Assembly: GCF_009363075.1 (NCBI RefSeq) | Contig: NZ_CP045293.1 | Span: forward strand, 2,914,001-2,978,000 | Direction: 5' to 3' | Length of the DNA stretch: 64,000 bases | From: Paenibacillus guangzhouensis | GTDB lineage: Bacteria; Bacillota; Bacilli; Paenibacillales; Paenibacillaceae | In this document: positions 1 through 64,000 of the stretch, one piece after another | Position numbering within the stretch: position 1 is the stretch's first letter | How the letters are laid out: each line of letters starts with the position of its first letter | Translations under genes and position numbers: made by a program | Notes under the pieces: generated by a model | What the model was told of the DNA's origin: nothing | The model's input: the letters and a program-made list of their open reading frames with translations, nothing else | The model's database searches: none

Positions 1-450
1 CTCTTCACTCTCGCCAGCTGCAAAGGCTGTACCACTACCCTGGGATCTGCCATTTCGCTGTTCTTGCTTCCGCTCTTCTTTCACATCTTCGGATAAGAGC
101 TGCCCCAGCTTCTCGTAAATACCCGAAAGATTATAACGTTCATATTGAATCCCGGTCTGGGGATCGACTTCTTCATCAATCGATAAATATTGATCGCGCA
201 TGAGCTTCTGTATGGCTTTGATGACTGTATCCGGTGAAGCGCCCATGCGATCCTGCAATTCTTCAATCGTCGGGAAGGCATTCTGCTCCATTTGCTGGAA
301 CCCGGTTAATTGAAGAATCAGCATCATGTCCGTATCACTGAGCTTCATGCGGCGATAATATCGAAGAAGTGCATAGGGAAAGTGAATACTGCCCACTTCC
401 ATCCCAAGCGAGATCCCCTTGGCAAATGCCCGCCATGCTTCACTGCTCAA
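1..450 (-). CDS. dnaD: DnaD-family replication initiation protein (3' part outside window)
   Basis: DnaD helps assemble the replication restart primosome (DnaB, DnaI) on DNA in Firmicutes. The visible 150 codons hold the N-terminal winged-helix DnaD domain, including a stretch with FPTIEELQDRMGASPDTVIK that reads as the recognition-helix region, followed by a linker rich in Glu, Lys and Arg. The C-terminal ssDNA-binding domain lies beyond base 1. I chose the TTG at 448-450 because a strong Shine-Dalgarno GGAGGTGAGC sits just upstream; an ATG start would lose the family N-terminus. It follows asnS directly, the same order as in Bacillus subtilis asnS-dnaD, and is likely cotranscribed with it. 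Confidence 0.9.
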   Translation of the reverse strand, partial: MSSEAWRAFAKGISLGMEVGSIHFPYALLRYYRRMKLSDTDMMLILQLTGFQQMEQNAFPTIEELQDRMGASPDTVIKAIQKLMRDQYLSIDEEVDPQTGIQYERYNLSGIYEKLGQLLSEDVKEERKQEQRNGRSQGSGTAFAAGESEE

Positions 451-492
451 GTCAGCTCACCTCCATCCCCTCATCATAGCATCGATTGAGGT

Positions 493-1788
493 TTATGGAT
501 ACAAACGATAGAGCATCCGTGGGAACGGAATTGTCTCCCGTACATGATCAAGTCCGCAAATCCATGCAACGGTACGCTCAAGTCCAAGACCGAAGCCGGA
601 ATGAGGCACCGTACCATATTTGCGTAGATCTAGGTACCATTGATACGCTTCCGTGGACAGCTCATGCTCCGTGAACCGCTCTTCGAGCAGTGCCGGGTCG
701 TCGATCCGCTGGGAACCACCAATGATCTCGCCATAACCTTCTGGCGCAATCATATCCGCACAGAGGACCACATCAGGATTGCTTGGATCTGGTTTCATAT
801 AGAATGCTTTGATCTTCGTCGGGTAATGCGTGATGAATACCGGTGTCTCGTATTTCTCCGCAATCGCTGTCTCATGCGGCGCACCGAAATCCTCACCCCA
901 AGGAATATCATGGCCAGTCTCGTTCAAGAATTTGATCGCGTCATCATACGTAATGCGCGGGAACGGTCCAACGATCTTCTCCAATTTGGAAATATCGCGG
1001 CCAATCGTCTCAAGCTCGCTGCGGCAATTATCCAATACGGATTTCACGACATAAGCGATGAAAGACTCCTGCACACGCAAGTTCTCTTCATGATCGACGA
1101 ACGCCATCTCGGGCTCGATCATCCAGAACTCGATCAAGTGACGGCGTGTCTTCGATTTCTCCGCACGGAACGTCGGTCCGAAGGAATAGACTTTACCAAG
1201 CGCCATCGCTGCAGCTTCCATATAGAGCTGACCGCTCTGTGTCAGGTATGCATCTTCGTCGAAGTACTTCGTATGGAACAAGTTCGTTGTCCCTTCACAA
1301 GATGAAGGTGTAAGAATCGGTGGATCGACGAGCGTAAATCCGTTATTATCGAAGAAATCTTGGATCGCTTTAATAATTTGCGAACGAATCACCAGAATTG
1401 CACGCTGTTTCGGCGCACGCAGCCAGAGATGGCGGTGATCCATAAGAAAATCGATGCCATGCTCTTTTGGCGTAATCGGGTAGTTCTCCGTAATGTGAAT
1501 CACTTCGATGCCCGTAACCGTCATCTCATAGCCCGATTGGCTGCGCGGCTCTTCGCGAATCTCACCTGTAACGTAGAGAGAGCTTTCTTGCGTTAAGCTT
1601 TTCGCCGCATCCCATACCTCTTCAGGCACTTCACTGCGAACGACAACGCCTTGGATATACCCCGTACCGTCGCGCAATTGCAGGAATTGAATTTTACCGC
1701 TTGAACGCTTATTGTGCACCCAGCAGCCGATTCTTACAGGCTGTCCGACGTGCTGACTTACTTGACGAATGACAGTTTGTGCAGCCAT
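493..1788 (-). CDS. asnS: Asparaginyl-tRNA synthetase
   Basis: Class IIb aminoacyl-tRNA synthetase that charges tRNA-Asn with asparagine in the cytoplasm. The 431 residues match the usual Bacillus length of about 430. An OB-fold anticodon-binding domain fills roughly residues 10-110 (start [20 protein letters not shown]). The catalytic core follows with class II motif 2 ([21 protein letters not shown]) and motif 3 near the C-terminus ([16 protein letters not shown]). The ATG at 1788 is preferred over an ATG 24 bases further upstream because the AGGGGAG ribosome site lies seven bases before it. It sits 34 bases after ackA and 42 bases before dnaD. Confidence 0.97.
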
Positions 1789-1822
1789 CCTAATTCTCCC
1801 CTTTAACAACAATTGATATTGC

Positions 1823-3028
1823 TTATTTCGATTCTACCACCAAGCGATGCGTATCGCGAGCGATCATTAATTCTTCGTTCGTCGGTACAACAAGCACTTT
1901 CACTCTGGAGTTCGTCGTTGAGATGAAGCGCGGCTCTTTGGAACGTACGAGATTCGCTTCTTTGTCTAGTTCAATGCCGAGGAATGTCAATTGCTCGAGC
2001 AGACGCTCACGCAGCACAGAAGCATTCTCACCGACACCTGCTGTAAATACAAGTACGTCCACACCGTTCATAGCTGCCGCATAAGCACCAATGTACTTAC
2101 GAATCCGGTATTCGTACATTTCGAAGGCGAGTGTCGAATTCGGCTCATTTTTTTGCATGCCATCGATAATTTCACGCATGTCACTGCTCACACCAGAGAT
2201 TGCAAGCAAGCCGCTGTGTTTGTTTAACATCGAGTTGACTTCATTTACCGTTAAATCTTCTTTGTTCATGACAAATGGAACCACTGCTGGATCAAGATCT
2301 CCGCTGCGTGTTCCCATCATTAATCCTTCAAGCGGCGTCATACCCATCGACGTATCAACGGAGATACCGCCTTGAACAGCTGTTAAGCTACCGCCATTTC
2401 CGATATGGCAAGTAATGATCTTCAGATCTTTAATGTCGCGTCCTAAAAATTCCGCTGCTTTGGCGCTTACGTAATCATGGGAAGTCCCATGGAATCCATA
2501 ACGACGAACTTTGTGCTTCTTATACAATACGCGCGGAATGGCATACAAATACGCTTTCTCTGGCATCGTCTGATGGAAAGCTGTATCGAATACGACCACT
2601 TGCGGTACGTTAGGCATATTCTTCTCTACCGCCACAATACCGGACATATGCGCTGGATTATGAAGCGGCGCAAGATCGAACAATCGGCGAATTTCCGACT
2701 TGGCTTCTGGTGTAACGATCGAAGACTGGCTGAAAGACTCTCCCCCGTGCACGACACGGTGTCCGACAGCATCGATCTCATCAACCGACTTGATCACGCC
2801 GACTTGCGGATCAACCAATTTGTCGATTACTTTACGAATGGCAGTCGTATGTTCCAAGATTTCGCTTACTTCGCTAATTTCTTGACCGCCTGTCGGCTCA
2901 TGGTTCAAGATCGAAGAATCCATCCCGATCCGTTCTACAAGGCCTTTCGCAAGTACAGATTCATCTGTCATGTCGTACAATTGATATTTGACTGAAGAGC
3001 TTCCCGCGTTAATAACTAAAATTTTCAT
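1823..3028 (-). CDS. ackA: Acetate kinase
   Basis: Interconverts acetyl phosphate plus ADP and acetate plus ATP, the last step of overflow acetate formation. The 401 residues match the family length. The N-terminal [13 protein letters not shown] phosphate-binding motif, the [10 protein letters not shown] motif (around residue 88), and the [11 protein letters not shown] and HIGNGGS motifs are all intact. The start ATG overlaps the stop of the upstream hbd-like gene (ATGA), so the two are translationally coupled. No phosphotransacetylase gene is adjacent. A butyrate kinase was considered, but the N-terminus and length fit AckA better. Confidence 0.95.
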
Positions 3029-3897
3029 ACTCGATCCCCATCCTTATCGTACTTGAAAAATCCTTCGCCCGACTTCACGCCCAAATGTCCTGCGCGAACC
3101 ATCTTCTTCAGCTGTACCGATGGACGGTATTTCAAATCGCCGAACTCACGGAACATACGCTCCATCGCTGCCAATACCGAATCCAGACCAAAACGATCGG
3201 CCATCTCGAGCGGACCATGTTGGAACGCATAACCAATACGCATTGCGTCATCGATATCTTCTGCTGTTGCAACACCTTCTTGCAAGACATGCAAAGCTTC
3301 ATTAATTAAGGTAAGGATAATACGCGATGTCACGAACCCTGGAGATTCGTAGACCATGATGCCTTTTTTGGATACAACTTCTTCAACGAAGTGCTTCGTC
3401 TGGACGAATGTATCATCCGACGTCTTCAGACCGCGAATGATCTCCACCAAATTTACTTTCGCTACAGGATAGATGAAGTGCATACCAATAACGCGCGACG
3501 GATATTTCGTCGAGCTTGCAAGCTCAGTAAGACTGAGTGTAGACGTGTTACTCGCCAAAATAATATGACCTGGACATACCGCATCCAGTTCCGCGAATAC
3601 TTGCTTCTTCATTTCCAAATCTTCGGAAATCGTCTCGATCACCATGTCGCATGTTCCAAGCTCTGCAAAATGCGATACTTTGTGGATGCGGGAGAGAATT
3701 AATTTCTTCTCCGACATCGTAATGCCCCACTTCTCAAGCTGTTTATCCAGACTTAATTCAATCATGCTGTATGCATAATCTAATTTCTCAGACGATTGCT
3801 CCACTAATAATACATCAAGTCCGCGAACCGCCAACATTTCAGCGATTCCTTGACCCATGGTTCCCCCGCCAATGACGCCAATTTTCTTAAATTGCAT
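3025..3897 (-). CDS. 3-hydroxybutyryl-CoA dehydrogenase family protein
   Basis: NAD(P)-dependent 3-hydroxyacyl-CoA dehydrogenase, one Rossmann domain plus a helical C-terminal domain (290 residues, family about 285). The N-terminus has the dinucleotide fold GVIGGGTMGQGIAEMLA (GxGxxG) and ASNTSTLSLTELA; the catalytic His lies in GMHFIYPVAKVNLVEI. Most family members read HFFNPVP here, so the FIYP version is an odd point. Coupled to ackA by ATGA, it may feed acetyl-CoA or butyryl-CoA metabolism, but no partner genes for butanoate or polyhydroxybutyrate formation are nearby. The exact substrate is not decided by sequence. It has its own promoter just upstream (3957-3985). Confidence 0.85.
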   Translation of the reverse strand: MQFKKIGVIGGGTMGQGIAEMLAVRGLDVLLVEQSSEKLDYAYSMIELSLDKQLEKWGITMSEKKLILSRIHKVSHFAELGTCDMVIETISEDLEMKKQVFAELDAVCPGHIILASNTSTLSLTELASSTKYPSRVIGMHFIYPVAKVNLVEIIRGLKTSDDTFVQTKHFVEEVVSKKGIMVYESPGFVTSRIILTLINEALHVLQEGVATAEDIDDAMRIGYAFQHGPLEMADRFGLDSVLAAMERMFREFGDLKYRPSVQLKKMVRAGHLGVKSGEGFFKYDKDGDRV

Positions 3898-3956
3898 GGT
3901 TCAAACCATCCTTTCCGACAACTCTATATATATCATCTCTCAGAACTCCGCCATCT

Positions 3957-3985
3957 ATTTTAACATGTCGAAAAAAATTAGACAA
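3957..3985 (-). promoter_or_regulatory. SigA-type promoter of the hbd-like/ackA/asnS/dnaD unit
   Basis: On the minus strand a TTGTCT (3980-3985) and a TAAAAT (3957-3962) are separated by exactly 17 bases, and TG precedes the -10 box in extended form. It lies between the terminator of the FtsH-like gene and the start of the hbd-like gene. The -35 box overlaps the poly-T tail of that terminator. Confidence 0.6.
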
Positions 3986-4010
3986 AAAACCAGCGCACAT
4001 TTTACGCTGG
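3984..4010 (-). terminator. Intrinsic terminator of the FtsH-like operon
   Basis: Minus-strand stem CCAGCG/CGCTGG (3990-3995 with 4005-4010) followed by TTTTTTG. The stop codon of the FtsH-like gene lies inside the 5' side of the hairpin. Confidence 0.85.
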
Positions 4011-5507
4011 TAATTGTGTATTGTCACAAAATATTCTTCTAAATTGGTCGCCAGAGACTACTTCTTCCGAAATAAGGAATTCCAAACTCGTCTCAAATAC
4101 CATTTTATGGGATAATAATTCATTTCGCGTCCGTTCGAACAATTCGTTCATAATTCTTTCGTTTTCCTTCATGCGTTCTTCTTGGGTCACAATCTGGACA
4201 TTGGTAATGCCCAAATTTGTCAATCCGGCATTCATCATCGTCTCCACAATTTGCAGCGACTGCTCAAAATCATTCGACGATCCTGTACTTCTGCCACCGT
4301 AGAAAATCTCTTCTGCTGCAGCTCCGCCTAACGCGATCATAATCTGGCTTTCGAGAAACTCTTTGGTGTGCAGATATTGATCCTTCAGCGGGTTATGACG
4401 CACATACCCAAGCGCTTGTCCACGCGGACTGACGGTAACTTGCGCGACACTGCCGGGTCTTACAATCTCAGCCATAATCGCATGACCTAATTCATGAATC
4501 GCGACACGACGACGTTCTTCATTGGTCGCTTCCCGATCCGTCTTCTCCCCGAGCATGACTTTATCAATTGCCATCGTCAAATGTCGCTGCTCGATCTGTT
4601 CGAGCTTCTCTCGCATGGCATAGATCGCTGCTTCATTCATCACACTCTCAAGCTGCGCGCCAGAGAATCCGAAGGACTGAACGGCAATGGTATCCAACTG
4701 CACCGAATTATCCATTGGTTTATTTTCCGCATGGATGTTCAGAATGTGTAATCGACCCTTCTTATCCGGCAAATCGACGCGAATGTGGCGATCAAATCGA
4801 CCCGGACGAAGCAATGCGCTATCGAGCATTTCCTTGCGATTCGTCGCGGCAATCACTAAAATTCGCGGTGTACCGTTCGAATAGATCCCGTCCATTTCGG
4901 TTAACAGCTGATTCAGCGTTTGATCATATTCCTTCTGCTGGCCGCCTTCGCGTTTCCCACCGATGACATCGATCTCATCGATGAATATGATCGCATTTTC
5001 TTTCTTCTCTTTGACTGCTTGATCTCTTGCTTTCTTGAACAAATCACGAATTCGGCCTGCGCCGACACCTACGTACATCTCAACAAATTCACTACCTGAA
5101 GCCGCAACATAAACGGCGTTGGAATAATGCGCTGCGGCTTTGGCCATGAGCGTTTTCCCGGTTCCAGGCGGCCCCGTTAGCAAGATCCCTTTGAGCGGTC
5201 TAATCCCAAACTTCTGGATTTCCTCATGTTTGATCAGAAAATCAAGCGCTTCAATCAGTTCCTGCTTCGCACGATCCTGACCACCAATCTGTTCGAACGT
5301 CAAATAACTTGGCTTCGATGACCCGCCGACTCGTCTCTGCTGGCCGCCAACGGCCAAACTGCCGCCTCGACTCTTCATCGCGAGATAAATGACACCCATG
5401 ACAAGGGCAATGCCTACAAAAGGCAGGATGTTCACCCCAATCATTCCGAGAAAAACAAATAACGCAATCACAAAGCCAAAGACGATTTCTCTCCAAGCTT
5501 TAAGCAT
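4002..5507 (-). CDS. Short FtsH-like AAA+ zinc metalloprotease lacking the extracytoplasmic domain
   Basis: Membrane-anchored ATP-dependent protease, 501 residues against about 640 for housekeeping FtsH. Two hydrophobic helices (about residues 6-24 and 27-44) are separated by only a few residues, so the usual extracytoplasmic domain between them is missing. The AAA module has Walker A GPPGTGKT (112-119), pore loop FVEMYVGVGAGR, Walker B IIFIDEID (173-180) and the SRH region ATNRKEMLDSALLRPGRFDR. The zinc site is HELGH (338-342; FtsH usually has HEAGH), with the third ligand likely Asp413 in SSNDFEQ. ATP hydrolysis and proteolysis should therefore both work. The ATG at 5507 follows GGGGGTG; an open frame extends further upstream without a good ribosome site. 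It overlaps the upstream gene by 8 bases. Target proteins are unknown. Confidence 0.88.
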   Translation of the reverse strand: MLKAWREIVFGFVIALFVFLGMIGVNILPFVGIALVMGVIYLAMKSRGGSLAVGGQQRRVGGSSKPSYLTFEQIGGQDRAKQELIEALDFLIKHEEIQKFGIRPLKGILLTGPPGTGKTLMAKAAAHYSNAVYVAASGSEFVEMYVGVGAGRIRDLFKKARDQAVKEKKENAIIFIDEIDVIGGKREGGQQKEYDQTLNQLLTEMDGIYSNGTPRILVIAATNRKEMLDSALLRPGRFDRHIRVDLPDKKGRLHILNIHAENKPMDNSVQLDTIAVQSFGFSGAQLESVMNEAAIYAMREKLEQIEQRHLTMAIDKVMLGEKTDREATNEERRRVAIHELGHAIMAEIVRPGSVAQVTVSPRGQALGYVRHNPLKDQYLHTKEFLESQIMIALGGAAAEEIFYGGRSTGSSNDFEQSLQIVETMMNAGLTNLGITNVQIVTQEERMKENERIMNELFERTRNELLSHKMVFETSLEFLISEEVVSGDQFRRIFCDNTQLPA

Positions 5508-6039
5508 TTGGCCACACCCCCACGGGCTCACCCTTCCTAGGAAGAATGATATATTTGCTCGCTTTGCCGTCGGTGATGGTAATATATACATTTCGATCAT
5601 CCATCTCTGCAGATGCATGAACTTGTGGCTGATGTAACGACTTGCTCGTCTCTTCTAACACTTGCGGGACCTCTGTATATTGTTTGTTCTCCATGGCTTG
5701 CGCAACGCCGAACAGGGCATGCGACCACCAATCATCAAGCAGAGGAGACGAAGGATTGATGACGGTAATGTTCAGTTTCTTCTCGCCAAGCACTTTATTT
5801 CCAGACTGATATATATGTTGAACGATTTCTCGCAAATTCGCGCCGGGTTGAACTTGGATGGCAAGCTGAACATCATTACGCGTAATATTCGCTTTCGCCT
5901 CGGATACGGTCGATACTTCTTTGGCTACTTTCTCTACAGGACTTTGCACGGCAACATTCTGATAGAAGAACCAACCGCCGAATAGGACGGCCATCGATCC
6001 GACCAGTGTTAGAATTAATGGTTTAACACGTATTTTCAA
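5500..6039 (-). CDS. Single-pass membrane protein coupled to the FtsH-like protease
   Basis: No family recognised with certainty. The product has 179 residues: a basic N-terminus, one membrane helix (about residues 6-26) and about 150 residues predicted outside the cytoplasm. A middle part contains LLDDWWSHALFGVAQAMENK, and the C-terminal part has alternating beta-like segments (NVYITITDGKASKYIILPRK) that recall the short beta repeats of FtsH extracytoplasmic domains. That resemblance is by eye only. The TTG at 6039 is chosen because AAGGAGGG lies seven bases upstream. The stop overlaps the start of the FtsH-like gene by 8 bases, so the two are translationally coupled and probably work together, as partner, adaptor or sensor. 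Confidence 0.7.
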   Translation of the reverse strand: MKIRVKPLILTLVGSMAVLFGGWFFYQNVAVQSPVEKVAKEVSTVSEAKANITRNDVQLAIQVQPGANLREIVQHIYQSGNKVLGEKKLNITVINPSSPLLDDWWSHALFGVAQAMENKQYTEVPQVLEETSKSLHQPQVHASAEMDDRNVYITITDGKASKYIILPRKGEPVGVWPNA

Positions 6040-6060
6040 TGTAACGCCCTCCTTCATATC

Positions 6061-6090
6061 GTATATCACAGAGTATATCACAGAGTATAC
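6061..6090 (-). repeat. Tandem 12-bp repeat carrying duplicated -10-like boxes
   Basis: Plus-strand GTATATCACAGA occurs twice back to back (6061-6072, 6073-6084) and is followed by GTATAC. On the minus strand this gives TATACT boxes 12 bases apart, 22-50 bases before the TTG start of the membrane-protein gene. No convincing -35 box was found, so promoter function is an inference. Confidence 0.5.
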
Positions 6091-6144
6091 ACGATTGAAG
6101 AATGTAATGTGTGGAAGACTTACCATCCTATCTAAAGACAAAGA

Positions 6145-6172
6145 AAGAGCCTGCCGTAATAGGCAAGCTCTT
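6145..6172 (-). terminator. Intrinsic terminator after the small COX1-like gene
   Basis: Minus-strand stem AAGAGC-TTGCC / GGCA-GGCTCTT around a short loop, followed by a T-rich tail (TTTCTTTGTCTTT). It separates the ypmB side from the membrane-protease pair. Confidence 0.75.
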
Positions 6173-6186
6173 CGCGATCGACTGCA

Positions 6187-6588
6187 TTACTTCGATTTTC
6201 TCAAGGTACGCGTCTCATTCGTATTCGCATGTTTAAAGATATTAATCAAGAGGCAAATCGCGCTTAGGATGATCAGGACGCCTCCACCACCGGTGATAGG
6301 TCCCCATGGCATATCTTCCTTCGTAAGCAATAACGTGACGAGAGACCCCATCATGATGATGATCCCAAGATTCATTAACCAGAAATGCCACTTGGCTAGT
6401 AGACTGCTCTCCGCTCTTGGGAACAATAGATAGATGATGCCGGATACCGCCATAGATAGCCAACCAATGAGATTTACATGCGCATGAACTCCTGTAAGCA
6501 CATAATCTTTCGCCATTGACATATACAGTCCTAAGCCCATTGATAAGATAAAGTACAGCACCCCAATCTTCAAAAAACGAATGCCCAT
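6187..6588 (-). CDS. Small four-helix membrane protein resembling a COX1/NorB fragment
   Basis: A 133-residue integral membrane protein with four predicted helices. The segment HAHVNLIGW in helix 2 resembles the haem-ligand helix of heme-copper oxidase and NO reductase subunit I proteins, and small Firmicute proteins of this kind are commonly annotated as cytochrome c oxidase. Only one such His motif is present and the length is far short of the about 500 residues of subunit I, so a stand-alone oxidase is unlikely. I chose the ATG at 6588; a TTG 12 bases upstream abuts the GGAAGGGG ribosome site too closely. Haem binding or a stress role is an inference. Confidence 0.6.
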   Translation of the reverse strand: MGIRFLKIGVLYFILSMGLGLYMSMAKDYVLTGVHAHVNLIGWLSMAVSGIIYLLFPRAESSLLAKWHFWLMNLGIIIMMGSLVTLLLTKEDMPWGPITGGGGVLIILSAICLLINIFKHANTNETRTLRKSK

Positions 6589-6685
6589 GGAACGTACCAA
6601 CCCCTTCCGATCAATATCACATCATCGATCAGGAAAGTATATTGGTGAGATTCCTATTTTAGAATAAGTTTTTGAGGAGGGTAGG

Positions 6686-7183
6686 TTATCGATTCGGCAG
6701 CGTATAGGTTGTCAAATATCCGGCATCGGAGAAGCGATAAAAGTCGTAGTAATAATGGACTTTCTCATCTTCCGTTTTGGAAGCCTTGTAGAACACTTGC
6801 CACACATACTGCTGTTCCCATATTCCCGGTACAATCGTAATAATGTCTGCACCAGGCGATCGACTTAATACTTTGGCCTGTATCGCTTCCTTCGTCGATC
6901 CTTGCTTCAGCGGTTCCTTATGCACGGATGTTCCCTCTTGATTCACCCATACCACGACATTCTGATCTAGTTCGTCGATGCCATTCACGATGTAATAGAC
7001 ATCTTCCCATACGGATTTCTGCACACCGTTCACTTTCTTAAGCGCCGATTGCTCTTGTGCGGCCCGTGAAGCTCGATCTTCTGCAATCCACTCACCGCTC
7101 TGTACATTCCGATAATACAAATGCAGGCCGAGCATAATCAGTACTATGACCGATAAGATAATAACGATCCATCTTCTCTGCAT
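6686..7183 (-). CDS. ypmB: YpmB-like membrane-anchored protein (DUF5590)
   Basis: A 165-residue protein with a basic start, one N-terminal membrane helix (about residues 5-25) and an extracytoplasmic domain whose middle holds a conserved VWEDVYYIVNGIDE stretch and whose end has HYYYDFYRFSDAGYLTTY. This matches B. subtilis YpmB in size and topology, a protein of unknown function located between dinG and aspB-asnS. The ATG at 7183 has AAGGGAG upstream. It begins 11 bases after the end of mtaD. The aspB gene that follows ypmB in B. subtilis is not present here. Confidence 0.75.
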   Translation of the reverse strand: MQRRWIVIILSVIVLIMLGLHLYYRNVQSGEWIAEDRASRAAQEQSALKKVNGVQKSVWEDVYYIVNGIDELDQNVVVWVNQEGTSVHKEPLKQGSTKEAIQAKVLSRSPGADIITIVPGIWEQQYVWQVFYKASKTEDEKVHYYYDFYRFSDAGYLTTYTLPNR

Positions 7184-7194
7184 CTCTAACTCCC

Positions 7195-8508
7195 TTAACG
7201 CGCCAGCAATCCATCGAAGCAAGCCTGTGCTTCACGCATAATTTTTTCTTCGTCGAGGGTTAGACATTCCCGATTCTTCACAACCTGCTTCCCATCTACC
7301 CATACATGCCAGACATCTTGCGCAGCACCCGAATAGATGACATGTGATATGAGATCTGTATGCGGTTTATAGTGAGGCTGATCGATATTGACTGCGATGA
7401 AATCGGCCTTCATTCCTTCACGTAACACACCCGTTACATGTTCTAATCCGATCGATTTCGCTCCATAGACTGTGCCAAGACGAAGAGCTTCTAATGCAGG
7501 TACGGCCGTCGGATCACCCGATACTCCTTTATGGATCAATGCAGCGAGACGCATTTCTTCGAACATATCGAGATTGTTGTTGCTCGCTGCGCCATCTGTA
7601 CCAAGCGATACGGTTACCCCTGCTTTTAACAAATCTGTTACTCTCGCGACCCCACTCGCAAGCTTTAGGTTGCTACCAGGGTTATGCGATACACTTACAT
7701 TATACCGAGCAAGGGTCTCAATTTCCTCATCATTCAAATGTACGGCATGCGCAACAAGCGTCGGACGCGTAAACACGCCAAGCTTCTCCAAATGCGCTAC
7801 AGGGCGAAGACCGTATTCGTTCACGTTCTGCTGGACTTCTGCAGCTGTCTCCGACATATGCGTGTGCATAGGCAGGTCGAGATCATGCGCAGCTTGAACG
7901 AACTTCTCAATAAAGGCTGGAGGACACGTATAAGGCGCATGCGGCGACATCATGGTCGTAATTCTGCCATCTGCTTTCCCATGCCAATCTTTCGCGAATC
8001 GAACAGCCTCTGCAAGCTTCGCCTGTTGAACATCCTCAGGACATAGACCGATCGCACCACGCATCAGAACCGCACGAATGCCGGACTCGTCCGTTACTTT
8101 TGCAACTTGATCCATATGATCATACATATCTAGGAATGTCGTCGTACCGCCCTTTAACATTTCAAGGACAGATAACGATGTGCCCCAATAGACATCCGTG
8201 GACGTGAATTTCCCTTCCATCGGCCACATTTTCTCTTGAAGCCATACTTGCAGTGCAAGATCATCCCCGTGACCGCGAAGAAGAGACATCGCTGCATGAC
8301 CATGTGTATTCATTAATCCAGGCAAGAACAAGAGCCCCTTGCCATCCATGACCTCTGCATCCTCAGGGATGACCAAATCCGCCGGAAGCTGCTCACCTAC
8401 ATAACGAATGTGATCTCCTTCGATCACCATAACCCCATGTATAACCGGTTTATCTTCGTTCATCACGGCAAAATAGCCGTTCTTAATGATCCATAGATTC
8501 TTCTTCAT
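7195..8508 (-). CDS. mtaD: 5-methylthioadenosine/S-adenosylhomocysteine deaminase
   Basis: Amidohydrolase-superfamily deaminase (437 residues) of the MtaD/TrzA type, acting on methylthioadenosine, S-adenosylhomocysteine or related nucleosides. Metal site residues are visible: HGH after PGLMNT (about residues 60-70), the His in MHTHMSET, the His of HAVHL, and the Asp of GTDGAASNN near residue 300. The ATG at 8508 lies within the end of rex, overlapping it by 26 bases, so it is probably translated from the same mRNA. In B. subtilis no such gene separates dinG and ypmB. The true substrate among MTA, SAH and 5'-deoxyadenosine cannot be told from sequence. Confidence 0.88.
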   Translation of the reverse strand: MKKNLWIIKNGYFAVMNEDKPVIHGVMVIEGDHIRYVGEQLPADLVIPEDAEVMDGKGLLFLPGLMNTHGHAAMSLLRGHGDDLALQVWLQEKMWPMEGKFTSTDVYWGTSLSVLEMLKGGTTTFLDMYDHMDQVAKVTDESGIRAVLMRGAIGLCPEDVQQAKLAEAVRFAKDWHGKADGRITTMMSPHAPYTCPPAFIEKFVQAAHDLDLPMHTHMSETAAEVQQNVNEYGLRPVAHLEKLGVFTRPTLVAHAVHLNDEEIETLARYNVSVSHNPGSNLKLASGVARVTDLLKAGVTVSLGTDGAASNNNLDMFEEMRLAALIHKGVSGDPTAVPALEALRLGTVYGAKSIGLEHVTGVLREGMKADFIAVNIDQPHYKPHTDLISHVIYSGAAQDVWHVWVDGKQVVKNRECLTLDEEKIMREAQACFDGLLAR

Positions 8509-9148
8509 CTTCGTCCATATCCTTCCCATTATGCAAGTAGTACGCCAAGCTCAATAAATCTGTTGTAAAATCAGCCGTATGCACGCGCACATGCTGAGGT
8601 ACTTTTAAGATGACCGGCGCGAAATTCAGAATTGCCTCGACCCCTGCATTGACGAATGCATTGGCTACATTTTGTGCTTCGAGCGCTGGAACCGTAATAA
8701 TACCGATCCGAACATTATGTTCACGAACCGTTGCTTCCAAATCTTCCATCGGCTGTACCACAATATTGTTGATTTTGGTTCCGATTTTTGGTTGATAAGC
8801 ATCAAAGACAGCTACAATTTTCATATTATCCTTAAGATATGTATTGTAGTTGCTTAATGCTTGCCCGAGATTACCGGCCCCGACAAGAGCGACATTAATC
8901 TGCTGATTCAGCTTTAGAATCTGACGGATTTTCTGAATGAGATAGGCAACATCATAGCCGATCCCTTTACGGCCGAACTCACCAAAATACGCTAAATCTT
9001 TACGGATTTGAGCTGGATTCAAATCCAGCTTCAATCCAAGATCTTGCGAAGAGACGGTCAGCACTTCACGCTGCTGCAATTCACTTAAATAACGTAAATA
9101 AATGGGAAGACGACGTACAACTGCTTCAGATATTTTCATTGTTTTCAT
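8483..9148 (-). CDS. rex: Redox-sensing transcriptional repressor Rex
   Basis: Homodimeric repressor that leaves DNA when NADH binds, controlling fermentation and respiration genes. The 221 residues contain an N-terminal winged helix (ISEAVVRRLPIYLRYL, then LGLKLDLNPAQIRKDLAYFG for recognition), the Rossmann motif VALVGAGNLGQAL near residue 90, and a C-terminal domain-swap helix. The ATG at 9148 follows GAGGGGAG; the open frame continues upstream inside dinG without family similarity. It overlaps dinG by 23 bases and mtaD by 26 bases, making a tightly coupled dinG-rex-mtaD string. I found no clear full Rex operator in the window. Confidence 0.95.
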   Translation of the reverse strand: MKTMKISEAVVRRLPIYLRYLSELQQREVLTVSSQDLGLKLDLNPAQIRKDLAYFGEFGRKGIGYDVAYLIQKIRQILKLNQQINVALVGAGNLGQALSNYNTYLKDNMKIVAVFDAYQPKIGTKINNIVVQPMEDLEATVREHNVRIGIITVPALEAQNVANAFVNAGVEAILNFAPVILKVPQHVRVHTADFTTDLLSLAYYLHNGKDMDEDEEESMDH

Positions 9149-12017
9149 GGATGACTCCCCTCTCTTCCTCGTCCGACAGCCATTCTTGCATGCGAGGCAC
9201 GATCTGATCCAGGCGCATATGTTCCATCTTCGGCCCGGGTAAAGAATATAAGAAATACTTGCCATAATAAGATTCGATGACGCGGGTGTCATAAATAATG
9301 ACGATGCCTCGGTCTTGCGCGGTGCGCACCAGTCGGCCAAATCCTTGCTTGAACCGGATCACCGCTTGCGGAACCGATAATTTCATAAATGGATTCTTCT
9401 TCTCCTTCTGCAGCAGTTCCGCTTTCGCTTCAATGAGCGGATGATTCGGCGGCTGGAACGGAAGCCTCACAATGGCGAGACAGGTTAGTGCATCGCCTGG
9501 GATGTCGACTCCTTCCCAGAAGCTGCTCGTACCAAGAAGAACGGAGGCGGATTGATCTTGAAACCGCCGGGTGAGCTTGCTGCGATTCCCGCTGTCGATC
9601 CCTTGTCCAATAACTTGGATTTGATGTGGGCTCAGCAGCTCTTTTAATGGGTCATACACTTGCTTCATCATCCGATAAGAAGTGAATAGGACGAGCATTC
9701 TGCCTTGTGTGGCGACAGCTGCATCAGACAGCGACTTCACTAAAGTCTGAATGAAGTGGGCGTCCGGATTCGAGCCTTTGAGCATCGGGAAATCCCGTGG
9801 GATGACGACTAACGCCTGCTTCCGATACTGGAATGGCGATGGAAGCACCATGCTCTGAAGTCGCCCTTGATCCTGCGCTTCCTGTAGACCTAACTGCTCA
9901 ATCATATACTGAAACGATTTATCAACAGATAACGTCGCTGACGTGAGCACGATGCTCTTCTTGCTATCGAAGAAGTATTCCTTCAGCTGTGCGCTCACAT
10001 CCGCTGGAACGGCGAATAATTGCAAGGATTTGCTGCGGAAATGACCGCTCGCTTCCATCCAGAATACAACATTGGGTTCCTTCATTTTCATGAAATAACG
10101 AATATCATCGCGAGCACGTGCCAAATCCTTCACGGTACCAGATAGGTCCGTCACAGCCGCTTGAATGCCGTAATCTTCTTGCACATCACGAAGATCTTGG
10201 AGCAATCGTTCTGATTTGCGGACAATTTCATTCAAGAGGGCATTCAGCTGGTCTTCCAGCATGGAGGCCGTATCCCAATCATTTGGCATTTTCTCCGTCT
10301 GCAGACGATAGACATATTGTCCCTGCTCTTGGTTCGCATCGCTTGTTCGCTGTGGCATCATACTGAACAGGATTTCCGTTAGTTTGTCCCACATCTCCTT
10401 CGCATCGACAAGCTGTGAGTATGAATCCTCGATGATCTCACAAGCCATCTGCGCTTTTTCGTCGGGAATGACATGAAGCCGATTCCGAAGCGTTGGCAAT
10501 TGGCCATTCTTACTATCCTTAAGCAGACGCAGCAGAATATGAACAAGCCCGAAATACTTCACGTGCAGACCGAGATGTTTCCCGGCAACTTCCTCTAGAT
10601 GATGCGCCTCATCGATAACCAGATGATCATAGGCAGGCAAGAATCGATGATCTACCTTAATATCTGTGAACAATAAGGAGTGGTTCGTAATAATCACGTC
10701 AGCAATATTCGCCTCGTGCCTAGCACGATGATAGAAGCATTTGCGGAACCAAGGGCATGCCCGGTTCAGACAGGAATCGGTGTCGCTTGCGACCGTATCC
10801 CAGAAGTCAGCGCCTTTATTGCCGAAGTGAAGCTCTTCATTATCCCCATGCTCCGTCTCCGCGAGCCAGACCAGCATCTGTGCTGCTGTAATAATATCTT
10901 CCTTAGGCGTGACGAAGTCCTTCGTATTTATTTTATGTTCAAATTTGCGCAAGCACAAATAATGACTGCGCCCCTTTAACACCGATACTTTAAAATCAAC
11001 CGGCAGTATCGTCTTCAAAAGCGGCACATCCCGCTGTCTGATCTGCTCTTGCAGATTGATTGTATGTGTGCTGACGACGACTTTGTTCTCATTTTTGACA
11101 CTGTAGTAAATCGATGGAATGAGATATCCTAAGGATTTACCCGTTCCTGTACCCGCTTCCAACAGAAGATGATGGTCATCCTCCAGCGCCGAATTTACTT
11201 CATGGAACATAATATTCTGCGCTTCACGCTGTTCGAATTGAGGAAGGAATTGTCGCAGACGATCAATCGAATCTGTACAGAACTGTTCAAAGGTCTGCCC
11301 TTCGAGTGGATTGGATAGCATCTCTTCCCGTGGTGGCGGAATTTCCGTCCAGTCTTCAATTTGAAGTGCGAACTGACGGAATGCACGTCCACTATCATCG
11401 GTAATCACCGGTCGCATCTCACGATCTGCCAGCAGTTCATGCATGAACCAGTTCAGATCGCTGTCATCCTGCGCGAACAGGTCTGCCAATCGTTGAACCG
11501 CAAGGAGCGGCAAATCATCCAGCTTCGCTAGACACTTGAGCAGTACATGTGCTGTGGCTAGTGCATCGCTATCCGCTTGATGCGGACGTTCATGCGGAAT
11601 ATCGAACCACGAGGTCACTGCACCTAGTTGATACGTCGTTAATGCCGGGAAACAAATCCGCAAGAAGTCGATCGTATCCAAGATGCGTCCTGTGAATGGC
11701 AAATACCCCGTCTGATCAAGTGCCTGCTGCAAGAAGTTAAAGTCGAATGCAACGTGATGCGCAACGAGCACAACATCACCGAGAAGAGGTACCATCTCCA
11801 TCATCACATCGTCCAACGTTGGTGCATCAGCCACATCATCATTTGATATCCCGGTTAATTGGGTTATAAAAGGAGGGATATTCGTGCTTGGTTTCACAAG
11901 TGAAGTGAAAATGCGATCTATGGATAAATCATGATCTATAATAACAAGCCCAACCTGAATGATTTCATCGGTGGGCTGGTTTCCTGTTGTCTCAAAATCG
12001 AGAACTGCGAATTTCAT
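9126..12017 (-). CDS. dinG: DinG-type exonuclease/helicase
   Basis: A 963-residue fusion of a DEDDh 3'-5' exonuclease domain (DFETTG near residue 7, VAHHVAFDFNFL, HQADSDALAT with the catalytic His and Asp) and an XPD-like superfamily 2 helicase domain with Walker A EAGTGTGKSLGYLIP (about residue 265) and the box II DEAH in VIDEAHHLEE. Between them four Cys occur as in Fe-S helicases: one in SHYLCLRK and three in SCLNRACPWFRKCFYH with C-x4-C-x5-C spacing. Bacillus-type DinG proteins are described as having an N-terminal nuclease domain. Start at the ATG of MKFAVLDFETTG. It acts in DNA repair or replication, probably on structured DNA. Confidence 0.92.
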   Translation of the reverse strand: MKFAVLDFETTGNQPTDEIIQVGLVIIDHDLSIDRIFTSLVKPSTNIPPFITQLTGISNDDVADAPTLDDVMMEMVPLLGDVVLVAHHVAFDFNFLQQALDQTGYLPFTGRILDTIDFLRICFPALTTYQLGAVTSWFDIPHERPHQADSDALATAHVLLKCLAKLDDLPLLAVQRLADLFAQDDSDLNWFMHELLADREMRPVITDDSGRAFRQFALQIEDWTEIPPPREEMLSNPLEGQTFEQFCTDSIDRLRQFLPQFEQREAQNIMFHEVNSALEDDHHLLLEAGTGTGKSLGYLIPSIYYSVKNENKVVVSTHTINLQEQIRQRDVPLLKTILPVDFKVSVLKGRSHYLCLRKFEHKINTKDFVTPKEDIITAAQMLVWLAETEHGDNEELHFGNKGADFWDTVASDTDSCLNRACPWFRKCFYHRARHEANIADVIITNHSLLFTDIKVDHRFLPAYDHLVIDEAHHLEEVAGKHLGLHVKYFGLVHILLRLLKDSKNGQLPTLRNRLHVIPDEKAQMACEIIEDSYSQLVDAKEMWDKLTEILFSMMPQRTSDANQEQGQYVYRLQTEKMPNDWDTASMLEDQLNALLNEIVRKSERLLQDLRDVQEDYGIQAAVTDLSGTVKDLARARDDIRYFMKMKEPNVVFWMEASGHFRSKSLQLFAVPADVSAQLKEYFFDSKKSIVLTSATLSVDKSFQYMIEQLGLQEAQDQGRLQSMVLPSPFQYRKQALVVIPRDFPMLKGSNPDAHFIQTLVKSLSDAAVATQGRMLVLFTSYRMMKQVYDPLKELLSPHQIQVIGQGIDSGNRSKLTRRFQDQSASVLLGTSSFWEGVDIPGDALTCLAIVRLPFQPPNHPLIEAKAELLQKEKKNPFMKLSVPQAVIRFKQGFGRLVRTAQDRGIVIIYDTRVIESYYGKYFLYSLPGPKMEHMRLDQIVPRMQEWLSDEEERGVIHENNENI

Positions 12018-12135
12018 CGTAATAAGGTCCCTTCGTTCCAATGATCTCTTAAGCATAACAGATCACCCGGAATTTTGGAATTAGCTATTAACTACAGGTG
12101 CAAAATGTCAGTTGTTCATCCATAATTTTCAAAGA

Positions 12136-12765
12136 CTACATAAAGGAAGTTAATTCGCTGCCATACTGATAAGCACCTTCATACTCTGTGCTCTCGCATA
12201 GCTTCAAATTGGTGAGCGGTTCTTGAAATGTAGGATCCGCTTGGTGGGCAAATTGGAAATATTCTTGCGCCTTCTCGATATTCTGATTCTGCGCTTGAAT
12301 ACAGCCTAGAGCATTGTAAGAGATAGCCTTCAGCTTCTTGCTCTCGGTAAGGGGAATAATAAATTGAAAATGTCGATAAGCATCATTGAATTCATTCAAT
12401 TGCAAATAAGCCATTGCCAAATAAATGCGTCCAACTAATGAGTCTGGATACTGCCGAATGACTTGCTCGAACGCTTCCGCAGACAAATCATACATACATA
12501 ATTTGTAATATCCTTGGCCGCGTTGAAAAGCTTCACTTTGACTCTCAGGCAGTACGGACACTGAAGCATGTTCAGGCTGACTCTCACGCAAGACCCCCAT
12601 TTTCTCCTCGAATCGAAGCCATTCCTCCACAATGCCATCACTCATGGATTTCAGCAAGGTTAATTTCTGCTGCAAGTCCTGCTTAGCTCCACCTTGAGCC
12701 TTTGGATAATGCACAAGAATCTCATCCAACATTTCGTTCATTGTCGCAAATAAATGTTGAAACAT
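12136..12765 (-). CDS. Tetratricopeptide repeat protein
   Basis: A soluble 209-residue protein. The N-terminal third is helical and charged, with possible coiled-coil; the rest holds three TPR-like units, visible as YYKLCMYDLSAEAFEQVIRQYP, AMAYLQLNEFNDAYRHFQFI and ALGCIQAQNQNIEKAQEYF. TPRs mediate protein contacts; no enzyme motif is seen. A strong ribosome site (GAGGTGGGG) precedes the ATG. It stands between panD and dinG, where B. subtilis has no such gene, with spacers of about 100 bases on either side. Its partner is unknown. Confidence 0.8.
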   Translation of the reverse strand: MFQHLFATMNEMLDEILVHYPKAQGGAKQDLQQKLTLLKSMSDGIVEEWLRFEEKMGVLRESQPEHASVSVLPESQSEAFQRGQGYYKLCMYDLSAEAFEQVIRQYPDSLVGRIYLAMAYLQLNEFNDAYRHFQFIIPLTESKKLKAISYNALGCIQAQNQNIEKAQEYFQFAHQADPTFQEPLTNLKLCESTEYEGAYQYGSELTSFM

Positions 12766-12863
12766 AAATGCACCCCACCTCTAGCGAAAGTGAAATAATG
12801 ATGTACGACAGCTACATCTTCATTTTTCGTAAAGGTGGGGCATTTCATACTGGAAACCAACGA

Positions 12864-13247
12864 TTAAAGAATCGTGGCGTGAATTTCCTGATGGAGCTTA
12901 CTTACGATTTGATTGTTCTCACCTAGAATGACAACTTGTGGTTCATAGCTCTTCGCTTCCTCATTCGTCATCATCGCATAAGAAATAATAATGACCTGAT
13001 CGCCTGGCTGGACGAGTCGTGCCGCAGCGCCATTCAGACAAATGACACCGGAGCCTCGTTCACCAGGGATAACATACGTCTCTAACCGTGCGCCATTGTT
13101 ATTATTCACGATCTGTACGCGCTCGTTCTCCCACAGATCCGCTGCTTCCATTAAATCACGGTCAATCGTAATACTTCCAACATAATTCAAATTCGCTTCG
13201 GTCACCGTCGCCCGATGCAGCTTCGATTTCATCATATTTCTCAACAT
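12864..13247 (-). CDS. panD: Aspartate 1-decarboxylase proenzyme
   Basis: Makes beta-alanine from L-aspartate for pantothenate. The 127-residue proenzyme must cleave itself between Gly24 and Ser25 (in [16 protein letters not shown]) to make the pyruvoyl cofactor; this site, the N-terminal [15 protein letters not shown] and the later [17 protein letters not shown] with its conserved glycines are intact. The gene follows panC after 14 bases, with an AAGGGG ribosome site in the panC stop region. It is the last gene of the panBCD operon; a weak hairpin (about 12800-12818) follows but lacks a good T-tract. Confidence 0.96.
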
Positions 13248-13261
13248 ATGCAGTCAACCCC

Positions 13262-14140
13262 TTATAAAATTCGGTTATCGATTAAGCGTGTTGTGCCAAA
13301 TCGTACCGCTAGCGCAATGATCGCTTGACCTCGATGAGCATGAAGCGATGTACTCGCATCGAGTTCCGTTAATTGCGGGAAAGATAAGATTTCTACATAA
13401 TCGATATCGGCCTGGGGCGATGTCTCGATATGCTGAACAATACGCGCTCTAAGCTCTGATACCGTTGTGACCTCACCGGATTGCATCCAGGTATCGACTT
13501 GGAATAAGGATTGTGATAATACAAGTGCTTCTTGACGTTGTTGTTCCGATAAATAAACATTTCTAGAACTTAATGCTAGGCCATCTTCTTCACGAATGAT
13601 CGGACAAGGCACGATCGTCACCGGGAAATTCAAATCCTCCACCATTTGCTGGATCACAGCGACCTGCTGCGCATCCTTCATCCCGAAGAAAGCATAGTCC
13701 GGCTGTACAATATTGAACAATTTGGATACAACGGTCGTCACACCGTCGAAATGTCCTGGACGTCTTGCGCCGCATAGCAACGTCGTCACTTCTTTCACGT
13801 TGACTTTCGTCTTGGTTGGTGACGGGTACATCGTATCTACGGTTGGCAGGAAGACCAGGTCCACGCCTAGACGTTCAGCAAGCGCTAAATCACGCTCGGC
13901 GTCCCGCGGATATTTGTCTAAATCTTCGTTCGGGCCGAACTGAATCGGATTTACGAAAATACTCAGTACGACGATATCGCATTGCTCTTTGGCAGCGCGC
14001 ATGAGGCTCGCATGACCTTCATGCAAATAGCCCATGGTCGGTACAAAGCCGACGGTTGGGAGACGTCCTTCCTTGGTGCGCTCTTGTCGTAACTGAGCTA
14101 GCTGCTCGCGTAGCTCATGAATTTGCTCGATTGCGTTCAT
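13262..14140 (-). CDS. panC: Pantothenate synthetase
   Basis: ATP-dependent condensation of pantoate and beta-alanine to pantothenate. The 292 residues carry the nucleotidyltransferase HIGH-type motif VPTMGYLHEGHASLM (about residue 33), FVNPIQFGPNEDLDKYPR, the KLFNIVQPDYAFFGMKDAQQ region and the KMSKS-like EEDGLALSSRNVYLS. The start ATG overlaps the panB stop (ATGA), giving translational coupling. Confidence 0.97.
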   Translation of the reverse strand: MNAIEQIHELREQLAQLRQERTKEGRLPTVGFVPTMGYLHEGHASLMRAAKEQCDIVVLSIFVNPIQFGPNEDLDKYPRDAERDLALAERLGVDLVFLPTVDTMYPSPTKTKVNVKEVTTLLCGARRPGHFDGVTTVVSKLFNIVQPDYAFFGMKDAQQVAVIQQMVEDLNFPVTIVPCPIIREEDGLALSSRNVYLSEQQRQEALVLSQSLFQVDTWMQSGEVTTVSELRARIVQHIETSPQADIDYVEILSFPQLTELDASTSLHAHRGQAIIALAVRFGTTRLIDNRIL

Positions 14141-15027
14141 TGCACAGTTTCCGCCTTTCGTTCCTGCTTACGTGCGCCATAGAGGCTCTCTACAACAGCG
14201 TCTTCCGCTGTAAAGACATGCTCAGGCGCTGGGAAGCTGCCTTCTTTGACCTCTTGCACATATTGTGAAATGCCTTGCCGGATTAACGCCCCGACATCGG
14301 CATAGGTTTTGACGAACTTCTTAGCTCGATAAGGTGATGCATACGTAACGACGTCGTGGAATACCAATACTTGACCGTCGCATCCACGTCCAGCGCCGAT
14401 GCCAATGGTTGGAATACGCAATTGTTCCGAGATATACGTTGCTACTTCTTCGGTCACAAGCTCCAAGACGATCGCAAATGCACCGGCACGTTCTAACGCT
14501 TTGGCATCCTCTAACAGTCGCTTCGCATCCTCCGGCACTTTTCCTTGCACCCGGAATCCACCGATTTGATGAACAGATTGCGGTGTAAGTCCGATATGCC
14601 CTACAACAGGCACGCCGGCTTTGACAACAGCATCCACGGCAAGCGCAATTTCCGCACCGCCCTCCATCTTGACTGCATGTGCTCTGCCCTCCTGCATGAG
14701 TCGCGCCACATTGCGCAGCGTCTGATCAACGCTGCCATGATACGTCATGAACGGCATATCGGCAACCACGAAGGTATCTTGTGCTCCGCGTACGACGGAA
14801 CGAGTATGATACACCATATCATCAATCGTTACGGGTAATGTGGAATCGTAACCGAGTACGACATTCCCTAAGGAGTCACCGACGAGAATCATGTCGACCC
14901 CAGCTTCTTCCGCCAAAACAGCCGATGGATAATCATACGCCGTAATCATCGTGATCGGGTTCTTATCCACCTTCATTTGTTTGAACTTCGGAATTGTTAG
15001 TCGTTGTTTGCGTTTCATTTCAGTCAT
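14137..15027 (-). CDS. panB: 3-methyl-2-oxobutanoate hydroxymethyltransferase
   Basis: First committed enzyme of pantothenate synthesis; transfers hydroxymethyl from methylene-tetrahydrofolate to ketoisovalerate. The 296-residue TIM barrel has MITAYDYPSAVLAEEAGVDMILVGDSLGNV (metal-binding Asp in VGDS), VVADMPFMTYH, AVKMEGG and PTIGIGAGRGCDGQVLV, all family hallmarks. The ATG at 15027 has AAGGGATG upstream. It lies 38 bases after the terminator hairpin of the leader described at 15028-15252, so its expression is probably set by readthrough of that attenuator. Confidence 0.97.
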   Translation of the reverse strand: MTEMKRKQRLTIPKFKQMKVDKNPITMITAYDYPSAVLAEEAGVDMILVGDSLGNVVLGYDSTLPVTIDDMVYHTRSVVRGAQDTFVVADMPFMTYHGSVDQTLRNVARLMQEGRAHAVKMEGGAEIALAVDAVVKAGVPVVGHIGLTPQSVHQIGGFRVQGKVPEDAKRLLEDAKALERAGAFAIVLELVTEEVATYISEQLRIPTIGIGAGRGCDGQVLVFHDVVTYASPYRAKKFVKTYADVGALIRQGISQYVQEVKEGSFPAPEHVFTAEDAVVESLYGARKQERKAETVQ

Positions 15028-15252
15028 TTCTCATCATCCCTTCTTTTCTGTATTGTGCGCAAAACAAAAAAACCTTTTAGCATTTCCACTAAAAAGGTCA
15101 CCGTACAAAAAAGAATCATGGTGCTGATCCTTCTGTCTCGGTCCCTTCGGCTCAGAGCAGAATCCATAGTCCACTAAGATATAGAGTTCAATTGGAATGC
15201 TAGTACAAATCTGTTAGAGTGCAGTTCAACAATCGTTGATACTGCCTCTTCA
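15028..15252 (-). promoter_or_regulatory. panB leader with a pan-motif-like stem and attenuator
   Basis: A 256-base spacer separates birA from panB. The minus-strand RNA starts after an extended -10 box. Its first hairpin (about 15217-15248) pairs GAG-GCAGT-TCAAC with GTTGA-ACTGC-CTC and leaves two unpaired A residues, one on each strand. This matches the known pan RNA motif described upstream of panB as a stem with two bulged A residues. A second hairpin follows at about 15133-15172 (TTCTG/CAGAA with an unpaired A), then a terminator 38 bases before panB. The layout fits a regulatory leader. The ligand is not known to me. Confidence 0.55.
15066..15097 (-). terminator. Terminator in the panB leader
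   Basis: Minus-strand stem CCTTTTTAG/CTAAAAGG (15089-15097 with 15073-15080) followed by seven T residues. It sits 38 bases before the panB start, so it is likely an attenuator. It could also end birA transcription. Confidence 0.8.
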
Positions 15253-15258
15253 CAGACA

Positions 15259-15267
15259 AGTATAACA
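15259..15267 (-). promoter_or_regulatory. Extended -10 promoter element for panBCD
   Basis: Minus strand TGTTATACT (TG plus TATACT box at 15259-15264). No good -35 is seen, as expected for an extended -10 promoter. A start near 15252 would place the pan-motif-like stem at the 5' end of the RNA. Confidence 0.45.
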
Positions 15268-15283
15268 AAATCAGTGCGCATTT

Positions 15284-16258
15284 TCATCTGTGAAATTCCA
15301 CATCGCCCGAGAAAATTTTACGTCGCTCGCCTGTAGCCGTTTCGGTGATCCACAACGCACCAAGTTCATCAAGCTGCTCTGCGATGCCCGTTACTTTCCC
15401 TTGCAGGGTATTAATGGTGATCGGTCGATGGAGCGAAATAGATAGCGCCTCCCATAACGTTCGAATCGGAGCAAAGCCCTGTTCATGATATAGCGCATAG
15501 AGCGTCTCGAACTCAGCCAAGAACTCGGTAATAATCGCGGTACGGTCTATCTTCGTACCAGATTCAATCTTTAGCGAAGTTGCCACGTCGCGAAGCTGCT
15601 CTGGATAATCCTCTTGATCCAAGTTCACACTAATGCCGATTCCAGCGATGCAATACCGAACCCGCTCATCCTCAGCGTTTGACTCAAGCAAGATCCCGCT
15701 AATTTTCTTCGTTCCCACAAGCAGGTCATTCGGCCATTTGATACCGATCGAAATAGGCACCAGCCTTTGAAGGGAACGGCAAAGGGCTACGGCGATAAGT
15801 AAGGTTAGCTGCGGCGTGAACTGCAAGGAGGTCTGAGGCTTCAGAATCAGACTCATCCAGATTCCTTTGCCGGATGGGGAATAGAAAGCCCGTCCCATAC
15901 GACCGCGACCTGAAGTCTGTTCTTCCGCAATGACTAATGTCCCTTCCGGCGCCCCCTGCTCCGCCAATTGGTGAGCGATAATCTGGGTTGAAGGCGTCGA
16001 TTCCAACAATTTGATTTGCTGCCCCATCACAGATGATTTCAGCTGGCTGAGCAGCATCAAGGTATTCAATCGGTCCGGCTTCTGCTTCAGCCGATAGCCT
16101 ACGCGAGGAATCGCATCGAACTCATAGCCTTGGCTTCGCAGCTTATTGATTTGCTTCCATACCGCCGTACGACTTATTTGCAGCTGCCGGCTGATTTCTT
16201 CTCCCGATATGTACGCATCTGGTTTGGCTAATAACAGTTGTAATAATGGTTCACTCAT
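15284..16258 (-). CDS. birA: Biotin operon repressor / biotin-protein ligase
   Basis: Bifunctional BirA of 324 residues. An N-terminal winged helix (GEEISRQLQISRTAVWKQINKLRSQGY cut as a typical HTH at about residues 18-45) suggests it also represses biotin genes. The ligase domain has the adenylate-binding EEQTSGRGRMGRAFYSP, KWPNDLLVGTKKISGILLE and a C-terminal SH3-like end. The ATG overlaps the end of cca by 8 bases and has only a weak ribosome site, so it may depend on coupled translation. Same order (cca-birA-panB) as B. subtilis. Confidence 0.95.
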   Translation of the reverse strand: MSEPLLQLLLAKPDAYISGEEISRQLQISRTAVWKQINKLRSQGYEFDAIPRVGYRLKQKPDRLNTLMLLSQLKSSVMGQQIKLLESTPSTQIIAHQLAEQGAPEGTLVIAEEQTSGRGRMGRAFYSPSGKGIWMSLILKPQTSLQFTPQLTLLIAVALCRSLQRLVPISIGIKWPNDLLVGTKKISGILLESNAEDERVRYCIAGIGISVNLDQEDYPEQLRDVATSLKIESGTKIDRTAIITEFLAEFETLYALYHEQGFAPIRTLWEALSISLHRPITINTLQGKVTGIAEQLDELGALWITETATGERRKIFSGDVEFHR

Positions 16259-17591
16259 TTTCTTGTATCACTCGATTCACTTCATCTAGGATAGCGCTGC
16301 GTGTATTTGGAATCTCCCCCATCGCAACGCGGTATAACATTTGCTTCAATAATTCACCAAGCCAAGGTCCTGGAGTCTTCTTTAGGTGTTTGACGATATC
16401 TTGCCCTCGAATAGCTAGATCAGACAATTGACTCGTCTCAAGTGCTGCCAGCCAAGTTGCACCGTATTCCCTGAGTTCACCGATCATGGCTGTATCATTG
16501 AACAGTCGACGCAAGAACAGCTGATCAACAGCCAACAGATGAAGCAGCCTACTGGCTGTAACCTTGCCAAAGTCGATGATCGCTTGGGTCCATAAGGAAT
16601 AGACACCAACGCCCTTCTGATTACTAGCATGCTGTATCTCTTCAGTCCACTCGATCAATTGCATTAACTTAACAATATCCGAAGCAGTCCGATTAGCGAA
16701 TTTTAATCGCTTCATGAGTTCATCAGCCATTTCTGATCTTACACCACAACGGTGAAATAGGAGTGCCCATCTCGTAATCGCGTCATGTTCCAGAGCACAA
16801 TCCCATTCGGTTATAGCTTGAATGTCACTGATCAATTCGACTCGAGATAAGACCTCTTGATCATCTGTGACAAGTTCAGATAGAGATGCCTTCGTATGCG
16901 ATACAAGTCCACTGTGTACGAGCAGCCGCAATCCATGTTCGAGACTTAGCAAGGACTTCTCGACAACCTTCTCTAATTCCGTACGAACACGTTCCATCGC
17001 AATATATTGCAGCTTATCTCGGTGATGAATCAGCGCAAGCCAAGTCGGTCCGTCGATCTGACAGTCGTAGCAGGCTGCGAACCGGATCGCACGCAGCATC
17101 CGAAGCGCGTCCTCTTGAAACCTCGCATCAGCCTCACCGACACACCGTACAATACGTTGCTTCAGATCATGTTGCCCATCAAACGGATCGTGGAGCTTCC
17201 CCCCCACATCGAGAGCCATCGCATTGAATGTAAAGTCTCTACGCTCCAAATCCCCTTCTAAATGCTGAATAAACGCAACCTCCGTAGGACGTCGATAATG
17301 CTCATATTCTGATTCTTTACGGAAAGTCGTCACTTCGAAAAGGTTCTTGTCTATCACAACCGTCATGGTACCGTGTTGAAGCCCTGTTGGAATCGTATGG
17401 TCGAAAATAGACATAACCTCTGCAGGCAGCGCAGAGGTTGTAATGTCTACATCATGAATGGGCTTATGCAGTAATGTATCCCGCACGCAGCCTCCAACAA
17501 GATAGGCTTCAAATCCAGCCTCATTCAATTGCATAAGCACAGACTTCGCACCTGCAACCAAAATCGGATCCGCTTGAATTTGATCCCACAT
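16251..17591 (-). CDS. cca: CCA tRNA nucleotidyltransferase
   Basis: Adds or repairs the 3' CCA of tRNAs. The 446-residue class II enzyme has the signature LVGGCVRDTLLHKPIHDVDI (GGxVRD and the DxD metal site, about residues 31-50), RRDFTFNAMALD, and the nucleotide-selecting ERVRTELEK. The start ATG abuts the bshA stop (TAAATG). The C-terminal half is the usual helical tRNA-contacting region. Confidence 0.95.
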   Translation of the reverse strand: MWDQIQADPILVAGAKSVLMQLNEAGFEAYLVGGCVRDTLLHKPIHDVDITTSALPAEVMSIFDHTIPTGLQHGTMTVVIDKNLFEVTTFRKESEYEHYRRPTEVAFIQHLEGDLERRDFTFNAMALDVGGKLHDPFDGQHDLKQRIVRCVGEADARFQEDALRMLRAIRFAACYDCQIDGPTWLALIHHRDKLQYIAMERVRTELEKVVEKSLLSLEHGLRLLVHSGLVSHTKASLSELVTDDQEVLSRVELISDIQAITEWDCALEHDAITRWALLFHRCGVRSEMADELMKRLKFANRTASDIVKLMQLIEWTEEIQHASNQKGVGVYSLWTQAIIDFGKVTASRLLHLLAVDQLFLRRLFNDTAMIGELREYGATWLAALETSQLSDLAIRGQDIVKHLKKTPGPWLGELLKQMLYRVAMGEIPNTRSAILDEVNRVIQENE

Positions 17592-18761
17592 TTATGAACA
17601 GCCCACCTTCAACAAGGAATCCGGAATCGGACGCCCCAATACACGATAGTAGATTTTCTCATATTCAGCGGTAATCAGATCGTTGCAAAAGACATGACGT
17701 GCGCGATCTAGACAGTTCTGTCTAAATCGATCCATCAATTGCGGATCAGTTAAGAGTCGCAGCGCATACTCCGCCATGTCATCCACGTGACCAATCTCTG
17801 CTAAATATCCCGTCTCTCCGTGGGTCACCAGTTCAGGAATCCCTCCAGCGATCGAACCTATCGTCGGAACCCCGCATGCCATCGCCTCGAGTGCAACGAG
17901 TCCGAAGCTTTCCTTCTCGGAAGGGAGCAGCAGTAGATCGGCAAGAGAGATCACCTGTGCAACATCATCTTGTTTGCCAAGGAATGTTACGCGATCTTCG
18001 ATGCCGAGCTCACGGATTTTGGATTGAATTTTCGGCAAATCCGGTCCTTCGCCAACCAATAGCAGCCTCGCAGGGGTCTTGCTCTGAACCTTTGCGAACA
18101 CATCGACGACATCGCTCACACGTTTAACCGGCCGGAAATTCGAGATATGCATCAAAATCTTCTCATTCGGCAATGCGAATTCTTTGCGCAATCCAATACA
18201 ATTCCGCGGGTAATAGACACGTTTGTCGACGAAGTTATACGTAAGATCAATGTCTTTCGTAATATCTAGCAGTTCATGCGTTTCACGAATGAGATCTTTG
18301 GACACCGCGGTTACAGCATCACTCTGATTAATCGCAAGCCTGATCAAATCTTTCAAAGATTCATCCTGCGCAAGGACTGTAATGTCGGTGCCATGAAGCG
18401 TTGTAACGACTTTCAACGGATGATCGCCAACCATTTGCTTCGCGAGATATGCACATACCGCATGCGGCACTGCATAATGCACATGCAGAATATCAAGCTG
18501 CTGCATCTTAGCGACTTGCGCCATTTTCGAAGCCAATGAAAGATCATATGGCGGATATTTGAACACATAATAATCGTTCACTTCGACTTCATGATAAAAA
18601 ATATTTTTCTGGAATGCTCCCAAGCGGAACGGAATGCTGTGCGTAATAAAATGAACTTGATGACCTTTTTCTGCCAAAAGTTTACCTAATTCTGTCGCCA
18701 CAACACCCGAACCGCCTAGAGAAGGGTAACAGGTTATGCCAATTTTCAATGATTCTCCCAT
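17592..18761 (-). CDS. bshA: N-acetyl-alpha-D-glucosaminyl L-malate synthase (bacillithiol step 1)
   Basis: GT4-family glycosyltransferase that joins UDP-GlcNAc to L-malate. The 389 residues show the N-terminal glycine loop GITCYPSLGGSGVVATELGK and the C-terminal EKESFGLVALEAMACGVP sugar-nucleotide motif. Start at the ATG of MGESLKIG, seven bases after AGGAGG. It precedes cca without a gap and follows bshB1 after about 60 bases. Bacillithiol is the main low-molecular-weight thiol of many Firmicutes; bshC is not in this window. Confidence 0.94.
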   Translation of the reverse strand: MGESLKIGITCYPSLGGSGVVATELGKLLAEKGHQVHFITHSIPFRLGAFQKNIFYHEVEVNDYYVFKYPPYDLSLASKMAQVAKMQQLDILHVHYAVPHAVCAYLAKQMVGDHPLKVVTTLHGTDITVLAQDESLKDLIRLAINQSDAVTAVSKDLIRETHELLDITKDIDLTYNFVDKRVYYPRNCIGLRKEFALPNEKILMHISNFRPVKRVSDVVDVFAKVQSKTPARLLLVGEGPDLPKIQSKIRELGIEDRVTFLGKQDDVAQVISLADLLLLPSEKESFGLVALEAMACGVPTIGSIAGGIPELVTHGETGYLAEIGHVDDMAEYALRLLTDPQLMDRFRQNCLDRARHVFCNDLITAEYEKIYYRVLGRPIPDSLLKVGCS

Positions 18762-18820
18762 ACTCTTGGTCCTCCTAATCACGAAAGGGTCTTAGCTACA
18801 AAATTATATTCCGTCATCTG

Positions 18821-19519
18821 CTAAAAAAGATTAACCAAATAAGGCGGCTTGCTCACAAATCCCTCAGCATAGCCGACAAGGCGCTTCTGTCCGAGCATTC
18901 GGTCACGAGCTTCTACTCGCTCCAAATACCCTTGATTCAAAGGCGTTGAGACGATATCATTTCCTGCCTTTGGCGCTTCGAATTGCGAACCATAGGCACG
19001 TAATGAATCCATCTTGAGCTCATACACCTCGGTGACGTCTACCATCATCGTAGCTGGGCCCAAATCATTAATAAAATAAAAATAAAACTGCTCAACCATC
19101 CAAGGCGCGACCTCCGGCATATACCGGCGAAGCTTGGCATTAAATACAGCCTCTTCAACCATCTTCCCACATTGAATATGATCAGGATGGCGATCTTCCC
19201 AATACGGCGCGAATACAATGCGTGGACGCAATCGGCGAATCTCAGCGACGATCGGATCGATCTGTTCTGGAACCGAGCGAAGTCCCCGGTCCGGCAAACC
19301 AAGAATGCTGCGTTCTGCCAATTGTAATACCTGGCTCGCAGCCTGTGCTTCTTGTTGTCGTAGTTCAACGTTCCCGTTGGAGGACATCTCGGCAAACGTG
19401 AGATCACAAATCCCTACTCGTTGCCCAGCCTTTGTATGCTTCGCAATGGTACCTCCCATGCCGATCTCCGCATCATCAGGATGCGCGCCGAACACGAGTA
19501 TATCTAGACCTGTGCTCAT
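18821..19519 (-). CDS. bshB1: Bacillithiol biosynthesis deacetylase BshB1
   Basis: Zinc-dependent deacetylase of the PIG-L/LmbE fold that removes acetate from GlcNAc-malate. The 232 residues contain the metal motif AHPDDAEIG (about residue 12) and the downstream HPDHIQCG His. The start overlaps the mgsA stop (ATGA), so the two are coupled. Same neighbours as B. subtilis ypjG. Confidence 0.94.
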
Positions 19520-19938
19520 TCTTCCACACCTGGTTTATATTTATGGACAAGCTCTCTCCACGCGAAATCGCCGCGACCTAATGCTTTGACAAGAATCTCT
19601 GCTGTCGCAACATTCGTCGCTACTGGAATACCTTGTACATCACAAAGACGTAGCAATGCGATAATATCCGGTTCATGGGGCTGTGCCATTAATGGATCGC
19701 GAAGGAAAATAATTAAGTCCATTTCATTCTGAGCCACTAGCGCACCGATCTGCTGGTCTCCGCCAAGCGGTCCGGACATGAAGCGATGGATATCAAGATC
19801 AGTCTGCTCCATAATGCGAAGTCCTGTCGTTCCTGTCGAGTACAATTGATGTCCTTTGAACACCTGTTCATACGCAATGACGAAATTGACGATTTCATCC
19901 TTTTTGCGATCGTGTGCGATAAATGCAATCTTCAACAT
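19516..19938 (-). CDS. mgsA: Methylglyoxal synthase
   Basis: Converts dihydroxyacetone phosphate to methylglyoxal and phosphate. The 140 residues include [12 protein letters not shown] at the N-terminus, the phosphate-binding YSTGTTG and the catalytic-loop [12 protein letters not shown] with its Asp. Methylglyoxal is detoxified with bacillithiol, which makes the adjacent bshB1/bshA genes a sensible neighbourhood. Start ATG preceded by GGAGAG. Confidence 0.95.
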
Positions 19939-19983
19939 GTCTCATCTCTCCACTCTCTTATCTATTTCCAGCCTCTTGCTGGA

Positions 19984-20787
19984 TCAGTCAATAAAATGTT
20001 CAAAACCGTAAATGAGCCCCGTATATTCCATCACTTTATGCACGGCCAAATTGACACCTGGCATATAACCCGCTCGTTCATAAGAGTCATGACGAATTTT
20101 GAGCGTCTGGCCAAAGCCGCCAAAAATGACTTCTTGCTGCGCGAACACACCCGGCAGGCGTACGCTATGTATACGGAAACCATTGTAGTAACCGCCACGC
20201 GCCCCTTCGATCGTCTCATGTTCATTCGGATTACCCTGACGCAATTCCTCACGCACCTCAGCAATCATCTCTGCTGTCTTAACCGCTGTACCCGATGGTG
20301 CATCCAGCTTCTGATCTCCATGATACTCGATAATCTCAAGGTGTGGAAAATATTTTGATGCTTGTGCCGCAAATTTCATCATGAGTATCGCACCAATCGA
20401 GAAGTTCGGCGCAATAAGCCCACCGATCCCCTGCTGCTTACAGTGCTCGTCCAACTCTGCAATTTGTTCTGGCGTAAATCCAGTCGTCCCGATAATCGGA
20501 CGAACCTTATACTGAATCGCCAAGCGAGTATTGGCAAGCACGGTATGTGGGGTGGTGAAATCCACCATAACATCCGGTTTGGATTCGATGAGTGCACGCT
20601 CAAGATCACCTGTTACTTCCACACCGCACGCCGGCAAGCCAACCATCGAACCTGCATCCTGCCCTACCTTGCTCGGTGAAACGGCGGCAACGAGCTGCAG
20701 TTTCTCATCTTCTAATACCATTTTAACGACTTCTCTACCCATGCGGCCGCCTGCTCCAACGACTGCTACACTAATCGTCTGTGACAT
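19984..20787 (-). CDS. dapB: 4-hydroxy-tetrahydrodipicolinate reductase
   Basis: NAD(P)H-dependent reductase of the lysine and diaminopimelate pathway, also supplying dipicolinate in sporulation. The 267 residues carry GAGGRMGREVVK at the N-terminus, DFTTPHTV, GTTGFT and the catalytic EYHGDQKLDAPSGTAVK. Start ATG preceded by AAGGAGAG inside the end of the upstream TPR gene (17-base overlap). Confidence 0.96.
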   Translation of the reverse strand: MSQTISVAVVGAGGRMGREVVKMVLEDEKLQLVAAVSPSKVGQDAGSMVGLPACGVEVTGDLERALIESKPDVMVDFTTPHTVLANTRLAIQYKVRPIIGTTGFTPEQIAELDEHCKQQGIGGLIAPNFSIGAILMMKFAAQASKYFPHLEIIEYHGDQKLDAPSGTAVKTAEMIAEVREELRQGNPNEHETIEGARGGYYNGFRIHSVRLPGVFAQQEVIFGGFGQTLKIRHDSYERAGYMPGVNLAVHKVMEYTGLIYGFEHFID

Positions 20788-21319
20788 TGTAACTCTCCTT
20801 CGACATATTGTTCAGATCCATGTGTAAATGATCTTTATACTGTGACAATAAATTGGTAATTGCCGTGTTATAGGGGTCTAATTGCTGCGCTTCCTTGATC
20901 ACTTGGATGGCTTGGTGATAATCCTTCAATTCTGCATAAGCCATGGCAAGCATCGTATACGACTCAATCGCAAGCGGATCCAGTTGGATCGCATCCCGCA
21001 GCAGCAGAATGGCATAGTGCGTCTCCCGAATGGACTGGGTTAGCAGCTTCTCCGCTTCCATGGTGCGCAGCTTCGCCGTCACAAAATTCAAGTGCGTGCG
21101 ATACCCTTCATTGTTCGGGTCATATCGCAGCGCTAGTCTCGCCTGTTCGAGCGCATTCGGTAGTCGATTGCTGCGCGTATAGGTCATGGAGAGCTTATAA
21201 TGATGATTCGGATTATCTGGTTCGAGTACAATAGCCATCTCGAACCAATAGATCGCTTGCTCAAAGTCCCCCTGTAGAATCGATTGATAGGCTTTATGAA
21301 TACACTCTTCCGCTGTCAT
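20771..21319 (-). CDS. Tetratricopeptide repeat protein
   Basis: A 182-residue all-helical protein with about four TPR units, clearest in YQSILQGDFEQAIYWFEMAI, YTRSNRLPNALEQARLALRY and AYAELKDYHQAIQVIKEA. No signal peptide or membrane helix. The ATG at 21319 is chosen because GGAGGT lies seven bases before it; an in-frame GTG two codons upstream abuts that site. It overlaps dapB and follows ypjD. Function unknown. Confidence 0.8.
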   Translation of the reverse strand: MTAEECIHKAYQSILQGDFEQAIYWFEMAIVLEPDNPNHHYKLSMTYTRSNRLPNALEQARLALRYDPNNEGYRTHLNFVTAKLRTMEAEKLLTQSIRETHYAILLLRDAIQLDPLAIESYTMLAMAYAELKDYHQAIQVIKEAQQLDPYNTAITNLLSQYKDHLHMDLNNMSKESYNVTDD

Positions 21320-21389
21320 ACGCACACCTCCCTAACGATACACTTGGTTAAGCATATGATACGATGACAATTTCGGTGTATCCTTACAA

Positions 21390-21731
21390 TCAATCTTTTG
21401 GTGTGTCCTCAATCCGAGTCCATCGATTGGCATCTCGTGTATTAAATTTATGCATGACCTTGTTATGCGCTTCTGTCAGATCAATGCCAAGCGAATTGGC
21501 AAAGCACACCGTAATGAATAAAATGTCGCCTAGCTCCAGCTCAATGGAGTTATCTGCTTCGGATGCTTTTTTCTTCTTCTCGCCATATTCATGGTTCACT
21601 TCACGCGCCAATTCCCCAACTTCTTCGGACATCCGTGCGAGGAGTGCGAGCGGGCTGAAGTACCCTTCCTTAAACTGCGAGATATACTGATCGACTTCAC
21701 GCTGAATGTTAGCGAGTGATTTCTCTTCCAT
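21390..21731 (-). CDS. ypjD: MazG-like nucleotide pyrophosphohydrolase (YpjD)
   Basis: All-alpha NTP pyrophosphohydrolase of 113 residues. The metal-binding pattern is seen as EEVGELAREV followed by ELELGDILF (EExxE...ExxD), so hydrolysis of noncanonical or canonical nucleoside triphosphates is expected. Position next to dapB and the YitT gene matches B. subtilis ypjD. A GGAG site lies upstream at a rather long spacing. Confidence 0.87.
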   Translation of the reverse strand: MEEKSLANIQREVDQYISQFKEGYFSPLALLARMSEEVGELAREVNHEYGEKKKKASEADNSIELELGDILFITVCFANSLGIDLTEAHNKVMHKFNTRDANRWTRIEDTPKD

Positions 21732-21869
21732 CCCGTTTTTCTACTCCTATCGCCTTTTTATCATATCTGAAAACTGCATTCTGTCCATTTTATGAACATG
21801 TACTATTATCCATATGTTACTTCAAAGAACCTTTGAAAACAAATCATTTTTTAAACAACCTAAAGAAGG

Positions 21870-21875
21870 TATACT
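21870..21875 (+). promoter_or_regulatory. -10 box of the YitT-family gene
   Basis: TATACT at 21870-21875; the -35 region is only T-rich. Transcription would begin near 21882, which leaves no room for a ribosome site before the ATG at 21885 and supports the start at 21909. Confidence 0.45.
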
Positions 21876-21908
21876 AAGGATATTATGAACAATATAGTGA
21901 GGGATCCC

Positions 21909-22778
21909 ATGAAACTACATAACTTAGGCAGCACAATCAAGACCGTTATTCCAATCTTATGCGGTACAGCAATTTATGCTTTTGGACTTCTGTATTTCGT
22001 CATTCCAAATCAGCTGATGGAAGGCGGTCTTACAGGGATTGCGCTTATCCTGAACTACGCCTTTCATATTAAGCCTTCAATATCTACGTTGCTTCTTAAT
22101 ATCCCTCTGTTCTTCGTCGGATTAAAAATATTAGGCAAACGTTCCATGGCCTATACGATTCTAGGTGTACTCTCATTATCTTTTTTCCTTTGGTTAATTG
22201 AGATGCTCATGGGAAATGGTATCATCGATCCGCTCAAAGCAGATCATGATATCATCCTTGCCGCCTTATATGCGGGTGTAACGCTAGGCGCTGGTCTCGG
22301 CATCGTATTTCGCTTTGGAGGCACCACGGGCGGTGTAGACATTATCGCGCGCATTCTGAATCGTAATTTCGGCTGGAGTATGGGGCAGATCATTCTGCTG
22401 CTCGACGTTGTTATCATCGGATCTGCGCTACTGTTCATCCCGAAAGAAAAAATATTGTATACCTTCGTGACCGTCTTTATCGCCTCGAAGCTCATTGACT
22501 TCATTCAAGAGGGTGCTTATGCGGCCAAAGCATTCACCATCATAAGCGACGAAGCTCCTGCGATTGCTGACATTATAACGAAGGAAATGGAACGTGGAGT
22601 AACATTAATCCCAGCCATCGGTGCCTATTCCAAACAAGCGAAGCATATGGCCTACTGTGTTATTGCCCGCTCTGAAATGCGTACGCTGCAAGGCATCATC
22701 CGGTCCGTTGATCCACGTGCCTTCATTATTATTAATGATGTGCATGATGTGCATGGAGAAGGATTCAAAGAGGGATAA
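21909..22778 (+). CDS. YitT family membrane protein (YpjC-like)
   Basis: The only supported plus-strand gene. The 289-residue product has an N-terminal membrane domain of about five helices (to residue 190), with the family-typical NQLMEGGLTGIALIL and GGTTGGVDIIARILN, and a C-terminal soluble DUF2179 domain (about 200-280) ending HDVHGEGFK. Such proteins are conserved in sporulating Firmicutes and have no settled function; transport has been suggested. The ATG at 21909 has GTGAGGG upstream; an ATG at 21885 is an alternative. It matches ypjC in position, divergent from ypjD. Confidence 0.88.
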   Translation: MKLHNLGSTIKTVIPILCGTAIYAFGLLYFVIPNQLMEGGLTGIALILNYAFHIKPSISTLLLNIPLFFVGLKILGKRSMAYTILGVLSLSFFLWLIEMLMGNGIIDPLKADHDIILAALYAGVTLGAGLGIVFRFGGTTGGVDIIARILNRNFGWSMGQIILLLDVVIIGSALLFIPKEKILYTFVTVFIASKLIDFIQEGAYAAKAFTIISDEAPAIADIITKEMERGVTLIPAIGAYSKQAKHMAYCVIARSEMRTLQGIIRSVDPRAFIIINDVHDVHGEGFKEG

Positions 22779-22808
22779 CATTGCCTTCGGATTCAATAGC
22801 ATACAATA

Positions 22809-22852
22809 AGCCTCAGGGCCGTGATTTACACGGTATCCCTGAGGCTTTTTTT
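22809..22852 (+). terminator. Terminator of the YitT-family gene
   Basis: Stem AGCCTCAGGG (22809-22818) with CCCTGAGGCT (22837-22846), an inner CCGTG/CACGG extension, then seven T residues. It lies between converging genes and may also stop ypjB transcripts. Confidence 0.92.
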
Positions 22853-22863
22853 ACATTCTATAT

Positions 22864-23775
22864 TTATTTATTACGATCATCTGGTTGGTTACGCAACCGC
22901 CGCTGGCGGGCAACCTTCTGCTCGTATTGATACTTGCGATACCCCACATACGTTAGGACAGTTACGACAACCGCTCCAATCCCTACAATCCAAATCCACG
23001 GATCTTGACCTGTGCCGATCGGCGGCACGAAAGTCGGCTTATCTGTGCGCTTCATGAATAGTTCCTGGATGATTGGGTTCCCCATGGCAACAGCTTCGGC
23101 AACATGTTTGCCTTGGAATGGCTGCGATTGGGAAGCCGTCTGTAAGAAGGACATATACGAGTCGAACTTCTCGACTGAATCCGCCGGATGAACGATAATA
23201 ACGGCTGGACGAATCCGTTCATAATGCTGCTGCAGTTCTCTGAAAGCTGAAGCAAACTCCTCCTTGCTCGATGCCTTCGCTGCGCTCTCCAACTTATTCA
23301 TGTCCTCGATAAAGGCCTTGTAATATTGGGTCCACAATCCTTCCTTGGCGTTCACTAACGCATCGACAGCAAGTCTCATCTTCGCTGTTACAACTAACCA
23401 ACGATCCGGGTCGATACTCACTGCATGGACCGTTCGTTTGGCCTCTATAATACTGTTCGTCAGCGCACGAATGCCCTCGACGGACGTCAATCGCCCTAAA
23501 GGGATCTGCTTCAGCATTTGTTCAATCTGTGCAACATCCTCACGAACCTGCTTCGTCTCACCCGATATGGCCCCCTGGTAGATACGTTCACCTTTCGCCG
23601 CGAATTGCTCTAATAGCTGCCGCTCATCTGGTCTTTTTGATTCGATTTGCTCCAAGACAGGTCGCATTTCTGTATTCGAATCCGATTTGGCAGCATCGCT
23701 TGGCTGACAGCCCACTAACAAACCGCATAAAATAATAATCATAAAAAATCGTGAAAACACGGACATCCCCCCCAT
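22864..23775 (-). CDS. ypjB: Sporulation-associated lipoprotein YpjB
   Basis: A 303-residue exported protein. The N-terminus is a lipoprotein signal (IIILCGLLVGC, lipid Cys at about residue 23). A long helical extracytoplasmic domain follows, and a membrane helix (WIWIVGIGAVVVTVLTYVG) close to a basic tail KYQYEQKVARQRRLR would anchor the C-terminus. This agrees with YpjB proteins, which are linked to sporulation in Bacillus and have no known reaction. Start ATG at 23775 has AGGG upstream; it lies in the loop side of a large hairpin (23758-23801). Confidence 0.85.
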   Translation of the reverse strand: MGGMSVFSRFFMIIILCGLLVGCQPSDAAKSDSNTEMRPVLEQIESKRPDERQLLEQFAAKGERIYQGAISGETKQVREDVAQIEQMLKQIPLGRLTSVEGIRALTNSIIEAKRTVHAVSIDPDRWLVVTAKMRLAVDALVNAKEGLWTQYYKAFIEDMNKLESAAKASSKEEFASAFRELQQHYERIRPAVIIVHPADSVEKFDSYMSFLQTASQSQPFQGKHVAEAVAMGNPIIQELFMKRTDKPTFVPPIGTGQDPWIWIVGIGAVVVTVLTYVGYRKYQYEQKVARQRRLRNQPDDRNK

Positions 23776-23801
23776 ACTTACCCTATGTGGGGTTGTCCGT
23801 G
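23758..23801 (-). promoter_or_regulatory. Inverted repeat covering the ypjB start
   Basis: CACGGACA (23758-23765) pairs with TGTCCGTG (23794-23801), with CCCC/GGGG and ACATA/TATG pairing inside. The minus-strand RNA hairpin would bury the ypjB ribosome site and ATG; a T-rich run follows within the coding region. Confidence 0.6.
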
Positions 23802-23827
23802 CTTAGAACCTTACTCTGAGATGTTCG

Positions 23828-24481
23828 CTACTTGCGATTCGTACGAGACATGCCTCGTCCAGGTCGGGCAGCGATATATGCCAACAACCCCATGACAAAG
23901 CTAACGATCGTAAGGGAGAACGTAAAATTACGAACGACGGTGATATGAGGGTCAAGCCGATACGATAAATAAGGGTAAATGCCATAGGAGTAATCCATCG
24001 TGTCATTCAAGAGTGTCCATAAGCCTGCTATCACCAGTGACGTTAAGCCGAATGTAAAGAAAGGCACATAAAGCAATGCTTCAACCGCCATCGTTAAATG
24101 GGAAGACATTAACATCCAATGCTGCCATTCTAACGGATCACCGAGCGCTGTCCCAGCGAGGATCATCGCTATGGCCCAAATGCCGTACTTCACGGAAGTT
24201 ACAACAGCCAACGCTTCAATCACTTTGCGAACCCCTCTCCATAGCTTAGAGGTTGGCGGGAAGAGCAGGAATCCTATGGCGATCGTAAAAAACAATGAGG
24301 CGGTAGGGCTGTCCGGGACGAATACGATCTGCCAGATCGGCTTATGATTTATTGTCTCAATCAATTGATTCCTGTACCAGTAGTAGCCGTAAACCGTACC
24401 GATCCCATTCGAGATAAATAAGGCCCATAAGATCAGTCGATTCAATAAGAGCTGTTTACAGTACCATAAGAAAGATCTCAC
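23828..24481 (-). CDS. ypjA: DUF1405 membrane protein YpjA
   Basis: A 217-residue integral membrane protein with about six helices, among them ILWALFISNGIGTVYGYYWY near the start, SLFFTIAIGFLLFPP and a final TIVSFVMGLLAYIAARPG. It corresponds to B. subtilis YpjA by size, topology and position beside ypjB and qcrC. Function unknown. The GTG at 24481 is chosen because GGAGGGAG lies upstream; an ATG six codons earlier contains that ribosome site and has none of its own. Confidence 0.8.
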   Translation of the reverse strand: MRSFLWYCKQLLLNRLILWALFISNGIGTVYGYYWYRNQLIETINHKPIWQIVFVPDSPTASLFFTIAIGFLLFPPTSKLWRGVRKVIEALAVVTSVKYGIWAIAMILAGTALGDPLEWQHWMLMSSHLTMAVEALLYVPFFTFGLTSLVIAGLWTLLNDTMDYSYGIYPYLSYRLDPHITVVRNFTFSLTIVSFVMGLLAYIAARPGRGMSRTNRK

Positions 24482-24507
24482 GCTTGCTTCTCCCTCCATA
24501 TAAAGAA

Positions 24508-24533
24508 AACCTGACCGCCTATACGATCAGGTT
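24508..24533 (-). terminator. Terminator after qcrC
   Basis: Stem AACCTGA/TCAGGTT (24527-24533 with 24508-24514), followed on the minus strand by TTCTTTAT. It ends the qcrABC unit before ypjA. Confidence 0.7.
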
Positions 24534-24550
24534 CTGTCTAACTTATAAGT

Positions 24551-25432
24551 TTACTGCGCTTTCTTCTGCTTCGCAAGCCATTCTGCGATACCCGTGATCT
24601 GATCATCCGTTAGGCCGTTCCCTTTTGCCGTGTCGTACATCGCAGGCATGTTACCCTTACCATTCTTAATGACACCAAGAATATCATCTTTGGAGAGGGT
24701 ATCACCGATCCCACGCAACGAAGGACCATTCTGTCCCTTCAGATCTGTCCCGTGACATGCAAGGCACGTTGCGACCTTCATCGATTCCAATGCAGGATCT
24801 TCCGGCGCAACGAGAGCAACTTCAGCAGTTCCTTTCGCCGCATTGCTCTTCGGAGGCAGCCCTTCGAGAGCTCGCTCTCTTGCCTCTTCTTCACGAACAT
24901 GATGTTCAGGGGTTGTTCCTGTAATCTTCAATTCTTCTTCATAGCCCATCCACGAAGTAACCGTTAAATAAATTACTCCTATAAGCGATAGGAACATTAG
25001 CGAAGAAGCAATTGGTCTTCTATAGAAGCGTCTTTCTTTACCACGATCCAGGAACGGTGCAAGCAGAAGGCCACCGAATAGGACGCCAGGAATACCAACA
25101 ACACCAAGAACGACATAGTCTCCGGATGCGTATGGCATCTTCAATAGCTGATACAAGAACAAGAAGTACCAGTCCGGTACTGGAATAAACGATGCATTTG
25201 TCGGGTCCGCTGGATAACCAAGCGGTGCCGGTTCCGAAATCGTGAGGACGAGGAAACCGACTAACATGACGCAACCTACCATCCATTCTTTCAATAGAAA
25301 GTTCGGAATGAAGGCTTCGGATTTACCCGGATAGGATGTATAGTCTGGTGGAGTTGCAATCTCGCTTCTTTTACGAATACGTGAATCTCCAACATAGACA
25401 ACTTTTTCTTTCGAGTTATGACCATGTGCCAC
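24551..25432 (-). CDS. qcrC: Menaquinol:cytochrome c reductase subunit with cytochrome b C-terminal and cytochrome c domains
   Basis: Third subunit of the bacillary bc complex, 293 residues. The first part is subunit IV-like membrane helices with PDWYFLFLYQLLK (quinol-site PDWYF, equivalent of PEWYF), the second is a mono-haem cytochrome c outside the membrane with CLACHG (CxxCH) and the distal Met in GNMPAM. Start is a GTG preceded by GAGGAGG. It follows qcrB by 17 bases. Electrons go from menaquinol through the haem to cytochrome c. Confidence 0.95.
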   Translation of the reverse strand: MAHGHNSKEKVVYVGDSRIRKRSEIATPPDYTSYPGKSEAFIPNFLLKEWMVGCVMLVGFLVLTISEPAPLGYPADPTNASFIPVPDWYFLFLYQLLKMPYASGDYVVLGVVGIPGVLFGGLLLAPFLDRGKERRFYRRPIASSLMFLSLIGVIYLTVTSWMGYEEELKITGTTPEHHVREEEARERALEGLPPKSNAAKGTAEVALVAPEDPALESMKVATCLACHGTDLKGQNGPSLRGIGDTLSKDDILGVIKNGKGNMPAMYDTAKGNGLTDDQITGIAEWLAKQKKAQ

Positions 25433-25449
25433 GCGTGCTTCCTCCTCTC

Positions 25450-26121
25450 TTATAGTGGTCCCGAGATTCCTTGTTTACGAATCATAAAGAAGTGTCCGCC
25501 TAAGAGTGCAAGAAGTCCAGCCGGTAGGAAGAATACGTGCAAAGCGAAGAATCTCGACAACGTCTGTGCTCCGACGATTGTTCCCCCTTGCAGTAATTCT
25601 TTCACGTACGGACCAATGACCGGTACGGAATCCGCAATCTGCATACCTACTTTTGTAGCAAAGTATGCTTTGTTGTCCCATGGTAGCAAATAACCAGTGA
25701 AACCAAGTCCGAGCATTACGAAAAGGATCAATACACCAACGACCCAGTTCATTTCGCGAGGTGCTTTGTAAGATCCTGTAAAGAATACGCGGAGCGTATG
25801 TAAGAACATCATGACGATAACGAGACTCGCACCCCAGTGGTGCATCCCGCGAACGATCTGACCAAATGCAACTTTGGTCTGTAAGAACTCAACGCTCGCA
25901 TAAGCATTGATAATGTCCGGAACATAGTACATCGTTAAGAACATACCGGACAAGATTTGAATTACTGTGATAAAGAACGTCAATCCGCCAAAGCAGTATA
26001 CAAATGCGGAGAAGTGATGCGCGGGGTTAACGTGTTCAGGAACCTCGTGATCCGCAACGTCTCTCCACATCGGCGTAATATCAAGACGTTCATCTATCCA
26101 GTTGTAGATACCTTTAGCCAT
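25450..26121 (-). CDS. qcrB: Menaquinol:cytochrome c reductase cytochrome b subunit
   Basis: Cytochrome b6-type subunit, 223 residues and four main helices. Haem-ligating histidines are visible in RGMHHWGASLVIVMMFLHTLR and in the fourth helix region with ALHVFFLPAG and GGHFFMI. It holds the quinol-oxidation site with QcrA. AAGGAGG precedes the start. Second gene of the qcrA-qcrB-qcrC operon. Confidence 0.96.
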   Translation of the reverse strand: MAKGIYNWIDERLDITPMWRDVADHEVPEHVNPAHHFSAFVYCFGGLTFFITVIQILSGMFLTMYYVPDIINAYASVEFLQTKVAFGQIVRGMHHWGASLVIVMMFLHTLRVFFTGSYKAPREMNWVVGVLILFVMLGLGFTGYLLPWDNKAYFATKVGMQIADSVPVIGPYVKELLQGGTIVGAQTLSRFFALHVFFLPAGLLALLGGHFFMIRKQGISGPL

Positions 26122-26137
26122 CTGATTTTACGCCTCC

Positions 26138-26671
26138 TTATTTTACTCTTGTGTTATCGATCAAATCGCCCAAGTAAATGAAACCGTTCTCGATTTTCAT
26201 CTGATACTCTTTCAATGGACGAGGTGCGACAGCCAAGTTCTTGCCGTCTTTGGTGTAGTGAGCCCCATGACAAGGACAGTGGTACTCGTTCGGGAAGTTC
26301 TTGTCATTGTTCCAACCAATTGTACAACCTAGATGCTGACAAATCGGGGACAATGCAAAAATCTTACCGTCTTCACCTTTCGATATGTAAGCAGATAATT
26401 TGGCATTGCTCTCGTACCATCCATCCACTTGGTGCTTCTCGAAAGAAAATTCTTGCGGTTCATTCGTAATTTTGCTTTCTTCGACAACCTTAATGAACGA
26501 GCCTTTTTCTTTCTTTTCCAACAACGGATTTACGGCAAAACGAATCATCGGAAGTGCTACACCGCCAGCCATAAATGCTGTTGTACCCCCAAGCGTGTAC
26601 GCAAGAAATTGACGACGTGTCATTTCCTTCCGTGCGTTTCCCTTCTTCTCATGTTCATTATGGTTACTCAT
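26138..26671 (-). CDS. qcrA: Menaquinol:cytochrome c reductase Rieske iron-sulfur subunit
   Basis: Rieske protein of 177 residues. A twin-arginine-like start (TRRQFLAYTLGG) and one membrane helix anchor it; the [2Fe-2S] ligands lie in CQHLGC and CPCHG (CxH...CxxH). The ATG at 26671 is chosen because AAAGGGGG lies upstream; the open frame continues 15 codons further without a ribosome site. Promoter 26750-26778 drives the operon. Confidence 0.95.
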   Translation of the reverse strand: MSNHNEHEKKGNARKEMTRRQFLAYTLGGTTAFMAGGVALPMIRFAVNPLLEKKEKGSFIKVVEESKITNEPQEFSFEKHQVDGWYESNAKLSAYISKGEDGKIFALSPICQHLGCTIGWNNDKNFPNEYHCPCHGAHYTKDGKNLAVAPRPLKEYQMKIENGFIYLGDLIDNTRVK

Positions 26672-26749
26672 TCTGTGTTCAACCCCCTTTGCCAACCATA
26701 GTTTCTTACGTTTCAATGAATAAAATCACACACTAACTAGGACATAATT

Positions 26750-26778
26750 ATAATATCTTAGGACCTGTATAGCGTCAA
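26750..26778 (-). promoter_or_regulatory. SigA-type promoter of qcrABC
   Basis: TTGACG (26773-26778) and TATTAT (26750-26755) spaced by 17 bases on the minus strand, about 80 bases before the qcrA start. Confidence 0.7.
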
Positions 26779-26850
26779 GAATTTACCAATACATTTCTAG
26801 GAAGTTCCCGGAAGGCCGCAGGTAAATGTTGAGAATTTGTCACAATTAGT

Positions 26851-27276
26851 CTAGACATTTTTGTGCCAAAGTTGCTGAATTTTACGGGTCATAATACGTC
26901 CGATATTCTCTTCCTCAGATGGGGCAACAGTGGCTGGAGACAGCACCAGATCAGCATTCTTGACCATTTCATCTGTAAGAGATAGTTGCGCTGAGATCAG
27001 AATTACGTATGTAAAACCGCCTTCTTTGAGATGTTGACAAAATGCATTGACTCTTGCGCAATCTTCCTCTTCAGCATAATGGAAAGCGGGATATGTTACC
27101 ATCCGGCCTTTAAAAGGAACCTCCACTTCATCCATCCAATCCCTCAAATGTTCTAATGCTGAAGTCGCTTCATACGGCGATTCCTTGCCGGTTAGTCCTG
27201 TGATGGGGAGGAGGCAGGTGTCAAGATAAGGCTGCAATTCTTCCCATTGATCGCTTGCAATTTCACTAAATTTCAT
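26851..27276 (-). CDS. ypiF: DUF2487 protein YpiF
   Basis: A 141-residue soluble protein, mixed alpha/beta, with LLPITGLTGKESPYEAT near the start and YPAFHY in the middle. It matches YpiF (DUF2487), which sits before qcrA in B. subtilis and has no known activity. GGGAGAGGAGTG precedes the ATG. Confidence 0.8.
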   Translation of the reverse strand: MKFSEIASDQWEELQPYLDTCLLPITGLTGKESPYEATSALEHLRDWMDEVEVPFKGRMVTYPAFHYAEEEDCARVNAFCQHLKEGGFTYVILISAQLSLTDEMVKNADLVLSPATVAPSEEENIGRIMTRKIQQLWHKNV

Positions 27277-27381
27277 GGTATCACTCCTCTCCCATCCATT
27301 ATAAACATAATTTTCCCAGGGACAAGATAGACCATACAGAACTTCATGAAATATTTAGCATGGAAAGTGATGACAAAAACA

Positions 27382-27404
27382 AAGAGTCGCTGCGCGCGAC
27401 TCTT
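27382..27404 (-). terminator. Terminator of the IDEAL-domain gene
   Basis: Stem AAGAGTCGC (27396-27404 on the minus strand) with GCGACTCTT (27382-27390), followed by TGTTTTTG. The stop codon of the gene touches the hairpin. Confidence 0.85.
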
Positions 27405-27583
27405 CAATTCATGGATTTCAGCTCATCCGTCAGTAGTCGGAAGGAGATCCGATCCCCTGTTGCCAAAGCTTTGTCAATCTCCTGATATATCTGTTCAGTT
27501 CGATATTTGCGCAGCGCTTCGTCCAGCACCATTTCCGCTGTCAGACTTAACATTGCTTCGTAAGTAACTTTCATTTTATCCAT
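27404..27583 (-). CDS. IDEAL-domain miniprotein
   Basis: A 59-residue protein consisting of a short helical lead (DKMKVTYEAMLSLTAEMVLDEALRK split over residues 2-26) and the IDEAL motif region (EQIYQEIDKALATGDRISFR, with LTDEL following). IDEAL domains end several Firmicute proteins such as YpiB. Here the domain stands alone, with a GGAGGTG site seven bases before the ATG at 27583. The usual UPF0302 part of YpiB is absent upstream; the frame is closed by TAG 12 codons before the first possible start. Confidence 0.75.
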   Translation of the reverse strand: MDKMKVTYEAMLSLTAEMVLDEALRKYRTEQIYQEIDKALATGDRISFRLLTDELKSMN

Positions 27584-27852
27584 AGGATACACCTCCACAC
27601 TAACGTCCAAGAGATCCTATATTCCTTTCCTCTCACCGCATCTTTCCATAGTTCGACGCTTATGCCCATTCATCATCTGCGATTTCGGACGACCTTGGCG
27701 GGTGAACCTAGAGAAAGAGTATAGGCAGATCATTCGTATTCCGGGTGGAACGACCAACTGCCCTTACTTAAGCATATTCAGCGTTACCACGACCGCTTAG
27801 TGCTATCGCCCCCATCGCACCCGAATGTACTCTCGCCTAGCGAGACTTCATC
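27584..27852. other. 269-bp spacer with no recognised gene
   Basis: No open frame with a ribosome site and no strong hairpin. The plus strand at about 27740 contains CCGGGTGGAACGACC, which looks like a T-box fragment but lacks the stem I and antiterminator context. The UPF0302 part of YpiB would be expected around here if a full ypiB had been present; I do not see a clear remnant in the frame of the IDEAL gene. Confidence 0.5.
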
Positions 27853-28977
27853 TTATGAATGGGATGGCAGCACGATTTTATCATCATGGGGAACGTAAAC
27901 CCCTTGCACAACAGCTTTTCCCATTGTAGTCATCTGAACCATTTGCCCATGATGCTCATCTTCACCAAACCGAAGTAACCCTAGGTGCATCATCATCCGT
28001 AGAATTCGCTGCTCCATGATCGACTCCGCTTCATCATAATAAAACGGCTTAATGAAGGGGCCGATGACTTGCTGTAAGGATTGTACGGTCACCCATTCTC
28101 GTGAACAGCTCTCAATCCAATGAACAAGCGATAGCAAGTTGGGAATCGCATTTTTATACAGGCGTAACCAGAAGCGATACATATTGGTGAGCAATTCCTT
28201 CTTCCCTTGCACAAACATATCTTGCCCGGCGGAAGTCAGAATCAAGCGCTCTTCCCGTTCTTCCAGCAATCCTTGATAAATCGCATAATCATACAGAAAT
28301 GATAATCGATTCGGATACTCTTTGAACCTTCGTCCATAACCGAACCGCCATCCCCCTTTACCAACGAGTGATTCTGTAACCGACAGACTCTCTAGCAATT
28401 GCTGCTGACTTCTCCGATACATGACCCCTTCGCCGTTCAGCGGGATGGTGTGATGATGCACGAATTTAAGAAGTAAATGTAAATCCTCTATAATCAGCAT
28501 CTGCTCATCTCGATAGACAGGTGGTTCGGAGGTATAATGCAGCTCGGCTTGAAATTTTCTCTCCAATACCGAGCGAAAGCGGTCTTTAAGATCCAGAGGA
28601 ACTTGGAACAAATAACGCGTCTGCTGAGAGAACCCGTTAAATAGCCAGCCTAAATACTTAAATTTCACGATGGTATCCCGCGGATTCGACGAGAGTACCG
28701 CTTCAGATAGACCGAATTTCGTCTGCTGAACATAGGCGACCAGTTCTTCTAGACTTAGTGTCTCGCGATGATCGAACAGTATAGCGTTCAGAAATCGCAA
28801 ATCTTCTATATTTAGCCGTGCAATATGTTCTTCAAAGATGTCCTTACGGCTGACGGTGGAAAGAATGGACTGAATCAGCTCATTCTTCGAGTTCTCATTA
28901 CACTCGCATTGGTAGTGTTGTGCAATTCTCGTGAGTTGATGAATATCAGCATAACTAAGCATGTCTGCAAAATTCAT
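27853..28977 (-). CDS. Hypothetical protein with winged-helix-like segments
   Basis: A 374-residue soluble protein that I do not recognise. Its layout (N-terminal ADIHQLTRIAQHYQCECNEN, repeated LLxxLG and TLTSAGQDMF patterns, a basic middle with GKGGWRFGYGRRFKEYPN) recalls proteins with stacked winged helices, such as the XPB/Ssl2-like N-terminal domain group. That is resemblance by eye. There is no Walker or zinc motif. GGAGGAAC precedes the ATG. In B. subtilis ypiA lies in this interval, but this is not a TPR protein. Confidence 0.65.
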   Translation of the reverse strand: MNFADMLSYADIHQLTRIAQHYQCECNENSKNELIQSILSTVSRKDIFEEHIARLNIEDLRFLNAILFDHRETLSLEELVAYVQQTKFGLSEAVLSSNPRDTIVKFKYLGWLFNGFSQQTRYLFQVPLDLKDRFRSVLERKFQAELHYTSEPPVYRDEQMLIIEDLHLLLKFVHHHTIPLNGEGVMYRRSQQQLLESLSVTESLVGKGGWRFGYGRRFKEYPNRLSFLYDYAIYQGLLEEREERLILTSAGQDMFVQGKKELLTNMYRFWLRLYKNAIPNLLSLVHWIESCSREWVTVQSLQQVIGPFIKPFYYDEAESIMEQRILRMMMHLGLLRFGEDEHHGQMVQMTTMGKAVVQGVYVPHDDKIVLPSHS

Positions 28978-29410
28978 TCGAGTTCCTCCGGTCGGTCGCT
29001 AACTACGGTATCATGTTCCGTGTGAAACAGGCTCTTTTAGTATCGAGTTCAAAAAAGTCGGCATTTCAGCACCTTAAAGTTTTCGGAGAAAACTTACTTC
29101 GTAAGCATAAACGAAGGTTGCGAGAACCTGAAGGGCCAATGCTTCCGTAGCGAGTTTTTCTTCGAAAAACTTTCAGGAGGAACGGAGTTTAGGCAAAACC
29201 TAAATGAGTACCTGAAATGTTTCCAAAGGAAACATACTCCGTAAGCATATGCTCTTCAAAGGTGAGCGCAAGATTCGATGTCGATTATGCTTCTTGAATG
29301 ACTTCGTGATCAAATGAAGACTTTTTGAACATCCTCTTTTACATACCATTATGGGATTTTTATCAATTTTTATTCCCCAGAACGCAAAAAAAACGTCCAG
29401 CTCTTATGAG
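28978..29410. repeat. 433-bp spacer with serial short hairpins and a repeated unit
   Basis: Hairpins are GTTTTC/GAAAAC (29079-29093), CTTAC/GTAAG (29093-29105), AGGTT/AACCT (29115-29129), AGTTTTTC/GAAAAACT (29153-29171), TTTAGG/CCTAAA (29188-29204) and GTTTCC/GGAAAC (29219-29233). A unit made of a GTTT-type hairpin plus ACTYCGTAAGCATA occurs twice (near 29079-29109 and 29219-29248). No open frame with a ribosome site was found. A T-rich stretch follows to 29375. The array resembles a structured intergenic element, not a CRISPR (units differ and spacers are not uniform). Confidence 0.6.
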
Positions 29411-29419
29411 CTAGACGTT
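29386..29419 (-). terminator. Terminator of the phosphatase gene
   Basis: Stem AACGTCTAGCTC/GAGCTGGACGTT (29408-29419 with 29392-29403) and eight T residues. The stop TAG lies inside the hairpin. Confidence 0.9.
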
Positions 29420-29998
29420 ACTCTCTTCTAAATGACGTGTGCAGTTATATAGGATTGGACTCCAGTGAAGATCTTTCTTCTCCAGTACGGTAAAGGAAAG
29501 ATTCTTAATATTCTCTTGGTACCGTTCTTGAAATAGCGCCAGATATAACTGTGCTAGGAAACTGCCATGACTCACCATCAGAATGTTCGCATTCGAATGC
29601 TGCTCACTCATATCCTGGAGGAATTGCATCGCTCGTGCCCGCACTTCTTCATTGGTCTCTTGGCCCAAATCACGTTCACGCCATTGATCTCCCCAACGGG
29701 TCATACGTTCCTCTTGCGTCGTTCCTTCGACTTGACCATAGGAACGCTCAATGATGCGCTCATCTGGCGGAAGTAATGGAACATGTAATGCGTTAGCGAT
29801 AATGGATGCCGTCTCTTCTGCGCGCTGCAACCCGCTAGAGATGACATAGTCCCATGTGAACATATCCCTTGCGAGCCGATCCGCCAATAACTTCGCTTGA
29901 TTTCTTCCGTTCTCATTCAGCGGAATATCGGTCCGGCCTTGTATTTTGCCAATCAAATTCCAGTCGGTCTGACCGTGTCGTATTAAGCCTATTAGCAA
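29411..29998 (-). CDS. Histidine phosphatase family protein (phosphoglycerate mutase-like)
   Basis: A 195-residue branch-1 histidine phosphatase. The catalytic motif LIRHGQTDWN is near residue 7 (phospho-His in RHG), the second His in MVSHGSFL near residue 145, and Glu in IIERSYGQVEG. Such enzymes act on many phosphoesters, including sugar phosphates, cobalamin or sporulation metabolites; the substrate is not decided here. Start is TTG with AAGGGAG upstream. It stands alone between a spacer and the sigma/anti-sigma pair. Confidence 0.85.
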   Translation of the reverse strand: MLIGLIRHGQTDWNLIGKIQGRTDIPLNENGRNQAKLLADRLARDMFTWDYVISSGLQRAEETASIIANALHVPLLPPDERIIERSYGQVEGTTQEERMTRWGDQWRERDLGQETNEEVRARAMQFLQDMSEQHSNANILMVSHGSFLAQLYLALFQERYQENIKNLSFTVLEKKDLHWSPILYNCTRHLEESNV

Positions 29999-30111
29999 GA
30001 TCTTCGTCTCCCTTATCCAGGTTAATCAAGAATCAACGCATCATCAATCCTTGAATCTATATCTATTCATCGCATGCAAACGTTCATTATTTGCTTATGT
30101 CTATGAATTCG

Positions 30112-30702
30112 CTATCGTCTGACCCTTGCCAACCAGTTCAAGAGCAACAAGGAGAATGTAATTCCTAACAATGACAGCGCGATCCAATAATGAGGATATG
30201 TAGGCACAACTTCGAGTATCGGTGGATCGCCAGCGTAAGCTACTGCAATTTGACTCAAATTCAAATCGATAGAAATATTCGCATCTCCGCCAACGAGCGC
30301 ATTGATCTGATTCAGTTGATCTGTATCTGAGGGCCCGCCAGCAATCATTAAATATAGAAAGCTACATAGAAATATAGCCATAAATCCAGCAATACATGCC
30401 GTCGCATTCCGTCTAATTTTCATGGAGAAGGAATAGCTTCGACTCGTGACGGGCATCAGCCATGCTGATTCCGTATAAATACGCGCCATGACGTTCCTGC
30501 TTAGATCCATATCCGCCCCATACATCGCATCAACCGGCGCTGTAAATTCTTGAATAAGCGTCTGACTTTCTTCCCATATTCTGAATTGCTGAGTACAATC
30601 CACACAATGTTCAAGATGTCGGTCTACATGGAGACGAACAGCATCATCCTCAGGCAAATCCCAATACTCCCCTAACAATTCTTGGACTTCTTCGCACTTC
30701 AT
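30112..30702 (-). CDS. Anti-sigma factor with zinc-finger ZAS domain
   Basis: A 196-residue membrane protein. The N-terminal domain shows the ZAS signature HLEHCVDC (H-x3-C-x2-C) after a Cys and helix (MKCEEVQELLGEYWDLPEDD), the sigma-binding part. Two membrane helices follow (around ACIAGFMAIFLCSFLYLMI and YWIALSLLGITFSLLLLNWL) with about 50 residues outside. It overlaps the sigma gene start-stop (ATGA), so sigma and anti-sigma are made together. The signal is unknown. Confidence 0.9.
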   Translation of the reverse strand: MKCEEVQELLGEYWDLPEDDAVRLHVDRHLEHCVDCTQQFRIWEESQTLIQEFTAPVDAMYGADMDLSRNVMARIYTESAWLMPVTSRSYSFSMKIRRNATACIAGFMAIFLCSFLYLMIAGGPSDTDQLNQINALVGGDANISIDLNLSQIAVAYAGDPPILEVVPTYPHYWIALSLLGITFSLLLLNWLARVRR

Positions 30703-31292
30703 CTGGATTTCATCCCTTCATATTCCTCGTAAATCGGTTCAGCAAAATAGGGTTCCAATTGATTTTTCACGCTTGCTCGTGCACGAAATAACAAGGATTT
30801 AACGGAACTCACCGTTTGCCCGAGAATATTAGCGATCTCTTGATAATCCATCTGATCGTATTCTCGTAATATAAGGGCTGATCTCTGCTTTTCTGGAAGA
30901 TTGTTAATTGCCTCGCGAACTAAGCTGACCTTCTCACTGCGCAGCACCTCTTGCTCTGGAACAATATCACTGGATGCAACAGGTACATACCCGCTCTCAT
31001 CGAGAGATACATTCGCAGCCTTCTGCTTGCGCAATTCACTCAGCACGGTATTCCGAGCAATTGTATACAACCATGTCGAAAAAGAAGCATCCACCTCACG
31101 AAACGAATGAAGGCTGCGAAAAGCCTTGTAGAACGTCTCGGAACATAAATCCTCTGCTAACAATTCCAGTTGCGCGCTTTTGAGCATATGAAAAATAAAT
31201 GCCACAATCTTGCGTTGGTAACGCCTCATCAGCTCCGCATAGAGCTCGACGTTCCCCTCTTTAATTTCACGAATTATCTGGGAATCGGTCAT
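30699..31292 (-). CDS. ECF-type RNA polymerase sigma factor
   Basis: A 197-residue sigma-70 ECF factor. Region 2 has LCSETFYKAFRSLHSF and FSTWLYTIARNTVLSELRK; region 4 has LPEKQRSALILREYDQM and the recognition helix IANILGQTVSSVKSLLFRAR. GGAGGG lies six bases before the ATG at 31292. An anti-sigma gene follows with ATGA overlap. A likely self-recognised promoter is at 31343-31370. SigW/SigX-like, but the exact group cannot be fixed without alignment. Confidence 0.93.
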   Translation of the reverse strand: MTDSQIIREIKEGNVELYAELMRRYQRKIVAFIFHMLKSAQLELLAEDLCSETFYKAFRSLHSFREVDASFSTWLYTIARNTVLSELRKQKAANVSLDESGYVPVASSDIVPEQEVLRSEKVSLVREAINNLPEKQRSALILREYDQMDYQEIANILGQTVSSVKSLLFRARASVKNQLEPYFAEPIYEEYEGMKSR

Positions 31293-31752
31293 GAAATACG
31301 ACCCTCCTTGCCTTTCCAAGAACATCCCAGCTCGTTACATAGTTATACCGAACTGAGTATAAAAAGTTGCGGTGCCAACACCACTTTATTTCGAAACATG
31401 CACTTTTATTTACGTTTTTGATAATTTAATCCAGATATTAGGGTAAGATACCTAAATTTTATTGTACCATATCCTATCCCTCTCAAAGATAAAGATTTTT
31501 TAAGAATTGCTCTGCATTCGATGAAAAAAAAGTAACTATTCACACAAATATTACCTATCGATCTCATACGCTCGAATGTTATTCGCAGGACGATTGTATG
31601 ATTCATAGAAATGACGATTCAAGATATGTAAAAAGTTGCGTGTAACCCTTCTAACCGATGCCTACAAGTAAGTCCTCAGATTATCGTAAATCCATCTCAA
31701 AGTAAAGGGAGTAAAAACAACCATTTCCATCTCGGCCAATATCTCTTTACAT
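31293..31752. other. Upstream region of the ECF sigma gene
   Basis: Part of a 607-bp gene-free interval between tyrA and the sigma gene. It contains an ECF-like promoter (31343-31370), a second GCAACTTTTT motif (31630-31639) with CGTC 13 bases further away than usual, and an extended -10 element (TGGTACAAT, minus, 31461-31469) that could be a SigA promoter. The middle is AT-rich; no open frame with a ribosome site is convincing. Confidence 0.5.
31343..31370 (-). promoter_or_regulatory. Candidate autoregulatory ECF promoter
   Basis: Minus strand GCAACTTTTT (31361-31370) with a CGGTATAA -10 region (31343-31350), 15 bases between AAC and CG. This fits the AAC...CG pattern of ECF promoters and sits 50-80 bases before the sigma start. 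Confidence 0.5.
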
Positions 31753-31782
31753 AAAAAAAAGACCGCCTAACATGTAGGCGGT
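31753..31782 (-). terminator. Terminator of the small RNA (and of trp-tyrA readthrough)
   Basis: Stem ACCGCCTA/TAGGCGGT (31775-31782 with 31762-31769) followed by eight T residues. Confidence 0.92.
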
Positions 31783-31830
31783 TGCACAAAGTGCAATTAT
31801 TTGGATAGGAGTGGAGAGAAACCATACTGT
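31753..31830 (-). ncRNA. Candidate small RNA, about 78 nt
   Basis: A consensus promoter is followed directly by about 78 nt ending in a strong terminator, with no open frame preceded by a ribosome site. The RNA has an unpaired pyrimidine stretch (TCTCTCCACTCCTATCC as DNA) complementary to Shine-Dalgarno sequences, then a hairpin TTGCAC/GTGCAA (31782-31796) and the terminator. Unpaired C/U-rich regions of this sort base-pair with ribosome sites in several known Gram-positive small RNAs. It lies downstream of tyrA on the same strand, separated by its own promoter. Confidence 0.6.
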
Positions 31831-31836
31831 ACTTTT

Positions 31837-31865
31837 ATTATATGTATACGTTTTCATTTTGTCAA
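31837..31865 (-). promoter_or_regulatory. Consensus SigA promoter
   Basis: TTGACA (31860-31865) and TATAAT (31837-31842), both perfect, spaced by 17 bases. It is 35 bases after the tyrA stop on the same strand, with no gene behind it except the candidate small RNA. Confidence 0.9.
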
Positions 31866-31899
31866 CACTATTTTTGCCAAAAAAATACTTCTCAAAAAT

Positions 31900-33000
31900 T
31901 TAAACGTATACCGTAAAGCCTAAGGTAGGCAATACTTGCTGTGCACGGTCCCAATCCTTCTCATTTCGGAACGATAATCGAAGCACGCCAGGTACATCCT
32001 CACGGCTCTCAATGATCTGCAAATTGCTTAGGTTCAAATGCTGGTTCCCGAGCTCCGTTGCAATTCGTCCGATGACGCCCGGCTCATCCGGTACGTCGAC
32101 GTAGACGTCATACAGCGAGGTGATCATGCCTTTCCGCCGTTCAGGCAGCTGACTGCGGAATGCTCCCGCTTGCGTGAATTCCTGAATGATCCCTTCCCCA
32201 TCTTCACGGTTCAGAATATCAATAAAGGCGTCTACTTGATTGTTCCAATCCTTCAATAATCCTAGCAATACGTTCTTATTGTTGAGCAGAATATCACGCC
32301 AGATATACGGATCGCTGTTCGCAATCCGAGTGATATCGCGAAACCCACCAGCCGCCAAGCTCTGGTAGAGCGGATTCGTATCATTGTACTGCCTAATCTG
32401 ATTCACGAGCGCTACTGCAATGAGATGCGGCAAATGACTAATGGCGCCAACGATATCATCATGAAGCTTCGGATCCACGCGAACGATCTGTGCTCTCGTA
32501 TATTTCAGAAGCTCTTCCAATCGATGGTAAGCTTCTTCCGAAGCATCTTCTTCTGGCGTCAGGACATAATACGCATTCTCGAACAATAATGTGGAAGCTG
32601 CTTCGACACCGGAACGCTCTGATCCCGCCATCGGATGACCTCCGATGAAGGCAACCCCTTTCTTGCTCCAATCCGTCTTCTGCGCGCATGCAGCAATAGA
32701 AGCCTTCGTACTGCCAACATCTGTAATGATGCAGCCTGGCTTGAGCGGCAGCTCGCTTAACCGCTGCAGATATTCCTCAAGATTCCCCACTGGGACACAG
32801 ATGAAAATAAAATCAGCATCCAGCGCCGCCTCTTCAAACGACGTTGTCGCCATATCTACGACATGGCGGTCCAAATATTTCTGAGCTGATTTAGGATTAT
32901 TGGAATGACCCATCACGGTGATCCCCGGCTTGCCTTTGAAACACAAAGCCAGAGATCCACCGATCAGTCCTACACCGTAAATTGCAATTTTGATCGACAT
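31900..33000 (-). CDS. tyrA: Prephenate dehydrogenase with ACT domain
   Basis: NAD-dependent conversion of prephenate to 4-hydroxyphenylpyruvate for tyrosine. The 366 residues show IAIYGVGLIGGSLALCFKG (Rossmann), HPMAGSERSGV with the substrate-site His, and SHLPHLIAVAL; the C-terminal 75 residues form an ACT domain (VYVDVPDEPGVIGRIATELG), suggesting feedback control. Last gene of the trp-hisC-tyrA group. The aroE gene that follows in B. subtilis is absent; a promoter-sRNA unit occupies the spot. Confidence 0.95.
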   Translation of the reverse strand: MSIKIAIYGVGLIGGSLALCFKGKPGITVMGHSNNPKSAQKYLDRHVVDMATTSFEEAALDADFIFICVPVGNLEEYLQRLSELPLKPGCIITDVGSTKASIAACAQKTDWSKKGVAFIGGHPMAGSERSGVEAASTLLFENAYYVLTPEEDASEEAYHRLEELLKYTRAQIVRVDPKLHDDIVGAISHLPHLIAVALVNQIRQYNDTNPLYQSLAAGGFRDITRIANSDPYIWRDILLNNKNVLLGLLKDWNNQVDAFIDILNREDGEGIIQEFTQAGAFRSQLPERRKGMITSLYDVYVDVPDEPGVIGRIATELGNQHLNLSNLQIIESREDVPGVLRLSFRNEKDWDRAQQVLPTLGFTVYV

Positions 33001-33051
33001 GTCAGTTCACTTCTTTTATGAAATATAGTCATGCTATCGATTGCAGGAATA

Positions 33052-34149
33052 TTATACTTCTACGGCTACTTCCTGCAATACTTGTTCTAATGCTTGAATA
33101 AACTTGCGATTCTGTTCTTCGCTGCCAACCGTCACGCGGATATAAGTTGGATATGCCTTATGACCAGCACGTACGATGATCCCTTTACGCATGAGCTCAT
33201 TGAATACCGTCATCGCAGGACGTTGAACGTCGAACATCACGAAGTTGCCGTGCGCTGGGAATGAAGATAATCCAAGACGGCTGAATTCGGCTTGCAAATA
33301 TGCGATACCCGCTGCATTCGAGTCACGACACTGACGGATGAAATCTTGGTCGCCTAGTGCAGCTAACGCAGCAGCTTGCGCAAAACGGGATGTATTAAAC
33401 GGCTCACGCACCTGATTAATGAGCTTCACAACCTCAGGATGACCGATGCCATAACCAATCCGTAAAGACGCTAGACCATAGATTTTGGAGAATGTACGCA
33501 GTGTAATGAGATTCTCATATTGCGGTAATAGCTCAAGACCATCGGGATACGATGGATCTGTCACATATTCGCAGTATGCTTCATCCAACACAACAAGTAC
33601 ATGCTTCGGCACTTGATCCAAGAAGGAGACTAGTTCTTCCTTCGAGACAATCGTACCCGTTGGGTTATTGGGGTTGCAGACCCAGACTACTTTCGTCTTA
33701 TCGGTAATCCGTGCGAGCATCCCGGGCAGATCATGCTTCCCGTCAACAAGAGGCACCTGGATGCATACGGCACCCTCAATATCCGTATTATGCTTATATT
33801 GCGGGAACGTCTGGTCCGCCATAATCGTCTCGTCGCCCGGAACGATGAATGCTCGAGCAATCATAAGAATGATCTCATCCGATCCTGCCCCGTATACCAA
33901 TTGGTTCGGATTTACATTGAAATGTGCTGCAATCGCTGCGGACAGCTCAACCGCAAATCCATCTGGATAGATGCTGACTTGCGAGAGCTCATTCGCAATA
34001 GCTTGCTTCGCCTTCTCAGAGCAGCCGAACGGGTTCTCGTTCGACGCCAGCTTAATGACTTCCGTCAAGCCTAGCTCCCGCTTCACATCTTCAATGGGTT
34101 TACCCGGTTGATATACTGGTAAATTCACTATATTTGATTTAGGCTGCAT
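33052..34149 (-). CDS. hisC: Histidinol-phosphate / aromatic aminotransferase
   Basis: PLP-dependent class II aminotransferase, 365 residues. The Lys-anchor motif TFSKIYGLASLRIGYG, SNENPFG near the start and NPNNPTGT are standard. In B. subtilis the same enzyme serves histidine, tyrosine and phenylalanine synthesis, which explains its place between trpA and tyrA. Start ATG at 34149 has AAAGGATG upstream; an ATG nine bases earlier abuts that site. Confidence 0.95.
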   Translation of the reverse strand: MQPKSNIVNLPVYQPGKPIEDVKRELGLTEVIKLASNENPFGCSEKAKQAIANELSQVSIYPDGFAVELSAAIAAHFNVNPNQLVYGAGSDEIILMIARAFIVPGDETIMADQTFPQYKHNTDIEGAVCIQVPLVDGKHDLPGMLARITDKTKVVWVCNPNNPTGTIVSKEELVSFLDQVPKHVLVVLDEAYCEYVTDPSYPDGLELLPQYENLITLRTFSKIYGLASLRIGYGIGHPEVVKLINQVREPFNTSRFAQAAALAALGDQDFIRQCRDSNAAGIAYLQAEFSRLGLSSFPAHGNFVMFDVQRPAMTVFNELMRKGIIVRAGHKAYPTYIRVTVGSEEQNRKFIQALEQVLQEVAVEV

Positions 34150-34169
34150 CGTAATCATCCTTTCAAAAT

Positions 34170-34982
34170 TTATGCCTTTAATTGTCGCACAAATTCTTGA
34201 ATATGCAACAGCGCTGCATTCCTTGTCGTCGGTGAGCCAAGGTTTGGCAGCTCATCTTCAATTTTTCGTACAATCGCACTTCCTACTACAACACCATCAC
34301 ACATATGTGAGAACATACGGAACTGCTCATTGGTAGATATCCCGAACCCTACGGCTACGGGTAAATCCGAAGCTTTCTTCACCGATTGAATGAAGGCTTC
34401 GATTCCTTCATGGAAGGACGAACGCTCACCGGTAACACCTAACGAAGATACACAATAGATGAAGCCTCCAGCATTGCGAACGATCCGCTCGATCCGATCT
34501 TGCGAAGTCGGCGCGACGAGCGGGATTAAATGAATCTTCGTCTTCATGGCTAATTCGCGCACATGATGATCCTCTTCCACAGGCAGATCCGGAATGATGA
34601 TGCCGCTGATATCGTTCTCGCCCAAGAGGTCGAAGAATCGCTCCAGTCCCAATTGAAGAACCGGATTATAGTAAGTAAATAGAATAAAAGGTAATGTGAC
34701 GCCCTGTTCTCTAGCTTCCCTCGCAACATGAATACAATCCAAAATCGTTATTCGATGCTGCAATGCACGGGAAGAGGCACGTTGGATGACCGGACCGTCC
34801 GCAAGCGGATCCGAGTATGGAACGCCAAGCTCCACCATATCCGCGCCTGCTGCTTCCAACTGCTTAATGATCTCGATTGAAGTCTGGATATCGGGGTCCC
34901 CGATAGTTAAGAAAGGAATAAGTGCTGTTTCGCTTGCCGCACGCAGCTTCTCAAACGATTGATCAATGCGATTCGTTAGCAT
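34170..34982 (-). CDS. trpA: Tryptophan synthase alpha chain
   Basis: Cleaves indole-glycerol phosphate to indole and glyceraldehyde 3-phosphate. The 270 residues carry the catalytic Glu in [20 protein letters not shown], the Asp in IIPDLPVEE, and [13 protein letters not shown] phosphate-site residues. The ATG at 34982 follows GGGAGG and lies inside trpB (20-base overlap), giving coupled synthesis of the two subunits. Confidence 0.97.
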
Positions 34983-36174
34983 CTGTGCCACCTCCCAAGT
35001 ATTTCATGATGGATTCAACATCCTTATCCCCGCGTCCAGATAACGACACGACGATGATTTGATCCGGACTCATGGTCGGTGCAACCTTCACAACCTGGGC
35101 AATCGCATGCGCAGATTCCAGCGCCGGAATAATACCTTCTGTACGACAGAGCAATTGTAGTGCTTCTAATGCCTCATCATCTCGGATAGGAACATACTCA
35201 GCTCGGCCAGAATCCTTCAGATAAGCATGTTCTGGTCCAACGCCAGGGTAATCCAAGCCTGCTGAAATGGAGTGCGCTTCGATGACTTGTCCATATTCAT
35301 CTTGCAGAAGATAACTCATCGAGCCTTGAAAGACACCTTTGGAGCCTTTCGTCATCGTTGCCGCATGGAATTCTGTATTTACCCCTCGGCCTGCCGCTTC
35401 AACACCGATTAATCGAACAGATTCATCTTGAACGAACGGATAGAAGATCCCCATCGCATTGCTGCCGCCGCCAACAGCTGCGACAACTGCATCTGGCAGT
35501 CGGCCTTCCGCCTCCAAGATTTGAGCTCTCGCTTCATCCCCGATGATTCGTTGAAAATCACGCACCATCATCGGATAAGGATGCGGACCAACAACAGAAC
35601 CCAAAATGTAGAATGTATCCTGCACGTTGCTTACCCAGTATCTTAACGCTTCATTTCCCGCATCCTTGAGCGTTTTTGAACCCGATGTTACAGGAATCAC
35701 TTCGGATCCGAGCAATTTCATGCGGAACACATTCAGTTGCTGACGTTTGGTGTCCTCTTCGCCCATGAACACTTTACACTCAAGTCCCAGTAATGCCGCT
35801 ACGGTCGCCGTTGCTACACCATGCTGTCCTGCACCTGTCTCGGCTATCACCTTTGTCTTGCCCATCCGCTTCGCGAGTAGAGCTTGCGCAATCGTATTGT
35901 TGATTTTATGCGCTCCGGTATGGTTCAAGTCTTCACGCTTCAGATAGACTTTGGCTCCGCCTAAATGCGAAGATAGTCGCTCTGCATAATAAAGCGGTGT
36001 CTGTCTTCCGGAATACTGCTTGAGCAAATAGTTCAACTCTTCGATAAACGTTGGGTCTTGCGTATATTGATGATAAGCTGACTCCAATTCTAATAATGCG
36101 TTCATCAATGTCTCAGGAACGAATCTTCCTCCGAATTCACCGAAACGTCCATGCTGATCTGGTACCTGTTTCAT
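34963..36174 (-). CDS. trpB: Tryptophan synthase beta chain
   Basis: PLP enzyme joining indole and serine to make tryptophan. The 403 residues include [11 protein letters not shown], the PLP lysine in [21 protein letters not shown] and [13 protein letters not shown]. The start ATG overlaps the trpF stop (ATGA). TrpB1-type length and motifs. Confidence 0.97.
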
Positions 36175-36857
36175 TGTAACTTCACCCTTTCTACAAATGC
36201 TGTCACTTTCGCGATGTCTTTTACGCCGCCTGTCTCAACGCCACTGGATACATCTACCCCATCCGGTGCCCGTTCTACGATCAATCGCCGAACATTATCT
36301 GGATCTAACCCGCCAGCAACGATTAGCTTGATACCAGCCTCTCTCGCCCATGATTGGTATGGAACGATTAAATCCCAATCAAAGGTCTTGCCGGACCCGC
36401 CAATATATACAGGATCATAGCTATCCAAGAGAAAAGCATCGACAACCCCACGATAGGCGTCCCATGCTTCAGGTCCCTTATCATTCTCCTGATCCAACTT
36501 CATCGAATGTGCTTTGTAAATTTGAACGTGGCAGTTGTCTTTCAGTGCCTTGCAGAATTCAGGACTTTCTTGTCCGTGCAACTGCACGACATCCAGCGGG
36601 ACTGTGCGTAATAATTCGACGACTTCATGCAAATCAGGGTTCACGAATACGCCAACCGTCAAAGGTATAGTCCTATTCTGCTCACGAAGATAGGCAATCA
36701 TCTGGGCTGCCTGCTCCAGGCTAACCCGTCGTTTACTTTTCGCGAATACAAATCCGATTTGATCGATAGGTAAGTGTATCATCGATTTTAGCACTTCAAC
36801 GCTTTGAAGTCCACAAATTTTCACCGTCGGCACGTTCGTCATTTGTTCCACAGTCAT
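36171..36857 (-). CDS. trpF: Phosphoribosylanthranilate isomerase
   Basis: TIM-barrel isomerase of 228 residues. The catalytic Cys lies in VKICGLQS (about residue 13); the later VQLHGQE and [10 protein letters not shown] phosphate-binding end are intact, with the active Asp in [20 protein letters not shown]. Coupled by ATGA overlaps to both trpC and trpB. Confidence 0.96.
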
Positions 36858-37663
36858 GAGCGTAACCCCTTTAAAGGCGCCTCGCCCATCAGACCATTGA
36901 TCGCTTGTTCAACCGATTCCTGACGCATGAAATGCTCACCAATCAATACAGCTTGCGCGCCGATAGACTGCAAATATGAAATATCAGCTGTGCTTGAAAT
37001 CCCGCTTTCACTCACATTGGTAACCCCCTTCGGCATCAAGCTGATGAGCTCTTCCGTCGTCCGGATATTCGTCTCGAATGTATGCAGATTGCGGTTATTC
37101 ACCCCGATTAATGTCGCTGTCCCGATATCGAGCACAGTCTCGAGTTCGGCACGGTCATGCACCTCGACCAACACATCAAGTCCAATCGACTTCGCCGTAC
37201 GATGATAGGCTGCGAGCTGCTCCTTCGTAAGAATCGCGGCAATTAACAGCACAGCGTCTGCGCCTATTAATCGCGCCTCATATATTTGACGTTCATCAAT
37301 AATAAAATCTTTGCGAAGGATCGGTACATTCACGGCTTCGCGCACAGCTGTCAAATAACTGTTGCTTCCTTGAAAATAGTCCGTATCGGTCAATACCGAG
37401 ATACAATCTGTTCCCGCTGCTTCATAATCTTTTGCTAATGCAACCGGATGAAAATCAGGACGAATCAGCCCTTTGGACGGCGAAGCTTTCTTCACCTCTG
37501 CAATCAGTCCCATCGCGCGGTGACGTCCCGTCGATAGTGCCTTCTCAAATCCTAAGCATGCTGGCATTTGTGAAATTTGCTGCTCTGCAATGGACAATTG
37601 GAATGTGTCGGCCAGTTGCGCCACTTCCAGCTTTTTGGTTGCTACAATCCGATCAAGAAACAT
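36854..37663 (-). CDS. trpC: Indole-3-glycerol-phosphate synthase
   Basis: Closes the indole ring. The 269-residue barrel has IAEVKKASPSKG (catalytic Lys, near residue 55), LRKDFIIDERQIYEAR, GVNNRNLHTFE and SESGISSTADI. Overlaps trpD by 11 bases at its start. Confidence 0.97.
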   Translation of the reverse strand: MFLDRIVATKKLEVAQLADTFQLSIAEQQISQMPACLGFEKALSTGRHRAMGLIAEVKKASPSKGLIRPDFHPVALAKDYEAAGTDCISVLTDTDYFQGSNSYLTAVREAVNVPILRKDFIIDERQIYEARLIGADAVLLIAAILTKEQLAAYHRTAKSIGLDVLVEVHDRAELETVLDIGTATLIGVNNRNLHTFETNIRTTEELISLMPKGVTNVSESGISSTADISYLQSIGAQAVLIGEHFMRQESVEQAINGLMGEAPLKGLRS

Positions 37664-38696
37664 AAGCCATTTCCCCTGTCGTCTTAATAAGTTGTTCTAA
37701 TTTCGCGAGCGCTCTGCCCGAATCAATTAGCTCCCCAGCCAATTTCACGCCTTCTTGAATCGTTGAGGACTGACCAGAGACATAGATGCAAGCCCCGGCA
37801 TTCGCAAGGACGATGTCTCGATAAGCCCCCCGTTCGCCCTGAAGGATATTCCGTATAATCATCGCATTCGTCTCCGCATCGCCGCCCAAGACATCCCCCA
37901 AGGAATGCGTGCGCAATCCCAGCTGCTCCGGATCGATATCGAATGTTCGAAGATCGCCTTGTCGAAGCTCTGTAACACGAGTTGGAGCCGATATGCTAAT
38001 CTCATCTAGTCCATCATGGCTCGATACGACCATCGCCCGCTTCAGCCCTAGCTGTTGAAGAACTCCGCCGATCGTCTCCGTCTTGGAACGATCATAGATA
38101 CCGAGCAATTGGCGGTCAGCGCCCGCCGGATTCGTGAGTGGTCCAAGCATGTTGAAGATCGTTCTTACGCCTAACTCACGACGCGGTCCAGCAGCATGCT
38201 TCATCGAAGGATGATAGACCTGCGCGAACATAAAACAAATATTGATGTCATTCAGACATTGTGCTGCAGCATTACTCGTCAAGTGAATATTGACGCCGAG
38301 GGCCTCGAGCACGTCCGCACTCCCTACTCGACCAGATGCCGTACGATTGCCGTGCTTGGCAACTCGAACACCGTTCGCCGAAGCGATAATCGCCGATACG
38401 GTCGAAATGTTAAATTTATGAATGCCAGACCCACCAGTACCGCAAGTATCGAGCAGTTGGTGCTGTTCTGTCAACACACGGTTCGATTTAGACCGCATAA
38501 CTTCCGCAAAGCCTGTAATTTCATCGACTGTCTCACCTTTGATCCGCATCGCGGTGAGGATGCTGCCGATTTGGGCTGAAGTCGCATGCCCTTCCATGAT
38601 CTCATGCATGATCTCCTGCGCTTCTTCACGGGTTAAATCATGGCCACCTATCAATTTGTCAATCGCATCAATAATCACTTGATCTTCTCTACTCAT
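37653..38696 (-). CDS. trpD: Anthranilate phosphoribosyltransferase
   Basis: Adds phosphoribosyl from PRPP to anthranilate. The 347 residues contain the CGTGGSGIHKFNIST PRPP loop (about residue 85), KHGNRTASG and the acidic pair in SSHDGLDEIS. AGGAGGAG precedes the ATG. Second gene of the operon; trpG is not in the operon, as in B. subtilis where it is elsewhere (pabA/trpG). Confidence 0.97.
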   Translation of the reverse strand: MSREDQVIIDAIDKLIGGHDLTREEAQEIMHEIMEGHATSAQIGSILTAMRIKGETVDEITGFAEVMRSKSNRVLTEQHQLLDTCGTGGSGIHKFNISTVSAIIASANGVRVAKHGNRTASGRVGSADVLEALGVNIHLTSNAAAQCLNDINICFMFAQVYHPSMKHAAGPRRELGVRTIFNMLGPLTNPAGADRQLLGIYDRSKTETIGGVLQQLGLKRAMVVSSHDGLDEISISAPTRVTELRQGDLRTFDIDPEQLGLRTHSLGDVLGGDAETNAMIIRNILQGERGAYRDIVLANAGACIYVSGQSSTIQEGVKLAGELIDSGRALAKLEQLIKTTGEMAYVS

Positions 38697-38730
38697 CTCT
38701 GCTCCTCCTCAATCTATTCTCAGCTACGAG

Positions 38731-40281
38731 CTAGGCTCTTACAAAATAATCTAAATTCGTATATTGCACTTCCGCTTTCTGTTGGTTCGGGAAAATGGCT
38801 TCCGCCATCCGAATCGCTTTCAAACAGCCCATCGCCTTGTTAACCGTCTCTTGGTACTCGTTCTCGGGAATGGAATCCCAGACAATGCCTGCACCGGCTT
38901 GCACATACGCGCGACCGTTCTTAAAGATCATCGTTCGAATCGTAATACATGTATCCATATTGCCGTTAAAACCGAGATAACCGATCGCTCCACCATACGC
39001 GCCGCGCGACTCCCGTTCCATCTCGGCAATAATCTCCATCGCTCGAATCTTCGGCGCCCCGGATAAGGTTCCCGCAGGCATGCAAGAGAGTAATGCATCG
39101 AAGAAGTCTTTATCCCGTCTGAGCTGTCCCGATACATTCGAAACAATGTGCATCACATGGGAATAACGTTCAATTTCCATATAGGAGTCGCACCGTACTG
39201 TGCCATATTCCGATACACGCCCGATATCATTGCGTCCTAAGTCAACCAACATCAAATGCTCCGCGCGTTCCTTCTCGTCAGCGAGCAATTCACGCTCTAG
39301 CGCTTCATCCTCTTCCGGTGTCGTTCCACGTGGCCTTGTACCCGCAATCGGCTTCGTCTCAATCCGTCCATCACTGACCTTCACGAGCGCTTCCGGGGAA
39401 GCTCCGACGATGACCTCGTCATCCATTTTCAAATAGTACATATATGGCGACGGGTTCATCGTTCGAAGTACACGATAGACTTGGAGAGGTGATACCTCAG
39501 TCTCGAGATGGAAGCGCTGGGACAGGACGACTTGAAAGATGTCCCCGGCTCGGATCAATTCCTTCGCTTGATTCACGTTCGCAATATATTGCTCTTTCGA
39601 AATGTTCGAAGCGACATCGCCAAGGTCGACTTGTTCCGGTATCGGATGACTGCTCATCATCCCATGAGGAATCGGTTGTCTTAAGCGATCCATCATCGAC
39701 TCGATTTTACGAACAGCCTGCTCGTAGAGCGTCTCGATATCCCGATCTAAGGCATAATCCGGAATATGAATATTCGCCATAACTTGAATTTGCTGTTTCA
39801 TATGGTCGAACGCAATCACTTGGTCGCAGAACATGAATTGGATATCATTCATGTTCATATCATCGACAGCGTGCGCTGGTAAGTTCTCGTAGTACTGCAG
39901 CAGATCATAGCCGAAGAACCCGATCGCCCCACCTGTAAATGGAGGCATGTGCTCGAGTGCTGGGGAACGGAAGGAACGCAAGTACGCTTTTAACGTCTCG
40001 ATCGGCTTCTCTTCCACCCGCTCGACATGACCTTTTTTCTCAATTTCAATCACACCGTTTTTACCACGAATCATTAGGAACGGGTCTGTACCAATAAACG
40101 AGTATCTTGCCCACTTCACACCGCCCTCGACACTCTCCAGCAAGAACGCTCTTGGTTCTTGATAGAAGTGTTGGAAGATCCGAATAGGTGTCTCGGTATC
40201 CGCCATGATCGTACGAACCACAGGGATGAGGTTATACTTCTCTGCATATTGCATCACTTGTTCTAAACTCGTATTGGTCAT
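38731..40281 (-). CDS. trpE: Anthranilate synthase component I
   Basis: Forms anthranilate from chorismate and ammonia or glutamine. The 516 residues show the tryptophan feedback motif LLESVEGG in the N-terminal domain and catalytic-domain motifs KPIAGTRPRGTTPEEDEALE, DLGRNDIGRV, YSHVMHIVSNVSG and AGTLSGAPKIRAMEII. First gene of the operon, with a TRAP-controlled leader upstream. The amidotransferase partner is not encoded here. Confidence 0.97.
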   Translation of the reverse strand: MTNTSLEQVMQYAEKYNLIPVVRTIMADTETPIRIFQHFYQEPRAFLLESVEGGVKWARYSFIGTDPFLMIRGKNGVIEIEKKGHVERVEEKPIETLKAYLRSFRSPALEHMPPFTGGAIGFFGYDLLQYYENLPAHAVDDMNMNDIQFMFCDQVIAFDHMKQQIQVMANIHIPDYALDRDIETLYEQAVRKIESMMDRLRQPIPHGMMSSHPIPEQVDLGDVASNISKEQYIANVNQAKELIRAGDIFQVVLSQRFHLETEVSPLQVYRVLRTMNPSPYMYYLKMDDEVIVGASPEALVKVSDGRIETKPIAGTRPRGTTPEEDEALERELLADEKERAEHLMLVDLGRNDIGRVSEYGTVRCDSYMEIERYSHVMHIVSNVSGQLRRDKDFFDALLSCMPAGTLSGAPKIRAMEIIAEMERESRGAYGGAIGYLGFNGNMDTCITIRTMIFKNGRAYVQAGAGIVWDSIPENEYQETVNKAMGCLKAIRMAEAIFPNQQKAEVQYTNLDYFVRA

Positions 40282-40327
40282 TTCGATTCACTCCTCGCAT
40301 TCGTGGTATTTGTCGCAGGATCTATAC

Positions 40328-40355
40328 AAAAAAAACCTCTACCAAAGGTAGAGGT
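40328..40355 (-). terminator. trp attenuator terminator
   Basis: Stem ACCTCTACC/GGTAGAGGT (40347-40355 with 40335-40343) followed by eight T residues, 50 bases before trpE. The obvious mechanism is attenuation. Confidence 0.9.
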
Positions 40356-40472
40356 CCGTTAGATATCGATAATGATTGCCCAGGAGTATGCGGAATAACA
40401 AGCTAAGCCCATGCCCAAATACGGCAAGAACGATAGGAATAGCCTATTCCATTGTACTCATCTCAAAAAAAA

Positions 40473-40535
40473 CTACACTCGACTGGACACTGCTCATCTC
40501 AACTCATCTATACTAGCTCTGCTCTGGCTCTGCTC
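40473..40535 (-). promoter_or_regulatory. TRAP (MtrB) binding site, 11 (G/T)AG triplets
   Basis: Reading the minus strand: GAG, GAG, GAG, GAG, TAG, TAG, GAG, GAG, GAG, then after a 12-base gap GAG, TAG. The first nine are spaced by two or three bases. This is the pattern that the 11-subunit TRAP ring binds. The mtrB gene is in the window (50712-50948). Confidence 0.88.
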
Positions 40536-40558
40536 ACAAACACTTACATATTATCAAC

Positions 40559-40587
40559 ACTATAACGTATCTGAGGAGTATCGTCAA
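40559..40587 (-). promoter_or_regulatory. Promoter of the trp operon
   Basis: TTGACG (40582-40587) and TATAGT (40559-40564) on the minus strand with a 17-base spacer, placed so that the RNA begins just before the TRAP site (start near 40552). Confidence 0.8.
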
Positions 40588-40633
40588 TCCATGATCCTAT
40601 TTTTATCCTGTCGTCATGCGGTTCAGAGGATTA

Positions 40634-40664
40634 TAAAAAAAGCCCGATCCTTACGGATCAGGCT
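40634..40664 (-). terminator. Terminator after aroH
   Basis: Stem AGCC(T)GATCC/GGATC(G)GGCT (40655-40664 with 40641-40650) followed by seven T residues; separates the aro operon from the trp operon. Confidence 0.88.
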
Positions 40665-40673
40665 CCTGCCATC

Positions 40674-41045
40674 CTAATTCTGTTCTACAAGATCCGGACG
40701 AAGACGCTTCGCTTCATTCAGATAGACATGACGAACCTCATCTTGACGTTTCGTCGTATTCACTTGAACCATCAGACGGATACAACGTTCTAATCCACCC
40801 TTAACAGGAATTTCAATCGAGCACATAAGTGGCACAAGCTCCCACCCTCCCATCTGACGAATCGCTCTCGCCGGGAATGTCGCATCCAAATCCGTCGTCA
40901 TCGTCACGAATACAGAACATATATCTTCTGGAATAATATCGTTCACTCGTACAATTTCATTCAGCAGCACGATCGTCTCGGACAGAATTTCTTGATCATC
41001 ATTCGCCGTTACGGTCGTCGCTCCACGTATGCCGCGTACCATCAC
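40674..41045 (-). CDS. aroH: Chorismate mutase AroH
   Basis: Monofunctional chorismate mutase of 123 residues with an all-trimeric alpha/beta fold. Arg7 in VRGIRGATTV, the active-site Cys and Arg in PLMCSIEIPVKGGLERCIRLM are seen. It makes prephenate used by tyrA. The GTG start lies directly after the aroB stop, with AAGGAGG eight bases before it. Confidence 0.95.
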   Translation of the reverse strand: MMVRGIRGATTVTANDDQEILSETIVLLNEIVRVNDIIPEDICSVFVTMTTDLDATFPARAIRQMGGWELVPLMCSIEIPVKGGLERCIRLMVQVNTTKRQDEVRHVYLNEAKRLRPDLVEQN

Positions 41046-42140
41046 CTAGATTTCCTCCTTCAATTCCATTACCACTTGACGAACTAGTTCTGCGGAGATA
41101 TTCTTCATGATCTCCACTTGTCCAATGGCCGTCGGGACAACGAAGACCATCGAGCCTTCTTTGAACTTCTTATCATGCATCATGGCGTCCATGATCTGAT
41201 CGACATTCAGATGCTGAGGGATCGAAGTCGGCAAACCAAACTTCGTGATGATCCGCTTCGTCTCTGCATGGATCGATGCGTCAAACCCAAGATGCTTCGC
41301 AACTAATGCAGAGCCTACCATGCCAATTGCAATGGCTTCCCCATGCAGCAGTTCATTGTAACCGGACACCGCTTCAAGTGCATGACCAATCGTATGGCCT
41401 AAATTCAGAATCGCCCTCAGATCATTCTCGCGTTCATCCTCTGCGACGACACTCGCTTTGACGCTGCATCCTTTGTACAATCCATAGCTAAGGGACTCCG
41501 GTTCTAATGCCAGCAAATGCTGCACATGCTCATCGATCCAAGCTACAAATTCAGCATCCCAGATCAGACCATGCTTGATCATCTCCGCCAACCCTGAAGC
41601 TACTTCACGAGATGGGAGCGTACGGAGGGTATCCAAATCATACAACACAAGTTCCGGTTGATGAAACGCGCCAATAATATTTTTCGCAAGGACATGATTC
41701 ACGCCGACTTTGCCGCCAACACTGCTATCATGGGCAAGAATTGTCGTTGGTACTTGGACGAACTTGATGCCGCGCATGTAAGATGCAGCTACGAACCCTG
41801 CGAGATCGCCAACAACGCCGCCACCCAAGGCAACCACGGTCGATGACCGATCAAGACCTGCCTCAAGCGCCACGGTAACAATCTCTTCCAGCTGCGACAG
41901 CGACTTCGACTTTTCTCCGGATGGAACAATAAAGCTAACCGTACGATATCCCCCTGATTGAAGCGCGGATTCGAGCACCGATAAATAGTGAGGTGCTACA
42001 GACGAATCAGTCACGATCAATAATGGACTTTTCGTTGTTATACCACGTTGTGTGAAGAACTGCGCCGCTTGGTGAAGCAACCCTGCACCAAAATAAATCG
42101 GATAAGATCTTTCCCCTAAATCAACTGTCAGTTCTCTCAT
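41046..42140 (-). CDS. aroB: 3-dehydroquinate synthase
   Basis: NAD- and metal-dependent second shikimate-pathway enzyme, 364 residues. GGGVVGDLAGFVAASYMRGI (NAD, about 100), DSSVGGKVGVNHVLAKN and metal ligands in EMIKHGLI and LNLGHTIGHALE, HGEAIAIGM are intact. Coupled by one base to aroC's stop. Confidence 0.96.
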   Translation of the reverse strand: MRELTVDLGERSYPIYFGAGLLHQAAQFFTQRGITTKSPLLIVTDSSVAPHYLSVLESALQSGGYRTVSFIVPSGEKSKSLSQLEEIVTVALEAGLDRSSTVVALGGGVVGDLAGFVAASYMRGIKFVQVPTTILAHDSSVGGKVGVNHVLAKNIIGAFHQPELVLYDLDTLRTLPSREVASGLAEMIKHGLIWDAEFVAWIDEHVQHLLALEPESLSYGLYKGCSVKASVVAEDERENDLRAILNLGHTIGHALEAVSGYNELLHGEAIAIGMVGSALVAKHLGFDASIHAETKRIITKFGLPTSIPQHLNVDQIMDAMMHDKKFKEGSMVFVVPTAIGQVEIMKNISAELVRQVVMELKEEI

Positions 42141-42141
42141 A

Positions 42142-43311
42142 TTAGTAACGCTCCAATTGGGCTAAGTAATTGTTCACGTTCGCACGGATTTCCTCGATGG
42201 AATCGCCGCCGAATTTCTCTAGGAACGCCTTCGCGACTTCCCATGCTACGACATGCTCCATCACGACACTCGCAGCAGGAACTGCGCAGCTATCTGAACG
42301 CTCCACTTGTGCCGTGAACGGTTCTTTCGTATCAATATCCACGCTCGCGAGCGGCTTGTATAAGGTTGGAATTGGCTTCATGACGCCGCGAACGACGATC
42401 GGCATGCCATTGGTCATCCCGCCTTCAAATCCGCCAAGACGGTTCGATGCGCGGTGATAGCCTTTTTCTTCGCTGTACAGAATTTCATCATGAACTTGTG
42501 ATCCACGAATTTTACCCGCTTCAAATCCAATACCGATCTCACAGCCTTTGAACGCGTTGATCGACATCACTGCTTGTGCGATTCGTCCATCCAATTTGCG
42601 ATCATATTGGACATGGCTTCCAAGGCCGATGGGCACACCTTCAATAATACATTCAACGATCCCGCCGATGGAATCGCCTTCCGCCTTAATCTGATCGATA
42701 TAAGCTTCCATCTTCTTCTCTGTCTCTTGATCGACAACACGAACCGAAGACTCTTCTGTAAGACGAATCAGTTCATCCAATGGTAAATCATTCGCAGGTG
42801 CTTCAATTTCTCCAATACGAATTACTTGTCCGCCGACTTTAATGCCGAATTCTGCAAGGAGCTGACGTGCAATCGCACCGCAAGCTACACGCGCTGCAGT
42901 CTCACGCGCACTGGAACGTTCTAGTACATTACGTAGATCTGTTAGATTATATTTCAAGCCACCGTTCAAATCAGCATGACCCGGGCGAGGACGGTGTACA
43001 CGGCGTTTCTCTTCGTCTGTACCCTCCATCGGCTCGATGTTCATGATCTTCGTCCAGTGCTTCCAGTCATTATTCTCAACAACAAGCGCAACAGGCGCTC
43101 CAGTCGTCTTCCCATGACGTACGCCACCTACGATGTTCGCTGTATCTTTCTCGATTTGCATCCGACGGCCGCGTCCATATCCCTTCTGACGACGATGTAA
43201 TTGGAAATTCAGTTCTTCGAAATCTAAAGTCAAATTACTAGGCAGTCCTTCAATAATTGCCGTAAGCTGTGGTCCGTGGGTTTCACCAGCTGTCAAATAA
43301 CGTAAACTCAC
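42142..43311 (-). CDS. aroC: Chorismate synthase
   Basis: Last step of the shikimate pathway, FMN-dependent. The 389 residues include [47 protein letters not shown] and [10 protein letters not shown]. Called aroF in B. subtilis. The GTG at 43311 is chosen because GGGGGA lies 7 bases before it; the open frame continues 11 codons without a ribosome site. First gene of the aroC-aroB-aroH operon with its own promoter. Confidence 0.96.
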
Positions 43312-43373
43312 GTTGCTTTCCCCCTTTAAACTGTAAAACTGCAATTGGCTAAAATCCGTTAATATCTTGACTC

Positions 43374-43402
43374 ATTATAGTATAGGAGGATACGTTTGAC
43401 AA
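43374..43402 (-). promoter_or_regulatory. Promoter of aroC-aroB-aroH
   Basis: TTGTCA (43397-43402) and TATAAT (43374-43379), spacer 17 bases, minus strand, 60 bases upstream of aroC. Confidence 0.8.
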
Positions 43403-43416
43403 CCAAGCGATACAAA

Positions 43417-43455
43417 AACACCTTCACCACGCAAACTCGCGTCAGTGAAGGTGTT
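43417..43455 (-). terminator. Terminator of the cheR-side transcript
   Basis: Stem AACACCTTCAC/GTGAAGGTGTT (43445-43455 with 43417-43427) plus a T-rich tail TTTGTATCG; it separates the 54-residue gene from aroC. Confidence 0.8.
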
Positions 43456-43494
43456 CATTCATCCGATTTCATTTTCCATGAGGGCCTTGCCTAG

Positions 43495-43659
43495 CTATCC
43501 GTTAGCTGAATGTTTCTTAAGTGCAATCGGAACATCCGCGAATTGCGGATCATTCATGATCCCTTTCATCTGTACAGATTCAACGCCTAATATTTGCGCA
43601 CACTCTTGTATCGTAAGGAATCCACGACGATATGCAGCTATGACTTTCCGTTTGTCCAT
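43495..43659 (-). CDS. Small 54-residue protein with HTH-like segment
   Basis: A short gene missed by length filters. GGAGGG lies seven bases before the ATG at 43659. The product MDKRKVIAAYRRGF...NG has one helix-turn-helix-like part, LTIQECAQILGVESVQMKG. No family recognised. It lies between cheR and the aroC operon and ends in a terminator, in a place where B. subtilis has no such gene. A DNA-binding or protein-binding role is possible but unproven. Confidence 0.65.
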   Translation of the reverse strand: MDKRKVIAAYRRGFLTIQECAQILGVESVQMKGIMNDPQFADVPIALKKHSANG

Positions 43660-43733
43660 TCTGCGAACCCTCCAAATTTGGCACTTGTCCATAGTATTGG
43701 CAGGATTCCATCATGGTATACATCGGATCGGAA

Positions 43734-44525
43734 TTATTTCTTCCGATAGAAGAAAGTCTCGGTCGACTCAAGGGAATATTGTCCTGGCGTAAAGATCTGT
43801 TCTGTACTGCCAACGAATAATACGCCGCCAGGCCGAAGCGCTCTTGCGAATTTGTGATATAACATCGTCTTCGCTTCTTCCGTAAAATAGATCATGACAT
43901 TCCTGCAAATAATTAAATCATATTGTGAATCGAAGGAATCTTCGAGTAAATTCTGTTTCTTAAATTGAATGGATTGCGTAAGTTCAGGTTTGACATGATA
44001 ATAATCGCCTTGCTTCGTAAAATAACGTGCGACATAGTCCGGTGGAACTTCCTTCAGTGATCGTTCCTGATATAACGCATCCTTCGCACGCTGCAATGCG
44101 CCGTCATCAATATCCGTGGCATGCACTTGACTAGATCGGAGCAAACCTGCTTCGGCCAAGATCATTGCTAACGAATAGGGTTCTTCCCCTGTGGAACAAG
44201 CTGCACTCCACACTTTTAACCGTGGGTTATTTTTATGTAAGGCAGGTAATATGATCGTTCGAAGAACATCCCATCGGTTAGGATTGCGCCAAAATTCCGA
44301 TACATTGATCGTCATCCGATCAAGGAACTCATAAAATAACACTTTATCCTTCATCATCGCTTCGTAGAACGACACAAACGTATTATGCCCGTGTTTAAGG
44401 CGAAGCGTCGTTAAACGACGCTTCATCTGTGCTTCCTTATATTGTGCAAGATTAATACCGGATTTCTCCTTAATCTTGCGTATAAATGCAGTATAGTCTT
44501 CGTCTCTCTCTAATAGGTTCTCCAT
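43734..44525 (-). CDS. cheR: Chemotaxis protein methyltransferase CheR
   Basis: S-adenosylmethionine-dependent enzyme that methylates glutamates on chemoreceptors. The 263 residues have an N-terminal helical domain (FIRKIKEKSGINLAQYKEAQ), then a SAM-binding domain with KVWSAACSTGEEPYSLAMILAE, VHATDIDDGALQRAK and FDLIICRNVMIYF variant DLIICRNVMIYFTEE. Position between ndk and aroC matches B. subtilis. Other che genes are elsewhere. Confidence 0.95.
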   Translation of the reverse strand: MENLLERDEDYTAFIRKIKEKSGINLAQYKEAQMKRRLTTLRLKHGHNTFVSFYEAMMKDKVLFYEFLDRMTINVSEFWRNPNRWDVLRTIILPALHKNNPRLKVWSAACSTGEEPYSLAMILAEAGLLRSSQVHATDIDDGALQRAKDALYQERSLKEVPPDYVARYFTKQGDYYHVKPELTQSIQFKKQNLLEDSFDSQYDLIICRNVMIYFTEEAKTMLYHKFARALRPGGVLFVGSTEQIFTPGQYSLESTETFFYRKK

Positions 44526-44544
44526 CCAAACATCACCTTCCGGA

Positions 44545-44988
44545 CTAGATCCAAGGTTTAATTGCTCTCTCGTAGCTGACTAATTCATGAGGTTCAAAAA
44601 AGTTGTTAATCTCACGCGCCGCGCTCTCTGGCGAGTCGGAGCCGTGGATGATATTGAAAGGCGTATGGACAGCGAAATCTCCGCGAATCGTCCCTGGAAG
44701 CGCATCCAATGTATTCGTCTTGCCAATGACCGTGCGTGCGAGTGGAATGACTTGATCAGCTTCCCATACCATGGCGAAAACTGGACCAGAAGTAATAAAA
44801 TCGACGAGTTCTCCAAAAAATGGTTTGGCCGCATGTTCTGCATAATGAAATTCGGCTTTCTCGCGCGGAATAACCATGAACTTAGCCGCAACAAGTTGAA
44901 ATCCCTTTTTCTCAAAACGACTTACGATTTCCCCAATGAGACCGCGTTGTACACCATCTGGTTTAACCATTAAAAATGTTCTTTCCAC
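44545..44988 (-). CDS. ndk: Nucleoside diphosphate kinase
   Basis: Balances NTP pools by phosphate transfer through a His. The 147 residues hold [27 protein letters not shown]-type [14 protein letters not shown] and the active-site His in [16 protein letters not shown]. The GTG at 44988 is chosen over a GTG three codons upstream because GAGGTG precedes it and the length fits the family. Confidence 0.95.
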
Positions 44989-45045
44989 AACTTTCACCTC
45001 TCAAATTAGTCAAAAAACTATATATGCAATCGTTCACTACCTAGA

Positions 45046-46020
45046 TTAGTAGGAACGCTTCGCAACAAAGTGAGCGATGTCGGTTAAATTCTTCTTCGCC
45101 TTGCCGTTCGGCAAACCTTCAAGCGCGTGCAGCGCCTTCGCAATATAACGATCAGCCATCTGCTCCGCCAGTTCAAGACCTTGGCTGCCTCGAATCATTT
45201 GGATCGCAGTGGATGCATCGTAACCGCCTTCCTGCCGCTGGATCTCAGCGATCTCGGCCAGTAAGGGCTCGCGAAGCTTGTCTTCTTGAAGCGCAAGCAG
45301 CACGGGCAACGTAATATTCCCTTGACGCATATCACTGCCGGGTGGCTTACCAATTTGCTTCTCCGTTCCGCATAAATCAAGTAGATCATCACGGATTTGG
45401 AAAGCCATTCCTACATTGTAACCGAATCGATATAAAGCTGCACTAACTTTTTCCGAGGCTCCTGACGCAACAGCTCCAAGCTCACAGCTAATCGCGATTA
45501 ACAAAGCTGTCTTGCGGCGGATTCGAAGTAAATAGTTGCGAATGGTCTGGTTCGTATTGAAAAAATCCCGCAGTTGCTCCAGCTCACCGATGCACATTTG
45601 CACGATCGCCTTCGACAAGATTTGGTGAATCTTTGGATTATGTAATTGGGTGACAAGGGTCAATGCCTTCGCATAGAGATAGTCCCCCGTGTACATGGCA
45701 ATTTTGTTGTCCCACTTGGATTTCACCGTGAGTTGTCCACGTCTTGTATTGGCATCATCAATCACATCATCATGTACAAGCGTGGCCATATGGATCATCT
45801 CAAGCGGTACAGCGATATGCTTCAGCTTCTCCAGATCGTACGTTCCGAACTTGCCTGACAGCAGTACGAAGACAGGGCGAAGCCGCTTCCCCCCTGCTTT
45901 GAATAAATGCAATGACGCCTCGCTCAGCAACGCATGATCACAGCGAATCTCCGACTCAAGCTGTTTCTCGATGAATTGCACGTCCTTCTTCATCGTCGTA
46001 TAGAGTTCCATTAGTTTCAT
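45046..46020 (-). CDS. hepT: Heptaprenyl diphosphate synthase component II
   Basis: Catalytic subunit of the long-chain prenyl synthase that makes the menaquinone side chain. The 324 residues show GGKRLRPVFVLLSG, the first Asp-rich motif DDVIDDANTRRG (about 85) and the second DDLLDLCG. It works with HepS, encoded in the same operon. Coupled to mqnA by ATGA. Confidence 0.95.
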   Translation of the reverse strand: MKLMELYTTMKKDVQFIEKQLESEIRCDHALLSEASLHLFKAGGKRLRPVFVLLSGKFGTYDLEKLKHIAVPLEMIHMATLVHDDVIDDANTRRGQLTVKSKWDNKIAMYTGDYLYAKALTLVTQLHNPKIHQILSKAIVQMCIGELEQLRDFFNTNQTIRNYLLRIRRKTALLIAISCELGAVASGASEKVSAALYRFGYNVGMAFQIRDDLLDLCGTEKQIGKPPGSDMRQGNITLPVLLALQEDKLREPLLAEIAEIQRQEGGYDASTAIQMIRGSQGLELAEQMADRYIAKALHALEGLPNGKAKKNLTDIAHFVAKRSY

Positions 46021-46883
46021 TCTTTCACCTGTGTGACCGTATTATCTGACCAAATGCAGATTTCAACTTCCTTATCTATAAGCCCGAGTTCTTTGCAATA
46101 TCGGAAATACAATTCTAACCCATTTTGCTGTGATTGTCCAAAATGATGGCATAATCCTCCAAAATATTGACGCCAGTACGACGGTGTTCCGCCGATTTCA
46201 ATGCATGCTTTGCGTACAATCGGCTCGACATCGCGGCTCGTCCGCTCTTTGCTGTCCTTAAAGGCTTGAAGAATCGCACGCATCACGTCCGGGTATTTCT
46301 CCGTCGCTTGACGAGATACCGCCCAGACCGCAAACGTCATCCATTCGCCTGTAAAAGCATTCCAACGTTCAGCTAGGTCCATGACTTCATATTCCGCGTG
46401 CTGCCAATCTGCGCGAATGGCATGATCTCCGATAAGCAGGGCCGCATCGGCCTGTTCCATCATCTCTGGCAGTGAAGGGTCCATCACAACATACTTCGGC
46501 GATCCGCCATAGAATTTCTCGATAATAATCTTCAATAAATTGGCGGAGGTTGCCGAGGTATTCGTCAGTGCGATCGTGCCATGCAGTACCTCTTCAAGCG
46601 GTTTCTTCAGGAACAACAGAATCGATCGAACGGGTCCAAATGCGCTTACCGATAGATCTGGAAACAGATAATACTGCTCCCAGGATGCGCCATAAGCGAA
46701 TGACGATATTGGACCAAGATCGATTCTTCCTTCGAGCATAGCCCGATTGAGCTCAGCGGGGACCTGCTGCGTCGTCTCTACGTTAATATTTAATTGCTCC
46801 GGACTAAAGTGATAAAACACCGGCCAGACATTCGTATAATTAATCTCTCCGATGCGAATCGGATTGCTTGACTTGCTGCGCAT
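46017..46883 (-). CDS. mqnA: Chorismate dehydratase MqnA (futalosine menaquinone route)
   Basis: Makes 3-(1-carboxyvinyl)benzoate from chorismate, first step of the futalosine route. The 288 residues show a periplasmic-binding-like fold without signal peptide: RIGEINYTNVWPVFYHF, DLGPISSFAYGAS, ALTNTSATSANLLK and DAALLIGDHA. ATG at 46883 follows GGGGGGA; it overlaps the end of the UbiX gene by 44 bases. In B. subtilis menaquinone is made by the o-succinylbenzoate route, so this operon content differs from that reference. Confidence 0.88.
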   Translation of the reverse strand: MRSKSSNPIRIGEINYTNVWPVFYHFSPEQLNINVETTQQVPAELNRAMLEGRIDLGPISSFAYGASWEQYYLFPDLSVSAFGPVRSILLFLKKPLEEVLHGTIALTNTSATSANLLKIIIEKFYGGSPKYVVMDPSLPEMMEQADAALLIGDHAIRADWQHAEYEVMDLAERWNAFTGEWMTFAVWAVSRQATEKYPDVMRAILQAFKDSKERTSRDVEPIVRKACIEIGGTPSYWRQYFGGLCHHFGQSQQNGLELYFRYCKELGLIDKEVEICIWSDNTVTQVKE

Positions 46884-47490
46884 CCGAATCCCCCCATCTG
46901 ATGTATAATTCATGATCGATATGAACCTGATCGAGCACTTTGCCAACCAGGAAATTCACCATATCATCCAAAGTCTGTGGTCCGTAGTAGAATGCGGGCA
47001 TCGCTGGAACGATTCGGACGCCCAGCCGTGCCAATTTCAGCATATTCTCTAAGTGTATGGCATGAAGCGGCGTCTCCCGCGGCACGATGATCAGCGGTCG
47101 TCCTTCTTTAAGCATGACGTCTGCAGCACGCCCCATCAAATTATCAGAAGCCCCATGCGCGATGGACGATAACGTCCCCATGGAACAAGGCATGATAAAC
47201 ATCCCGGCCGCACGAAAAGAGCCGCTCGCGATGCTCGCGCCAATATCCTGAATCGGATGATAGATGTACGTGCCTTCGTAATGTCCGAACTTCTGGTTCA
47301 ATACGTCCGGACGACGAACCACTTCCCATCCGAGCTCTTCCTTGATCACGCGCCATCCGGCATCCGTGATGATGATATGCACTTCATATCCCGCTGCGAG
47401 CAGAACCTCGATCAATCGAACGCCATAGATCGAGCCGCTTGCACCCGTGATTCCGACAGCCCATCGTTTCGATTGCGGCATGATGTTCAT
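46840..47490 (-). CDS. UbiX-like flavin prenyltransferase
   Basis: Makes prenylated FMN, cofactor of UbiD-family decarboxylases. The 216 residues have the flavoprotein motif VGITGASGSIYGVRLIEVLL, IMPCSMGTLSSIAHG and RPLIIVPRETPLHAIHLENM. In this operon the product would serve a UbiD-type decarboxylase of the futalosine route (not in the window). Start ATG lies one base after the end of the UbiA-like gene. The far C-terminus (KQSDSHRRD) lies inside mqnA. Confidence 0.88.
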   Translation of the reverse strand: MNIMPQSKRWAVGITGASGSIYGVRLIEVLLAAGYEVHIIITDAGWRVIKEELGWEVVRRPDVLNQKFGHYEGTYIYHPIQDIGASIASGSFRAAGMFIMPCSMGTLSSIAHGASDNLMGRAADVMLKEGRPLIIVPRETPLHAIHLENMLKLARLGVRIVPAMPAFYYGPQTLDDMVNFLVGKVLDQVHIDHELYIRWGDSDAQQVKQSDSHRRD

Positions 47491-47491
47491 C

Positions 47492-48361
47492 TTAGTGGAA
47501 CACCACCAAATCAAGGAATGTAAAGACAAATACAACGACGCTCAGAATCCCATTCATGGAGAAGAATGCCGTATTCACTTTACTAAGATCATGTGGCTTC
47601 ACGAGTTTGTGTTCGTAATATAAAATTGCATAAGCAATAATCATGCCGGCAAAATACATCCAGCTCAAATCGGTCATGAAATATAGGGCAATAAATCCAA
47701 TCGCCGTGAGGATATGAAAACCACGAGCAATCCATAATGCTCCCTTCAATCCAAAGCGAACAGGAATGGAATGAAGGCCCTGCGCCTTGTCGAACTCATA
47801 ATCCTGACATGCATATATAATATCGAACCCTGCCGTCCAGAACGCAACGGTAAAGTAGAATACCATGGCCGACCAATCCGCATTATTCGTAACAGCAACC
47901 CAGCCGCCTAGTGGGGCAAGCGCAATCGTAAGTCCTAGAACCACATGGCATAGCCATGTAAAGCGTTTCGTATAAGAATAGAACACAAGAAAAAAGACCG
48001 CAATTGGCAATAAGCGCATTGCAAGCGGTTCGAGTTCAGCTGCCGCCCAAAATAATAGTCCGAATGAAACAACAGTAAATAATACGACTTCCCCGACCTT
48101 TAGCAGCCCGGCTGGAATGGCTCTGCCTTCCGTACGTGGATTCTTCTTATCGATCGCTGCATCAATCAATCGGTTCAATGACATCGCTGCTGTTCTGGCC
48201 CCCACCATGGCGAGTAGAATCCAACCGATCTGCGCCCAGGATGGAAGATGGTGATTCACAACAACGGAGCCAAGAATGGCTCCCATGAATGCAAATGGCA
48301 ATGCAAATAACGTATGTTCAAACTTAATCATTTCTAGGAAAATAGCAATTTTCTTAAACAT
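47492..48361 (-). CDS. UbiA-family prenyltransferase (MqnP-like)
   Basis: Membrane enzyme attaching the isoprenoid chain to an aromatic acid. The 289 residues and about eight helices show the first Asp-rich motif NRLIDAAIDKKNPRTEGRAIP and the second DYEFDKAQGLHSIPVRFG. With mqnA next door, it is most likely the prenyltransferase of the futalosine route and not MenA or UbiA. Overlaps menG by 8 bases. Confidence 0.86.
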   Translation of the reverse strand: MFKKIAIFLEMIKFEHTLFALPFAFMGAILGSVVVNHHLPSWAQIGWILLAMVGARTAAMSLNRLIDAAIDKKNPRTEGRAIPAGLLKVGEVVLFTVVSFGLLFWAAAELEPLAMRLLPIAVFFLVFYSYTKRFTWLCHVVLGLTIALAPLGGWVAVTNNADWSAMVFYFTVAFWTAGFDIIYACQDYEFDKAQGLHSIPVRFGLKGALWIARGFHILTAIGFIALYFMTDLSWMYFAGMIIAYAILYYEHKLVKPHDLSKVNTAFFSMNGILSVVVFVFTFLDLVVFH

Positions 48362-49085
48362 TGTTACGCTCCTTCATCCCAATATGAAGCGCAGCAATGC
48401 CACCGGTAAGCGGAAAAGCTTGTACATCGTGCAGGCCAATCTCGCGGTAGATATCAGCGAGCTCATGACGACCTGGAAAAGCAACTAACGAATCCGGAAG
48501 CCACTTATACTGTTCATAACGCTTCACAAGATATTTCCCAATGAGCGGAAGGACCTTTTGGAAGTAGAAATAATAAATGCCTTTGAACGGCTGCCAAGTC
48601 GGTTTGGATAACTCAAGGCATACCACCATTCCGCCAGGTTTGACGACACGCCGCATCTCCTTAAGTACCTGCTTTAAATCCGGAACATTGCGAAGTCCAA
48701 AACCGATCGTAGCATAATCGAATTGATTGTCTTCGAACGGAAGTTCCATCGCGTTGCCTTGCACCAAATCAATTTGACGGCTTTTGCCAGCACGTTCAAC
48801 CTTCACTTTACCTACGTCGAGCATGTTCTGACTAAAATCAAGACCGACAATATGACCGGTCTGACTAGCCTCCGCGATACTGATCGTCCAATCACAAGTA
48901 CCGCAGCACAAGTCGATCGCTGTGTTACCGGGCATGACGTTCATCTTCTTCATCGTAAATTTACGCCATGCCTTATGGCGCCTGAAACTCAAGACATCGT
49001 TCATCATGTCGTACTTCGGAGCAATATTCTCGAAGACGGCGTGAACGAATTGTTCTTTGGTTTTGGATGAATTCGTATCCATCAT
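48354..49085 (-). CDS. menG: Demethylmenaquinone methyltransferase
   Basis: Last methylation of menaquinone (UbiE/MenG family, 243 residues). FENIAPKYDMMNDVLSF and the SAM motif AIDLCCGTCDWTISIAE are present, as are QGNAMELPFEDNQFDYATIGFGLRN and VKPGGMVVCLELSKP. The ATG follows the hepS stop after 4 bases. Confidence 0.95.
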   Translation of the reverse strand: MMDTNSSKTKEQFVHAVFENIAPKYDMMNDVLSFRRHKAWRKFTMKKMNVMPGNTAIDLCCGTCDWTISIAEASQTGHIVGLDFSQNMLDVGKVKVERAGKSRQIDLVQGNAMELPFEDNQFDYATIGFGLRNVPDLKQVLKEMRRVVKPGGMVVCLELSKPTWQPFKGIYYFYFQKVLPLIGKYLVKRYEQYKWLPDSLVAFPGRHELADIYREIGLHDVQAFPLTGGIAALHIGMKERNNV

Positions 49086-49089
49086 TCAC

Positions 49090-49956
49090 TCAACCTTCCT
49101 TCACGACTGTCAGAGGCTCACGTGTTATTCGAAGGAATGGCTCTGCAATACTCATAAGGTCTCGGTGGACCTTCTCTGAGATCGGCTCGCGAAGCATGTT
49201 CTGAATATCAGCAATGGTCTGACGAAGCTTGTCTAATAATAAATTGTGTATATTATATTTCGTCCACAAGGACTTGATATGACGAACTTCTACTTGGTTA
49301 TCCCGCAGTAATTGTTGGTCCTCTTCCGTCCCCTCCTGCAAAATATGCCAAAAGGCCCATGAGCCTTTGAACGTGCGCAGCTCACGATTCTTGTTCAATT
49401 CTTCACGAACAATTTCACATTGGGTAAAAGCGCGCAGCATATCCGGCCAAGACTTCTGATTCACCTCGTCCATGAAGTACTGAAAGGTAGTGAACAAATA
49501 CATTTTGAGCTCTACGAGCATGGACATGTAGTCATCGGTAGAGAGCAATAGTTGTTTCACGCGCATGTACAAATTCATTTTCTGTCGATTCACTTCACAT
49601 ATGGCTTCACTTAACTGTCTCACCATATTCACTTCACCTGCTTGTGCAAGCAACTGGTAGAATCGACTACTGAAGAAATCTCCTGCGAGTACGTTTACCT
49701 GACGCGTTCGCATTTCACGTTCCGATTTCTTCTCATCATCAGTATCGATCAAGTCATGGGTGTCAAGCCCCATCTGTACGAGCGAAGTCACGAGCGCATA
49801 CAGCTCGCTATTGCGCTTGATCGACGGGGTTTTATCCAAGTAAACAATCAACAGTCGAATGCGAGCGTCCGGGAAATCGGGCATCTCCATATTGCTGCTG
49901 ATCATATCATGTTTCATCGCCTTTTGGGCCAATTCTGGAATCCGATATCGTTTCAT
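49090..49956 (-). CDS. hepS: Heptaprenyl diphosphate synthase component I
   Basis: Noncatalytic subunit, 288 residues, all-helical, without the Asp-rich motifs (only THDLIDTDDEKK in place). FFSSRFYQLLAQAGE and RQVNVLAGDFF match the family. ATG at 49956 follows GGAGGC. Heads the hepS-menG-ubiA-ubiX-mqnA-hepT group. Confidence 0.93.
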   Translation of the reverse strand: MKRYRIPELAQKAMKHDMISSNMEMPDFPDARIRLLIVYLDKTPSIKRNSELYALVTSLVQMGLDTHDLIDTDDEKKSEREMRTRQVNVLAGDFFSSRFYQLLAQAGEVNMVRQLSEAICEVNRQKMNLYMRVKQLLLSTDDYMSMLVELKMYLFTTFQYFMDEVNQKSWPDMLRAFTQCEIVREELNKNRELRTFKGSWAFWHILQEGTEEDQQLLRDNQVEVRHIKSLWTKYNIHNLLLDKLRQTIADIQNMLREPISEKVHRDLMSIAEPFLRITREPLTVVKEG

Positions 49957-50072
49957 TAAGATGCCTCCGAGCATACTGCGAGTACAAAATTCTGTAGACC
50001 AAGCAATCTAAATTATTATAGCATAAGTTATTTACCCACGCACTGAATCTCATTCGCTTTTTTTGACAGAAA

Positions 50073-50618
50073 TTAATCCGTAGATCCGAATTTTTTATTC
50101 CATAATGCTGTATATCGTAAATGCAGCTTCTCTTCAACGTCAGGAGATGGTGCACTCTTCAAGGTCCGAATTTGCTCTAAATCGGCATGATTCAGATCGT
50201 CCCGACTTGCATCCGCAGCCAAGAGCAGACGCTTCGTTGAGGTTAAACCATCATCAGGCGTCACAAATCGTAGAAAAAGCTGCTTCACATTCGTTGTTTG
50301 GGTAAAACTGAATAAAATCATCTGATGCAAATGGTCATAAATGGCCTGAACCGCATCAGGTGTATTGCTCACATTTAAATCAAGGGTCAGCGTCGACCCG
50401 CTCCAAACGGCTCGGCTAATATGCATGCGAAGCGGAAGTCCTGCAAGAACATCGACCAGATTGTTCGAATGAATATCGATCGGTGCCGTCTCCAAGATGA
50501 CAGGCAACGTCCGATGATCATGTGAAGATGACATCGCACCTTGCGCAAGCCCTGAGATCAAGAGTGTAACAAGAAGTGATCCTGTACATGCAAGTAAGAT
50601 CGGTTTCAATAAACGCAT
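50073..50618 (-). CDS. Exported protein of unknown function
   Basis: A 181-residue protein with a signal peptide or N-terminal anchor (RLLKPILLACTGSLLVTLLISGLAQGA). The mature part has PIDIHSNNLVDVLAGLPLRMHISRAVWSGSTLTLDL and QAIYDHLHQMILFSFT, an alpha/beta pattern of the sort seen in GerMN-like or periplasmic binding folds; I do not recognise it. AAGGGGC precedes the ATG at 50618. It lies between mtrB and hepS, not seen in B. subtilis. Confidence 0.7.
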   Translation of the reverse strand: MRLLKPILLACTGSLLVTLLISGLAQGAMSSSHDHRTLPVILETAPIDIHSNNLVDVLAGLPLRMHISRAVWSGSTLTLDLNVSNTPDAVQAIYDHLHQMILFSFTQTTNVKQLFLRFVTPDDGLTSTKRLLLAADASRDDLNHADLEQIRTLKSAPSPDVEEKLHLRYTALWNKKFGSTD

Positions 50619-50682
50619 GAATAGCGCCCCTTTCGCATGGATCGGTTCGTCCACGAATAACCACCTACTGCATTGTACAATC

Positions 50683-50704
50683 AAAAAAAGCAGGCTATGC
50701 CTGC
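50683..50704 (-). terminator. Terminator after mtrB
   Basis: Stem GCAGGC/GCCTGC (50699-50704 with 50690-50695) and seven T residues. Confidence 0.88.
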
Positions 50705-50711
50705 AAATTTG

Positions 50712-50948
50712 CTAACTGTCTGTTTCTACCGTACCATATTTGGTCAATACCGTTGCACTGCCCCGAATTTTGATCGCCGAAGTATGGTCTGTAAACTGCG
50801 CAATCAGCACCTCACCCTTGTCCAGCTTCTCGGTGTGATGGAATCTTGTGTCTTGTCCGCGCGTTAAGCCGATAACTTGAACGCCTTGAGACTTCGCCTT
50901 GACAATAATATACTCGGCACTGCTGTTATTCTTCTCTTCCACCTGCAT
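50712..50948 (-). CDS. mtrB: Transcription attenuation protein MtrB (TRAP)
   Basis: Eleven-subunit ring protein that binds tryptophan and (G/U)AG repeats and so controls trp genes. The 78 residues include [20 protein letters not shown] and the RNA-contacting Lys/Arg in [13 protein letters not shown] (equivalent of Lys56 and Arg58 of B. subtilis). GAAGGGAG precedes the start. No folE (mtrA) gene precedes it. Its natural target lies at 40473-40535. Confidence 0.96.
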
Positions 50949-50971
50949 GACTCTCCCTTCGTGATAGAAAA

Positions 50972-50997
50972 GAAAAAGCCGTGAACAACAGTCACGG
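50972..50997 (-). terminator. Terminator between hbs and mtrB
   Basis: Stem CCGTGA/TCACGG (50992-50997 with 50979-50984) and a T-rich tail TTTTTCTTTTC; mtrB starts 24 bases beyond, so mtrB may depend on readthrough. Confidence 0.75.
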
Positions 50998-51031
50998 ACT
51001 AATTCTAAAACATGCTAATATGTACAATCGT

Positions 51032-51304
51032 TTATTTAATTCCGTCTTTAAGTGCTTTACCCGGTTTAAACGCTGGGATTTTGCTAGCTGGAATTTCGAT
51101 TTCTTGACCCGTTTGCGGATTGCGACCCTTACGAGCGGAACGTTCACGTACTTCGAAGTTACCGAAGCCAACGAGTTGAACTTTATCGCCGTTTTGAAGT
51201 GCTGCAGAAATTGCATCAAAAACTGCATCTACTGCTTTAGTCACATCTTTCTTCGAAAGCTCAGTTGCCTCAGCTACTTGTGCAATCAATTCAGATTTGT
51301 TCAT
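51032..51304 (-). CDS. hbs: DNA-binding protein HU
   Basis: Histone-like protein (90 residues) that bends [23 protein letters not shown] and the arm [21 protein letters not shown] with AFKPGKAL at the end are typical. GGGGAGGTG precedes the start. Same position as B. subtilis hbs, ahead of mtrB. Confidence 0.98.
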
Positions 51305-51513
51305 GCTCTTTTCACCTCCCCAGAAGGATTATGCTCCAATATCATACTGTCTTTACCGTTTCGCCCAAAATTATACATACGGCTTGGATATTCATCTTTC
51401 TCAAAACGGCCCGGCACCTTCGTGCAGGCAGGAACAAACTTATAGTAATACACTGTGCCCAGAATTTCAAGTGCTCGCAGCCGTTTTAGCCCATAATACG
51501 ATGGAAAATCCAA
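51301..51513 (-). CDS. Possible small gene before hbs
   Basis: A 70-codon frame whose TGA overlaps the hbs ATG as ATGA. Product [19 protein letters not shown]...GEVKRA has several aromatic residues and no family that I recognise. Start TTG has no good ribosome site. It could equally be untranslated leader of hbs; a promoter-like pair TTGAAA (17 bases) TACTAT lies within it. Low confidence. Confidence 0.3.
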
Positions 51514-51521
51514 ATCTTTGC

Positions 51522-52517
51522 TTAATTCTTCCCTGATCTTGTGCGATACAGGTAATAAAACGTGACAGCAAGCGCAAGAACAAGCACGATCCCTTTGATG
51601 ATATCATGCATAAAATACTGCACATTCATCATCGTCAATCCGTTCACAAGCACCCCAATTAAGACTGCGCCGAAAAATGTGCCGATAACATTCGGTTTCC
51701 CTGCGCCCATGACAGAGAAGCCAACGAATACAGCAGCTACAGCTTCCATGAGGAGCGGTGCACCTGCATCAATCTGACCTGAGCCAATACGAGCTGCGAA
51801 GAGAACTCCCCCGAATGCAGCGAACATTCCCGATGCGATATAAGCCAGCGTACGAACCTTTTTGACCTTAATGCCGGACAAGCGCGCCGCTTCTTCATTG
51901 CCGCCCGTCACATACATTTGTCTGCCAAAACGGGTATAGGTCAAGAAAATATGAACAACGGCGACGGCGATAATCAACAGAATTACGGGCACGGGAACGC
52001 CTAGCCATTCGCCCTGGCCCAGCCAAAGAAACGATTCGCTGAATTTGCCTGGTGCCTTCGTCCCATCTTGGAATTGCATGTTGTTATAGATGGAATAACC
52101 AGACGTGTAGGTCTTATGCAATCCTGACACGATATACATAACTGCCAGCGTAGCTAATAAGTCCGGGATACGAATCTTCACGATGAAGAATGCATTTACG
52201 CAGCCAATGACAGCCCCGATCAGTAAAGGAACTAGAATAACGATATAAAGTGGCTGCTCGTACCATACCATAAGCGATGCCGCGACTACGGTAGAGATAG
52301 AGACTGTTGAGCCGACGGACAAATCGAACCCATCGACAATGAGTGATAGCGTAACCCCGATCGCAACGAACGTCACGATGGAAATCGAACGCAATATATC
52401 CGTCAAATTCGCATAACTAAAAAAGTGTGGGAGCGTTAAAGAGAAAAATAAAATAACGCCAAAAATGACGATGAGTGATCCATACCGAAATAATAATTGC
52501 AGCACATTGTTCTTCAT
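51522..52517 (-). CDS. Ribose-type sugar ABC transporter permease
   Basis: Membrane subunit (331 residues) of a CUT2-type ABC importer, about nine helices, with the EAA-like LSGIKVKKVRTLAYIASGMFA and GFDLSVGSTVSIST at the front. Coupled by ATGA to the ATPase gene. With the other two genes it should import a pentose, or another sugar or similar small molecule; the substrate is not decided. Confidence 0.92.
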   Translation of the reverse strand: MKNNVLQLLFRYGSLIVIFGVILFFSLTLPHFFSYANLTDILRSISIVTFVAIGVTLSLIVDGFDLSVGSTVSISTVVAASLMVWYEQPLYIVILVPLLIGAVIGCVNAFFIVKIRIPDLLATLAVMYIVSGLHKTYTSGYSIYNNMQFQDGTKAPGKFSESFLWLGQGEWLGVPVPVILLIIAVAVVHIFLTYTRFGRQMYVTGGNEEAARLSGIKVKKVRTLAYIASGMFAAFGGVLFAARIGSGQIDAGAPLLMEAVAAVFVGFSVMGAGKPNVIGTFFGAVLIGVLVNGLTMMNVQYFMHDIIKGIVLVLALAVTFYYLYRTRSGKN

Positions 52518-54031
52518 GCCTGTTCCTCCCGACCTGCGCTTGCGTAATACAATAGTTTCTCTTGTGATGCTTCTTCTTGGCGGAACTCCTTCACGATACG
52601 TCCTTCACACATCACAAGAATACGGTCTGCGATGCCGATCGCTTCCGCGAATTCACATGTGAAATAGACAATCCCTTTCCCCTGCTCGGCAAGATCCCCG
52701 ATTAAGCGAAAAATGTCGCTCTTCGCTCCAATATCGACACCTTTGGTCGGTTCATCGAACAGGAAGATATCCGCCCCTGTCTCTACCCATTTCCCTATTG
52801 CGACCTTCTGTTGATTTCCGCCGCTTAGGAACTTCACCTGCTGCTTCATGGACGAAGTCTTAACGCCAAGCCGTTCTATGAGTCGACCTGCATGAGACTG
52901 CTCCATGCGGCTGCGAACGAAACCGAATTGGCTGAGCTGTTTCAGGAGCGGCAAACTGAGATTGTGCTGCACGGAGTCCTCTACCATGATTCCATGCTTA
53001 CGACGTTCTTCGGGTACCAGTACGATCCCCGCTTCGATCGCATCCGTTGGATCTTTCAGCTTCAGCGTGGCACCCCGTAATTGAACATGACCGCTATCCC
53101 TGCGCAAGGCGCCGAACAACACATTCGATAATTCCGTCTTCCCAGCACCGACTAGCCCAACAATCCCAACAATTTCACCTGCACGAACCTCCAGATTGAC
53201 CTCCTTGACTTTGTTTCCTGACGTCAATTGATCGGCTTTGAGCAAGACCTCGCCAATGGCCACCTCTCGTTTCGGAAACTCTTCATCAAAAGACTTGCCG
53301 AGCATCTGCCCGATGATTTCCTCGATGGAAGAAGCCTGCGTCAATGCCGTATAGACATGCTTCCCATCCCGCATGACCGTCACGCGATCACAGTGCTCAA
53401 ACACTTCCGGAAGCCGATGGGAGATGAAGATACAGCCAATGCCTTCGGTTTTCATTTGTTTCATCACACGGAAAAGGTTGTTCGTCTCTTCGTGGCTTAA
53501 CGGTGCTGTAGGTTCGTCAAAAATAATAAATTGGGCTTTCTCCACCAACGTTCTTGCAATCAAGACCATTTGTTTCTCGGAAAGGCTGAGCCCTTCTACC
53601 TTCTGCCGTACATCGATCGTTGCGCCAAGTTTGGCTAATGCCGCTTCTGCTTCCTGATAGATTTGTCCCCAAGAATGCCATAAACCGCCTTCCCTATTGG
53701 AAAGTCGGTCTAGTAGAATATTCTCAGCAACGGTGATTTGCGGCACAAGCGCGGTATCTACCTCTTGGTATACACAATGAATGCCTTGTCGCTTCGCATC
53801 AGATGGCGACTGCATCCGAATCTCTTGTGAACCAATCGAGATCGTCCCGGTGTCCATGGTATATGCGCCGGACAATATTTTCATCAATGTGCTTTTGCCG
53901 GCTCCATTGGCGCCGAGAAGCGCGTGAATTTCACCGCTGTGCACGGTGAAATCCACTTCGCTGAGCGCCGGAACTCCCGCAAACGACTTCGTGATGCGCG
54001 ATAGACGTAACGTCTCTTGGTTTGCAGTCAT
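52514..54031 (-). CDS. Sugar ABC transporter ATP-binding protein (two domains)
   Basis: A 505-residue RbsA/MglA-like protein with two ATPase domains. First Walker A GANGAGKST (near 40), Walker B FIIFDEPTAPLS; its signature is LSLSEKQMV and not LSGGQ. Second domain: Walker A-like GLVGAGKTEL, signature LSGGNQQKV, Walker B IFLFDEPTKGVD. Degeneration of the first signature is common in this group. Follows the binding-protein gene and precedes the permease. Confidence 0.93.
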   Translation of the reverse strand: MTANQETLRLSRITKSFAGVPALSEVDFTVHSGEIHALLGANGAGKSTLMKILSGAYTMDTGTISIGSQEIRMQSPSDAKRQGIHCVYQEVDTALVPQITVAENILLDRLSNREGGLWHSWGQIYQEAEAALAKLGATIDVRQKVEGLSLSEKQMVLIARTLVEKAQFIIFDEPTAPLSHEETNNLFRVMKQMKTEGIGCIFISHRLPEVFEHCDRVTVMRDGKHVYTALTQASSIEEIIGQMLGKSFDEEFPKREVAIGEVLLKADQLTSGNKVKEVNLEVRAGEIVGIVGLVGAGKTELSNVLFGALRRDSGHVQLRGATLKLKDPTDAIEAGIVLVPEERRKHGIMVEDSVQHNLSLPLLKQLSQFGFVRSRMEQSHAGRLIERLGVKTSSMKQQVKFLSGGNQQKVAIGKWVETGADIFLFDEPTKGVDIGAKSDIFRLIGDLAEQGKGIVYFTCEFAEAIGIADRILVMCEGRIVKEFRQEEASQEKLLYYASAGREEQA

Positions 54032-54072
54032 TGCATTCGAACCTCATTTCGCTCTGTTGTTCAATTTTACTT

Positions 54073-55179
54073 TTACTTCGTCTCGTAATCTTTCATCCAG
54101 TCTTGTAATCCTTGGGTGCTGCTGCCCCAACCTTTAATATATTTGGATAAATCCGTTGTCGATACTTGCTCTGCAGGAAGCGCATCACGGTGGACGAACA
54201 CAGGATCAAGCACGACGGTGTCGTCTGTCGTATCGCCATGCAGCTTCTGATACAGGTAGCGGACTTGGACACGTCCAATATCCTTCGGATCAACCGCCGC
54301 AGATGCTACCCATGGATTCGCTTTATCTTGAATCATCTGCAAGTCTTCATCACTCATATCGATTCCGTATACTTTAATCTCATCACGGCCTGCTTGCTGA
54401 ATCGCACGAGCTGCGCCTTTTGCGAACTCATCCCAAGCAGTCCATACCGCAGAGATATCCCCTTTGTTCGGGTATTGCTTCAAGATCGCTTCCATTTGCG
54501 CTTGGGTATCCAGTGCTGTATTCGCGGAAGCTGCACCGAATGTTGCAACCTCTTTAATGTCCGGATTTTTGCTCATGAAATCTTGATACGCGATTTGTCT
54601 GCGTTCCATTGGTGCAAAGCCCGCCACCCAGACTTTAACGATGTTGCCTTTGCCGCCGATATCTTTACCCAATTGCTCCAGTGTCATTTCCGCCATCTTC
54701 TGATCGCCCTGTTGAAGCACCGTTACGCCAGGTACTTTCACGTCGGCATCGAATGCGACAACTGGAATTTTGCTGTCAACTGCTTTCTGAATCCCCGCTT
54801 GCAGTGCTTCAGCCGTACCGTGATCCGTCAGAATCCCATCGAATTGCTGGGTAATCGCAACATTTAAGTTCGAAGCCATTTTCGTCAAATCGCTATCGGA
54901 AGCAAATACGCTCACTTCACCGCCGAACTTCTTCACTTCTTCCTTCACGCCTTCAATATACTGCTGTGAGAACGTACCGATGTTAAATTGCATAACAAGG
55001 GCGATTTTCTTCCCTTTTAGCGGCAGATCTTTCGATGCATCAGCTGATGTCTCCGAACCTGCATCCGCTTTGACATCGCTTGTTGTATTCTTTGCACCGC
55101 ATGCGCTGATGATGAATAACATCAAGATCAAAGAAATTAACGTTATTTTTTTGCTCACGATTCCAACCTTTGCTTTCAT
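54073..55179 (-). CDS. Sugar ABC transporter substrate-binding lipoprotein
   Basis: Type I periplasmic-binding-fold lipoprotein of 368 residues. Signal peptide ends in lipobox IISAC (lipid Cys about 27). KGKKIALVMQFNIGTFSQQYIEG and PVVAFDADVKVPGVTVLQ and AVWTAWDEFAKGAARAIQQAG are typical of RbsB/XylF-like proteins. Two ATG codons (55179, 55185) follow GGGGG; the second has the better spacing. First gene of the ABC operon with a promoter at 55254-55282. Confidence 0.9.
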   Translation of the reverse strand: MKAKVGIVSKKITLISLILMLFIISACGAKNTTSDVKADAGSETSADASKDLPLKGKKIALVMQFNIGTFSQQYIEGVKEEVKKFGGEVSVFASDSDLTKMASNLNVAITQQFDGILTDHGTAEALQAGIQKAVDSKIPVVAFDADVKVPGVTVLQQGDQKMAEMTLEQLGKDIGGKGNIVKVWVAGFAPMERRQIAYQDFMSKNPDIKEVATFGAASANTALDTQAQMEAILKQYPNKGDISAVWTAWDEFAKGAARAIQQAGRDEIKVYGIDMSDEDLQMIQDKANPWVASAAVDPKDIGRVQVRYLYQKLHGDTTDDTVVLDPVFVHRDALPAEQVSTTDLSKYIKGWGSSTQGLQDWMKDYETK

Positions 55180-55253
55180 TTTCATTTCCCCCTGTAACAA
55201 GTTCTCAATCTAGTAATCTTTAGGAACCTTTTCCCATAGATTCGTTAAGCAAT

Positions 55254-55282
55254 ACTATAACCTTTAATTCCGACCTTGTAAA
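55254..55282 (-). promoter_or_regulatory. Promoter of the sugar ABC operon
   Basis: TTTACA (55277-55282) and TATAGT (55254-55259), 17-base spacer, about 75 bases before the gene. No catabolite-response site was recognised. Confidence 0.6.
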
Positions 55283-55324
55283 TTGGTTTTAAAAATATTT
55301 TGGCGATTTTTCCCGAAAAACGAC

Positions 55325-55354
55325 AAAAGAGACGCTAGAGTAAGCGCCTCTTTT
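55325..55354 (-). terminator. Terminator of spoIVA
   Basis: Stem AAAAGAGGCGCT/AGCGTCTCTTTT (55343-55354 with 55325-55336) and a T-rich tail, 23 bases after the spoIVA stop. Confidence 0.85.
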
Positions 55355-55376
55355 ACTGAAGTATGATCCTTGAAGC

Positions 55377-56855
55377 CTATAGAATAATTGCGATCAATCC
55401 GCCTGAGCCTTCGTTGATGATGCGGCCCAGCGTCTCCTGCAGTTTGTATCTTGCATTATCTGGCATCATGGCAATTTTGCCTTGGATGCCTTCACGCACG
55501 ATGGAGTGCAGGGAGCGGCCGAACATATCTGAATCCCATACCTTGATCGGATCGTTCTCGAAATCCTGCATTAAGTAACGTACCAATTCTTCACTTTGCT
55601 TCTCGGTACCGATGATCGGTGCGAATTCCGATTCGACATCCACACGAATCATATGAATGGATGGTGCCGTTGCTTTGAGACGTACACCGAATCTTGAACC
55701 TTGACGGATGAGTTCTGGTTCATCAAGCTGCATCTCGGCAAGCGTCGGCGCTGCGATTCCATAACCCGTCGTCTTGACCATTTCCAGCGCTTCAGAGAAG
55801 CGGTCATATTCCCGCTTCGCATGGCTGAATTCCTGCATTAATTGCAAGAGATGATCTTTGCCACGGATTTCAACGCCGACGACTTCCATCAAGATTTGAT
55901 CATACAGCTCATCGGGTGCATAGAGGTCAATCTCGGCAACTCCTTGACCCATATTCATTCCGGAGAGTCCTGCACGATCGATGAAATCATATTCCATAAA
56001 TTGAGCGACAACGCGATCTACATCGCGCAACCGGCGAATATCCTTCACCGTGTCACGCACAGAGTTCTCGTAGTTGCTCCGGAGCCAGTGGTTATCATTT
56101 AGCACCATGACCCAGCTCGGAAGATTGACGTTCACTTCATGCACCGGGAACTCATAGAGAACCTCGCGCAGAACGCCCATCACATCTTCTTCACCCATGG
56201 TAGCGACGCTGAGCGTCATAACAGGAATATCGTATTTGGCAGCGAGCTCGCTGCGAAGCTGTAATGCCTCTTCGCTACGAGGGCGCGTGGAGTTAATGAT
56301 CAAGACGAACGGCTTGCCGACTTCTTTTAATTCGGCGATGACACGCTCTTCCGACTCCACATAGGAGCTGCGAGGAATTTCAGCAATCGTGCCATCGGTT
56401 GTTACGACGACACCTAGCGTGGAATGCTCTTGAATAACCTTACGCGTCCCAATCTCGGCAGCTTCTTGGAATGGGATCGGCTCTTCGAACCAAGGCGTTG
56501 AGATCATTCGAGGTCCATTCTCATCCTCATAGCCTTTGGCGCCGGATACCGCATAGCCTACGCAATCCACGACACGCACATTCACATCTAGGCCCTCAGC
56601 GACACGGATTTGCACCGCATTATTGGGTACGAATTTCGGTTCGGTCGTCATGATCGTTTTGCCCGCAGCACTCTGAGGTAACTCATCAATCGCTCTAGCG
56701 CGGTCTGCATCACTTGTAATATTGGGTAAAACAACCGTCTCCATAAACCGTTTGATAAAGGTTGATTTTCCCGTGCGGACCGCACCGACGACCCCGAGGT
56801 AAATATCCCCGCCGGTACGCTCAGCAATGTCCTTAAAAATGTCCACTTTTTCCAC
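55377..56855 (-). CDS. spoIVA: Stage IV sporulation protein A
   Basis: ATPase that polymerises on the forespore surface as base of the spore coat. The 492 residues have Walker A GAVRTGKSTFIKR (about 24-36), the VRVVDCVGYAV region and the C-terminal end SGGLIAIIL for membrane anchoring. GTG start with GGAGGGG upstream. Its presence implies an endospore-forming host. Confidence 0.97.
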   Translation of the reverse strand: MEKVDIFKDIAERTGGDIYLGVVGAVRTGKSTFIKRFMETVVLPNITSDADRARAIDELPQSAAGKTIMTTEPKFVPNNAVQIRVAEGLDVNVRVVDCVGYAVSGAKGYEDENGPRMISTPWFEEPIPFQEAAEIGTRKVIQEHSTLGVVVTTDGTIAEIPRSSYVESEERVIAELKEVGKPFVLIINSTRPRSEEALQLRSELAAKYDIPVMTLSVATMGEEDVMGVLREVLYEFPVHEVNVNLPSWVMVLNDNHWLRSNYENSVRDTVKDIRRLRDVDRVVAQFMEYDFIDRAGLSGMNMGQGVAEIDLYAPDELYDQILMEVVGVEIRGKDHLLQLMQEFSHAKREYDRFSEALEMVKTTGYGIAAPTLAEMQLDEPELIRQGSRFGVRLKATAPSIHMIRVDVESEFAPIIGTEKQSEELVRYLMQDFENDPIKVWDSDMFGRSLHSIVREGIQGKIAMMPDNARYKLQETLGRIINEGSGGLIAIIL

Positions 56856-57231
56856 TGATATCCCCTCCTAAAATTTCTCTGATAGACAAATCTACCAGAA
56901 AACTTGTTCACTATTCACTGCAACGTATGAGCTGTTGCCGTTGTCGCCAGTGTTTGCCGCCGCCAGGAATCAACTATGCGAAATGCGCGCAATGCGACGT
57001 TAACTCGTACATGCATTTGGACTAGTAACATCTTATGAGCGAGTGGAAAAAATATGACGTTTGTTTTGCAAAAAAATAGATTCTCGTCATCTCTCTCTTC
57101 TAGGTGTTACCGTCCATGAAGCCTTCCAAGTATGATATATGACCAAAGCGGCAACCATATACATCTTTTTTGAGCTGATCAAAATAAAAAGCCCTTCAAA
57201 ACGGTTCCACGTCTGAAGGACTTGCTCAACA
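56856..57231. other. 376-bp spacer between spoIVA and bdbC
   Basis: A terminator (57183-57219) ends the bdb transcript. The rest has CATACGTT and CATACTTG elements resembling SigE -10 boxes without fitting -35 boxes, and a 25-codon frame with weak ribosome site (about 57086-57163). No convincing gene; the promoter of spoIVA should lie here. Confidence 0.5.
57183..57219 (-). terminator. Terminator after bdbC
   Basis: Stem CCTTCA/TGAAGG (57214-57219 with 57193-57198) with a partly paired interior and GCTTTTTATTTT tail. Confidence 0.7.
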
Positions 57232-57672
57232 TTATTCATTGTCCGCCTCTTGCTCTTGCGCTCCGCGGCCCATTATGATCAATACAATCGCAATAAGAAC
57301 AAATGCTGTTAAAGCCAGCATCGGAATCGTAATAAAGCCGAACCAGTTCAAATAATCGAAATTACAAGGAATACCTACCTTACATGGCGCTAACTGTGCA
57401 AATCCCGGAATCTTCTGCTCAAGAATATGCCAAGTCGAAATGGAACCACCGATGAGGACCATCGGCAAAGCATACCGTGTAATGCGCGTATTGTGCTCGA
57501 AAGCTGCGATCCCCAAAATAATCACGAGTGGATACATCAAGATGCGTTGGAACCAGCATAACCGACACGGCTCATACAAGAGCACTTCACTCATATAGAG
57601 ACTGCCGGCCGTGGCAATGATCGAGATCAGCCATGCGACATAAAGCCCGTACTTCTGTATCCATTGTCTCAT
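57232..57672 (-). CDS. bdbC: Disulfide bond formation protein BdbC (DsbB-like)
   Basis: Quinone-linked membrane oxidase reoxidising BdbD. The 146 residues span four helices with Cys pairs in EPCRLCWFQRILMYP and LAPCKVGIPCNF. ATG at 57672 follows GGAGGG. Follows bdbD by 13 bases. Confidence 0.92.
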   Translation of the reverse strand: MRQWIQKYGLYVAWLISIIATAGSLYMSEVLLYEPCRLCWFQRILMYPLVIILGIAAFEHNTRITRYALPMVLIGGSISTWHILEQKIPGFAQLAPCKVGIPCNFDYLNWFGFITIPMLALTAFVLIAIVLIIMGRGAQEQEADNE

Positions 57673-57685
57673 GAAAGGCCCTCCA

Positions 57686-58432
57686 TTACTTCGATAGTTC
57701 AGCTTCAATCAATTTGGAGACATTCTCGAAATCTGGCGCCCCCACCGGCTTGCCATTCACAAATACAGTAGGCGTCGACGTGATGCCGAGTTGATTCACG
57801 ATCTTATGGTCGTTATCAAGTTCCTGATCAAGCAGTCCATCCTGAACCTCTTTCTTCACTTTCTCCACATCAATCCCCGGAATATCCTTCACGATGTTCG
57901 AGAGCATCTCTTCAGTCGCCCAGATCTCACGCTCATCGCCTTGCTGCTCATACAAATGCTGATAATAGGTCCAGAACGCTTCTGGATTCTGTTTGTATAC
58001 AGCTTCGCCGAACAAAGCAGCCCGCTTCGAATCGTTATCTGACAGCTTGAACGTCTCACTCATGAAAGAGAAGTTAATAAAGCTGATCTTCGCTTTCCCT
58101 GAATCAATATACTTTTCTTTTAATTTCGGGAACACGTCCGTCTCGAATTGGCGGCAAGATGGACACTTGAAGTCACCGAATTCCACAATTTCAACCTTCG
58201 CATCTTTATTGCCCAGCACCGGCTGGCCAGCCGTTGAGATCTCGTAGGTTTTTCCTTCTACAGGCGGTTCATCCGCTTTGGATGGTGATAAGGCATTGAT
58301 GACAACAAGTGCGCCAACCAACAGAACGACAACAATACCAAGAAACCACCCGAAAAATTTGTTATTCGGCTTCGATTTCGTCTTATTCCCCTTATATGTA
58401 GAAGTATTTTTCTTATTCTTGCTCTCACCCAT
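57686..58432 (-). CDS. bdbD: Thioredoxin-fold disulfide oxidoreductase BdbD (DsbA-like)
   Basis: Extracytoplasmic thiol oxidase that introduces disulfides. The 248 residues have an N-terminal membrane anchor (FFGWFLGIVVVLLVGALVVI), the active site FKCPSCRQFE (CxxC, near 95) and the cis-Pro TSTPTVFVNGKPV. Pairs with BdbC. ATG at 58432 follows GAGAGGTG. Confidence 0.92.
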   Translation of the reverse strand: MGESKNKKNTSTYKGNKTKSKPNNKFFGWFLGIVVVLLVGALVVINALSPSKADEPPVEGKTYEISTAGQPVLGNKDAKVEIVEFGDFKCPSCRQFETDVFPKLKEKYIDSGKAKISFINFSFMSETFKLSDNDSKRAALFGEAVYKQNPEAFWTYYQHLYEQQGDEREIWATEEMLSNIVKDIPGIDVEKVKKEVQDGLLDQELDNDHKIVNQLGITSTPTVFVNGKPVGAPDFENVSKLIEAELSK

Positions 58433-58456
58433 AATAGACACCTCTCCAATGATTTA

Positions 58457-59206
58457 TCAGTTACTTAATACAGGCACAGGCTGTTCATTGACCCAATGAT
58501 ATGCAGTTGATTTTACCGGTGAATAGAAAGATGCATCCACCAAATAATCACGCAAATCCTCTACCTTCGTACTTACGGTTCCCCCAGCCTTCTGAATGGC
58601 GGTTACGATATCTGCCGCATAATCGACATAGACTTTCCCCTTCTTATCGATCATAATCTGCGTCGGTTCCCCTGAATAAACGCTCTTAATCTCTGGCGGT
58701 TTGCCGCTTAGCTGCTTCGTATCAACTTCATAGAAGTCGGGGTAGAGTTCTTTCCCAAGCGGCAACGTCCCTGGATGCGCTTTCGCGAACTGATCGACAA
58801 GCTTCTGAATATCATTCATATGCTGGTAGACCGTTAAATCCATCAATTTCACAACAGGCTTGGTCTCTTCATTGATAATGATGAAGTAACCTGGGCCACC
58901 TTTCTCGTAGGAGGCCACCGGAACATCGCTCAGAAACTTCCCATCAACGAGAGGTTCAAAGTTAATCCGGTACTTCTCGAACTTCGGGACATCATTGCCG
59001 CTTGTAATGATCGGCAAAATTCCTTTTTCTTTCTGAAATGCTTCTACAGCATTCTGCACCAGCAGCGTCGTCTCCCGATAGGAGACTTGATTCTCCGCGC
59101 GAAGCTCCTTAGGATATAGGCATCCCGTTGTTGATAATGCCAGCATGGTAAGCACCACCATGATTCCGGCTGTTCGTATGTACTTGATACGCGACCTTGC
59201 TGTCAC
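58457..59206 (-). CDS. yphF: Lipoprotein of the YphF family
   Basis: A 249-residue protein with a lipobox (LALSTTGC, Cys about 29). No enzyme motif. In B. subtilis yphF lies close to spoIVA, which matches. GTG start overlaps the stop of the ferredoxin gene (GTGA). Role unknown, perhaps sporulation or spore-coat related. Confidence 0.75.
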   Translation of the reverse strand: MTARSRIKYIRTAGIMVVLTMLALSTTGCLYPKELRAENQVSYRETTLLVQNAVEAFQKEKGILPIITSGNDVPKFEKYRINFEPLVDGKFLSDVPVASYEKGGPGYFIIINEETKPVVKLMDLTVYQHMNDIQKLVDQFAKAHPGTLPLGKELYPDFYEVDTKQLSGKPPEIKSVYSGEPTQIMIDKKGKVYVDYAADIVTAIQKAGGTVSTKVEDLRDYLVDASFYSPVKSTAYHWVNEQPVPVLSN

Positions 59207-59547
59207 AACCAGTCATCCTCCTGTTTCTGACGGGCAAGCTGCTTTCGAATCGCCGCTTTGAGCGGATCTTCCGGGACGGTAACCGTCATTTCCCCGCTGA
59301 CTCGCGCTTGACAAGCAAGCCGAATCCCACGTTCGACAAGCGAGCCCAGTTTCATTTTTTCTTGCATTGTTGGAGGCATCAATCCTTCTTGATTCAACAC
59401 TTCAACTTTACACATCAAGCATGAAGCCCTGCCATCACAGCGCGTACGAATGGCTACTTTGGCGCGGCGAGCTGCATCTAGAATGGACGTGCCAGGTCTC
59501 ACTTGTATTTTTCGATGTTCCGGTTCAAATGTCACTTCGTACTGCAT
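59203..59547 (-). CDS. [2Fe-2S] ferredoxin
   Basis: Plant-type ferredoxin of 114 residues, with the Cys ligands CDGRASCLMC (C-x5-C-x2-C) and later RLACQARV. RPGTSILDAARRAKV precedes the cluster. It lies before yphF with GTGA overlap. The electron partner is unknown. Confidence 0.9.
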   Translation of the reverse strand: MQYEVTFEPEHRKIQVRPGTSILDAARRAKVAIRTRCDGRASCLMCKVEVLNQEGLMPPTMQEKMKLGSLVERGIRLACQARVSGEMTVTVPEDPLKAAIRKQLARQKQEDDWL

Positions 59548-59581
59548 CAGATTTGCCTCGCTTTGTTATGTACTTTCATGA

Positions 59582-59884
59582 CTAGAAGTATGTTTTGTTC
59601 TTGGCGCTAATGTCCCCTGCTTCACGAATAATCGCTTGGCAGCCCAGACGATAGCCTTCCTCAATCTCTTCTTCGTCCAGCCGATTCCATTCCGCATCCG
59701 TTGGCGGCTCTAAGAATTCTGCGCCAGACTCAACATAGCACCGGCAGCGCGCACAAGTCCCTCGCGTACAAGAGAAGCCCCAATCCACATCATGCTTGAT
59801 GGCAAGATCAAGGATCGACTTCCCAACTTCCGCCTCGACGGATTTTGTAATTTTCTTACCGATTAACTCTACTGCCTGTCCCAT
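59582..59884 (-). CDS. Second [2Fe-2S] ferredoxin
   Basis: A 100-residue ferredoxin with CTRGTCARC (C-x5-C-x2-C) and GYRLGCQAII. The ATG at 59884 follows GGGGG; an upstream TTG frame is less likely. It is 34 bases before the other ferredoxin gene. The two differ clearly, so they are not a recent duplication. Confidence 0.88.
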   Translation of the reverse strand: MGQAVELIGKKITKSVEAEVGKSILDLAIKHDVDWGFSCTRGTCARCRCYVESGAEFLEPPTDAEWNRLDEEEIEEGYRLGCQAIIREAGDISAKNKTYF

Positions 59885-59951
59885 GCTTAGCCCCCATTTC
59901 TCTGTTGTCAACTATTTATATCATACAGGCTCCACAACATTATAGCACTCC

Positions 59952-60005
59952 AAAAAAAAGAACAAAAGATGACTCTTCCATTCTCTCGAGTCCGCTTTTG
60001 TTCTT
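59952..60005 (-). terminator. Terminator after the spoVIF-like gene
   Basis: Long stem AAGAACAAAAG/CTTTTGTTCTT (59995-60005 with 59958-59968), with GACTC/GAGTC inside, and eight T residues. Confidence 0.9.
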
Positions 60006-60012
60006 GGTTCAT

Positions 60013-60285
60013 CTACTTCTTCATCAACATTTTCATCACCGATTCCATATTGCTCATCCCGCCGCTGCTCTTGACGGTTTTAATGATGTCATTGATGGTT
60101 GCTTCCGATACCGGAATCTTTGCCATGTTCGAAACTTGTTTTATAAGTTCGCGCAGCTGGGATTCGCTTTGCATCGTACTAGGCTTGACATTGCTGGCTA
60201 ATTTTTTGATTTGATTCTCGGATATATTTTTGCCGGTCTTTTGTTTTACTTTATTCAATATATCCTTAGATACGTTCTTAGACAT
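60013..60285 (-). CDS. Stage VI sporulation protein F-like
   Basis: A 90-residue, mostly helical and very basic protein, with ISENQIKKLASNVKPS and SSGGMSNMESVMKML at the C-terminal side. It resembles SpoVIF (YjcC) of spores. GGAGGGG precedes the ATG at 60285. In B. subtilis yjcC lies elsewhere, so the location is unusual. Confidence moderate. Confidence 0.7.
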   Translation of the reverse strand: MSKNVSKDILNKVKQKTGKNISENQIKKLASNVKPSTMQSESQLRELIKQVSNMAKIPVSEATINDIIKTVKSSGGMSNMESVMKMLMKK

Positions 60286-60361
60286 CGTACCCCTCCTCTG
60301 ACGTGACTTCAACACATCATATGAGAGGGACAGTCACTTGGTGTAGGCGAATGAACAGGGA

Positions 60362-61408
60362 CTAAGACTTTCGAATCCAATCTTCTTTCTGCGTCTTCGC
60401 GATCTCTTCAATCTCATGTGTTCTTACCCGACCCATAAGTGCTTCCACAGCTTGCTTGCTCGGTTTACCCTCGAACAACACTTGGTATAGCTGATCTGTA
60501 ATCGGCATATCGACATGGTATTGACGCGCCAACGCATAGGCAGCTTTGGTCGTTCGAATTCCTTCCACCACCATACCCATCTCTTGCAGCACCGTATCAA
60601 TGGACTTGCCTTGCCCGATCATCGAACCTGCACGCCAGTTCCGGCTGTGCTGACTGGTACACGTCACGACAAGATCGCCGACGCCCGCAAGTCCTGCGAA
60701 GGTCATCGGGTTAGCCCCCATTTCAAGGCCAAGTCGTGCAATCTCAGCTAATCCGCGCGTCAAAAGCGCTGCCTTCGCATTATCTCCATAACCAAGTCCA
60801 TCCGACAGTCCTGCCCCAAGCGCAATGATATTCTTGAGCGCACCCGACAGTTCAACGCCGAGCACATCCGGGTTCGTATAGACACGGAAGAATGAATTAA
60901 TGAATAAGTCTTGCGCCGCTTCTGCTGCTTGAAGATTCGCCGACGCCACAACGACCGTGGTCGGGCATAATCTTACAACTTCTTCAGCATGGCTAGGTCC
61001 TGACAAGACGACGATACGAGAAGGATCACATGCTAATTCTTCCGCGATGACAGTAGACATGCGCTTCAATGTCTCGGTCTCGAATCCTTTCGTCGCATGA
61101 ATAACAAGTGTATCTGCAGCAAGATACGCTTTCAATTCTCGCGTCACGGCTCGCATGGCTGAGGAAGGCGCAACGATTAAGACGGCCTCTGCACCGGTAA
61201 CAGCCTCTTCCATCGACGTCGTTGCGACGATGCGTGACGATAAATCAACCCCAGGCAAATAACGTTCATTCCGATGCTGTTCGTTCATTTGTTTGACTTG
61301 GTCGGCATTTCGTGACCACAGCATAACTTGGTGTTCATTATTGGCAAGGACGCTGGCAAGTGCAGTACCCCAGCTTCCTGCGACAAGGACAGCTACTTTT
61401 TTAGACAA
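60362..61408 (-). CDS. gpsA: Glycerol-3-phosphate dehydrogenase [NAD(P)+]
   Basis: Makes sn-glycerol 3-phosphate for phospholipids. The 348 residues have HATKGFE, SGPSHAEEVVRL, ALKNIIALGAGLSDGLGYGDN and TCTSQHSRNWRAG. The N-terminal dinucleotide motif reads VAVLVAGSWGTALAS, where most enzymes have GAGSWG. TTG start with AGGGG upstream; it overlaps plsY by 8 bases. Confidence 0.94.
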   Translation of the reverse strand: MSKKVAVLVAGSWGTALASVLANNEHQVMLWSRNADQVKQMNEQHRNERYLPGVDLSSRIVATTSMEEAVTGAEAVLIVAPSSAMRAVTRELKAYLAADTLVIHATKGFETETLKRMSTVIAEELACDPSRIVVLSGPSHAEEVVRLCPTTVVVASANLQAAEAAQDLFINSFFRVYTNPDVLGVELSGALKNIIALGAGLSDGLGYGDNAKAALLTRGLAEIARLGLEMGANPMTFAGLAGVGDLVVTCTSQHSRNWRAGSMIGQGKSIDTVLQEMGMVVEGIRTTKAAYALARQYHVDMPITDQLYQVLFEGKPSKQAVEALMGRVRTHEIEEIAKTQKEDWIRKS

Positions 61409-62015
61409 CGCGACGTTCCCCTTTCTTCGCACCCAGCTTGTTCTCTTTCCCCTGAACAATCTTCACGATATTCGTACGGTGTCTGACAAATGCGAAAATA
61501 CATAAGAGCAAGCTCGCCCACAAGACTTCATGCGGCCGATTCATCACAATAAGCAATATAGGCAATGCCGCGGAGAGGATTAACGACCCAAGGGATACAT
61601 ATCTTGTCACGGCAATGACGATGATCGCCGTAATGCCTGCGATCAAGGAAGGTAAGAAAGCAAGAGTCGCCATGACACCAATCGTCGTTGCAATCCCCTT
61701 TCCACCTTTGAACCGGAAATAAATAGGCCAGTTATGGCCCACAATCGCCGCAATCCCGCATAACACAGGAATCCAAGGGGAGACATCGCCCATCCACTTG
61801 CCTAGCCATACGGCTAGAATTCCTTTGCCCATATCCAGCAATAATACACAGATTCCCGGACCCTTGCCGAGGACCCGTAAGGTGTTCGTTGCACCTGCGT
61901 TGCCGCTGCCATGCTGGCGAATATCAATGCCTTTTAACCATTTGGCGATAACGACACTGAAGCTGACCGCACCGATGAGATAACTTAGAATGATTGAGAT
62001 AATCGCTAGAACCAC
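61401..62015 (-). CDS. plsY: Glycerol-3-phosphate acyltransferase PlsY
   Basis: Membrane enzyme using acyl phosphate to acylate glycerol 3-phosphate. The 204 residues have HGSGNAGATNTLRVLGK, GHNWPIYFRFKGGKGIATT and a late segment FVRHRTNIVKI. About five to seven helices. GTG start, GGGGAGGAG upstream. Followed by gpsA, whose product is its substrate. Confidence 0.95.
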   Translation of the reverse strand: MVLAIISIILSYLIGAVSFSVVIAKWLKGIDIRQHGSGNAGATNTLRVLGKGPGICVLLLDMGKGILAVWLGKWMGDVSPWIPVLCGIAAIVGHNWPIYFRFKGGKGIATTIGVMATLAFLPSLIAGITAIIVIAVTRYVSLGSLILSAALPILLIVMNRPHEVLWASLLLCIFAFVRHRTNIVKIVQGKENKLGAKKGERRVV

Positions 62016-62036
62016 AGTTCTCCTCCCCTTAACCCA

Positions 62037-63359
62037 CTATTCTTGATCGGTCTTCCGTCGAGTAAAGATACGAATCGGTGTGCCTTCGAACGTAAACGCA
62101 GCCCGTATCTTATTCTCAAGGTACCGTTCATATGAGAAGTGCATCAGCTCCGGATCATTAACGAAGACGACAATCGTCGGCGGTTTCACGGCAACTTGTG
62201 TCACGTAGTTAATCCGCATGCGACGACCTTTATCTGTCGGTGGAGGATTAATCGCAATCGCATCAGAGACGATATCATTAAGAATATGTGTCTGGATACG
62301 CTGCGCATGCTGCTCAGATACATGCTGTACAACAGGCAGAAGCTTGTGTAGACGCTGCTTTGTCTTCGCAGACAAATAAACAACCGGACTGTACGTCATG
62401 AATAGGAAGTGATCCCGAATTTTTTGCGTAAATTGTTGCATGGTCTTATCGTCCTTCTCGACAACATCCCACTTATTTACGACAAAGATCGATGCTTTCC
62501 CTGCATCATGCGCATACCCCGCGATATGTTTGTCTTGATCAATAATTCCTTCTTCGCCATTGATGACGACGAGGACAACATCCGCGCGCTCGATCGCTTT
62601 AATCGCACGCATGACGCTATATTTCTCTGTCGATTCATAGACTTTACCCCGTTTGCGCATACCAGCTGTATCGATCAGAACATATTTCTGTCCATCGCGT
62701 TCAAATGGGGTATCGATTGCATCTCGTGTAGTCCCGGCAATATCACTTACGATGACACGCTCTTCACCTAGAATCGCATTCACAAGCGATGATTTGCCGA
62801 CATTTGGACGGCCAATTAATGCAACACGAATGACATCCTCGTCATAGACTTCTTCTTCTTTCTCCGGGAGAAGCTCTACAACCGCATCGAGTAAATCGCC
62901 AATCCCTGTTCCGTGTGAGCCTGATAAGGCAATCGGATCACCTAAGCCCAGGCTGTAGAATTCATAAATTTCATCCATCCGGCTCAAGTTGTCAACTTTA
63001 TTCACTGCCAAGACGATTGGTTTGCCTGAACGGAACAAGAGCTGCGCTACTTCCTCATCGGCATTCGTTAGCCCGCTCTTCGCTTCACACATAAACACAA
63101 TCACATCCGCCTCTTCGATTGCAAGCTCAGCTTGGACTCGAATCGACTTCAAAATCACATCTTCGCCATCAATCTCAATACCGCCTGTATCAATGACGCT
63201 GAATGGTACACCGTTCCATTCAGCAGTCCCGTAAATACGGTCACGCGTAATCCCAGGCTTGTCTTCCACGATCGCTAGACGATCCCCGATAATCCGGTTG
63301 AAAATCGTCGATTTTCCTACGTTAGGACGCCCAACGATGGCAACTACGGGTCTAGACAT
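62037..63359 (-). CDS. der: GTPase Der
   Basis: Ribosome biogenesis GTPase with two G domains (440 residues). [14 protein letters not shown] near 10 and [19 protein letters not shown] near 178; [16 protein letters not shown] and VNKWD; a C-terminal KH-like domain. The ATG at 63359 follows AGGAGG. Heads the der-plsY-gpsA run. Confidence 0.97.
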
Positions 63360-63487
63360 AATCCATTTCCTCCTATATCGAATGCTTCTCTGCAATCATG
63401 AAGCTACATTCCTTCTAAATTTTCGTGCCCCAGCCAAAGTATTCGGAATCAACCGCAAAAGTTTCTCTTCACTTTGGTGAGTCTTTT

Positions 63488-64000
63488 TTATTTCTTCCAA
63501 CTCTTAAACCGTTCATAGAAAAAACCTGCCGTATTCTTACCGAGCTGCATGACGCTCTCAAAACACCACGCCGTTAATCTTGCAGTTAGGATTGAAATCC
63601 ACCAACCGTCATACCATGCTGCCGAACCTAATATGATTCCTAATCCTCCTGTCATTCCTTGCAATAACGCATCCCCAAGCAAGAACCCTACCGTAATAAT
63701 AATAAGCTGCTCCTCGATGGATTGTACCGCGAGAAGGACGCATGCCGTCGATACGATCACAGGATCCCATCGCGATGACACCCAGATGAAGATCGGATCC
63801 ATCATAACGAAATGCCCGAACAACGCATATACAATGCCAATGAGCAGCGTAACGATCAAAACGTAGATTTTACGATACCACGGTTCCAGCTTATCAAAGC
63901 AATAAACCGCTGTGACAAGCAGAACGAGTACACCCATATTCAGAGTCGTCGTCGCATAAATCGGAACTGTAAATAAGACGGATATCGGAAAAAGAATCAT
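63488..64000 (-). CDS. Membrane protein, YphA-like (5' part outside window)
   Basis: A hydrophobic protein with at least 170 residues and about five helices, the last residues FFYERFKSWKK basic. In B. subtilis yphA lies just behind der and has this kind of hydrophobic layout, so the same identity is inferred. Its true start may lie beyond base 64000. Function unknown. Confidence 0.6.
   Translation of the reverse strand: MILFPISVLFTVPIYATTTLNMGVLVLLVTAVYCFDKLEPWYRKIYVLIVTLLIGIVYALFGHFVMMDPIFIWVSSRWDPVIVSTACVLLAVQSIEEQLIIITVGFLLGDALLQGMTGGLGIILGSAAWYDGWWISILTARLTAWCFESVMQLGKNTAGFFYERFKSWKK

Follow-up and report, generated by a model that had tools for sequence, protein, structure and literature searches.

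The window, that is, the whole 64,000-nucleotide stretch of Paenibacillus guangzhouensis DNA analyzed herein, contains a short gene that probably encodes a CcpA-repressed, trans-acting small RNA (sRNA), which would be free-standing, of ancestral origin in a large part of the class Bacilli, and equipped with an exposed C/U-rich segment covering Shine-Dalgarno (SD) sequences; its expression, CcpA control, pairing, and targets are what we infer from the sequence. The first-pass annotation had proposed a self-standing sRNA gene at this site, and this turned out to be the best reading in view of its architecture, its conservation, the compensating changes in its stems, and its retention of one genomic place in both orientations.

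As summarized in Table 1, the gene lies on the minus strand behind tyrA. The perfect SigA promoter and the terminator with an 8-bp stem and eight T residues that had been described earlier were both present at 31865-31753, with an RNA of approximately 79 nt. The promoter, TTGACA-17-TATAAT, matched the SigA type at 12 of 12 positions and was the sole such site within 30500-33500, and the 5' end of the RNA is predicted from the promoter position to be near 31831-31830. The terminator stem (31782-31762, 8 bp with a 5-nt loop) is followed by a C and the eight T residues at 31760-31753. A 25-nt core of the gene occurred only once in the window when up to three mismatches were allowed, and was found in none of 100 shuffled sequences. 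A covariance model of the family, which includes the own genome among the sequences used for its construction, matched the sRNA there with an E value of 1.9e-18.

Table 1. Features of the sRNA locus and its neighbors in the window (positions are those of the window).
Feature	Positions	Strand	Basis or remark
sRNA gene, ~79 nt	31753..31831	minus	Promoter and terminator scan, DNA search of the order, covariance model
-35 box TTGACA	31860..31865	minus	TTGAC in 96/96, last A in 88/96 order loci
-10 box TATAAT	31837..31842	minus	Five of six bases in 95-96/96, fifth base in 77/96
cre-like operator TGAAAACGTATACA	31843..31856	minus	Occupies most of the promoter spacer
Near-invariant head UACAGUAUGGUUUCUCUCCACUCCUAUCC, 29 nt	31803..31831	minus	Contains the C/U-rich anti-SD-like stretch 31818-31803
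Small hairpin UUGCA-CUU-UGCAA	31783..31795	minus	Fold; hairpin with different stems at the same place in relatives
Intrinsic terminator, 8-bp stem and eight T	31753..31782	minus	Promoter/terminator scan
tyrA, prephenate dehydrogenase, conserved upstream neighbor	31900..33000	minus	Pfam PF02153, PF20463, PF01842; neighbor clusters
ECF-type sigma factor, usual downstream neighbor in the order, outside the sRNA unit	30699..31325	minus	Pfam PF04542, PF08281

By a DNA search using a 121-base query, the sRNA was found in 96 of the 98 genomes of the order, corresponding to 92 of the 93 good-quality genomes and to 40 of the 41 genera; the two genomes without a match were one of 1.4 Mb with 91% completeness (G082) and one with 81% completeness (G088). 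Column counts in an alignment of all 96 loci revealed that 21 columns of the 29-nt head (31831-31803) were identical in every locus and that the other eight were shared by 89-95 of them. The pyrimidine stretch, on the conservation of which the first-pass annotation had staked its reading, was thus all but invariant in 96 species. The sequence on the 3' side of the head varied freely across these loci, yet the small hairpin and the terminator could still form.

The strand at 31831-31752 was predicted to fold with -18.7 kcal/mol, as compared with -10.4 ± 2.4 kcal/mol for 200 shuffled sequences, none of which was as good (z = -3.45). Among 201 distinct RNAs collected from relatives, the terminator hairpin was recognized in 188 and the middle hairpin in addition in 178, with 64 different outer stems for the former and 53 for the latter. 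The first part of the RNA had been taken to be unpaired and pyrimidine-rich, and the exposure predicted for the 201 RNAs bore this out, with a mean unpaired probability of 0.81-0.98 over most of the C/U stretch, except that a CCA in mid-stretch (approximately 0.55), the last two bases (0.61), and a UGG (low) were less open. In an alignment of 16 sequences (A2), which were hand-picked for like architecture so that its pair counts lean towards structure, the covariation score was 0.289 versus 0.153 in shuffled alignments (0 of 500 as high), paired cells amounted to 92% versus 85.5% in the shuffles and 29-47% in slid versions, and cells changed on both sides numbered 17 versus 6.1. Two of the five measures were not above the shuffles, namely the both-side-changed pairs (3 versus 2.5) and the further pair types (10 versus 10.8). 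Of the six counted pairs of the terminator, two showed two-sided changes, seen in 7 and 8 of the 16 sequences, respectively. The covariance analysis across relatives that had been suggested at the outset yielded compensating changes in both the hairpin and the terminator stems, and both elements were kept in the relatives.

The promoter spacer contains TGAAAACGTATACA, which differs at a single position from TGWNANCGNTNWCA, taken here as the cre consensus; this cre-like operator had gone unnoticed in the first-pass annotation. When scored against this consensus, the spacer site had one mismatch in 88 of the 96 order loci and two in the remaining eight, and windows of 36 bases drawn at random from these loci had one mismatch in 0.12% and two in 2.8% of cases. 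The bases TG-AA-CG-AT-C within the spacer were identical in all 96 loci, and the departure from the consensus was always A for T at one position; given this constant A, the repressor may also be a LacI-family member other than CcpA. In 68 of the 96 loci, a second cre-like site with at most two mismatches was detected in the 45-base upstream stretch, where it adjoins the -35 box or overlaps its edge; inspection of the window by eye gave no such second site. The own genome contains a CcpA gene at C1:883603, the product of which was the only one of 28 model matches to exceed the curated cut-off. By virtue of its conserved cre-like promoter site, the sRNA fits the CcpA regulon as a putative member.

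The operator appeared to be arranged differently in distant relatives. Among 29 distant loci, which were picked by name with several species per genus (five of Brevibacillus) and with L190 (named Bacillus) omitted, a site with at most one mismatch was located in the promoter in 5 and within 70 bases behind the core in 19, versus a control rate of 0.36% per 36-base window, the rates not being strictly matched because the tail, upstream, and control windows span 70, 45, and 36 bases, respectively. In the tail sites inspected (L122, L129, L144, L153, L167, and others), the cre-like palindrome lies in the terminator stem and constitutes the upper portion of this hairpin, which represents a testable regulatory arrangement; among the 19 tail sites, that of L108 is devoid of the central CG. 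Eight of the 29 loci, including both of Aneurinibacillus, had no site with at most one mismatch in either the promoter or the tail. In some of the divergent homologues (L290, L294, and L292), the promoters carry CCGGTCGTTCG, CCAGTCGTTCG, or CAGTCGGTCGAG, perhaps the site of another repressor, and no evident cre was seen in them by eye.

We propose that a strong SigA-type promoter would drive the sRNA, and that, in this order of bacteria, in the presence of a preferred sugar CcpA, or a close relative of the LacI family, would occupy the cre site of the spacer between the two promoter boxes and switch the gene off. Upon exhaustion of the sugar, the sRNA would accumulate, and its C/U-rich head, 5'-UCUCUCCACUCCUAUCC-3', would pair with the SD regions (GGAG, AGGAGUGG-like, or GGAUAGGAGUGGAGAGA-like) of several mRNAs so as to block their translation, with the hairpin and the terminator serving for stability and for ending the transcript. 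The locus offers a ready test of how carbon catabolite repression is coupled to post-transcriptional control in bacteria other than B. subtilis.

The distribution of the gene extends well beyond the order, a class-wide spread that the first-pass annotation had not brought up. The 24-nt core pattern was present in 125 of 398 class genomes (123 of the 391 of good quality), and the reversed control pattern in none. Each holder had one copy, except for a single genome (G327) with two, at C1:1017047 and 2251214, which was alone in this among the 398. The holders among the matches listed, to be regarded as a lower bound of the genera, were Paenibacillus, Cohnella, Brevibacillus, Aneurinibacillus, Shouchella, Halalkalibacter, Alkalihalobacterium, Alteribacillus, Marinococcus, Geomicrobium, Pseudalkalibacillus, Caldalkalibacillus, Melghirimyces, and Thermoactinomyces. 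The covariance model, built from 55 sequences (A1) thinned by tail similarity from the 201 distinct ones, with those under 71 nt and L121 omitted, gave matches at E ≤ 1, of which many were weak, in 252 of 396 class genomes; by hand count, approximately 152 genomes had E < 1e-5. Twenty more divergent homologues were read, eight of which carry the exact GGTTTCTCTCCACTCCTATC, the rest differing at a few places. In a draw of 299 genomes from the phylum, which seems to lie nearly all outside the class Bacilli, five had a match at E ≤ 1e-4, each being either the own genome or a member of its family; the remainder without a match comprised 6 class genomes, 14 of other classes, and 274 unlisted ones. 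The core pattern gave 0 matches in the viral contigs searched. In one genome (G015:C33:23280-23528), a 23-base piece matching part of the middle hairpin of the sRNA occurs in three repeats at a spacing of 113 bases.

To our knowledge, few trans-acting sRNAs are conserved past the genus or the family, and here the head holds 21 identical bases over 96 genomes of the order and roughly one third of the class genomes sampled carry the core. The literature search gave no paper recognizable by its title, the start of its abstract, or a sequence string as describing this sRNA, which counts as weak evidence since subscription papers were mostly outside its coverage.

An anti-SD mode of action fits the sequence of the head, and candidate target sites were accordingly sought before start codons. 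The own genome contains an 18-nt perfect complement to the head (L345, G000:C1:5724245-5724268), which covers the SD of an MMPL-like transporter gene and ends three bases before its ATG; a TetR-like regulator gene precedes the transporter gene (families assigned by eye). The predicted duplex, at a site chosen after the search, had an energy of -38.0 kcal/mol versus -29.1 kcal/mol for the best of 2000 shuffled heads; no equal was listed in the two nearest relatives. Scans for TAGGAGTGG or GGAGTGGAG before ATG in four genomes gave no useful target. With AGGAGTGGAGA before ATG, 39 of 59 genomes matched, and the loci read, comprising 30 of the listed places plus those from the two former scans, included five pairs of related proteins. 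The 12-nt complement GGATAGGAGTGG preceded an ATG in 40 of 246 genomes; among the 30 loci that were read, the repeated genes recurred only within one genus each (by eye, an alpha/beta-hydrolase and an ABC permease in 5 genomes each, and one more gene in 2). Start codons are in any case often preceded by SD-like patterns, and the excess over the reversed-pattern control is not evidence, because the pattern resembles an SD and its reverse does not. As to the alpha/beta-hydrolase-like gene, five genomes of one genus (L443, L444, L446, L447, and L449) have GGATAGGAGTGG as its ribosome site, which in some of these loci is immediately preceded by a cre-like half (GCTTTCA, GCGCTTACA).

The start of ptsI was examined separately through an HPr (PF00381) search in 59 genomes, from which 20 regions were inspected; the filter applied to these recovered nine ptsI-like starts and no start of ptsH. 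Strong sites were confined to two genomes of one genus (L473, -25.5 kcal/mol; L484, -27.6 kcal/mol), and the other seven starts were ordinary (-11.2 to -17.7 kcal/mol, the mean of 1361 starts being -15.1 kcal/mol). Neither the pattern scans nor the ptsI test gave a target conserved across the order. Either the targets would differ between genera and be recognized through short seeds, or the head would have one invariant partner.

The latter possibility, in which the sRNA mainly binds a protein or one invariant structured RNA instead of many ribosome sites, is in our view rather unlikely. A single partner would explain why the 29-nt head has hardly changed over the whole class, and the lack of a conserved mRNA target in the scans points the same way, as does the conserved head being longer than an ordinary seed and including GUAUGGUUU, a part without SD complementarity. 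Furthermore, the GUAUGG of a number of distant genera (Shouchella, Halalkalibacter, Marinococcus, and others) is able to pair with CCAUAC or CCAUAU, which places the C/U stretch in a 17-nt loop. Against this, the center of the head, UCUCUCCACUCCUAUCC, is of the C-rich type that, according to PMC8464778, is used by RoxS and proposed for FsrA. A further-reaching proposal, which we regard as doubtful, is that of a carbon-status RNA ancestral to Bacilli, with its head locked to a single invariant partner, in which the operator has moved from the promoter spacer to the terminator hairpin with the control kept; if true, the terminator would double as a CcpA operator.

The repression of translation at several ribosome sites, which we prefer, invites comparison with the C-rich-region (CRR) sRNAs of Gram-positive bacteria, regarded here as a working group and not as a homology family. 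The sRNA shares with this group its own promoter and intrinsic terminator, an intergenic position, and a conserved C/U stretch exposed by prediction. One of these, CsfG, is presumably the opposite strand of the Rfam ylbH leader RF00516 and, going by a paper title, is said to be 'highly conserved in endospore formers'. Identity with CsfG was rejected, as the opposite strand of the sRNA scored 16.8 bits versus the RF00516 cut-off of 50. A separate RF00516 copy in the own genome (G000:C1:1048395-1048521) scored 68.8 bits, over the cut-off, and is followed by genes that by eye are rsmD-like and coaD-like. The CsfG-type strand there carries GGUUUCUCCUCUCCC, a point of likeness to the sRNA; its direct similarity to the head is weak, 34 of 1000 shuffles scoring as high. 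In PMC8216469, CsfG is grouped with RoxS and FsrA as sRNAs having C-rich regions.

RoxS/RsaE is described as a 115-nt sRNA tied to central metabolism that binds its targets by C-rich regions (PMC8216469 and PMC8464778), and the likeness to the sRNA resides in the same kind of C-rich sequence at the center (PMC8464778). Unlike the sRNA, RoxS of B. subtilis is under the control of ResD and Rex. The RsaE/RoxS model (RF01820) was rejected as an identity, with no match in the window or, at E ≤ 1, in the own genome; across the six genomes searched, nothing exceeded the cut-off. FsrA, an 84-nt sRNA whose C-rich regions are proposed to act on ribosome sites, differs in belonging to the Fur-controlled iron response, and the one proven FsrA pairing proceeds without the C-rich regions (PMC8464778). 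SR1, likewise according to PMC8464778, is expressed under gluconeogenic conditions from a SigA promoter, with CcpN binding in the spacer and upstream of the -35 box and CcpA playing a lesser role; in contrast to the sRNA, it is 205 nt long, codes for a peptide, and obeys a different repressor.

Regulatory parallels, according to PMC8216469, are RosA of B. subtilis and RsaI of S. aureus, which are CcpA-repressed, stand-alone sRNAs of carbon metabolism. Both carry G-rich regions, RsaI having a C-rich one as well, and RosA is a proven sponge (PMC8216469). The sRNA could in principle be its mirror image, a sponge trapping G-rich sRNAs, in that it is C/U-rich and probably CcpA-repressed like RosA (PMC8216469); we consider this quite improbable, and, unlike in RosA and RsaI, no G-rich region was found on reading the sequence of the sRNA. 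The sRNA is neither RsaE/RoxS nor CsfG by model, the comparison by sequence with FsrA, SR1, RosA, and RsaI consisting of the Rfam scan, and it was rated as a new C/U-rich sRNA family, unusual in the depth of its conservation and in its roaming operator.

The genomic place of the gene bears on whether it is free-standing. Flanking proteins were clustered for 244 loci, which overlap partly (the same species sometimes being present as two records); the neighbors in the window were named by Pfam, and aroA and others in relatives were read from the sequences. In 183 of these loci, at least one of the two closest same-strand ORFs upstream was tyrA, aroA, or hisC, in 25 the sRNA was inverted beside tyrA, aroA, or hisC, and in 36 it lay elsewhere or had no assignment. 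Among the divergent homologues, 11 of the 19 read by eye adjoin aroA, tyrA, or hisC. The sRNA thus stays beside the hisC-tyrA-aroA cluster in either orientation. The first-pass annotation had placed it 'in the place of aroE behind tyrA', of which the second part held, and the first did not, since the sRNA is no stand-in for aroE and follows tyrA, aroA, or hisC in the relatives. Despite being mostly at one chromosomal place, it is without a family in Rfam 15, a scan of the window giving none over the gathering score at the sRNA and 14 sub-threshold matches at E ≤ 10.

On the downstream side, the end of the sRNA is separated from the sigma-factor ORF by about 430 nt. That the element serves this gene as a terminated leader (attenuator or riboswitch) is suggested by the sigma gene often being next on the same strand in the order, and is very improbable in view of the inverted loci and those elsewhere or without assignment, of the different downstream genes in distant genera, and of the stems, which vary freely with no conserved alternative pairing seen. 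We rejected the leader on account of the inversion in place and the changing downstream genes, and since the gene inverts in place with its own promoter, head, and terminator intact, it would be a free-standing RNA. The stretch 30112-31325 on the minus strand comprises the sigma factor and, behind it, a zf-HC2 zinc-finger protein, perhaps its anti-sigma factor.

A small protein, either of 36 aa from 31857 or read from the core ATG at 31825, has next to no probability: open frames do exist, two mechanically called ORFs of 36 and 42 aa crossing the element, but no SD was seen, the 36-aa frame starts inside the promoter, neither ORF has a Pfam match, the core-ATG frame has no stop inside the RNA in 109 of the 201 RNAs and stops at scattered places in the others, some distant homologues are without the ATG, and third positions of codons vary no more than first and second ones, all in keeping with the initial judgment that there is no plausible frame or ribosome site and with the absence of a conserved stop in the 201 relatives. 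Elsewhere in the window, the sole Rfam match was the pan motif (RF01749) at 15129-15248 on the minus strand, with 44.4 bits versus a cut-off of 36.2.
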